Shown: positions 1 through 40,616 of the stretch, one piece after another
How positions within the stretch are numbered: the first letter of the stretch is position 1
How the letters are laid out: the number at the start of each line of letters is the position of its first letter
Assembly: GCA_003212515.1 (NCBI GenBank)
Contig: QCPL01000013.1
Span: 1-40,616 of the forward strand
Origin: Prochlorococcus sp. AG-436-M02
GTDB lineage: Bacteria > Cyanobacteriota > Cyanobacteriia > PCC-6307 > Cyanobiaceae
Reading direction: 5' to 3'
Length of the DNA: 40,616 nucleotides
Notes under the pieces: generated by a model
Database searches by the model: none
Told to the model about the DNA's origin: nothing
Seen by the model: only the letters and a program-made list of their open reading frames with translations
Translations under genes and position numbers: made by a program

Positions 1-116
1 CCAGTGTCGCGTTCTAGAGGTAAAGAACAGTTTGCTACCTCTCCGTAAGGTGCAAACAATTGAATAACATCTTCCTGCTCAGCGCGGAAGGGCAAATTGC
101 CAACAAAAATACTCAC
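1..116 (-). CDS. RRM-type RNA-binding protein, N-terminal part (cut by window edge)
   Basis: Only the first 38 codons are inside the window. A GTG start at 116 gives a protein beginning MSIFVGNLPF, an RNP2-type strand of an RNA recognition motif, followed by a helix (about residues 13-21) and the segment APYGEVANC typical of the second strand. Short single-RRM proteins beginning this way are common in cyanobacteria, where they bind RNA and are often cold-induced. The C-terminal part, including RNP1, lies outside the window, so the Gly-rich tail usual for this family cannot be checked. It lies downstream of argH on the same strand, behind a possible terminator, so it probably has its own promoter in the 117-239 gap. 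Confidence 0.85.
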   Translation of the reverse strand, partial: MSIFVGNLPFRAEQEDVIQLFAPYGEVANCSLPLERDT

Positions 117-173
117 TTGAAAATTGGACTGAAAATAAAATGTACCGAAAAAGGCTAGAAGCCAAAAAATTAA

Positions 174-192
174 TGGGTTAAATAAAAACCCA
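174..192 (-). terminator. possible intrinsic terminator of argH
   Basis: An inverted repeat TGGGTT (174-179) and AACCCA (187-192) with a 7-nt loop lies about 48 bp past the argH stop. Read on the minus strand, the stem is followed by TTAATTTTTT, a T-rich run. The stem is only 6 bp, so the call is tentative. It is one of the few terminator-like structures in the window. Confidence 0.4.
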
Positions 193-239
193 CTAACTTC
201 CCTAATTTTAATACCTAATAGCCTCTAAAAGGAAAATGA

Positions 240-1625
240 TTATTGATTTGGTGAAATAAGCTCATTTCTCCACTTTGCCAACTGTTCTTGAACCCGATTA
301 AAACCTGTACCACCTTCACTAATTCTCCCAGCCACGACATTTGCTGGAATTAATTTTTCAAATATATCTTTTTCAAAGCAAGAATGAATTTCTTTCCATT
401 CCTTTAAAGTGAGATCTTTTAATAAGATTTCCTTACTAAGACAAATTCTAACTATTCGGCCAACAATTTGATATGCCTCGCGAAAAGGAATATTTTTTGA
501 TACCAAGTAATCTGCAACATCAGTTGCAGTAGAAAAATCTGACTCAACAGCTTCTGAAAGACTTTTTTCACAAAAATCCAAACCTTCATCTATAAGAATT
601 GTCATTGCTTTTAGGCAATCTGAAACTGTTTTATAGGTATCAAAAATAGCTTCTTTATCTTCTTGAAAATCCTTATTATAAGCCATCGGTAATCCTTTAC
701 TCATAGTTAACAAGCCTTGCAAATGACCGAATACTCTCCCTGATTTACCTCTAATCAACTCAGGTACATCAGGATTCTTTTTTTGTGGCATTAAGCTGCT
801 TCCAGTTGAACATCTATCTGTTAAACTTACAAAAGAAAATTCCTCAGAAGACCAAAGAATAATCTCTTCTGCTAAACGACTTAAATGAACCATAACAAGT
901 GATGCAGCAGCTGTAAATTCAACCGTAAAATCCCTATCACTTACTGCATCTAAACTATTAGAATAAATATTAGAAAAACCCAATTTTTTAGCAGTATAAA
1001 CTCTATCAATTGGCAAAGAGGTTCCTGCTAAAGCAGCTGCTCCTAAGGGACAAATATCAACCCTTTCTCTTACATCAGATAAACGACTTCTATCTCTACC
1101 TATCATCTCAATATAAGCAAGAAAATGATGCGCCAAAGACAAAGGCTGTGCTCGTTGTAAATGCGTATATCCAGGAATTAAAGTGAATAAATTACGTTCA
1201 GCTTTGTTAAATAGAGCAATTTGTAAACATTTTAAATGACTATCTAAATCATCAATACGACGACAAAGCCATAATCTTAAATCAGTTCCAACCTGATCAT
1301 TTCGACTTCTACCAGTATGTAATTTCTTACCAAGAGGACCCAAGAGAGTTGTCAAACGTTTTTCTACAGCAGTATGAACATCCTCATCAAGAAAATCAGG
1401 CTTAAAAATACCTTGAGAAGCTTCTCTCCGAATAGTTTCTAAGCCAGTCTCAATTTGGAATGCCTCTTCAGGAGAAATAATTCCTGTTTTTCCAAGCATT
1501 TGTGCATGAGCAATGGAACCATCTAGATCTTCCTCTAACAAAAGAAAATCAAATGAAATTGAAGCATTAAATCTTTCAATGAAAGGATTTAAACCTTCTT
1601 CAAACCTTTCACTCCAAGTTTTCAC
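240..1625 (-). CDS. argH: argininosuccinate lyase
   Basis: It catalyses the last step of arginine synthesis, splitting argininosuccinate into arginine and fumarate, in the cytoplasm. The 461-residue protein has normal family length. It shows the superfamily signature [11 protein letters not shown] (about residues 277-287) with the flexible catalytic loop, the TGRSRNDQV segment near residue 105, and the [13 protein letters not shown] histidine region near residue 155. The start is GTG at 1625, giving [13 protein letters not shown], the usual N-terminus for ArgH. It is the last gene of a minus-strand run (DUF502, nusB, ftsY, phosphatase, argH) with gaps of 20-60 bp. The preceding pathway enzyme, argG, is also in this window at 28367-29581 on the other side of the presumed origin. 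Confidence 0.97.
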
Positions 1626-1673
1626 AAATCAAAAATAAAGCTTTATCTAATTAAGCAGCTTCAACTGATCTTG

Positions 1674-3083
1674 TCAGTCATTTGAATCATTTAAATATGG
1701 AAGCTTGACTTTTGAATTTACCTTCAAAACCACCATCGAAGCATCATCCTCAAGATTATGATTATCTCCAACAAATTTATCTAAACGCTTAAAAAGGTTT
1801 TCCAAAATTTCACTTGCTCTTTCAAATTGCCGAGCAGATTCATCCAACAAAGCAATTAAACGTTTTTCATTAAAACGCTCTCCAGCCATGCCAGGCGCTT
1901 CTGTTACACCATCTGTGTAATACAAAAGAACATCACCTGGTTCAAGAATTACTTCTTTGCATACATATTCTGCATTGGATTGCAATCCAATCAAAGATCC
2001 CAGCGAATCTAAGCGAGAGATATCTTTATCTTTTAGTCTCCACAGTAACGGTGGGTTATGAGCTGCATTAGCAAAACGAAGTTTTCTTTGAGTTGGATCA
2101 AAGTCAGAATAAAAAAGAGTGACAAATCGGTGCGATTGAGCTAAATCCTCCAATGCAAGTTGATTGAGATCATGAAGAATACGGTCCGGAGGCAAGCCAC
2201 TTAAAACTTCTGCTCTCAACATTCCTCGAAGCATTGTCATTAATAAACCAGCAGGAATTCCTTTACCCATCACATCACCTATAACAAAAGCCCATCGACC
2301 TCGCTCTTTACTTTTTCCTAATAACTCTGGCCTTGTAGGAATAAAATCATAATAATCTCCTCCTACTTTAAATGCAGGTCTACAACAAGCAGCAAGTTCT
2401 ATACCTTCAATAATTGGAAAATGATCAGGCAATAATTGAGATTGAATCTCAGCACCAATATCAACTTGACGATCAACGCTTTCATGATATCTACTTTCTT
2501 GAAGTAATAAATAATTTTCAATTGCAACTCCAGTTAAATCTGCAATCAACTGCAATTCTCTATGGTGAGCATGACTAAATAAATAAGATCCTTTTAAATC
2601 AAAAACGTACAAACGTCCTCGCTGCCTTCCTCGAGAGGAAATTGAAGTGAAAACAATAGAAGTATTAGCAAAATAATTATGAATTAATTGATCTAGAAGT
2701 TTTAAATGAATTTCATTAGTTGAAAAGCCAACACAATTGCCTTGCTTAAAATTAGATATTAGACGAAGTAAGTTTTCTAAATTATCTTTAGGTACTACTT
2801 GAAGCTGATCCCTAGAAATACGTCCATCTGAATGAAACGGTATCAAAAGCGATCCATCAACACCAAGTAAGCGAGAAGCAAGAACTGGTATTAGCTCTAA
2901 AAACCTATCTAAATTAGTAAAACTCCTTAAACTAAAAATTATTGAAGAAATTAAATCTTGATTTAGCTTTTTCTCATTTGAAAGACTCTCGAATAGATCT
3001 CTCAAGGATTCATAATAAGCATTAGAAGAATGAGATCCTTGAACAAAATCTTTAAAATCAAAACTTGAATTCTTATTAATCAC
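1674..3083 (-). CDS. RsbU/SpoIIE-type serine phosphatase with N-terminal GAF-like region
   Basis: This is a PP2C-family (PPM) phosphatase of the SpoIIE/RsbU branch, which dephosphorylates anti-sigma-factor antagonists in partner-switching pathways. The C-terminal domain starts near residue 205. It carries the metal-binding motifs GGDYYDF (241-247), GDVMGKGIPAG (269-279), YYTDGVTEAPG (about 389-399) and a final DDASMVVLK. Residues of about 55-195 resemble a GAF sensor domain, with the end at TGVAIENYLLLQ and a linker before the catalytic part. The start is GTG at 3083; I see no better in-frame start nearby. It sits between ftsY and argH with about 50-bp gaps. No anti-sigma or STAS partner gene is in the window, so the target is unknown. 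Confidence 0.88.
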   Translation of the reverse strand: MINKNSSFDFKDFVQGSHSSNAYYESLRDLFESLSNEKKLNQDLISSIIFSLRSFTNLDRFLELIPVLASRLLGVDGSLLIPFHSDGRISRDQLQVVPKDNLENLLRLISNFKQGNCVGFSTNEIHLKLLDQLIHNYFANTSIVFTSISSRGRQRGRLYVFDLKGSYLFSHAHHRELQLIADLTGVAIENYLLLQESRYHESVDRQVDIGAEIQSQLLPDHFPIIEGIELAACCRPAFKVGGDYYDFIPTRPELLGKSKERGRWAFVIGDVMGKGIPAGLLMTMLRGMLRAEVLSGLPPDRILHDLNQLALEDLAQSHRFVTLFYSDFDPTQRKLRFANAAHNPPLLWRLKDKDISRLDSLGSLIGLQSNAEYVCKEVILEPGDVLLYYTDGVTEAPGMAGERFNEKRLIALLDESARQFERASEILENLFKRLDKFVGDNHNLEDDASMVVLKVNSKVKLPYLNDSND

Positions 3084-3141
3084 TACATTAGTTGTGCAGA
3101 AGCAAAAAACAGCAAAAGTTTAAAATAAACATATCCAAAAG

Positions 3142-4452
3142 TCATTTATTAGCCAAAAGAGCTTCAACAAATTCAAAACTTTTAAAAGGTCTTAAATCTC
3201 TTATTCCTTCACCAGCACCTATAAATCTAATAGGGAGTTGTGTCTGAGAAGCAACCGCAAAAGCAACTCCCCCCCTAGAAGAACCATCAAGTTTAGTAAT
3301 AACAACCCCTGTAAGATCTGCTGACTTAGAAAAGGCCATTGCTTGACTTAATCCATTTTGTCCTTGAGTAGCATCAAGAACCAATAAAGACTCAACATTC
3401 GCATCTGGAGCTAATCTATCAATAATCTTTCTAATTTTTGTCAGTTCTTCCATCAAATTATTTTTATTTTGAAGTCGTCCTGCAGTATCAACTAATAATA
3501 ATTCAAAATTTTTAGATTTCGCAGCTCCTATAGCATCAAAAACGATAGAAGCAGGGTCAGCATTAGGAGTATTGTTTGATATAACAGGCACACCACTTCT
3601 TTTGCCCCATACCTTTACTTGTTCAACTGCAGCGGCACGAAAAGTATCAGCTGCAGCAATTAAAGTTGAAAAACCACTTGTCAAAGCTAAGTTAGCTAAT
3701 TTACCCAAAGTAGTAGTTTTACCAACACCATTAACACCAACAATTAACCATATATTTAAAACATTTCGTTGAGGTGCTAATTCATCTTTACCAGTACTAT
3801 TAATTGGCTTCTCAACAATTTGACAAAGTTGTTCTTTCAGAAAACGCAAACCTTCTTTTGAATCCAAGACTTCTTCATTTAAACGCGTTCTCAATGCATT
3901 AATAATTTGATCTGTAGCATCTACACCAGCATCAGATCTAAGAAGTAAAGTTTCTAATTCCTCTAACGTCTCAGGAGTAAGAGGGTCATCTCCAAATTTT
4001 TCCAGTAAATCAGTAACAAATCCCTTTCTAGCTTTTTCTAAACCTTGTTGAAGTCGTGAAAGCCAATTAATTTCCTCTAAAGAAATACTTTCCAATTTCT
4101 TACCCTGGGCCTCTAAAACCTTGGCAGACCAAGTAAAAGTATCATCAAAATCGCCTAAGATAGGTTCATCTAAAGACTTGGGCGATAAATTTTTTACAGA
4201 AGATGAGTTGCTATCATCTATTTGATCAACAGAAGAAGATATTTCTTCTAATGAATTGATTTCTAAATTCTCTGAAGATGAAGAGTTAGTAGATATAACT
4301 GGAGATATCTTATTATTCAATAATTCTTCTTCTTTTTTTTTCTCTTCTTGCTGTCGTTTTAATTTTTCATAAGCTTGTTTAGCCCAATCTAAATTTTCCT
4401 CATTATCAAGTGAAGGTTTCTTAAAAATTTGATCATCAGTTTGATTAGTCAT
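3142..4452 (-). CDS. ftsY: signal recognition particle receptor FtsY
   Basis: FtsY is the SRP receptor GTPase that docks ribosomes carrying nascent membrane proteins at the membrane. The first 125 or so residues form an acidic, Glu/Ser-rich A domain with a Lys/Glu/Gln coiled stretch (about 28-45). The N domain follows (about 130-225), then the G domain with the P-loop GVNGVGKTTT (239-248), DTFRAAAVEQ (269-278), DTAGR, TKLDGSSRGG and the C-terminal GAGEGIRDLRPF. The length (436 aa) is normal. It lies 52 bp downstream of nusB on the same strand. The low-complexity A domain is the least conserved part and I cannot judge its function from sequence. Confidence 0.96.
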   Translation of the reverse strand: MTNQTDDQIFKKPSLDNEENLDWAKQAYEKLKRQQEEKKKEEELLNNKISPVISTNSSSSENLEINSLEEISSSVDQIDDSNSSSVKNLSPKSLDEPILGDFDDTFTWSAKVLEAQGKKLESISLEEINWLSRLQQGLEKARKGFVTDLLEKFGDDPLTPETLEELETLLLRSDAGVDATDQIINALRTRLNEEVLDSKEGLRFLKEQLCQIVEKPINSTGKDELAPQRNVLNIWLIVGVNGVGKTTTLGKLANLALTSGFSTLIAAADTFRAAAVEQVKVWGKRSGVPVISNNTPNADPASIVFDAIGAAKSKNFELLLVDTAGRLQNKNNLMEELTKIRKIIDRLAPDANVESLLVLDATQGQNGLSQAMAFSKSADLTGVVITKLDGSSRGGVAFAVASQTQLPIRFIGAGEGIRDLRPFKSFEFVEALLANK

Positions 4453-4504
4453 TGCAATAAAAAGGAGGATTGAAAATTATTAGCTGTGCATGAAATCTAA
4501 ATAT

Positions 4505-5128
4505 TTAAGAAGATTTATTTTGCAATCTTCTTAAAACTCCATTAATCATTTTACGACCATGTTCATCACTATAGCGATTTGCTAGATTAACAGCTTCATT
4601 ACATGTAACTGGAATAGGAGTCTTAAGATTATAAATATCAACATAAGCTAATCTTAAAATATCCTGGTCAATTCGCGGAAGTCTCTTTAGCCTCCAACCA
4701 TCCATAACATTATCCAAAGAAGTGTTAATATTACTAAGGTTCTCAATTACTAATTTGACTCGATCCATTGCTTCGACACGAATAGTTTCTTGATCTCTTA
4801 AAGATAGTAAGCTTGTCAGTTCAATAGTATCAGACAAGGTATTGACAATAATTTGAGATTTACTTAAACAATTAAGCAATAATTGTCGTGAATGAATGAT
4901 ATCATCTTTATCAAAATCATCACTATTGTTGATAAATAATTCTTCTTGGGCTAATTCAATTTGATGTGCGCAATCATCCAATTGTTCCCTCCAATGATTA
5001 AATAAAGTATCTAAGCCCATTGTAAGCATCTGATCTAAAGCATTAATTTTAAGATTATTAATATTAGCCTCCGAGATTTGACCTAAAACTAAAAGAGCAA
5101 CTTCTCTTGCAAGAGATCTAGATTCCAT
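4505..5128 (-). CDS. nusB: transcription antitermination factor NusB
   Basis: NusB binds boxA RNA together with NusE/S10 and prevents premature termination in rRNA operons. The protein (207 aa) starts MESRSLAREVALLVLGQ, the usual NusB N-terminus. It ends with the conserved C-terminal block: PRIDQDILRLA, then PIPVTCNEAVNLANRYSD and a final NGVLRRL. It is longer than E. coli NusB (about 139 aa) because of an insert in the middle (about residues 40-110), as is common in cyanobacteria. The ATG start at 5128 is 20 bp after the DUF502 stop, suggesting cotranscription with DUF502 and ftsY. Confidence 0.94.
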   Translation of the reverse strand: MESRSLAREVALLVLGQISEANINNLKINALDQMLTMGLDTLFNHWREQLDDCAHQIELAQEELFINNSDDFDKDDIIHSRQLLLNCLSKSQIIVNTLSDTIELTSLLSLRDQETIRVEAMDRVKLVIENLSNINTSLDNVMDGWRLKRLPRIDQDILRLAYVDIYNLKTPIPVTCNEAVNLANRYSDEHGRKMINGVLRRLQNKSS

Positions 5129-5148
5129 TACTAAATACTTTCACTCTA

Positions 5149-5898
5149 TTAACTATTATTAGTCACAGAAGACTGAGAAGAACGTGCTCTAAACTGTTGC
5201 AACAAACTAGAGAAGCTTGCATTGGTTGAAGTGCTGCGTTCATCAGGATTCACAATTCCTGCAGAAATAATCGTTCTAAATGCATCTTCTACTGAAATAT
5301 TTAAATCTTTAACCGAAGCTTCCGGTACAAGGGTGTACCATCCCGTTGTTGGATTTGGAGCAGTTGGAATAAAAACACTTAAAAGTGGTTGATCTAGTTC
5401 GGGTTGAAGTGATGGCCCAACTAAACCTGTTACAAAACCAACACTAAAAAGACCCTCGCGAGGGTATTCAACTAAAACTACTCTTCGAAAACGAGTTGAA
5501 TTATCACCCAAAAAAGTCTCTAAAAGCTGCTTTAATGTTTTATAAACTGATCCTGCAAAAGGAATTCTAGACAAAGTTCCCTCTCCAAACTCAAGCAACC
5601 ATCTGCCAACAAAATTTCTAGCCATCAATCCAATTAAAAGAATCCCTAATAAAGGAACAGTTAAGCCAAGAGCTAGATTGATAAGATCTTGAAGAAGTGG
5701 ATTAAGTGTGATAAATGGATTTAATTGCTTTGGTATGGACGTTAAAAAAGCCAGTACAAAGCGACTAACGATCGTAGAAAGCCAAATGGTTGTAGCAAGT
5801 GGAATAACCACCAAAAGACCTGCTATAAGGTCATTTTTAAGATCTTGCTGAAGCCTCGAGGGTAAAGAAAGATCTTGTCTAGGGGAAGACTGGATCAA
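5149..5898 (-). CDS. DUF502 family membrane protein
   Basis: The 249-residue protein matches the DUF502 family of bacterial and plant membrane proteins (plant members are called COV/LCV), whose biochemical function is unknown to me. Two hydrophobic segments (about residues 25-50 and 72-92) follow a short cytoplasmic N-terminus. The family hallmarks GRWLLEFGEGTLSRIP and GSVYKTLKQ (about 97-123), VVLVEYPREGLFSVGFVTG (about 140-158) and IPTAPNPTTGWYTLVP (about 175-190) are all visible. The start is TTG at 5898, as no in-frame ATG exists nearby. It is the first gene of the minus-strand run toward argH and is divergent from queG across a 123-bp AT-rich gap that should hold both promoters. Confidence 0.85.
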   Translation of the reverse strand: MIQSSPRQDLSLPSRLQQDLKNDLIAGLLVVIPLATTIWLSTIVSRFVLAFLTSIPKQLNPFITLNPLLQDLINLALGLTVPLLGILLIGLMARNFVGRWLLEFGEGTLSRIPFAGSVYKTLKQLLETFLGDNSTRFRRVVLVEYPREGLFSVGFVTGLVGPSLQPELDQPLLSVFIPTAPNPTTGWYTLVPEASVKDLNISVEDAFRTIISAGIVNPDERSTSTNASFSSLLQQFRARSSQSSVTNNS

Positions 5899-6021
5899 GA
5901 AGAATCAAATACCTTTTGCTTATGTTATTAAACTAAGCTACACAATTTATTAGCATAATTAGGTTTTTTAATGGAAATAGTAGAAATAAATGTCCACAGA
6001 AGTTTTTGGAATTAATCAACT

Positions 6022-6975
6022 ATGACCGATCCTCAAGCACTATTAAGCGATGAACTAAAACAAAAGGCCATTAGCCAGGGGTTTAACCCAGTTGGAATTG
6101 CACAAATCCCAGGCAGTAATCGAATACAAATGCGGACTAAATCGTTAGAACGATGGCTCACTGCAGGACATCATGCAGATATGGAATGGATGAAATCAAA
6201 AAAAAGATTAGAGATAGAGCAAATCCTAAAAGGAGCGCAAAGTGTTCTAGTAGTAGGTTTAAACTATTTCACTCTTCCACAAAAAAAGAAATCAAAGAAT
6301 TTAATGATCGGAAGATATGCATGGGGTAATGATTATCACAAGGTAATCGAAAAGCGATTAAAAAAAATAGGAACTTGGTTAACTGAGCAAAGGCCGAACT
6401 CCCAATGGAAAATTTGTGTCGATTCAAAACCCTTACTTGAAAAAGCATGGGCTGAAGAAGCTGGGTTAGGTTGGATTGGGAAAAATAGCAACATAATTAA
6501 TGCAAAAAGAGGCTCTTGGATGGTTCTAGGGAATTTGATCTCAACCGAGAAATTAATACCAGACAAACCAGCAACTTCTCTATGCGGAAAATGTCAAAAA
6601 TGCATAGAATCTTGCCCAACTAACGCAATTACAGAACCCTTTGTAATTAATTCTAAAAAATGTATTGCTTACCATAATATTGAAAATAGGTCTAAAGAAA
6701 TCCCTCTTGAAATCCAAAAAGCAATGGGCAATTGGGTTGCAGGATGCGATATATGTCAAGAAGAATGTCCATGGAACCAAAAAGAAATACCAATTAGCAA
6801 TGATCCAGATACAAAAGCTAAAGATTGGATTCTAAATTTAACAATTAAAGAAGCAATGAAAAAAAACGAAGAAGATTGGCAGAAAGCTTTGAAAGATTCA
6901 TCATTAAAAAGAATTAAGCCATGGATGTGGAGCAGAAATGTCAATTATATTTTAAAAAATAAAAAAGAAACTTAA
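6022..6975 (+). CDS. queG: epoxyqueuosine reductase
   Basis: QueG is a cobalamin- and Fe-S-dependent reductase that converts epoxyqueuosine to queuosine in tRNA wobble positions. The DUF1730 N-terminal domain is followed by CVDSKPLLEKAWAEEAGLGW; the Asp at 134 corresponds to the proposed catalytic acid. Two [4Fe-4S] cluster motifs follow, CGKCQKCIESCP (Cys 188, 191, 194, 198) and CDICQEECPWN (Cys 242, 245, 249), with an extra Cys 214. The length of 317 aa is typical for the form lacking the C-terminal HEAT repeats. The gene is followed 10 bp later by a TPR gene on the same strand. Its coding strand is A-rich, as for the other plus-strand genes left of the presumed origin. Confidence 0.95.
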   Translation: MTDPQALLSDELKQKAISQGFNPVGIAQIPGSNRIQMRTKSLERWLTAGHHADMEWMKSKKRLEIEQILKGAQSVLVVGLNYFTLPQKKKSKNLMIGRYAWGNDYHKVIEKRLKKIGTWLTEQRPNSQWKICVDSKPLLEKAWAEEAGLGWIGKNSNIINAKRGSWMVLGNLISTEKLIPDKPATSLCGKCQKCIESCPTNAITEPFVINSKKCIAYHNIENRSKEIPLEIQKAMGNWVAGCDICQEECPWNQKEIPISNDPDTKAKDWILNLTIKEAMKKNEEDWQKALKDSSLKRIKPWMWSRNVNYILKNKKET

Positions 6976-6985
6976 AAAAAGCCGA

Positions 6986-7882
6986 ATGAAAAATAAATCT
7001 ATTAAAAATAATTTTTACTTTTTCTTATTTACTATATTAAACATAAGTTTATTTTCTAATATAAATCCATCCTTTTCTTTTATTCCTAATATATATGAAC
7101 CAAATAAAAAAATATTAATAAATACAAGTATTGGAATTGGTCTAACAGCATCTAATTATAACAAATATGGTCAAACAAAAGATGCTATCAGCTTGGCAAA
7201 GCTTGCTTTAAGTCTAAACCCAAATGAAGCTGAATTATGGGTTATTCTTTCTAGGGCTCAATTATATAGCAATCAATTAGATGATGCTCTTATATCAATT
7301 AAAAATGCTCAAAAAATCAATGAAAAAATTCCTAGTATTTGGTTCACAAAAGCATCTATAGAAATGCAATTAGGGGATATAAATTCTTCAATTAAATCTA
7401 TTCAAAAGAATATAAAACTTGATAAAAAGAATAGCAACTCCTACTTTCTTCTAGGGAATGCAATGTTAATGCAGAAAAAATATTCTGAATCACTGGAAGC
7501 ATTTAGCAAAGCAACAAATATTAATCCAAAGTTTTGGCAAGCTATCAATAATAAAGCCTTAGTTTATTACGAATTAGGTTTTAAAGATAAAGCAATAAAA
7601 ACTTGGAGAAAAGTCATTATTCTTGAGTCAGATCCAGAACCAAAACTTGCTTTAGCAATAGCTTTATATGCACTTAATGAAGACAACCAGGAAGCAATCG
7701 AATTAGCTGAAGAAGCACTTCGACAAAATCCAAATTACTTTTTTCAACAATTTCAAGAAGAACAGCTCTGGGGGCAAAAGCTTCAAACTGCAAGCCTAGA
7801 ACTCTTTAAAAACCCAAAATTAAAATCAGTAATAAATACAGCTTCTGCAAATTCAAGCTTTACAAATGAAAAAGAGCAATAA
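6986..7882 (+). CDS. TPR-repeat protein with N-terminal signal or anchor
   Basis: The protein (298 aa) begins with a basic stretch and a hydrophobic segment (about residues 10-32), consistent with a signal peptide or membrane anchor. After that come tandem tetratricopeptide repeats between about residues 60 and 250. Recognisable units include AISLAKLALSLNPNEAELW, ALISIKNAQKINEKIPSIW, SYFLLGNAMLMQKKYSESLE and AINNKALVYYELGFKDKAIK. TPR domains are protein-interaction scaffolds, so no specific activity can be given. It starts 10 bp after queG and is followed by the topoisomerase gene 66 bp later. Orthologues occupy this position in related genomes as far as I recall. Its partner is unknown. Confidence 0.85.
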   Translation: MKNKSIKNNFYFFLFTILNISLFSNINPSFSFIPNIYEPNKKILINTSIGIGLTASNYNKYGQTKDAISLAKLALSLNPNEAELWVILSRAQLYSNQLDDALISIKNAQKINEKIPSIWFTKASIEMQLGDINSSIKSIQKNIKLDKKNSNSYFLLGNAMLMQKKYSESLEAFSKATNINPKFWQAINNKALVYYELGFKDKAIKTWRKVIILESDPEPKLALAIALYALNEDNQEAIELAEEALRQNPNYFFQQFQEEQLWGQKLQTASLELFKNPKLKSVINTASANSSFTNEKEQ

Positions 7883-7948
7883 AACTGGTAAAAGCTAAAT
7901 AATGTTTGTACTGTGAAGCATCTTGGGATTTTAAACGCTCCTACTTGA

Positions 7949-10432
7949 ATGGCCAAAGAACGCCTTCAACCTATTTCACTGCATCTAGAAATGCAGCGTT
8001 CTTACCTCGAATACGCAATGAGCGTAATCGTAGGGAGAGCTTTGCCTGATGCAAGAGATGGGCTGAAACCAGTACAAAGAAGAATCTTATATGCTATGCA
8101 TGAGCTTGGTTTGACTCCTGATAGACCCTATAGAAAGTGCGCAAGAGTAGTAGGAGATGTCCTTGGCAAATATCATCCACATGGAGATCAAGCTGTATAT
8201 GACGCCTTAGTAAGACTTGTTCAAAGCTTTTCAAGTAGATATCCAGTTCTTGATGGACATGGAAATTTTGGTTCCATAGATGATGATCCACCAGCTGCTA
8301 TGAGATATACAGAAACCCGTTTAGCTCCTATTTCACACGAAGCTCTTCTTAGCGAAATAGATGGAAATACAGTTGATTTTAATCCAAATTTTGATGGTTC
8401 TCAGCAAGAACCAGAAGTTCTGCCAGCACAATTACCATTTCTTATTCTTAATGGGTGCTCCGGAATAGCAGTTGGAATGGCAACGAATATTCCCCCACAT
8501 AATATAAATGAAATTTTAGATGGATTAATAGCACTAATTAAAAAACCAGAATTAACTGAGACTAAATTAGTTGAAATAATACCAGGTCCAGACTTTCCCA
8601 CAGGAGGAGAAATTTTAATAAGTAGTGGAATTCAAGATACATATATAAGAGGTAAAGGAAGTATTCCAATGAGAGGAGTAACTCATATCGAAGAAATCAA
8701 TCCAGGCAAAGGAAAGCATAAGAAAAAAGGAATTATTATAACTGAACTTCCCTATCAAGTTAATAAAGCAAGTTGGATAGAAAAGCTGGCAGATCTAGTA
8801 AATAATTCAAAAATAGAAGGAATCGCAGATATCAGAGATGAAAGTGATCGTGATGGCATGCGAATCGTTGTAGAATTAAGAAGAGATTGTGATAGTGAGA
8901 AAATAAAAAATCTTTTATATCAAAAAACAAATCTACAAAGTAATTTTAGTGCTACATTATTAGCCTTAGTTGAAGGTCAACCTAAACAGTTATCATTAAA
9001 AGAATTATTAAATATTTTTCTTGAATATAGAGAATTAACAATTATAAGAAGAACCAAAAATAAACTAGAAAAAGCATTAAATAGGTTAGAAATAGTCGAA
9101 GGTTTAATTAAAGCGCTTAAAAACCTAAAGCAAGTAATCACACTATTAGAAAATGCAAAAGATGCAATAGAAGCAAAAATTAAAATAATGGATAATTTAA
9201 AACTAAATGAAAAGCAGTCTGAAGGAATATTATCTATGCCTCTCCGAAAGCTTACTACTTTAGAAACACAAGCATTATATCAGGAATCTAAAGAATTACT
9301 AGAAACAAAGGAAAGTCTAAGTAAATTATTAAACAATAGAAGCGAGTTACTCATAGCTATGATTAAAGAATTTAAATATATAAAAAAGAAATATGGTAGT
9401 GCTAGAAAAACAAAATTAATCGAAGGTGGTGATGACCTGGTTGCCGAAAGAAATGCAAACCTAAGACCTAATGCAGAATTACTAAAGAAAAAAGCATATG
9501 AAAGCTTACCAAAAGATGGGTATTTATTAATTCAAAATGATGCTCAAGTAAAAATATTACGAAAACAAATACTTACAAAACTAAGATTATCAGAAAGCTG
9601 CTTGCTAGGTGATAATCCAAGTCCTGCAAGATTAATTTGGCCTATAGTAAAACAACCAAAAATATTAGCAGTAACTAATAGAGGAAAAGTTGGGCTACTG
9701 AAATGGCAATTTGCAGGCAACCAACCTGGTGCATTAGATAAATTTTTACCTTCTGGACTTGAAGGGGAAGTAATAACTGATTTATTGCCTATCTCAACAA
9801 ATCAAGATTTATATCTTGGCTTATTGACTAGTGATGGAAGATTTAAAAGAATTAAAATGAACGAAACAATTGATATTTCAGGCAGGTCAACAACTATTTT
9901 AAAGCTTAAAGAAGGAATTGAACTTAAATCTGCAATGCTCTGTCCTGTAAATGGATATTTATTAATAGTTAGTGATATTGGAAGAATAATAAAAATAAAA
10001 TTAATAGATAGTGAAATTCCTCTAATGGGTAAACTCGCTCAAGGTTCAATAGTCTTCAGGTTATTCCCAGGTGAACATATAATAGGAGGCTTAACCATAA
10101 CCAAAAATGAAGATGAGGACATTATATTAATATCTAAAGAAGGAACTGTTATCAAACATTCAGTTAAAAATATAAGATTATGCTCAAAAGGTGATCTAGG
10201 ATGTATTGGTATAGATTTAACAAAACACCAAAATAATAAAGATAGAATAATACAAATTTATAAAAGTAATCAGTTGATAGGAATTACAACTAACCTAGGT
10301 AAAAATGGAAGAGTTAGTCCTAATCAATTAAAAAATATAAAAGAAAAAGAAGAGCAAAGAAGAGCTTTTAATTTACGTGACAATGAATTTTTAGAAGACA
10401 TTACACCTTTAATTGAAGAAAATAGTTATTAA
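7949..10432 (+). CDS. type IIA topoisomerase subunit A (GyrA/ParC-type)
   Basis: This is the DNA-breaking and rejoining subunit of gyrase or topoisomerase IV. The N-terminal domain is intact: [20 protein letters not shown] (29-48), the HPHGD segment (76-80) and [10 protein letters not shown] with the catalytic Tyr at 120. The breakage-reunion domain runs to about residue 500, with a Lys/Leu-rich coiled-coil region (about 355-470). The C-terminal part resembles a beta-pinwheel with several strand-turn units, such as [13 protein letters not shown] cannot find the QRRGGKG-type GyrA box that lets gyrase wrap DNA, so the protein may be a ParC-like paralogue rather than true GyrA. The length (827 aa) is between the two families. 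It is convergent with purF with only 3 bp between stops. Confidence 0.9.
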
Positions 10433-10435
10433 AAT

Positions 10436-11893
10436 TTAAGAACTATAATTAGATTCAACCCAATCTAAATATTCATTAGTTATGTTACCAGTAACATATT
10501 GACCGTTAAAACATGACATATCTAGATGTTTAACATTAGAATTTTTCAAAATAGCTCTTTCTAAATCATTGGTTTCTTGATAAACTAATTTATTAACAGC
10601 TAGGATATTTTCTACTTCATTAATACTTTTATTATAAGCAATTAATTCTTTTTTTGATGGCATATTAATACCATAAACATGAGGATATCTGATTGGGGGA
10701 GCTGCAGAAGTAAAGAAAATTTTATTTGCTCCAGCAAGCTTTGCCATATTAACAATTTCTCTAGAAGTTGTTCCTCTTACAATTGAATCATCAACTAGTA
10801 AAACATTTTTTTGTCTAAATTCGCTACTCATTGCATTTAATTTTTGGCGCACTGATTTCTTTCTCTGAGCTTGACCAGGCATAATAAAAGTTCTACCAAT
10901 ATAACGATTTTTAAAAAAACCTTCTCTATATTCAACACCTAATTGACGAGCAACTTGCATTGCTGATGGTCGAGAAGAGTCAGGTATTGGCATCACTACA
11001 TCTATCTCACCAGAGTTAATTTGTTTTTTGATTGCATTTGCAAGATAATCTCCCATTCTCAACCTAGCCTCATATACAGAAATTCCATTCATAATAGAAT
11101 CTGGTCTAGCTAGATATACATATTCAAAAGAACATGGGAATAACTCATTTTTTAAAGAACACTGTTTAGAAAAGAACTCACCCTCAAAAGAAATTAAAAT
11201 AGCTTCCCCTGGTAAAACATCTCTAACTACATCAAAATCATTATTTTCTAACACAAGAGATTCACTAGCGACAATCCATTCTTTATTACCATTATCTAGA
11301 ACTTTTCTTCCTAAAATTAGCGGTCTTATTCCATAAGGATCTCTAAAAGCTAATAAACCAAAACCTGAAATCAAAGCCAAAGCAGCATATGATCCTTCTA
11401 CCCTGGAATGTAATGATGAAACTGCCTTAAAAATGTCTTCTGGAGATAAAGAAGTTCCATGCACGCCTGCTTGAATTTCAGTAGCTAAAACATTCAGAAG
11501 CATTTCTGTATCACTAGAAGAATTTGTATGTCTTCTATCAACACTAAATAACTCTTTTTCTAATTGCCTAGTATTAGTTAAATTTCCATTATGGACAAGA
11601 GTAATCCCATAAGGTGCATTCACATAAAAAGGTTGCACTTCATCTTCTCTATCGGCAGCGCCAGATGTTGCATAACGCACATGACCAATACCTATATTAC
11701 CTTTAAGAGCTCTCATATCTCTTGTTCTATATGCTTCTTTCACTTGCCCTTTTGACTTATGCATATGAAAAACATTTTCTTCCATAGTGGCTATTCCAGT
11801 TGAATCTTGACCTCTATGTTGAAGCAACAGCAAACTGTCATAGATTTGCTGGTTGATTTGTTGATCTGAAATTATGCCAACTATGCCACACAT
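10436..11893 (-). CDS. purF: amidophosphoribosyltransferase
   Basis: PurF makes 5-phosphoribosylamine from PRPP and glutamine, the committed step of purine synthesis. MCGIVGI at the N-terminus puts the nucleophilic Cys at position 2 with no propeptide. The Ntn glutaminase domain holds HRGQDSTGIA (26-35) and HVRYATSG (71-78), and the PRPP-binding loop is VLLVDDSIVRGTT (364-376). The sequence is of the Bacillus-like type (CSFEYVYLARPDS at 254-266). However, most residues that ligate the [4Fe-4S] cluster in B. subtilis PurF are replaced: YPHVYG with His 405 where that family has Cys, and a single Cys 461 near the end. The gene follows purL by 35 bp and is probably cotranscribed from dnaN. Confidence 0.97.
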   Translation of the reverse strand: MCGIVGIISDQQINQQIYDSLLLLQHRGQDSTGIATMEENVFHMHKSKGQVKEAYRTRDMRALKGNIGIGHVRYATSGAADREDEVQPFYVNAPYGITLVHNGNLTNTRQLEKELFSVDRRHTNSSSDTEMLLNVLATEIQAGVHGTSLSPEDIFKAVSSLHSRVEGSYAALALISGFGLLAFRDPYGIRPLILGRKVLDNGNKEWIVASESLVLENNDFDVVRDVLPGEAILISFEGEFFSKQCSLKNELFPCSFEYVYLARPDSIMNGISVYEARLRMGDYLANAIKKQINSGEIDVVMPIPDSSRPSAMQVARQLGVEYREGFFKNRYIGRTFIMPGQAQRKKSVRQKLNAMSSEFRQKNVLLVDDSIVRGTTSREIVNMAKLAGANKIFFTSAAPPIRYPHVYGINMPSKKELIAYNKSINEVENILAVNKLVYQETNDLERAILKNSNVKHLDMSCFNGQYVTGNITNEYLDWVESNYSS

Positions 11894-11928
11894 AATATAA
11901 ATCCTAATATAAATTTAAAAGAAAAATT

Positions 11929-14331
11929 TTAATCATTATCTAATGTACTAGAATGTATTCTATTTGGAATAGCTTCTTCGTAAGTCTTAGTGATATCAGA
12001 AATAGATAAATCAATAATTTTTTTATCATCAATATTAATTTCTATAGTAGCTAAATCATTGACTTTTCCAATTAAAGAAAAAGGAACGGAATCCATAAAA
12101 GTATCATTTATTTTGTTTACAGTTTGTATAAAGTTATTCCTTTTTTCAGGCGAAATACTGACTAATATTCTAGATCCACCTTCTCCGAATAATATTTTGT
12201 CTAGACGATTATCAGAATGTGGAAAATTGCACGTAATACCAAGTCCTGAACTAATACATGACTCAGAAAGTGAAATTAAAACACCACCATCACTAACATC
12301 ATGAGCTGAATTTATTAATTTTTCTGATATCAAAGTGTTTACTAAGAGCTGAGCTGATTTTTCAAGCTGTAAATCTATCAAAGGTGGACGGCCAGTAATA
12401 AGATCAAAAATATTTGATAAGTAAGATGTTGCTGATAAAGTAACTTGTCCATTACTTGAAGACAAAGGAACACCAATTAAATAAATATGATCACCAGGGT
12501 TAATCCAACCCTGTCTAATTATGCAATCAATATCATCAATTAAACCAACCATACCAATTACAGGAGTTGGTTGAATGGGTTTTTTATTTCCATCTGATAA
12601 AGTTGTTTCATTAAATAAGGATACATTGCCACCAGTAACTGGTGTCCCCAGAAATGAACAAGCCTTTGTTATTCCTTCACAAGATTTTGCTAATTGCCAA
12701 TACCCTAAATTATCTTCAGGTGAAGCAAAATTAAGATTATTAGTTACAGCTAAAGGTATAGCACCCACACAATTAATGTTTCTTGAAGCTTCTGCTACTG
12801 AAGCAATAGCTCCTCTTTCTGGATCTAAAGAAACCCATCGATTTGGGCAATCTACAACAGCAGCTATCCCTCTTATAGAGTCTGACTCACCACTATTAAT
12901 TGGTCTTAATCTAATAACAGCAGCATCTGCGGACCCTGGAGGAAGAATAGTATTATTTTGAACTTGATAATCATATTGATGATAAATCCATTTTTTAGAA
13001 GCTATTGTTGGATCATCTAACATTTTTAAAAGTATTTGATTCCAATTAACCAGTTTATTATTTGAATTAATACATATTCCTTGATAAGTAGGCAAAGGTA
13101 GAGAAGACTCCTTCCATTTCCAATGCATGAGAATCTCTTCAGGTATATCTTTCATCAAAGAATGAGCATTAATAGGTGTATTTTCAGCTAATGCATCAGC
13201 AGGTAAATTAACAACAACATTATTTTCATGAATAACCCGAACAATATTTTCTTTCAAAACTTTTCCAACAACAGAAGCACATAATCCCCATTTCTTAAAA
13301 ATATTCATTACTAGATCTTCCTTACCTGGTTGAACAACAAAAAGCATCCTCTCTTGTGATTCAGAAAGTAAGAATTCATAGGCAGTCATGTTTTTTTCTC
13401 TAGCTGGCACTAAATCAAGGTTTAATTCAATTCCAACACCACCTTTTGCAGCCATTTCAGAACAACTACAAGTAAGACCTGCTGCTCCCATATCTTGAGC
13501 AGCAACTACATAACCTGACTGAAAAGCTTCCAAACAACCTTCAATAAGACCCTTTTCTAAGAAAGGGTCGCCAACCTGAACAGCCGGTCTATCATCAAGA
13601 GATGATTGAGAAAGTTCCGAACTTGCAAAGCTAGCCCCACCCATACCATCTCTACCAGTTGTACTACCTACATAAACAACTGGAAAATTTATACCATCAG
13701 CACCAGAACAAACAATATCATCTGTTTCCATTAAGCCTAAAGCCATTGCATTAACAAGAGGATTGCCAGAATAACTTGAATCAAAAGCAACCTCTCCACC
13801 TACAGTTGGTACACCTACACAGTTTCCATAATGGGCTATACCTGAAACAACACCTTGAATCAAACCAATATTTTTTTGATTATCAAGGGGACCAAACCTT
13901 AAAGAATTCAACAAAGCAATAGGCCTTGCTCCCATTGTAAAAATATCACGCAATATTCCTCCAACACCAGTAGCAGCTCCTTGAAATGGCTCAATAGCTG
14001 AAGGATGATTATGACTTTCTATTTTAAAAGCTAATCTTTGACCATCACCTAAATCAACAACACCAGCATTCTCTCCAGGACCAACAAGAATATTCTTACC
14101 AGTAGTTGGAAATTTAGATAATAAAGGTTTCGAATTTCTATAACAACAATGTTCAGACCACATAACACCAAACATACCTAATTCAGTTCTATTAGGTGAT
14201 CGTTCTAATCGAGTACAAATTTCAATAAAATCATTTTTTGTTAGACCTTCTTTCTTTAAAGCAGATAACACATCATATTCAACAGAATAAGACTTTAAAT
14301 TAAGTAAACTATCAAAATCATTATATTCCAT
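11929..14331 (-). CDS. purL: phosphoribosylformylglycinamidine synthase subunit PurL
   Basis: This is the synthetase subunit of FGAM synthase, the fourth step of purine synthesis, in the short form that works with separate PurQ and PurS. Key motifs are [12 protein letters not shown] near residue 40, the ATP/metal region [21 protein letters not shown] (about 105-125), and [12 protein letters not shown] in the second half. I place the start at the ATG at 14331 ([11 protein letters not shown], 800 aa), two bases after the upstream stop. A TTG at 14343 would add four residues and overlap the upstream gene by 10 bp. The gene lies between the PRC-barrel-like gene and purF in a tight block headed by dnaN. 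No purQ or purS is in the window. Confidence 0.96.
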
Positions 14332-14333
14332 AT

Positions 14334-15104
14334 TTAAATCCAAGGATCCTCTTCATTTTCATTATATAAATTAGAGTTATTGTAATCAGAAGAATAATAA
14401 TTTTTATCATCAATCCAATTATTAGTTACATTATATTTATCTTCTGAATCAAAATCTTCAGAAAAAGAAGTTTTAAAGTTTCTATTGGAAAGGTCTAAGG
14501 GTTTTTCATCTAACCAGCCTTCTAATTTTTGATTAGCAATATTAGATAATTCTAAAAAATTTTCCTTAAATTTTTTACTCTTTTTCAAAAAATCTTCCCT
14601 AAGACTACTCTTTATTAAAGGTAAATCATCAATATTATTTATATTACTTGAAACACAACCAGGTTGCTGATCAACTATGTTTTCCAAATCAAACCTCCAT
14701 CGACTTGTACCTGGAAATTTGGGATTAGATCTAGAAACTAAATAATATAAAATATTTCCTGTTTTAGTATCAAATATAAGATCAGCAATATTTCCTATTT
14801 TCTCATTTTTTATATTTAAAAGAACTGCATCCATTAATGTAGGAAATCTATTAATAGTAGCTTGATCAGATTCAGCAGGTAAACCCTTTACAATTATATC
14901 TTCATAAGTAATAGCCCTTAATTGATCTAACCTCCAAATGTTTCTTTTTAAACTTAATTGAGAAGGACGACTAGCCCAACCAAGCAAACGGTGTACAGGA
15001 GGATACATCCATCCCATTACTCCGTTACCATGCTCAAAACCCTTATTACAGCGAACATTATGCTGCAATAAACTACTAAGTAAATAATGAGTGGGGATAG
15101 ACAA
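14334..15104 (-). CDS. PRC-barrel-like protein of unknown role
   Basis: The core (about residues 75-140) looks like a PRC-barrel: [20 protein letters not shown], then [19 protein letters not shown] and [21 protein letters not shown]-barrels occur in photosynthetic reaction-centre H subunits and RNA-processing proteins, so the fold does not fix a function. The N-terminal block [14 protein letters not shown] (about 36-49) also looks conserved. The last 60 or so residues are low-complexity and rich in Asn, Asp, Ser and Tyr. The TTG start at 15104 is one base after the dnaN stop and has no clear ribosome site. An internal ATG at 15017 ([13 protein letters not shown]) is a good alternative. Its place between dnaN and purL implies cotranscription with both. 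Confidence 0.7.
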
Positions 15105-15105
15105 T

Positions 15106-16257
15106 TTAAGAACGTATTTGTACTGGCATCACTAAATAGGTAAAATCCTTATCATTCTGAATAGGAGTAAAAATAGCAGGCGTTGTAGGAGCATTAAATT
15201 TTAATAAAATAATATCGGACTCAATTAATCTTAAGCCCTCCAGTAAATATTTAGAATTAAATGCAATTTCAATATCATCATAATCAAAACTAATTGGTAT
15301 TGATTCAAAACCACTTCCTAAATCTTGAGCTTCTGCAGTAATATTTAAAACATTTTCTTTTTTATTAGTTGAGATTTTAACTACATTATTATGCTGTTCT
15401 GCAAGTACAGAAATCCTATCCAAAGCCAAAATGAAATTTTTACGATTTAATTCCAATTGGTATTGAAATTGTTCTGGAATAAGCTGATTATAATTAGGAT
15501 AAGTTCCATCTAAAGTTCTAGTTGTAACTATTTGATCTGAAGAAATAAAAACAACTTGACCATGATCATAAAAAAAACTGATCTCAGTATCAGAGGTACA
15601 TGAAGAAAGAAATCTTTCTACCTCTCTTAAAGATCGAGATGGAAGAGTTACTTCTATATTTTGATTAATACTAGTTCCATTATCAGAAGAAAGAACATTA
15701 TCAAGAGTTAAAACTGCTAAACGATGTCCATCAGTAGCAGCTGATTTAATTGAATTATTATTAAAAGATAAGTGGACACCCGTTAAAATTTGCTTAGCCT
15801 CATCTGTACTACTTGCAAAAAGTGTAGAGCGTAATGAATTTGCAAAAGCACTTGCATTTATTTTCAAAAATGATTCATTTTCAACAATAGGTAATTCTGG
15901 AAAATCTTCTGCACTCATTGACCTTACTTGATATGTTCCACTTTTACTTGTAATTTTTACTTGGTCCTTAGAATCATCTGAAATTAAAGTTATAGGAGAT
16001 TCATTTGATAATTTAGAAATAATTTCACCAAAAAGCTTAGAAGGCAAAGTGATAGCACCACTTGAATCAATGGAAGCTGTTACGGATGTCTGAATTCCTA
16101 GATTCAAATCAAATCCAGTAAGACTCAATTTACCTGTTCCAGCATCAGCAGTTAATAACACATTGGCGAGAACAGGATGTGTTGGTCTATTGGCAACAGC
16201 TCTACTAACAAGTTGAAGTGCTGTATTGAGTTCAATTTGAGAGCAAACAAGTTTCAT
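15106..16257 (-). CDS. dnaN: DNA polymerase III beta subunit (sliding clamp)
   Basis: DnaN is the ring-shaped clamp that tethers DNA polymerase III to DNA. The 383-residue protein starts MKLVCSQIELNTALQLVSRAV and has the typical three-fold repeated clamp architecture. Recognisable pieces are NRPTHPVLANVLL (24-36), ATDGHRLAVL (about 174-183), TLDGTYPNYNQLIP (about 250) and the C-terminal PVQIR in place of the canonical MPMR end. It is the first gene of a minus-strand block with the PRC-barrel gene, purL and purF, reading away from the gap that appears to be the replication origin. dnaA is not adjacent, unlike in many bacteria but as expected for cyanobacteria. Confidence 0.97.
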   Translation of the reverse strand: MKLVCSQIELNTALQLVSRAVANRPTHPVLANVLLTADAGTGKLSLTGFDLNLGIQTSVTASIDSSGAITLPSKLFGEIISKLSNESPITLISDDSKDQVKITSKSGTYQVRSMSAEDFPELPIVENESFLKINASAFANSLRSTLFASSTDEAKQILTGVHLSFNNNSIKSAATDGHRLAVLTLDNVLSSDNGTSINQNIEVTLPSRSLREVERFLSSCTSDTEISFFYDHGQVVFISSDQIVTTRTLDGTYPNYNQLIPEQFQYQLELNRKNFILALDRISVLAEQHNNVVKISTNKKENVLNITAEAQDLGSGFESIPISFDYDDIEIAFNSKYLLEGLRLIESDIILLKFNAPTTPAIFTPIQNDKDFTYLVMPVQIRS

Positions 16258-16363
16258 GAACTGAAGCTAACGATCAAACAATAGAAAAGAAATGCTTGAT
16301 TGGCATCTTTTTTAAATTATTTGATTCTTTTCTATTTCTATCTTTAAAGAATAATGAATATGA

Positions 16364-16375
16364 TAGTAGTAGTAG
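16364..16375 (+). repeat. TAG triplet run, candidate DnaA-trio element
   Basis: Four perfect tandem TAG triplets lie 13 bp upstream of the first DnaA-box-like site, separated from it by a G-rich spacer. Upstream in the same register are looser triplets (TAA, TGA, ATA, TGA). The DnaA-trio is a repeated 3'-(G/A)AT-5' motif that DnaA binds as single strand next to a DnaA box and a short GC-rich segment. The orientation here agrees with that arrangement. Confidence 0.55.
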
Positions 16376-16388
16376 AGGGTGGGGAAAC

Positions 16389-16397
16389 TGTGGAAAT
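16389..16397 (-). promoter_or_regulatory. DnaA-box-like site 1
   Basis: The + strand reads TGTGGAAAT, so the minus strand is ATTTCCACA, one mismatch from the cyanobacterial-type TTTTCCACA. It is the box nearest the TAG triplets. It shares the 12-base context AACTGTGGARAT with site 2. Confidence 0.6.
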
Positions 16398-16441
16398 GTT
16401 TTTTTTTGATGATCAACAAAGGGTTTTTAGATAAATAAAAC

Positions 16442-16450
16442 TGTGGAGAT
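16442..16450 (-). promoter_or_regulatory. DnaA-box-like site 2
   Basis: The + strand reads TGTGGAGAT, two mismatches from the reverse complement of TTTTCCACA. It begins exactly 53 bp after site 1, about five helical turns, in the same orientation. Confidence 0.5.
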
Positions 16451-16462
16451 ACTTTTTTTCTC

Positions 16463-16471
16463 TGTGGGCTT
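16463..16471 (-). promoter_or_regulatory. weak DnaA-box-like site 3
   Basis: The + strand reads TGTGGGCTT, sharing the TGTGG core of sites 1 and 2 but diverging after it. It begins 21 bp after site 2, two helical turns, in the same orientation. Alone it would not be convincing. Confidence 0.3.
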
Positions 16472-16541
16472 TTTAACTTGTTTTCACAGATGATTCCATT
16501 TTTGTTGAAAACCTATGCGTATGATTTTTTGTTTTTGTTCA

Positions 16542-16550
16542 TTTTCCCCA
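16542..16550 (+). promoter_or_regulatory. DnaA-box-like site 4, opposite orientation
   Basis: The + strand reads TTTTCCCCA, one mismatch from TTTTCCACA, oriented opposite to sites 1-3 and on the thrC side of the gap. A further near-miss, TTTTCACA (one base short), lies at 16481-16488. Confidence 0.4.
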
Positions 16551-16614
16551 GGTTTTTTGGGTTAATTTGGTCTTCTTCCTCAGTCAGAAAAATAATTGGC
16601 TTGATAATTTGTTT

Positions 16615-17724
16615 TTAAAAGCCCATATTTTCAGCAACTATTTCTTCCTTTGGCTCAATTCCTGATTTAAATAAAGCGTCATTATTTTTGATTGCACAAT
16701 CAGGATCTTTAAGGCCATTACCAGTTAAAACACAAACTACAGTTGAATTTTTTGGTATCTCATCTTTTATTTTTAATATTCCAGCTATAGATGCTGCACT
16801 AGCTGGTTCGCAAAAAATACCTTCTTCTTTTCCAAGTAATTTATATGCATTTACAATTTCACTATCTGTTACCTTAGTGAATTTTCCATTTGATTCTTTG
16901 CGTACATTAATAGCTTTTTCTTTATTTACGGGATTGCCTATTCTAATTGCAGTGGCAATTGTTTCTGGGTTATTTATTGTTCTTCCTAAAACAAGTGGTG
17001 CTGAACCTTCAGCTTGAAATCCCATCATTCTTGGTAGTTTTTTACTTATACCAGCATTAAAATATTCTTTAAAACCCATCCAATAAGCAGTTATATTTCC
17101 AGCATTACCCATTGGAATACATAAGAAGTCTGGTGCCTCTCCAAGAGAATCAATAATTTCAAAAGCGGCTGTTTTTTGCCCTTCTAAGCGATAAGGATTT
17201 ACTGAATTTACTAGAGTTATAGGAAATTTTTTAGCTAAATTTTGCACTATTTTTAGAGCCTCATCAAAATTACCCTTTATTGCTAATACTTCTGCTCCAT
17301 AGACAAGTGCTTGAGCAAGTTTTCCTTGAGCAACATATCCATCAGGTATTAAAACAAAGCTACGCATTCCACCTTTTTTTGCATAAGCAGCTGCTGATGC
17401 CGATGTGTTTCCTGTACTAGCACAAATAACAGCTTTACACCCTTCTTCTTTTGCCTTGCTTATTGCCATTGTCATTCCTCTATCCTTGAATGAGCCAGTA
17501 GGATTTAATCCGTCATATTTTGCATATATTTTTATATTTTTACCTATTATTTTATTTATATATTTTAATTCCAGGAGAGGCGTTCCTCCTTCTTGGAGAG
17601 TAATTACAGGAGTCTTTTTATTAATTGGAAGCCATTTTTCATATGCTTTTATTAGTCCAGGCCATTGCTTAAAAGAAACATTATTTTTGTTTGATTTGAT
17701 GTTTGTCAAAAACTTGCTTATCAT
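16615..17724 (-). CDS. thrC: threonine synthase
   Basis: ThrC converts O-phosphohomoserine to threonine with pyridoxal phosphate. The 369-residue protein has the PLP-binding motif [13 protein letters not shown] with Lys 80 as the likely Schiff-base residue. It also has [19 protein letters not shown] (about 102-120), the phosphate-binding [12 protein letters not shown] (about 204-215) and [10 protein letters not shown] near the C-terminus. This short form without the extended N-terminal domain is the usual bacterial type. It is the last gene of a minus-strand set with an ABC1 kinase and a DUF1400 gene, starting 4 bp after the DUF1400 stop. It reads toward the presumed origin, so it is transcribed against the replication fork. 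Confidence 0.95.
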
Positions 17725-17728
17725 TTTT

Positions 17729-18289
17729 TTAATTAGTTTGATTATTAAGTTTTTCTAATGGTGAATCTGAGAAAAACGTAACAAGCTCATTCATAGATTC
17801 TACTTTGTTAATTACCCTTGTTAGCTCAATTACATCTATTGCAATAACTTTACTTGGATATGCTTTTAAAAAGCTTAATAAACTAATTGCTTCTTCGTTT
17901 TCTGATATTGCTTTTATAGCAGTTGTTTTTAAAGCAAGTACACTTATTGATTCTTCAGGAATTCTATTTGGATAAATTGTTTTTGAGATCTTTTTTAAGA
18001 TCACCCCTCCTATTTGACTATATAGCAATCTACTTGAAAGAACTATTGGGGCTTTGTATTCTTTTGTTATAAGCTCTTGAATTAATTTTTTATCTTGATT
18101 TTTTAAAAGCTTATTCAAAAAGCCTTTAGAAGTTCCATTTTTTGCAAATTCTTCTATCTCTTTTACTGTTATACTTCTACTAAATATATTTACATAAAGA
18201 TTGATTATCTCTGCTGAATATGTTTTATATGGAAAGCAGATAAAACATATATTTAATATAAATATAAATAGCCATTGTTTTGATTTCAT
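17729..18289 (-). CDS. secreted stand-alone DUF1400 protein
   Basis: A signal peptide is clear: [19 protein letters not shown] followed by a probable cleavage near residue 26 (YSAE). The rest resembles DUF1400, normally the N-terminal domain of cyanobacterial alpha/beta-hydrolase-like proteins. Visible matches are [16 protein letters not shown] (about 38-53), [18 protein letters not shown] (about 82-99) and [28 protein letters not shown] (about 116-143). The protein stops at 186 aa without any hydrolase domain or GxSxG motif. It lies between the ABC1 kinase gene (1 bp away) and thrC (4 bp away), so it is surely cotranscribed with them. The function is unknown; an extracytoplasmic or thylakoid-lumen location is inferred from the signal peptide. 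Confidence 0.75.
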
Positions 18290-18290
18290 T

Positions 18291-20150
18291 TTATTGTTCT
18301 ACTCCAGCTGCTATTTTAATCATTCTTGCAACGCTTTTCTTAGTGAATTTTTGAGCAATTTTTATACTCATTGTTCTTGCATAGGGCTCGTTGATTAATC
18401 TTTGTAATTTCTTAAATACTAATTTAGCATTAAAACCTTCCATTTTTCTGAAAATTTCTATTAGCTTTTGAATTGTTTCTATATCATTAATCAAGTTAAA
18501 GTCATCATTTAGATCATCTTTAAAATTTTTAGATCTTATTGTTAGTGGTAATCTTTTGTTTATTTTTTTAATTGTATATAAATTAATAAGATCAATTCTT
18601 TTTGTAATTGCTTCAATTAGTTCATTTCTTAAAAGTCCACCGTTTTTTGAAAATAGAAAATCTAATACTTCATCGATAAGATTTTCTATATTGATCTCAG
18701 ATTGTTTTGATGCACTTGTTAACAGGTCTTCTAACCTTTTCCATTTAAATATATCACCTTCAAATAACATTTCTTTTAAACTTTTTCTTAGCTTTGGATC
18801 TGGATCTTCCATTAACCTTCTTGCAAAATATGGATATGCTGCACCAAGTATTTTAAAGTTAGGGTCTACACTTAAAGCAATTCCTTCTAGAGTAATTAGA
18901 GATCTTATTATTAATGCATAGTACGGAGGTAATTGGAAAGGAAATTTATACATAAGACTTGACATATCATCAGTAACACTTTTGAAATCCATTTTACTTA
19001 CTCCTATATCTAAGGCAGTTTCAAAAACATTTTCAAATGCAGGAACAATGGGTCTTAAATCAACATTTTCATCTAAAAAACCAAGTTCAACAAAGTCTTT
19101 TGATAATTTATCAAAATTTCTATTAACAAGATGAACTACGGCTTGGATTAGTCCTGTTCTTGATTTATCTGAAACTTCACTCATCATGCCAAAATCTAGA
19201 TAGCAAAGTCTCCCATCTTCTAAAGCTAAAATATTTCCAGGGTGAGGGTCAGCATGAAAGAAACCATGTTCAAGTAGTTGTTGAAGGCTACAATTGACTC
19301 CAATTTCTATCATTTCATTTGGATCAATTCCTAACTTTTTTATTTCATTTATTTTAGTTAATTTAACACCATCTATCCATTCCATTGTTAAAACTCGCTT
19401 ACTTGTCGATTCCCTAAAGATTTTGGGGACTGTAATTTTCTTATTATTTTCATGTAATCTGGCAAATTTCTCTGCATTATTCGCTTCATTTATGTAATCC
19501 ATTTCTTCAAATACTCTTTTCCCTAGCTCGTCAATCAATGCAACTAAATCACTTTTTATAATACCGATATATTTTTTAAGCCATTGTGCAATATTGCGAA
19601 CAATATATAAATCTAATGTTATTTGTTCTCTCAGCCCTGGCCTTTGAATTTTTACTGCTACTTTTTCTCCTGTTTTTAGTATTCCTTTATGAACTTGGCC
19701 TAATGATGCAGCTGATATAGGTTCTATTTCAAATGATTCAAAAATATCCTCATGTGTTTTGCCTAGATCTTCTCTAATACAAGCTAATGCTAATTGACTG
19801 TCGAATCCTGGTAATTGATCTTGTAATTGTGCAAGTTCTTCAAGTACTAATTTTGGTACAACATCAGGTCTTGTTGATAATGCCTGACCTGCTTTTATAA
19901 ACGCTGGTCCTAGCTTTACTAGAAGATTAGTAAATTCTTTAGCTCTTTTTTGTGAATGACTTGCATTGGTTAGACGACCTATTAGCTTATCCCACCCAAC
20001 TCCTATAAAAAATAACGTAATTGGTATTAAGGTTTGCCATAGTCTTTTGATTAATCGATTTGGATTTTTTGTATATATATTTTTGATTTGATCGGGGTCA
20101 TATGACTCCAATCCAGCTGCTTTTATGAAATCACCAAGTTCTTCTGTCAT
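18291..20150 (-). CDS. ABC1/UbiB family atypical kinase
   Basis: Members of this family (AarF, UbiB, Coq8, plant ABC1K) support quinone or prenyl-lipid metabolism through an atypical protein-kinase fold. The signature KxGQ appears as FIKAGQALSTRPD (about residues 79-91), followed by the Ala-rich loop SAASLGQVHKG (about 144-154). VAVKIQRPG carries the ATP-site Lys, and DPHPGN and CYLDFGMM carry the catalytic and metal residues. The 619-aa length includes a C-terminal extension (about 440-619) typical of cyanobacterial forms. It heads the minus-strand set with DUF1400 and thrC and is divergent from recN across 73 bp. Cyanobacteria have several ABC1 paralogues, so I give no symbol. Confidence 0.92.
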   Translation of the reverse strand: MTEELGDFIKAAGLESYDPDQIKNIYTKNPNRLIKRLWQTLIPITLFFIGVGWDKLIGRLTNASHSQKRAKEFTNLLVKLGPAFIKAGQALSTRPDVVPKLVLEELAQLQDQLPGFDSQLALACIREDLGKTHEDIFESFEIEPISAASLGQVHKGILKTGEKVAVKIQRPGLREQITLDLYIVRNIAQWLKKYIGIIKSDLVALIDELGKRVFEEMDYINEANNAEKFARLHENNKKITVPKIFRESTSKRVLTMEWIDGVKLTKINEIKKLGIDPNEMIEIGVNCSLQQLLEHGFFHADPHPGNILALEDGRLCYLDFGMMSEVSDKSRTGLIQAVVHLVNRNFDKLSKDFVELGFLDENVDLRPIVPAFENVFETALDIGVSKMDFKSVTDDMSSLMYKFPFQLPPYYALIIRSLITLEGIALSVDPNFKILGAAYPYFARRLMEDPDPKLRKSLKEMLFEGDIFKWKRLEDLLTSASKQSEINIENLIDEVLDFLFSKNGGLLRNELIEAITKRIDLINLYTIKKINKRLPLTIRSKNFKDDLNDDFNLINDIETIQKLIEIFRKMEGFNAKLVFKKLQRLINEPYARTMSIKIAQKFTKKSVARMIKIAAGVEQ

Positions 20151-20223
20151 TTTAATTTGGTGCTTTTTACCCCTTCTAATTTATTAAGGGATTCGCTAGC
20201 TTTTATAAGGTTACTTTAATAAC

Positions 20224-21912
20224 GTGCTTCTCGGCCTGCGACTTCAAAACATTGCTCTTATTGAAAGCCTAGATCTTAGCTTTGAAAAGGGTTTTTCTGT
20301 TTTTACAGGCGAAACAGGAGCAGGGAAATCAATTTTTCTTTTTGCCATTAACTCTTTGCTTGGGGGAGGGGGTCTTTCAGCCCCTTCTAGGTTAATGCGT
20401 GTTGGTTCAAATCACTGCTCAATTGAAGGCTGTTTTTTAATTGATAGCGCTGTAAAGAATTGGTTAGTAGAAAACTCTTTTGATATTGGAGATTCTGAGT
20501 TGTTTATTTCACGTGATTGGAAATTTAAAGATAATCGTTTAAGTAGTCGTATTAGGCTTAATGGTGAGATTATTAATCGTAAACAATTACTTTCTTTAAG
20601 AGATTGTTTGATTGACTTAGTTGAGCAAAATCAGTCTCAACAATTACTTTCACCAAGTTATCAATTAAATATGCTTGATAGTTTTGGAGGTACCCACCTT
20701 CAAACTGTTTTAAAGCGATTTAATATAGCTTGGAATATTTGGAAAAAGGTTCAATTAAAATTTTTAAAGGCTACTGATGAATATAAAACGATTGAAAGAG
20801 AGTTCTTAAGCTTACAAACTTTTTTAGATGATCTTGATGCTGCAAAAATTCTTGATCCCTCAGAAGAAGAAAATCTAAAAAAAGAGCAGGATCGTCTTGT
20901 TCATTCAGTGAAAATTCAGGAGTTATTAACATCTTTATTTGAGAATTTACAGGAAAATATTAATGATTCGCCTACTGCTTTAGACTTACTTTCAAGAAGC
21001 CTTCATCAATTAAATTCACTTATTGCATTAGATTCTTCCTTTTCTAAGGAATCAGATCTTTTGATTGATTCTCATCAGAAATTAGATGAATTTCTTTTTA
21101 ATTTAAATAAATATCAACAGGAATTAACGAATGAATCTAGTGAATTAGAAATTGTTCAGAATAGAATAGCAGAGATCAATCGTCTTAAAGCTCGCTATAA
21201 ACTTGATTTTCAAGGTCTAATAGTAAAACAAAATAGAGCCATTAATTCCTTAAATTCTATTTCTTCTACTAATAGTTTAGATGATTTGGAAAAAGAAGAA
21301 AAATTGGCAAGATCAACATTAGAAAAAGAAAGTGTCAACCTTAGCTCTTTAAGAAAAAAATTCGCTAAAAAATTAGAAGAAGAATTATTAAAATATCTTC
21401 ATCCTCTAGGTTTAGAAAATATTCGTTTTCAAATAGTTTTCTCTAGAGCTGATCTCACTGAAAAGGGTGCAGATGCGATTCAATTTTTATTTTCTGCAAA
21501 CCCTGGTCAGCCATTAATGCCTTTAGCTGAAATTGCATCAGGAGGAGAACTTTCACGATTTTTACTTGCATTGAAAACCGTTTTCTCTCAAGTGAGCGGA
21601 TCAACAACCTTAATATTTGATGAGATTGACACTGGAGTAAGCGGAACGATTAGTACTTCTATTGCGAAATTATTGAAAGAAATCTCAGCGAATAAACAGG
21701 TTTTTTGCATTACTCATCAACCAGTTGTTGCGGCATCTGCAGACCATCATTTTTCTGTTTTAAAAACAGTGGATCAAGGTGTGACTAATGCAAAAGTCCT
21801 TTTATTAGAGGAGTTTCGTGATCGTCAATCAGCTTTAGCTAAATTAGCAGGTGGCAATTTTGTTGAAGCTAGTGCTTATGCTGCAAGTTTGTTGGATAAT
21901 AAAGCAGCATAA
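20224..21912 (+). CDS. recN: DNA repair protein RecN
   Basis: RecN is an SMC-like ATPase acting in double-strand break repair. The start is GTG at 20224 (MLLGLRLQNIALIESLDL). Walker A is GETGAGKSIF (29-38), the ABC signature is ASGGELSRFLLALK (about 437-450) and Walker B is LIFDEIDTGVSG (about 462-473), followed by ITHQPVVAA. Residues of about 155-370 form the coiled-coil arms. The length (562 aa) is normal. It is followed 43 bp later by uvrA on the same strand, so the two repair genes may be cotranscribed. I saw no cyanobacterial LexA box in the short upstream gap. Confidence 0.95.
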   Translation: MLLGLRLQNIALIESLDLSFEKGFSVFTGETGAGKSIFLFAINSLLGGGGLSAPSRLMRVGSNHCSIEGCFLIDSAVKNWLVENSFDIGDSELFISRDWKFKDNRLSSRIRLNGEIINRKQLLSLRDCLIDLVEQNQSQQLLSPSYQLNMLDSFGGTHLQTVLKRFNIAWNIWKKVQLKFLKATDEYKTIEREFLSLQTFLDDLDAAKILDPSEEENLKKEQDRLVHSVKIQELLTSLFENLQENINDSPTALDLLSRSLHQLNSLIALDSSFSKESDLLIDSHQKLDEFLFNLNKYQQELTNESSELEIVQNRIAEINRLKARYKLDFQGLIVKQNRAINSLNSISSTNSLDDLEKEEKLARSTLEKESVNLSSLRKKFAKKLEEELLKYLHPLGLENIRFQIVFSRADLTEKGADAIQFLFSANPGQPLMPLAEIASGGELSRFLLALKTVFSQVSGSTTLIFDEIDTGVSGTISTSIAKLLKEISANKQVFCITHQPVVAASADHHFSVLKTVDQGVTNAKVLLLEEFRDRQSALAKLAGGNFVEASAYAASLLDNKAA

Positions 21913-21955
21913 AATGCATAAGTTGAATAAAATCATATGATGGATAATTTCGATT

Positions 21956-24895
21956 ATGAGGCCCTCAGTGGCTAAAGAAAATCAACAATCTTTTTCATCT
22001 GATTCTTTGGAAGAGGTAATAAGGATTCGTGGTGCGCGTCAACATAATCTAAAGAATGTTGATTTAACTATTCCAAGGAACAAGTTTATTGTTTTTACAG
22101 GAGTAAGCGGAAGTGGTAAAAGCTCATTGGCTTTTGACACTATTTTTGCTGAAGGCCAAAGAAGGTATGTAGAGAGTCTTTCTGCATATGCGCGTCAATT
22201 TTTAGGACAAGTAGATAAGCCTGATGTTGATGCCATAGAAGGTTTATCTCCTGCTATTTCGATTGATCAAAAGTCAACTAGTCATAATCCACGTTCGACT
22301 GTAGGTACTGTCACTGAGATAAAAGATTATTTGCGATTATTATTTGGCCGTGCTGGTGAGCCTCATTGTCCGGAATGTGATCGAAGAATTAGGCCGCAAA
22401 CCATTGATGAAATGGTGGATCAAATTTTAACTTTACCTGAAGGCACTCGTTATCAATTATTGGCAGCTGTTGTGCGTGGTAAAAAAGGTACACACGCTAA
22501 ATTACTTTCTGGATTGGCATCAGAAGGCTTTGCAAGAGTGAGGATTAATAAAGAGGTTCGTGAATTATCCGATAATATTGAGCTTGATAAAAATCAATCA
22601 CACTCTATTGATGTTGTAGTTGATAGGTTAATTGCTAGGGAGGGTATTCAAGAACGATTAACGGATTCTTTGCAGACTGCTTTAAAAAGAGGCGATGGTT
22701 TAGCCATTGTTGAAGTTGTGCCGAAGAAAAATGAAGAATTACCAGATGGCTTAGAAAGAGAAAGACTATTCTCTGAAAATTTTGCTTGTCCAGTTCACGG
22801 AGCTGTGATAGAAGAATTGTCACCTAGATTATTTTCATTTAATAGTCCATATGGCGCCTGTCCTGATTGTCATGGTTTAGGTCATTTAAAGAAATTCACT
22901 TGCGATAGAGTAATTCCTGAACCATCTTTACCTGTTTATGCGGCAGTAGCCCCTTGGAGTGAAAAAGAAAACTCGTATTATTTTTCGTTATTATTTTCAG
23001 TTGGGGAAGAATATGGTTTTGAGATTAAAACTCCATGGAAAGATTTATCAAAGGAACAACAGGATATTTTACTTAATGGCAGTAAAAAACCAATTTTGAT
23101 TCAATCTGATAGTCGTTATAAAAAACAAGATGGTTACAAGAGATCTTTTGATGGTATTTTGCCTATTCTAGAAAGACAATTACGCGATGCTAATGGAGAG
23201 TCTGTACGTCAAAAATTAGAAAAATACCTTGAATTGGTTCCTTGCTCAACTTGTTCTGGAAAAAGATTAAGACCTGAAGCTCTTGCAGTGAAAGTTGGCC
23301 CTTATTCTATAACAGATTTGACTGAGATTAGTATTGCAGAAACACTGGAATGTATAGAAAAGTTGATGGGCATTGGAAAAGCAGAGCATTCTGAGCCTTT
23401 GCTTTCTTCAAGACAGATTCAAATCGGAGAATTAGTTTTAAAGGAAATTAGATTAAGGCTTAAATTTCTGCTTGATGTTGGTCTTGATTATTTAAGCTTA
23501 GATAGACCAGCAATGACTTTATCTGGTGGAGAAGCACAGCGTATACGTTTAGCTACTCAAATAGGGGCTGGATTAACAGGTGTTCTTTATGTTTTAGATG
23601 AACCTAGCATTGGGTTACATCAAAGAGATAATGATAGATTATTAGCTACTCTTGAAAGACTTAGAGATTTAGGGAATACATTGATTGTTGTTGAACATGA
23701 TGAAGATACAATTCGTGCTGCAGATTATCTAGTAGATATTGGACCTGGTGCAGGAATTCATGGTGGAAATATAATTGCTGAAGGCTCTTTGGATAATTTG
23801 TTATCCAGCAAGGATTCATTAACAGGCGAATATTTAAGTGGGAGATCATGTATTCCTACTCCTACAGAAAGACGAAAGGGTGTTAATAGAAATCTTCGTT
23901 TAATTGGATGTGATCGCAATAATTTAAAGAATCTTTCAGTCACTTTTCCATTGGGTAAACTCGTTGCTGTGACTGGTGTCAGTGGAAGTGGTAAAAGTAC
24001 TCTAGTAAATGAGTTGTTACATCCTGCGATTAATCATCAATTGGGATTGAAAGTTCCTTTTCCTAAAGGATTGGAAGAGATGAGAGGTATTAAATCGATT
24101 GACAAGGTTATAGTTATTGATCAGTCCCCTATAGGAAGAACACCGCGTTCTAATCCTGCAACTTACACAGGTGCATTTGATCCTATAAGACAAATTTTTG
24201 CAGCTTCTGTAGAAGCAAAAGCAAGGGGGTATCAAGTTGGGCAATTCAGCTTTAATGTTAAAGGTGGACGATGTGAAGCTTGTAAAGGTCAAGGTGTGAA
24301 TGTAATTGAGATGAATTTTCTACCAGATGTATATGTTCAATGCGATGTTTGCAAAGGAGCTCGCTTTAATCGTGAAACTCTGCAAGTCAAATACAAAGGG
24401 CATACTATTTCAGATGTATTAGAAATGACTGTTGAACAATCTGTAGATGTATTTTCTGCAATTCCTCAAGCTGCGGATAGGTTAAGAACCCTTGTTGATG
24501 TAGGTTTGGGTTATATCAAATTAGGTCAGCCTGCACCTACTTTGTCAGGAGGAGAGGCGCAGAGAGTCAAACTTGCCACTGAACTTTCACGAAGAGCAAC
24601 GGGAAAAACTCTCTATTTGATTGATGAACCAACTACCGGTCTTAGCTTCCCTGATGTTCATAAGTTGATGGATGTCTTACAAAGATTGGTTGACAAAGGT
24701 AATTCAATTATTGTGATAGAACATAATTTAGATGTTATTCGTTGTTCAGATTGGATTATTGATTTGGGACCTGAGGGTGGAGATCGAGGTGGAGAAATTG
24801 TAATTTCTGGTACACCAGAAGAAGTTGCTCAAGACTCTGCTAGTTATACTGGACGATATTTAAAGAAAGTTTTACTTAAGCATCAAAGCAATTAG
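21956..24895 (+). CDS. uvrA: excinuclease ABC subunit A
   Basis: UvrA is the damage-recognition ATPase of nucleotide excision repair. It carries two ABC modules: the first Walker A, GVSGSGKSS (49-57), and the second GVSGSGKSTL near residue 675. Both signatures (TLSGGEAQRIRLA, TLSGGEAQRVKLA) and Walker B motifs (LDEPSIGLH, IDEPTTGL) are present. Zinc-module cysteines include CPEC (about 136-139), CPVHG with CPDC (about 275-305), CSTC (about 430) and CEAC with CDVC (about 772-800). Full length at 979 aa. The listed ATG at 21956 is accepted; a GTG four codons later (21968) is also possible. It lies 43 bp after recN and 204 bp before the sucrose-phosphate synthase gene. Confidence 0.97.
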   Translation: MRPSVAKENQQSFSSDSLEEVIRIRGARQHNLKNVDLTIPRNKFIVFTGVSGSGKSSLAFDTIFAEGQRRYVESLSAYARQFLGQVDKPDVDAIEGLSPAISIDQKSTSHNPRSTVGTVTEIKDYLRLLFGRAGEPHCPECDRRIRPQTIDEMVDQILTLPEGTRYQLLAAVVRGKKGTHAKLLSGLASEGFARVRINKEVRELSDNIELDKNQSHSIDVVVDRLIAREGIQERLTDSLQTALKRGDGLAIVEVVPKKNEELPDGLERERLFSENFACPVHGAVIEELSPRLFSFNSPYGACPDCHGLGHLKKFTCDRVIPEPSLPVYAAVAPWSEKENSYYFSLLFSVGEEYGFEIKTPWKDLSKEQQDILLNGSKKPILIQSDSRYKKQDGYKRSFDGILPILERQLRDANGESVRQKLEKYLELVPCSTCSGKRLRPEALAVKVGPYSITDLTEISIAETLECIEKLMGIGKAEHSEPLLSSRQIQIGELVLKEIRLRLKFLLDVGLDYLSLDRPAMTLSGGEAQRIRLATQIGAGLTGVLYVLDEPSIGLHQRDNDRLLATLERLRDLGNTLIVVEHDEDTIRAADYLVDIGPGAGIHGGNIIAEGSLDNLLSSKDSLTGEYLSGRSCIPTPTERRKGVNRNLRLIGCDRNNLKNLSVTFPLGKLVAVTGVSGSGKSTLVNELLHPAINHQLGLKVPFPKGLEEMRGIKSIDKVIVIDQSPIGRTPRSNPATYTGAFDPIRQIFAASVEAKARGYQVGQFSFNVKGGRCEACKGQGVNVIEMNFLPDVYVQCDVCKGARFNRETLQVKYKGHTISDVLEMTVEQSVDVFSAIPQAADRLRTLVDVGLGYIKLGQPAPTLSGGEAQRVKLATELSRRATGKTLYLIDEPTTGLSFPDVHKLMDVLQRLVDKGNSIIVIEHNLDVIRCSDWIIDLGPEGGDRGGEIVISGTPEEVAQDSASYTGRYLKKVLLKHQSN

Positions 24896-25083
24896 ATTAA
24901 AGAGAAATTTGACAGTTTCCCTTTGTACTTCTCTATATTTTTAAAAGGTTAAAATATTTTTTATTACAAGATCTTAGTGTTAGCAAGGGTTCTTACGCTT
25001 TAATTTTAATTTGCTTTAGAATTTCCATTCTTTCTTTAGATTTAAATGGTTAAAAATATATTATGAATCACTCAAGTTTTGAA

Positions 25084-25090
25084 AAGGAGG
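25084..25090 (+). promoter_or_regulatory. strong ribosome-binding site of the sps gene
   Basis: AAGGAGG sits 9 nt before the ATG at 25100 and fixes the start there. It is the most complete Shine-Dalgarno sequence I noticed in the window, where many genes have none, and it rules out the TTG at 25079. Confidence 0.85.
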
Positions 25091-25099
25091 GATTTTGGT

Positions 25100-26494
25100 A
25101 TGGCTTTAAAACTCCTTCATTTGCATTTACATGGATTAATACGTTCAAATGATCTTGAATTAGGTAGAGATTCAGATACAGGTGGTCAAACTTTATATGT
25201 TCTAGAGCTTGTTAAAGCATTAGCTGCTTTAAAAGAAGTTAAACAAGTTGATTTGGTGACTCGTTTAATTCAAGATAGAAAAGTTTCTGCTGGATATTCT
25301 CAATCGCGTGAACGGATAACTCCTAATGCACAAATTATTAGGATTCCTTTTGGACCCAAAAGATATTTGCGGAAGGAATTATTATGGCCTTATTTAGATC
25401 AACTTGTTGAAGAGCTTGTTATTAAATTAAAGCAAGAGAATGATTTGCCTGATTGGATTCATGCTCATTATGCAGATGCTGGGTATGTTGGAGCTTTAGT
25501 TAGTAGTCGTTTAGGAATTCCATTTGTTTTTACGGGGCATTCTCTTGGGAGAGAAAAGAAGAGAAGGTTGCTTGAATCAGGAATGGATCATTTACAGATT
25601 GAAAATAATTATTCGATTAGTAGGCGAATTGAAGCTGAAGAATTGGCTTTATCTAAGGCTAATTTAGTTATAACAAGTACTTTGCAAGAATCAAAAGAGC
25701 AATATTCTCGTTATAGGAATTTCTCTAGTAATCAAGCGAGAGTAATTTCGCCAGGTGTTGATTTGAGACGCTTTTACCCATCATCTCAATCGAATGCTTT
25801 TTCTGATATTCAAGATTTATTTGATCCGTTTTTGCGAAAACCTTCACTTCCTCCACTATTAGCAATTTCCAGAGCAGTTAGGCGTAAAAACATTCCTGCT
25901 TTAGTAGAGGCTTTTGGCCAATCTAATATATTAAGAGAAAGACATAATCTTATTCTCATACTTGGGACAAGAAATGATGTGAGATTATTAGAGAAACAAC
26001 AAAAAGATGTTTTTCAGCAGATTTTTGAATTAGTTGATAAATATAATCTTTATGGAAAAATTTCTTATCCTAAATGTCATCGAAGAGATCAGATTGCTAC
26101 CATTTATCGTTGGGCTGCAGATCTTAAAGGATTATTTGTTAACCCCGCATTAACAGAACCATTTGGTTTGACACTCCTTGAGGCTGCAGCTTCTGGTTTA
26201 CCAATGGTTGCAACTGATGATGGCGGTCCAACTGAAATTTTATCTCGTTGTAGAAATGGTTTATTGGTTGATGCAACTGATGTTGCAATTTTGCAAAATA
26301 CTTTAGAATATGCTGGATCGAATTCAAAACAATGGAAGAAATGGAGTATTAATGGCATTAAAGGTATTAATCAACATTTTAGTTGGAATTCTCATGTAAG
26401 AAAATATTTATCCTTAATGAATAATCAATTTACCTTTTCTGGTTCTAACCGACTTGCTGAGGTAATTCCATTATCAGGTATTAAAGCTAGTTGA
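25100..26494 (+). CDS. sps: sucrose-phosphate synthase-type glycosyltransferase (GT4), without phosphatase domain
   Basis: The enzyme transfers glucose from a nucleotide sugar to fructose-6-phosphate to make sucrose-6-phosphate, a compatible-solute precursor. MALKLLHLHLHGLIRSND and LGRDSDTGGQTLYVLEL at the N-terminus, WIHAHYADAGYVGALVSS, FTGHSLGREK and the GT4 EPFGLTLLE motif (E-x7-E) followed by ATDDGGPTEI are all characteristic. The product is 464 aa, covering only the GT-B part. Many cyanobacterial enzymes are about 700 aa with a HAD phosphatase-like C-terminal domain, which is absent here. The strong ribosome site at 25084 fixes the ATG. The 3' end overlaps a convergent small gene by 70 bp. 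The sucrose-specific assignment rests on sequence resemblance; a related GT4 activity cannot be excluded. Confidence 0.85.
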   Translation: MALKLLHLHLHGLIRSNDLELGRDSDTGGQTLYVLELVKALAALKEVKQVDLVTRLIQDRKVSAGYSQSRERITPNAQIIRIPFGPKRYLRKELLWPYLDQLVEELVIKLKQENDLPDWIHAHYADAGYVGALVSSRLGIPFVFTGHSLGREKKRRLLESGMDHLQIENNYSISRRIEAEELALSKANLVITSTLQESKEQYSRYRNFSSNQARVISPGVDLRRFYPSSQSNAFSDIQDLFDPFLRKPSLPPLLAISRAVRRKNIPALVEAFGQSNILRERHNLILILGTRNDVRLLEKQQKDVFQQIFELVDKYNLYGKISYPKCHRRDQIATIYRWAADLKGLFVNPALTEPFGLTLLEAAASGLPMVATDDGGPTEILSRCRNGLLVDATDVAILQNTLEYAGSNSKQWKKWSINGIKGINQHFSWNSHVRKYLSLMNNQFTFSGSNRLAEVIPLSGIKAS

Positions 26495-26709
26495 CGGAAT
26501 GGTGCCTCCTCACTAATAAACCCCCATTCATTAAAAATATTTGAATTTTCGTGAGTAATTAATTGCTTCTTTTTCTCAATTTTTAAAATAAACCCTTCTC
26601 TAGCCATTTTACGCATTAGTTTTGCTGACTCTTCGAAACGAGATGCCATTGCTTCTAATGATTCGCAATCTTGCGTTAAACCTTTTTCCTGCCAAGTGAA
26701 GTAACTCAT
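26425..26709 (-). CDS. conserved-looking small protein of unknown function
   Basis: This 94-residue ORF starts at an ATG 8 bp after the mraY stop and runs into the end of the sps gene on the other strand, overlapping it by 70 bp. The sequence reads like a real protein: a charged helical start (MSYFTWQEKGLTQDCESLEA), a basic segment (ARFEESAKLMRKMAREGF-like, about residues 23-42) and a compact C-terminal part with GFISEEAPFRQLALIPD (about 63-79). I recall similar short proteins annotated as hypothetical in marine picocyanobacteria but know no function. The best guess is a helical soluble protein cotranscribed with mraY. Confidence 0.7.
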   Translation of the reverse strand: MSYFTWQEKGLTQDCESLEAMASRFEESAKLMRKMAREGFILKIEKKKQLITHENSNIFNEWGFISEEAPFRQLALIPDNGITSASRLEPEKVN

Positions 26710-26717
26710 TTATAGTT

Positions 26718-27815
26718 TTATACACTTGATCGTAGTATGAGCCCCAAGAAGACCAAGAAAATACTTATTAACCAAAAGCGTTGCACAATTTCAATTTCTT
26801 TTTGACCTTTAAGTTCAAGATGGTGATGAATAGGCGCCATACGAAAAACCCGATATCCTTCATCAATTTGATTAAAATATTTTGTTATTTTGTAGACCCC
26901 TACTTGAATTATTACGGATAATGATTCGGCTAAAAATATCCCTCCCATAATTAATAATGACCAAAGTGTATTGGTTATTAGAGCTGTACCTGCAAGGATC
27001 GCACCCATTGCTAAAGAACCAGTGTCTCCCATAAAGATTTTGGCGGGCTTGGAATTAAAAATTAGAAAACCTAGCCATGAACCTGCTTGGGCCATGCATA
27101 GGCTTGCCATTGCATAGTCTGTATTAGATCCTCTGATAACTAATTCAATTGATAATCCAGTAAGAACAATTGCACCACATCCACTGGCTAGTCCATCTAA
27201 TCCATCTGTGAGATTTGTTGCATTACTTTCAGCAAGTAAGATAATTAAAGCAATCGGCCAAAATAATATACCTAAATTAATTTCGTAATCCCCTAACAAA
27301 CTGATTTTTTCAGGTATTAAATTCTGCGTATATACATATACTAAGAAGATTAAGCTCGCTACTATTTGTAGAATTATTTTCTCTTTTGCTTTTAGCCCTT
27401 TGTTTTTATTGACTATAATACTTTTCCAATCATCTAAGAATCCTATTAGCATAAATGAAAGTCCTAATATAGTTATTGAGATCAATTCTTTACTAGCTAA
27501 ATTATGATGATTAACTAAATTGCCAACAATTAGACCTATAGGTACTATTAACAATCCGCCCATACTTGGTGTTCCTGATTTCTTATAATGATCTTTTGGC
27601 CCTTCTTTTCTTATTACTTGGCCAAGTTTAAGGTTTTGAATTTTTCCTACTCCCCATTTTGTAAAAATTACTGTGCTAATAAAAGAAATAATTAGCGGAA
27701 TATAAAAGGAGCTGTTATTAGTCAATATGCCCGTAAAAAAACTAATTGTTAAAATTAGTCCAATTAATTGATGACTATTAAAAATGGAATTCTTCTTTTT
27801 ATTTAACTTCGTCAA
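26718..27815 (-). CDS. mraY: phospho-N-acetylmuramoyl-pentapeptide transferase
   Basis: MraY makes lipid I by moving phospho-MurNAc-pentapeptide onto undecaprenyl phosphate in the inner membrane. The 365-residue protein has about ten hydrophobic helices. Signature motifs are GTPSMGGLL near residue 82, the catalytic FLDDW (about 125-129), NLTDGLDGLASG (about 200-211), FMGDTGSLAMG (about 262-272) and APIHHHLELKG (about 328-338). It is not in a mur/fts cluster here. Instead it sits between a DUF3134 gene (27 bp upstream) and a small unknown gene (8 bp downstream), all on the minus strand. Confidence 0.97.
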   Translation of the reverse strand: MTKLNKKKNSIFNSHQLIGLILTISFFTGILTNNSSFYIPLIISFISTVIFTKWGVGKIQNLKLGQVIRKEGPKDHYKKSGTPSMGGLLIVPIGLIVGNLVNHHNLASKELISITILGLSFMLIGFLDDWKSIIVNKNKGLKAKEKIILQIVASLIFLVYVYTQNLIPEKISLLGDYEINLGILFWPIALIILLAESNATNLTDGLDGLASGCGAIVLTGLSIELVIRGSNTDYAMASLCMAQAGSWLGFLIFNSKPAKIFMGDTGSLAMGAILAGTALITNTLWSLLIMGGIFLAESLSVIIQVGVYKITKYFNQIDEGYRVFRMAPIHHHLELKGQKEIEIVQRFWLISIFLVFLGLILRSSV

Positions 27816-27842
27816 TTTTTTTTAAAATGACCTAAGTAAAAG

Positions 27843-28094
27843 TTAATCTTCCCATTCTTCTTCTGATACTTCCTCTTCGGTCTTATAGTCTTCCTTCTCT
27901 CCCATAAGCGCTGATAGCTCTTCTTCTTCCACAGTGCTAATTTCTTGCAGTGAAGATGATTCTTCTGAAATAAGCCTTCCACTTGATTCTAACCAACTTA
28001 ATAAATCTGGTTCTTCTCTTAAGGGTAAAACTGGTGCAGGCTCTTCTTTGCCATATCTTGTAAGGGCTGGATTGATTGTATCGAGGGTGCTCAT
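27843..28094 (-). CDS. DUF3134 family small acidic protein
   Basis: The 83-residue protein starts MSTLDTINPALTRYGKEEPA and contains the DUF3134 hallmark VLPLREEPDLLSWLESSGRL (about residues 22-41). DUF3134 is a cyanobacterial family of small proteins without known function. The C-terminal half is extremely Glu-rich (EEEELSALMGEKEDYKTEEE and onward) and probably disordered. It heads the minus-strand set with mraY and is divergent from a small membrane-protein gene across 55 bp, where both promoters must lie. Confidence 0.75.
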   Translation of the reverse strand: MSTLDTINPALTRYGKEEPAPVLPLREEPDLLSWLESSGRLISEESSSLQEISTVEEEELSALMGEKEDYKTEEEVSEEEWED

Positions 28095-28149
28095 TGAATT
28101 TTGATTTTCTTTTATCTAATAAGATAATGCATTATGCGCTTGAATTCCT

Positions 28150-28347
28150 GTGTTAGGAAATAAGTATTTTTTGTTTACCTTGACTTGGCTTGCTTCTTTT
28201 GCCGTCAGTGTTTTTTTGCGTTTTTGGGGTTTTCAACATCCTGATTCTTTTCTTATTAGACCGTTTATAGTTTTGTGTATGCTTTTTGGACCATCTCTTG
28301 TTTTGTCTTTTTATTTGGCATTTATTGCTCGTCAAACTCAGAGTTAA
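28150..28347 (+). CDS. small two-helix membrane protein upstream of argG
   Basis: The 65-residue protein has two hydrophobic stretches, about residues 6-25 (FLFTLTWLASFAVSVFL) and 37-59 (IRPFIVLCMLFGPSLVLSFY), joined by a short polar loop with HPDS, so it is probably a membrane hairpin. The start is GTG at 28150; there is no ATG until deep inside the second helix and no clear ribosome site. It ends 19 bp before argG on the same strand and is likely cotranscribed with it. I recognise no family. It could be a small photosynthesis or transporter accessory protein, but nothing in the sequence shows this. Confidence 0.6.
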   Translation: MLGNKYFLFTLTWLASFAVSVFLRFWGFQHPDSFLIRPFIVLCMLFGPSLVLSFYLAFIARQTQS

Positions 28348-28366
28348 TTTAGAGGAGCTTGATTAA

Positions 28367-29581
28367 ATGGAGAATTCTCGCAAAGTAATACTTGCTTATT
28401 CTGGTGGTGTAGACACTAGTGCTTGTATTCCTTATTTAAAAAATCAATATAAGGTTGATGAGGTTATTGCTTTCGCAGCAGATTTAGGACAGGGTGAAGA
28501 ATTAGAGCCTATTCGTAAAAAGGCTTTATTAGCAGGCGCAACTGAATCGTTAGTCGAAGATTTAATTGAGCCTTTTATTCAGGATTTTGCATTTCCAGCA
28601 ATTCGCGCAAATGCTCTTTATGAGGGTAGATATCCTTTGTCTACTGCTTTAGCTAGACCTCTGATTGCTAGTCGATTGGTCGAAATAGCTTTAAATAGAG
28701 ATGCTGAAGCTGTTGCTCATGGTTGTACAGGCAAAGGTAATGATCAAGTTCGTTTTGATTTAGCGATTGCATCATTGGCTCCTCAGTTGAAAATCTTTGC
28801 TCCTGCTAGGCAATGGTCTATGAGCCGAGAAGAATTAATTCTTTATGGAGAGAAATATGGAATTCCTGCACCTGTTAGTAAAAAATCTCCTTATTCTATT
28901 GATTTAAATCTTTTAGGGCGAAGTATTGAGGCTGGTTCTTTAGAAGATCCTTTTTTGGAACCTCCTGAAGAAGTATTTCAACTGACTTCTTCTATTAAAG
29001 AGTCGCCTGAGGAACCTAAGGAGATAGAAATTACTTTTGAGCAAGGATATCCAGTTTCTATTGATGGAGAGGTTTTAGATCCTGTTTCTCTTATGCGAAG
29101 AGCTAATTCTTTGGCAGGAAAACATGGGTTTGGTCGAATAGATATGATAGAAAATCGAGTCGTGGGAATTAAAAGTAGAGAAATATATGAGTCGCCAGGC
29201 TTACTCTTATTAATTAAATGTCACCAAGAGATTGAAAGTCTTACATTATCTGCTGATGTTCTTCGCACAAAGCGTCAACTTGAGAGGCAATGGGCTGATT
29301 TGGTATATCAGGGATTTTGGTTTAGTCCTCTTAAAAATGCTTTAGATTCTTTTATTAATACTACTCAAATAGATGTAAATGGTAAGGTAAAAGTGAAGCT
29401 TCATAAAGGTAACGCAATTATTACCGGTCGTCAGTCCTCCTCTAATAGTTTATATTTACCTGATATTTCTACATATGGAGCAGAAGATACATTTGATCAT
29501 AAATCTGCAGAAGGCTTTATATATATTTGGGGTCTTGCTAATCGTCTTTGGGCTTCAGTAACTAGAAAAAATAAATTTTAA
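28367..29581 (+). CDS. argG: argininosuccinate synthase
   Basis: ArgG joins citrulline and aspartate with ATP to form argininosuccinate. The 404-aa protein has the ATP-pyrophosphatase loop [13 protein letters not shown] (8-20) and the conserved [14 protein letters not shown] near residue 120. Further blocks are [13 protein letters not shown] (about 181-193) and the C-terminal catalytic region. A good ribosome site, GAGGAG at 28352-28357, is 9 nt before the ATG. It is convergent with rpsF with a single base between the stops, leaving no room for a conventional terminator. The next enzyme, argH, is at 240-1625. Confidence 0.97.
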
Positions 29582-29582
29582 T

Positions 29583-30056
29583 TTAGTCAGAAGCCTTTTC
29601 TTTATTTGAATCTTTCGTTTCCTCCATAGGTTCTTTTTTGGTTTCTTCTTTTGTTGTTAAGTCAGTACTTTTGTCTTTAGTTTCTGCCTTATCACTTTCT
29701 TTACTATCTTCTTTAGTACCTTCTTTTTCTGATATTTTTGGAGCTCTCTTTGTGGGTAAAGGACCATATTGCTTTACAGTTAAGTATCTAATAACATCCT
29801 CACTTAGTCTCATTGATTTTTCGAGGATTTCTATATGGCTTCCTTCACCTGTATGGCTTAATTGAACGTAGATACCTTCTTTATGCTTCCCAATTGAATA
29901 TGCAAGTCTTCTTTTCCCTCTCATTTGATTGTCTATAATTTGAGCATTTGCTTTTTCAAGTATTTCACTATATTTTTTTAAATGATTGTCTACTTCATCC
30001 TCCGGAATATCCGGACGGAGGATGTACATTGTTTCGTAATAAGTTGGATTAGACAT
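29583..30056 (-). CDS. rpsF: 30S ribosomal protein S6 with long charged tail
   Basis: S6 binds S18 on the 30S platform. The first 100 or so residues are a standard S6 domain: [18 protein letters not shown], then [20 protein letters not shown] (about 44-63) and [14 protein letters not shown]-like residues (about 82-94). Residues of about 103-157 form a repetitive Lys/Glu/Thr/Asp tail, probably disordered. Cyanobacterial S6 proteins often carry tails, but this one makes up a third of the protein. rpsR is not adjacent, so S6 and S18 are encoded apart. The 82-bp upstream region holds an RNA structure resembling the S6:S18 binding leader. Confidence 0.95.
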
Positions 30057-30075
30057 AGATAGTAGTTCCGACTGG

Positions 30076-30115
30076 GACTAAAGGCTCATTTATTTGAGCG
30101 ACGGAGTTCCTAGTC
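30076..30115 (-). promoter_or_regulatory. S6:S18-type autoregulatory leader of rpsF
   Basis: Read as minus-strand RNA, an outer stem GACUA (30115-30111) pairs perfectly with UAGUC (30080-30076). Inside it, GCUCA (30099-30095) and UGAGC (30088-30084) form a hairpin with a 6-nt loop. The 5' side of the internal loop between the stems contains CCG (30104-30102). The S6:S18 leader described in many bacteria has two stems with a conserved CCG in the joining bulge, mimicking the S6:S18 site in 16S rRNA. The element ends 19 nt before the rpsF ATG, a suitable place for feedback control of translation. Confidence 0.65.
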
Positions 30116-30138
30116 TATACCTTGATGGTTCTTTTTTC

Positions 30139-30597
30139 TTAAATTTGCATTTTTGCTGAATTGCTGATCCCTGGCAGATCTGGCTCAACTCCTCGCAGAC
30201 ATTGAGTAAATGCAAAAATTATTGTGGTAAGGGTAGCAATAAAGATTATGGATTCTATGGTTACAAAAATTTTAAGAGCTCCAAAAAGTTGATTAAGGAG
30301 TATATTCAAATAATTAAAAATAATTAGAATTAGATTTATAAGAAGTGTTTGCATTGTATTAAATCTTAGAAAATAAGGTAATTTGTAATTTCTAGCTACT
30401 CCTAGAAAAAGAATTAAGAAAAATAATAAATTACCGAAAGGAAGGCTATCTTGTATAAATATTATGGGTAATGCAGGAAAGATTAATAATTTTGTTATAG
30501 GAAAATTATAGTAAATTTCACTGCCATATTTTATTGCATCAGCCCAAGGAATTATATAAAGTAAACTACTAATTAATTTTTCCCAAAGTGTAATCAT
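30139..30597 (-). CDS. Tic20/Ycf60-like membrane protein
   Basis: The 152-residue protein has four predicted hydrophobic segments (about residues 5-20, 34-62, 78-102 and 112-134) and the family landmarks YIIPWADAIKYG near the start and YFLRFNTMQTLLI (about 75-87). The end reads CLRGVEPDLPGISNSAKMQI, with the PxxPxxSxxA pattern typical of Ycf60/Tic20. In chloroplasts Tic20 is part of the protein-import channel; the role in free-living cyanobacteria is not settled. It lies between aroE (12 bp upstream) and rpsF (82 bp downstream) on the minus strand and reads into the rpsF leader region. Confidence 0.8.
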   Translation of the reverse strand: MITLWEKLISSLLYIIPWADAIKYGSEIYYNFPITKLLIFPALPIIFIQDSLPFGNLLFFLILFLGVARNYKLPYFLRFNTMQTLLINLILIIFNYLNILLNQLFGALKIFVTIESIIFIATLTTIIFAFTQCLRGVEPDLPGISNSAKMQI

Positions 30598-30609
30598 AGT
30601 TTTAAAGAC

Positions 30610-31518
30610 CTATTTTTTTAAAGCATTTTCAGCGGCTTTTTTCATTATATTTATCGGAATATTTTCTATATTACTCCATAATCTTAAGGATGCAGCTCCT
30701 TGTTCAATAAGCATATCCAGACCATCAATTTGATGACAATCATACTTTGACCCTAGTTTTAGCCATTCTGTAGGCTTTGGATTATATATTAAGTCATATA
30801 AAATACTATTTGGCGATAGATTTTCCCAGTATTCTTCACTAAGAGGAATTGCCTGAATTTTTTGATTTTCTGATTTATTTAGCATTCCAATTGGAGTTGT
30901 ATTGATTATTAAGTGTGAGTTTTTAATATATTCTTTTATTAAAGAATCTCCTTCTATTAATCCTATACATGTTGTAGATTTTGATTTTGTTACTTTGACT
31001 AATTCTATAAACTTTTCTAAAGAGTTTTTTCTGCGACTGATAATTGTTATATGAGAAAGATTTAATGAACTTAGGCCTTGTATTACTGCTTTAGCACTTC
31101 CACCTGTTCCCATAATTAATGCATTTTTCCCCTTAAGGTTGCTGAATTTTTTTAATGGAGCTAAAAATCCTTGAATATCAGTATTAGTTCCATTCCATTG
31201 CGCATTCTGGGCTGGAATTAATGTATTCACTGCACCAATACTGTTTGCAATATTATCGACATTCTGGCAGTAGCTGAGAACAGTTTCTTTGTATGGAATT
31301 GTGATGTTTAACCCTTTGCAGTCTATTTTTCTTAAGCTTTTGAGAACTAATTCAAGATTTTCTTTTTCGCATGGAATGGCTAAATAGCACCAGTTGAGGT
31401 TAAGAGCTGTTAACGCAGCATTATGAATGACAGGTGACAAAGAGTGTTGTATTGGATAGCCGAGAACCCCTATCAGACTTGTTTCTCCATTAATTAATTC
31501 TTTTTTGTTGTGTACCAT
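30610..31518 (-). CDS. aroE: shikimate dehydrogenase (NADP+)
   Basis: AroE reduces 3-dehydroshikimate to shikimate in aromatic amino-acid synthesis. The substrate pocket motif is GYPIQHSLSPVIHNAAL and the catalytic Lys is in NITIPYKE. IGAVNTL, NGTNTDIQGF, the Rossmann loop MGTGGSAKAV, NTTPIGML and DGLDMLIEQGAA follow in family order. I choose the ATG at 31518 (MVHNKKELINGE, 302 aa), because the family usually begins about ten residues before the first strand. An in-frame ATG at 31578 would add 20 residues and leave only 52 bp to the divergent dnaK. Neither start has a clear ribosome site. Confidence 0.92.
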   Translation of the reverse strand: MVHNKKELINGETSLIGVLGYPIQHSLSPVIHNAALTALNLNWCYLAIPCEKENLELVLKSLRKIDCKGLNITIPYKETVLSYCQNVDNIANSIGAVNTLIPAQNAQWNGTNTDIQGFLAPLKKFSNLKGKNALIMGTGGSAKAVIQGLSSLNLSHITIISRRKNSLEKFIELVKVTKSKSTTCIGLIEGDSLIKEYIKNSHLIINTTPIGMLNKSENQKIQAIPLSEEYWENLSPNSILYDLIYNPKPTEWLKLGSKYDCHQIDGLDMLIEQGAASLRLWSNIENIPINIMKKAAENALKK

Positions 31519-31612
31519 TTTTTTAGGGTAGTTTAGTTTGCTGTTCGGGAACCACACCTCGCCTCTAAGTGCAATCACTGCCGAGGATGACTCTATTAAT
31601 AAAAGACATTAA

Positions 31613-34615
<3,003 letters not shown>

Positions 34616-34688
34616 GTTTTAAATTCCTATTAAATATTGGCAATGGTGCTTTTGTTAGTTGTTATAAGTAGATAATGCTTTGATTTTT

Positions 34689-34692
34689 AGGA
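34689..34692 (+). promoter_or_regulatory. Shine-Dalgarno site deciding the purU start
   Basis: AGGA lies 7 nt before a GTG at 34700 but only 1 nt before the in-frame TTG at 34694. This favours the GTG as the purU start. Confidence 0.6.
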
Positions 34693-34699
34693 TTTGTCT

Positions 34700-35548
34700 G
34701 TGACAACTGTAATTCTGCAACTAATTTGTCCAGATAGGCCTGGCTTAGTTAGTGAATTATCTAGTTGGATTTTTGATAATAGAGGGAATATTCGTCATGC
34801 GGATCATCATACTGATGAAGGGACAAATTTGTTTTTAAGTAGATTAGAATGGGATCTTGATGGATTTCAGATACCACGAGAGAAAATTAGTGTTGAAATA
34901 GAGTGCTTAGCAAATTCGTTGAGAGGTAAGGCTCAATTGCATTTTTCTGATGAGATGCCAAACGTTGCAATTTTTGTAAGTCAACAAAGTCATTGTCTTT
35001 TAGATTTACTTGGCAGAGTTTCGAATAATGAATTAAGAATGAACGTACCATTAATTATATCAAATCATAATTATTTGAAGGACTTATGCTCTCAATTTAA
35101 TGCACAATATATGTATATTCCAGTTCATACTGAGAGTAAAATAATCTCAGAAAAGATAATATTAGATTTATTAGCTGACTTTGAAATTGATTTAGTGGTC
35201 CTGGCCAAATATATGCAGGTTCTAAGTCCAAACTTTCTTAATTCTTTCTCAAATATTATTAATATACATCATTCATTTTTGCCTGCATTTAAAGGCGCTA
35301 AGCCATATCATAGAGCATGGGAACGAGGGGTTAAATTAATAGGAGCTACAGCGCACTATGTTACAGAGGATTTAGATGATGGTCCAATTATTGATCAAGC
35401 CATAGCTCATGTAAGTCATCGTGATGAAGTAGATGATTTAATTAGAAAAGGTAGAGATATTGAACGAATTGCTTTGGCTAGAGCATTAAGATTTCATTTG
35501 CGAAGACAAGTTATGGTTTATCAAGGAAGAACGGCTATTTTTGCATGA
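34700..35548 (+). CDS. purU: formyltetrahydrofolate deformylase
   Basis: PurU hydrolyses 10-formyl-tetrahydrofolate to formate and tetrahydrofolate, balancing one-carbon pools. An ACT domain opens the protein (TTVILQLICPDRPGLVSELS, first 85 or so residues). The formyltransferase fold follows, with INIHHSFLPAFKGAKPYHRA, then GATAHYVTEDLDDGPIIDQ carrying the His and catalytic Asp. The 282-aa length matches the family. The start is GTG at 34700 on the basis of AGGA spacing. Its stop overlaps the ATG of the downstream ictB-like gene (ATGA at 35545-35548), implying translational coupling. Confidence 0.95.
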   Translation: MTTVILQLICPDRPGLVSELSSWIFDNRGNIRHADHHTDEGTNLFLSRLEWDLDGFQIPREKISVEIECLANSLRGKAQLHFSDEMPNVAIFVSQQSHCLLDLLGRVSNNELRMNVPLIISNHNYLKDLCSQFNAQYMYIPVHTESKIISEKIILDLLADFEIDLVVLAKYMQVLSPNFLNSFSNIINIHHSFLPAFKGAKPYHRAWERGVKLIGATAHYVTEDLDDGPIIDQAIAHVSHRDEVDDLIRKGRDIERIALARALRFHLRRQVMVYQGRTAIFA

Positions 35549-36843
35549 ATTATTTTAATCTCGTCTCTTCCTTTAAACCTTCAAGGGTTACACTTATAGG
35601 TTGGATTTCTTTTCAATTAGGCTTATTTTTCTTAGCTTCGAGTGCATTCATAGCAGCTCTTTTTTTCGTTATTGCGTTGATACTAAGTAGTTATAAACGC
35701 TTTCGAGTTTTGTTTAAGGATCAATGGAATTATAGCTTTCTTCTGATTTCATTACTGATGCTTATAGGTTCGTTTGCAGCCTATTCTGGATCACTTGCTT
35801 GGTTAGGTTTAGCTAATTGGATACCGTTTTTCTTTTGTTATTGGGCATTTCAACCGTATCTTGTTACTACTCAAGCGAGAAAACATAGTGGACTTGTACT
35901 CCTTTTTGGAGCTGTCCCTGTTGTCTTTACGGGGCTTGGACAAATGTGGTTTGGTTTACATGGACCGTGGGAAATATTCAATGGTTTGATTATTTGGTTT
36001 AGTGAAGCAGAAGGTCAGAAAATAGGTAGATTATCTGGACTGTTTAACCATGCAAATATTGCCGGTTCTTGGTTAGCTTTAGTTTGGCCATTTGCATTAG
36101 CGACTGTTCTACAGACTTCTTTGAATTTTTCAAAGAGGACTATTGCGTTTTTGTGGTTACTATCTATTTCGATTGCATTGATACTAACTAATTCGAGAAA
36201 TGCTTGGGGAGGATTATTTTTGTCAGTACCTCTCGTTTTAGGATTAGGTACATGGCATTGGTTAATTCCTCTTTTACTGATTATTTTATTGCCTGTTGCT
36301 TTAGCAGTATTCCCATTTATTCCATTAGAGATTCAAGTTTTATCTAGAAGAATTGTGCCAGAAGGATTGTGGTTACGTTTATCTGATATCCAGTTTGCTG
36401 CTCAAAGGCCAGTAGAAGCAACACGATTGTTTCAATGGAAGGAAGCAATCGCCTTATTTGTTGCCAAGCCTTGGTTTGGATATGGAGCTGCGGCATTTTC
36501 TATTCTTTATCCACTTCGTCGAGGAATATGGCATGGCCATGCCCATAACTTGCCTCTTGAATTGCTAGTTGCTCATGGATTGCCTGTTGCAACACTTTTA
36601 GTTACTACTGTCTTGTTACTCTTACTTCTTTCTTTTAGAACTTGTTTTTATATTCAGATTGCCCAAAGAGATAATGTTTTTGATAGGGCATGGTGGGCCG
36701 CAGCTTTTACGATAGTATTTTTTCATGCTACAGATATGCCTATGTTTGATAGCAGGATTAATCTTATTGGATGGATATTGTTGGCTGGATTGCGATGCTC
36801 GATATTAACTAAATATTCAAGACATTTGTTGATGTTTGATTAG
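35545..36843 (+). CDS. IctB/O-antigen ligase-like polytopic membrane protein
   Basis: The 432-residue protein has about ten hydrophobic helices. It shows features of the Wzy/WaaL ligase superfamily: a long loop with LSGLFNHANIAGSWLALVWP (about residues 163-182), ALILTNSRNAWGG (about 211-223) and AIALFVAKPWFGYGAAAF (about 303-320) with GIWHGHAHNLPLELLVAHG. In cyanobacteria close relatives are annotated IctB, once proposed as a bicarbonate transporter, though the fold points to a glycan ligase or polymerase. The role here is therefore uncertain. It is translationally coupled to purU by an ATGA overlap, and its last 27 bp overlap the convergent radical SAM gene. Confidence 0.82.
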   Translation: MNYFNLVSSFKPSRVTLIGWISFQLGLFFLASSAFIAALFFVIALILSSYKRFRVLFKDQWNYSFLLISLLMLIGSFAAYSGSLAWLGLANWIPFFFCYWAFQPYLVTTQARKHSGLVLLFGAVPVVFTGLGQMWFGLHGPWEIFNGLIIWFSEAEGQKIGRLSGLFNHANIAGSWLALVWPFALATVLQTSLNFSKRTIAFLWLLSISIALILTNSRNAWGGLFLSVPLVLGLGTWHWLIPLLLIILLPVALAVFPFIPLEIQVLSRRIVPEGLWLRLSDIQFAAQRPVEATRLFQWKEAIALFVAKPWFGYGAAAFSILYPLRRGIWHGHAHNLPLELLVAHGLPVATLLVTTVLLLLLLSFRTCFYIQIAQRDNVFDRAWWAAAFTIVFFHATDMPMFDSRINLIGWILLAGLRCSILTKYSRHLLMFD

Positions 36844-38361
36844 TTGTTCTACTTTTACTGGTCCGTTTAAGTGCATCCAAGGTAATACACGATTATATTC
36901 CCATTGTTGATGCACAATGTCCTCCCAATCAGGTAGTTGTGAATTTAATGAGGACAATTTGTTTTTTTCTTGAATTGCTTTGTAAGCTTTTTTCCATCCT
37001 CCAAGAGTATTGTCTGATTTTCTAATTAATTCGATTACAGGTGCTAGTCGTCTATCACTTCGAGATATAAGAGCTTGAATAATGCTCCATCCATAGCTTT
37101 CTGCTCTTACTTCAATGCCTTGGGGCTTTAATTTTTTCCCGATCTTTTGTAGCCTTTTCTTCGCTTCATTTCGTACCCCAAACCATTGAAATGGTGTATG
37201 AGCCTTAGGGACAAATGTGCTAACTCCAAATGAAAATTTGAGACCAGGGTTTTTTCTTTTTAATTTTATTAATAGATCTGTTGTTAGTTCAATATCTTCT
37301 TCAGCTTCTGTAGGTAATCCAACCATTCCATATAGCTTGAGCCTAGTTAGTCCACCTTCATGTGCATATCGAGCGGCAGAATATATTTCTTCTTCTGTTA
37401 GTTTTTTGTTCACTAAATCTCTGATTTTCTCACTGCCACTTTCAATAGCAATTGTTATTGATTTACAATTGCGACGTGCAAGTATATTAGTCATTTTTTT
37501 ATTGACTGTTGTTGCACGGACAGAACTTAGACTTAATCTCATATCTTCAAAGCCATCTTGACTGAGCCAATTTAATAATTCATCAAAGTCTGGATGTTGA
37601 GTTATTGATGCTCCTAATAAACCAATTCTTTTTGTAATTGCAAATCCTTTTTCTATAGCTGGAATTAGGCCTGTATCTAGATCAGAATTGCGAAAAGGTA
37701 GATTTAGGTAACTGGCTAGACAAAATCGGCATAGTTCTGGACAGCTACGAACTACTTCTACCATATGTATTCCAGGCCAAGCTGACTCTGGAGTGATGAC
37801 TGTGGAATGACTTAGAGTATTTTGTTTCCATGTTTGCTTAGTAACTTGTTGTGGAATTTCTGAGGAAATGGACTGAATTGCTATTAACTTGTTATTAGAG
37901 TTGTATTGAGGTTCATAAAGAATAGGGACATAAATTCCTGGGTGTTTAGAAAGTATTGTTAATTTTTTATTACGTGAAAGTCCTTGTAGCTCATGAAGCG
38001 TTTCAATAAATATTGGTAATAAGTTTTCTCCATCGCCTAATAATATGACATCTAAGAATGGCGCGAAAGGTTCTGGGTTAGCTGTAAGTACTTGTCCACC
38101 TCCAAATACAATGGGGTCTTTTTCAGTTCGCTCTTTGCTCCAAATAGGTATCTTATTGTTTTCTAAAAGATTTACTAGAACTGGGCCATCTAATTCCCAA
38201 CTAAGAGAAAAACCAAATAGATCAATTGTGCGATGGAGTTTATCTTGTTGATCTGTAAATAACCTTCTTACATCTACATCTCTTCTTTGAGCAAGTGTTG
38301 CCCAAATAATTTGAAAGCCTAAACTTGTTATTCCTATTGAATAGGTATTAGGAAAAGCCAA
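36817..38361 (-). CDS. B12-binding-like radical SAM protein
   Basis: The radical SAM cluster motif is visible as CPELCRFC (CxxxCxxC, about residues 210-217), preceded by GIHMVEVVRS and followed by LGASITQHPDFDELL and SGSEKIRDLVNKKLTEEE. The N-terminal half resembles a cobalamin-binding fold (FGGGQVLTANPEPFAPFLD and LGDGE) but lacks the DxHxxG cobalamin motif. This family is related to the TIGR03960 group of unknown substrate. The TTG at 38361 has AGGA 5 nt upstream and gives 514 aa. The frame stays open to 38442 with family-like sequence (KPGIPKSNALRTVLAFPNTY) but no ATG, so the true start may be an unusual codon upstream. It overlaps ictB tail to tail by 27 bp. Confidence 0.8.
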   Translation of the reverse strand: MAFPNTYSIGITSLGFQIIWATLAQRRDVDVRRLFTDQQDKLHRTIDLFGFSLSWELDGPVLVNLLENNKIPIWSKERTEKDPIVFGGGQVLTANPEPFAPFLDVILLGDGENLLPIFIETLHELQGLSRNKKLTILSKHPGIYVPILYEPQYNSNNKLIAIQSISSEIPQQVTKQTWKQNTLSHSTVITPESAWPGIHMVEVVRSCPELCRFCLASYLNLPFRNSDLDTGLIPAIEKGFAITKRIGLLGASITQHPDFDELLNWLSQDGFEDMRLSLSSVRATTVNKKMTNILARRNCKSITIAIESGSEKIRDLVNKKLTEEEIYSAARYAHEGGLTRLKLYGMVGLPTEAEEDIELTTDLLIKLKRKNPGLKFSFGVSTFVPKAHTPFQWFGVRNEAKKRLQKIGKKLKPQGIEVRAESYGWSIIQALISRSDRRLAPVIELIRKSDNTLGGWKKAYKAIQEKNKLSSLNSQLPDWEDIVHQQWEYNRVLPWMHLNGPVKVEQLIKHQQMS

Positions 38362-38428
38362 GACTGTCCTAAGTGCATTTGACTTAGGAATACCTGGTTT
38401 AAATAGAAGAGTTTCTTGGTTCAGATTT

Positions 38429-39790
38429 TTATGGAGTAGTAGTTAAGGCTTGAGAATCTTTTATTTTAGGATCTTCATTATTTTCGAGTTCAATTTGTCT
38501 TTCGTAAATTGATTTTTCATTAAATAATCGTGCAATCAAAAAACTTGTAAGACAAGCTAATAAAACAGGTTTAAGGATTAATAAATTTTTAGTTGGTGCA
38601 AAAGCAAGAAACATTGCTGAAATGGGTGTCCGTGTACATGCAGCAACGAAGGAACCCATTCCTGCCAAGGTATAGGTCGTAGGAAAATGACCTGTCAAGA
38701 TTTCTACCCATGTTCCACAAGCTGAACCTATGCATCCTCCAAGAATGAGCATAGGGAAGAAAAGTCCTCCAGGAGCACCTGATGCTGCAGCTAGTCCTGT
38801 ACTAAAGAACAAAATAACAAACGTTCCCAGGGCTAAGCTAATATTTCCATCGCCTAAGACAATTAATTTTTTTAGCTCCCCTACATGGTGAAATTCACCT
38901 GGTAAAAATGAAAAAATACTTCCTAGGATTGTGCCACTAATAGTCATTCGTAAAATTAGTTTTTGTTTAAACCAGTTATTTCCTAGACGTTGCATAAATA
39001 AAACATATTGAGTATAAAGTTGCGCTAAAAGACCAACGACTATTCCTAGAAAAAACAAATAAGCGAAATCAATGGGGAGTAGATTTATTGTAAGTGGCAA
39101 ATCTATATCAAGAGTAAAGCCTTGACCTTGAAAGATGTTTGCCCAGGTATCTGCCCAAAATGTTGTCACTATGACTAATAATAGGATGACAGGTCTTGAT
39201 GAATTTAGTAATTCTTCAATTGCATAGATAAACCCTCCAATAGGTGCACTAAATACTGCTGCGATTCCGGCACCACTTCCGGCTGCAACAATTACGCGTC
39301 TGAAGGCAACAGGAGCTTTTAACCATTGCGCCATTTTCCATGCAACTGATCCTCCCATTTGCACAGCGGGCCCTTCGGGACCTAATGGGAAGCCACTACC
39401 TATAGCTATAATTCCTGCAACTAATTTTCCTATTCCAACTTTCAAGCCCATTGGAACTTCTTTGTGGCGTAGATAGTTGATGATTTGGGTTACCCCCGAA
39501 CCTCCTGCAGCGGGGGCGAATTTTGAAACTATTGTTCCTGAGAGTAGTCCTCCTAAACTACTTAATAGAGGTAAAATAAACCATGGAGGAAGTATTGTTA
39601 ATAACTCTAACCTCAAATTATCTAGAGTATGAACTCCTGTTTTAAATAGTACCCCTGTTAAGGCAGCACCTAGTCCTGTAAATATTAAAGCTAGAACAAC
39701 AACAAACCATCGTTGTCGTAGTAATTTACGAATACTATATCCTGAGGTTATTTGTTGCCTCGTTAGATTTAAGTCATTGAAATGTCGCAT
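38429..39790 (-). CDS. ClC-family chloride transporter, probable Cl-/H+ antiporter
   Basis: The 453-residue protein has the ClC selectivity segments in order: GGSGV (96-100), GPEGP with the gating Glu at 139, and FSAPIGGFIYAIEELL (about 179-194). The last keeps the internal Glu pair that marks proton-coupled exchangers rather than channels. Further on are PGGLFFPMLILGG (about 339-351) and a Tyr near the end (EKSIYERQ) at the position of the ion-coordinating Tyr. There are no C-terminal CBS domains. The start ATG overlaps the acnB stop by one base (TAATG), so it is translationally coupled to acnB. It ends 5 to 68 bp before the radical SAM start, depending on that start. Confidence 0.92.
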   Translation of the reverse strand: MRHFNDLNLTRQQITSGYSIRKLLRQRWFVVVLALIFTGLGAALTGVLFKTGVHTLDNLRLELLTILPPWFILPLLSSLGGLLSGTIVSKFAPAAGGSGVTQIINYLRHKEVPMGLKVGIGKLVAGIIAIGSGFPLGPEGPAVQMGGSVAWKMAQWLKAPVAFRRVIVAAGSGAGIAAVFSAPIGGFIYAIEELLNSSRPVILLLVIVTTFWADTWANIFQGQGFTLDIDLPLTINLLPIDFAYLFFLGIVVGLLAQLYTQYVLFMQRLGNNWFKQKLILRMTISGTILGSIFSFLPGEFHHVGELKKLIVLGDGNISLALGTFVILFFSTGLAAASGAPGGLFFPMLILGGCIGSACGTWVEILTGHFPTTYTLAGMGSFVAACTRTPISAMFLAFAPTKNLLILKPVLLACLTSFLIARLFNEKSIYERQIELENNEDPKIKDSQALTTTP

Positions 39791-40616
39791 TAAGAAATAG
39801 TGAGGAATTCTTTTTGTGCTTCATCACTAATAATCTGCCCATCTTTTTCAAAGCCATCTATTTCATTAAAATTTAAATATTTATAGAGTGAGTTTGATAA
39901 AGGATCAATTTTTTCAGCAGCGATGTTTTTATATTCTTCTATATTAGGTATTCGTCCTAGCAAAGCACAGACAGCAGCTAACTCTGCGCTACCTAAATAT
40001 ACTTTTGCGCCTTTTCCTAGTCGATTATTAAAGTTCCTTGTACTTGTCGAGAAGACTGTTGCATTGTCTTCCACTCGCGCTTGATTTCCCATACATAGAG
40101 AACATCCTGGCATTTCTAACCTAGAACCAGCATCTTCGAAAATTTTGTAATAGCCTTCCTTTTTTAGTACTTCTTCGTCCATACGAGTTGGAGGACAGAT
40201 CCAGAGTTTTGCCTTTGTTTTTCCTGAGTTTTCTAAAATTTTAGCTGCTGCTCGATAATGTCCAATATTTGTCATACATGAGCCAATAAAGACTTCTTGA
40301 ATGGTAGTACCAGCTTCTTTGCTTAGAAGTTTTACGTTGTCTGGGTCATTAGGACATGCAATGACAGGCTCTTGCAATTCATTGAGATCAATCTCGATTG
40401 TTGTTGAGTAATGTGCGTTAGAATCTGCTTTTAAAATATCAGGCTTTTTCAACCATTTTTGCATTGCTTGAATACGTCTTCCTAAAGTTTTGGGGTCTTT
40501 ATATCCGCGAGCAATCATATTTTTTAAGAGTGAAATATTGCTTTGAAGGTACTCTGTGATTGTTTCTTTTGATAGTTGGATTGAGCATCCAGCACATGAT
40601 CGCTCTGCACTTGCAT
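39790..40616 (-). CDS. acnB: bifunctional aconitate hydratase 2 / 2-methylisocitrate dehydratase, C-terminal part
   Basis: AcnB interconverts citrate and isocitrate through an Fe-S cluster. Only the C-terminal 270 or so residues are inside the window; the frame stays open to the right edge, where it reads [19 protein letters not shown] in frame. The cluster-binding cysteines are visible in [13 protein letters not shown] and [13 protein letters not shown], as in E. coli Acn[12 protein letters not shown]-like residues ([20 protein letters not shown]) mark the active-site region. The apparent ATG at 40518 is internal, not the start. The stop overlaps the ClC start by one base. AcnB carries the TCA-cycle aconitase role in picocyanobacteria. 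Confidence 0.96.

Follow-up and report, generated by a model that had tools for sequence, protein, structure and literature searches.

The window considered here is the whole stretch of DNA that was analysed, 40,616 bp from a draft genome of Prochlorococcus (1.5 Mb in 53 contigs, 82.8% complete), whose closest named relatives by dnaN are Prochlorococcus AG-363-B11 and AG-436-K22 (86-87% identity). Within it, a short intergenic gap separates dnaN from thrC and holds a cluster of DnaA-box-like sites together with a triplet tract. An open frame of 256 aa (14334-15104, minus strand) lies right after dnaN and had no NCBIfam match at E 0.001. The features, in the order of their positions in the window, are as follows:

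15106-16257, minus strand: dnaN, DNA polymerase III beta clamp (TIGR00663, 326 bits, cut-off 137.65)
16258-16614, no strand: dnaN-thrC intergenic gap of 357 bp, the chromosomal origin (oriC)
16306-16363, no strand: AT-rich stretch, probable DNA unwinding element (84% AT over 58 bp, against 66% for the window)
16364-16375, plus strand: four putative DnaA-trios, 3'-GAT-5' four times, TAGTAGTAGTAG; trio 1, nearest the boxes, is 16373-16375
16376-16379, no strand: gap of 4 bp between box 2 and trio 1
16380-16388, minus strand: DnaA box 2 of the putative basal unwinding system (BUS), GTTTCCCCA; the weaker box, two mismatches, C at position 7
16389-16397, minus strand: DnaA box 1 of the putative BUS, ATTTCCACA; the better match, one mismatch to TTTTCCACA
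16442-16450, minus strand: further DnaA-box-like site ATCTCCACA, two mismatches
16480-16488, plus strand: further DnaA-box-like site GTTTTCACA, opposite direction, two mismatches
16503-16511, minus strand: further DnaA-box-like site TTTTCAACA, one mismatch
16542-16550, plus strand: further DnaA-box-like site TTTTCCCCA, opposite direction, one mismatch
16615-17724, minus strand: thrC, threonine synthase (TIGR00260, 323 bits, cut-off 167.1), on the other flank of the origin

The E. coli-type box pattern TTWTNCACA had zero matches in the dnaN-thrC gap, and boxes were therefore scored with the cyanobacterial motif TTTTCCACA, mismatches being allowed. DnaA-box-like 9-mers with at most two mismatches numbered nine in the gap (25 per kb), as against 8 per kb across the window. 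Read on the minus strand toward dnaN, which is the first gene past the trios, the element runs ATTTCCACA (box 1), GTTTCCCCA (box 2), CCCT and CTA CTA CTA CTA, and then enters the AT-rich stretch.

A preliminary description of this DNA had reported a DnaA-box-like site at 16389-16397 (TGTGGAAAT on the plus strand), four perfect TAG triplets at 16364-16375 and an AT-rich stretch reaching to about 16306, and we recovered all three at these positions; the 58-mer with the highest AT content in the vicinity begins at 16308. Between box and triplets it had seen a 13-bp G-rich spacer. The stretch 16376-16388 (AGGGTGGGGAAAC) does separate box 1 from trio 1 by 13 bp and has G or C in 8/13 positions, but it resolves into the second, weaker box followed by the 4 bp that precede trio 1. 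The looser triplets said to lie beyond the fourth were not borne out: on the minus strand these read TCA, TAT and TCA, none of which gives a central A on the trio strand, so that the run is exactly four. In other bacteria, weak boxes of the ATP-DnaA type have been reported to be marked by a C at position 7 (PMC8235120), and by analogy box 2 of the window may behave as a box of this type.

By itself, the triplet repeat is unremarkable. With up to one mismatch, the 12-mer occurred once in the window (mean of 0.10 in shuffled sequences, at least one in 8/100), and across the whole 1.5-Mb draft genome the exact 12-mer was present twice and a backward-read control five times. It is in combination with a box that the repeat is remarkable: when CTA triplets were sought within 0-16 bp of a box with at most two mismatches, the gap contained a run of four, while 5000 single-base shuffles of the gap gave a maximum of two.

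In the architecture published for the BUS, two boxes in succession are followed by a gap of about 4 bp and by a minimum of three NAN trios on the appropriate strand, and the published search asked for at least three adjacent NAN triplets with an allowed spacer equal to box plus gap (PMC8287927). In the window, both boxes have at most two mismatches and lie 0-16 bp from the trios; the trios are four adjacent 3'-GAT-5' units, where at least three 3'-NAN-5' units are called for, on the strand running 5' to 3' toward the boxes; and AT-rich DNA adjoins them. The site is in the chromosomal origin, on the evidence of the dnaN-thrC gap and of a skew switch tested in the relative G010, and the DnaA of the window genome has, at the level of residues only, the equivalents of N187, I190, I193, R202 and E228. 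Box, box, 4 bp and triplets form the textbook BUS arrangement, and the earlier reading as a trio-type unwinding element is supported by the fixed register and the keto-skew switch described below.

Like the B. subtilis BUS (DnaA-boxes 6/7; PMC6669920, PMC8287927 and PMC10721633), the window has two co-oriented boxes separated by only a few base pairs from 3'-GAT-5' trios that occupy the same strand, followed by AT-rich DNA, and the capture residues of DnaA are conserved. The strand opposite the trios reads 5'-CTACTATTACTTCTACTA-3' in B. subtilis (PMC10201434) and CTACTACTACTA, in the same direction, in the window. The window has exactly four perfect GAT trios whereas B. subtilis has six mixed ones, and, unlike that of B. 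subtilis, the Prochlorococcus origin is not next to dnaA, which lies 538 kb from the origin in G010. A system from the same phylum is that of S. elongatus, whose DnaA unwinds its own BUS in vitro in a reaction that needs both boxes and trios (PMC8287927); relative to it, box 2 of the window (GTTTCCCCA) is weaker. This reconstitution in a cyanobacterium qualifies the earlier remark that no such element was known from a picocyanobacterial origin. Genome G328 reads TTTTCCACA TTTTCCACA gccc CTA CTA CTA CTG. According to work on DoriC and Ori-Finder (PMC6323995, PMC10225481), cyanobacterial oriC usually lie beside dnaN with TTTTCCACA boxes, and DnaA-trios are annotated by program. Prochlorococcus trios may well be listed in these resources already, and the genus may figure in published BUS tables.

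Because the window genome is a draft in 53 contigs, chromosome skew was drawn in G010, a complete genome of the same genus, from 20 sampled segments of 20 kb each, which add up to 400 kb of its 1.75 Mb. All 10 segments within the first 800 kb had positive keto skew and all 10 past 870 kb had negative keto skew; the local minimum of keto skew coincided with the end of the record that carries dnaN. For GC skew, the expected sign was seen in 8/10 and 9/10 segments, respectively (17/20). A skew minimum at the site had been put forward as a check in the preliminary description. In 500-bp steps across the window, it appeared in keto skew (minimum at 16.0 kb, with the sign change at the gap in G010) but not in cumulative GC skew, the minimum of which was at 20.0 kb. 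The local GC-skew minimum lay about 4 kb off the site in both genomes (-4 kb in G010), and we preferred keto skew since GC skew alone was noisier and its minimum was misplaced by this distance.

Conservation was followed in family f1, which we take to be Cyanobiaceae, with GC-rich members that are presumably the picocyanobacteria Synechococcus and Cyanobium. There, dnaN was matched in 276 of 300 genomes, and DNA upstream of it was read for 139 in a non-random sample (30 best-scoring loci, 29 chosen entries and 80 chosen places). A 34-bp frame comprising box 1, box 2, 4 bp and the four triplets fitted without gaps in 138 of the 139, such that the triplets, spacer and box keep the single register across relatives that the preliminary description had proposed looking for. 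G025, in which no such site was found near dnaN, was excluded from the alignment; some records start just upstream of dnaN, and 4 of the remaining 138 are without part of box 1. Anchoring on box columns only, with a matrix built from the same rows, returned an identical triplet start in 134/134 cases with complete boxes. With 47 genera weighted equally, all 12 trio columns carried 1.0-2.0 bits and 13 of the 18 box columns 1.07-2.0 bits (1.3-1.9 bits at positions 2-6 of box 1), compared with a background of 0.26 ± 0.26 bits over 173 columns (highest 1.16). The first base was identical in 138/138 genomes for trios 1 and 3, and in 134/138 for trios 2 and 4. Box 2 of the window aligned column by column with box 2 of the 138 genomes, and the 4-bp gap was constant in length in this ungapped alignment with weakly conserved bases (0.43-0.86 bits). 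The distance from the site to dnaN took 40 values within the family, from 118 to 210 bp.

We divided the family genomes by the composition of their upstream DNA into GC-rich (>42% GC; 62 genomes, 18 genera) and AT-rich (76 genomes, 29 genera). Even among the GC-rich relatives the DNA past the trios was AT-rich, averaging 70-75% AT between +15 and +45 (counted from trio 1), and the two bins that cover the boxes averaged 36-53%. An additional conserved element, TGTGRAANCNTGG, part of which is a reversed DnaA-box core, was located 32-62 bp upstream of dnaN in 49/62 GC-rich and 1/76 AT-rich family genomes, and possibly represents DnaA control of dnaN. Furthermore, in the 16 genomes of clade g56 (L018, L019, L022-L026, L028-L031, L067, L068, L072, L075 and L077) the BUS boxes read about NNAACCACA: the T before CCACA (position 4) was lost from box 1 in 16/16 and from box 2 in 15/16 (TTAACCACA, GAAACCACA or AAAACCACA), with CCACA kept in both. 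For 14 of these the upstream sequence extended further, and their boxes near positions -74, -132 and -173 relative to trio 1 matched the standard motif with at most one mismatch. A changed box specificity of DnaA in this clade was considered and rejected, as the DHTTV stretch of domain IV, which we take to be the recognition helix, was unchanged in four DnaA proteins.

Outside the family, 56 of the 128 genomes with a dnaN match were read, and a site was called at a matrix score above 15 bits with CTA as the first triplet. A like site was present in 38/56 genomes and in 21/29 other cyanobacterial families, at up to 638 bp from dnaN. The remaining 18 had no like site near dnaN, and in seven of these (G331, G344, G349, G398, G405, G412 and G417) the tandem boxes were kept and the trios gone. 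In L238 and L240 of family f15 the tandem boxes (one and no mismatch) were followed by GTGCGATCGCAC/T in place of trios, a sequence that includes the palindrome GCGATCGC, presumably HIP1-like. In family f32 (L165, L169, L171, L175, L246 and L247), no trios were found within 700 bp upstream of dnaN in 6/6, with dnaA present in 6/6; L169 and L246 had perfect tandem boxes, TTTTCCACA GTTTCCACA, and then unrelated sequence. Loss of trios by way of a loss of dnaA was ruled out, since dnaA was present in 18/18 of the site-less outgroup genomes, and their origins may be elsewhere, for example beside dnaA. DnaA-independent replication, as described in PMC7198777, is a candidate context for such genomes.

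The central base of the trios varied in a restricted manner. Over four trios in each of the 138 family genomes (552 in total), A accounted for 432 of the centres on the trio strand, C for 116, and G and T for two each. Among AT-rich genomes, the centres of trios 1-3 were always A, and that of trio 4 was A in 62 and C in 14. The GC-rich genomes had A in 142, C in 102, G in two and T in two, so that C made up 102 of 106 non-A centres. Diverged sets of triplets, such as CTA CGA CTA CGG, kept the 3-bp beat though they no longer form a repeat. Under the NAN rule, at least three adjacent NAN trios counted from trio 1 were found in 3/62 GC-rich sites, and even with any phase of the 46-bp site in 25/62; with A or C allowed at the centre the count rose to 58/62. 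Among the AT-rich sites, 72/76 accorded with either rule. The published search (PMC8287927) would thus pass over 59/62 GC-rich sites if started at trio 1.

Changes were counted by parsimony on a dnaN tree of 101 tips, 92 from the family and nine from the outgroup, the latter chosen by eye from 16 loci because the site was visible (some of the other seven later scored positive). On the complementary strand, the centres underwent 31 changes within T/G and four leaving it; the corresponding counts were 80 and 275 for the 20 bp downstream (Fisher 8e-15, a guide only, since rounded parsimony counts were treated as independent) and 1 and 38 for the box T columns. The ratio of T>G to T>C was 15:1 at the centres, compared with 68:94 in the downstream flank (7e-5), 91:91 in the upstream flank (5e-4) and 1:14 at the box T columns, these Fisher values again taking rounded counts as independent and serving as a guide only. 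The third trio base drifted by ordinary A>G transitions (19, with six A>T and no A>C), which makes the centre the odd one. Replacing A:T by C:G or by G:C has about the same effect on duplex stability. With the cost to the duplex about equal for C and G in the trio strand, melting alone would be insufficient to account for the bias, and a strand-specific reader would explain it.

Work on B. subtilis bears on which reader this might be. When C replaced the central A of trio 1, strand separation proceeded at a similar rate in vitro, and in cells a C centre was better than G or T for growth and initiation; the reason given for tolerance of C was that A and C both present an amine to Asn187, and the authors raised the possibility that DnaA homologs recognise a broader set of sequences (Pelliciari et al. 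2023, PMC10721633). A 2021 survey suspected deviant trios without a central A. The A-to-C pattern breaks the published NAN rule in most GC-rich relatives and fits the amine-capture rule of B. subtilis, and on sequence grounds picocyanobacteria look like natural cases of non-A-centred trios. In the passages of the DnaA-trio literature that we covered, natural C-centred trios were not described, although cases may be noted elsewhere.

The DnaA of the window genome is encoded on another contig. In an alignment with the B. subtilis BUS complex 8btg, its equivalents of Asn187, Ile190, Ile193, Arg202 and Glu228 were all identical to those of B. subtilis, in which these residues hold the trio bases (PMC10721633). 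All five were kept in 90 of the 91 cyanobacterial DnaA loci that cover the region (92 in total, L236 being partial), as well as in 35/35 checked DnaA proteins from genomes with C in trios 1-3. They were also kept in genomes without a site near dnaN; the mechanism is therefore permitted by these residues, not proven. The sole exception among the 91 was the DnaA of G152 (L207), with Ser for the amine-reading Asn187 and Lys for Arg202, in a genome whose origin has four GAT trios. Eight other genomes of its genus, g17, which we take to be high-light Prochlorococcus, kept both Asn and Arg.

Of the alternatives, the most durable concerns the A-to-C pattern only and invokes GC-driven mutation, with no selective preference for an amine in the central trio position. 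The pattern is indeed found mainly in GC-rich genomes, the two kinds of A:T replacement are nearly equal in duplex stability, and the contrast with the upstream flank, in which T>G is as frequent as T>C, is weaker than with the downstream flank. Nevertheless, the near-confinement of centre changes to T/G, in a setting where most downstream changes leave this pair, and the 15:1 ratio of T>G to T>C, approached at none of the other three sets of columns, make this account unlikely. A second alternative is that a protein other than DnaA, for instance a transcription factor or a helicase loader, recognises the triplets in duplex form or through the opposite strand. The T/G keto pair of the CTA strand would also constitute a major-groove signal, and in B. 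subtilis the strand complementary to the trios is recognised by DnaD as TnnT (PMC10201434). However, a T-to-G change would destroy TnnT, yet G is the main change allowed, and both the constant 4-bp spacing from the DnaA boxes and the agreement with the amine rule of DnaA itself point to DnaA, leaving another reader highly improbable.

It is more doubtful still that the triplets are a TAG microsatellite, placed by chance or slippage next to ordinary DnaA boxes, with unwinding from the AT-rich stretch only: four TAG units are a simple repeat with a second genomic copy, and the backward-read control is commoner, but the register with the boxes is fixed in 138 genomes of 47 genera, the first bases of trios 1 and 3 never vary there, and triplets that have ceased to be repeats stay on the 3-bp beat, so conservation already largely contradicts this reading. 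Just as improbable is an element that regulates dnaN, as promoter or DnaA-controlled operator, instead of unwinding DNA, for although the site is upstream of dnaN in 138/139 family genomes read, its distance from the gene is variable in the family and more so beyond it, a separate conserved element lies closer to dnaN in most GC-rich genomes, and the skew switches at the site.

We conclude that the window element very probably serves this Prochlorococcus origin as its basal unwinding system, on the sequence evidence of its parts and their order, direction, spacing and conservation, of the skew switch at the homologous gap in a relative and of the DnaA residues; binding, polymerisation, base capture, unwinding and helicase loading would follow the pattern of other bacteria. 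In this mechanism, DnaA would bind double-stranded DNA at the co-oriented pair of box 1 (16389-16397) and box 2 (16380-16388), and the paired boxes would set its AAA+ domains at trio 1. From there, DnaA would polymerise leftward, toward dnaN, on the plus strand, with each pair of neighbouring DnaA molecules capturing the 3'-GA dinucleotide of one trio. The duplex would open over the trios (16364-16375) and on through the AT-rich DNA as far as about 16306, and helicase would be loaded there. In the relatives, trio centres of A or C are consistent with capture via the exocyclic amine.

The window element is a canonical case of the already known BUS class, and the C-centred relatives are the unexpected part. 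The sites of the GC-rich relatives are homologous to it and would be BUS-like, working by a wider code. We consider it probable that the natural picocyanobacterial trio code is 3'-G(A/C)Y-5' and not NAN, with repeated gains and reversions of C-centred trios among GC-rich lineages, and with G and T barred by the amine-reading pocket of DnaA.

These results provide base-level coordinates for the probable site of chromosome opening in a phototroph that is among the most abundant, with a box-box-gap-trio register that is kept across the family and present in many other cyanobacterial families. The relatives serve as a natural experiment on the reading of single-stranded DNA by DnaA, in which nearly the only change seen is the one that keeps the amine, and so lend evolutionary support to the strand-specific base capture previously shown in B. 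subtilis. This suggests a wider rule for finding such elements in GC-rich bacteria, one that picocyanobacterial origins with A-centred, C-centred and mixed trios make directly testable. If it is true, some origins scored as BUS-less would simply be C-centred, and evolution would have repeated in picocyanobacteria the base-substitution experiment done by hand in B. subtilis.
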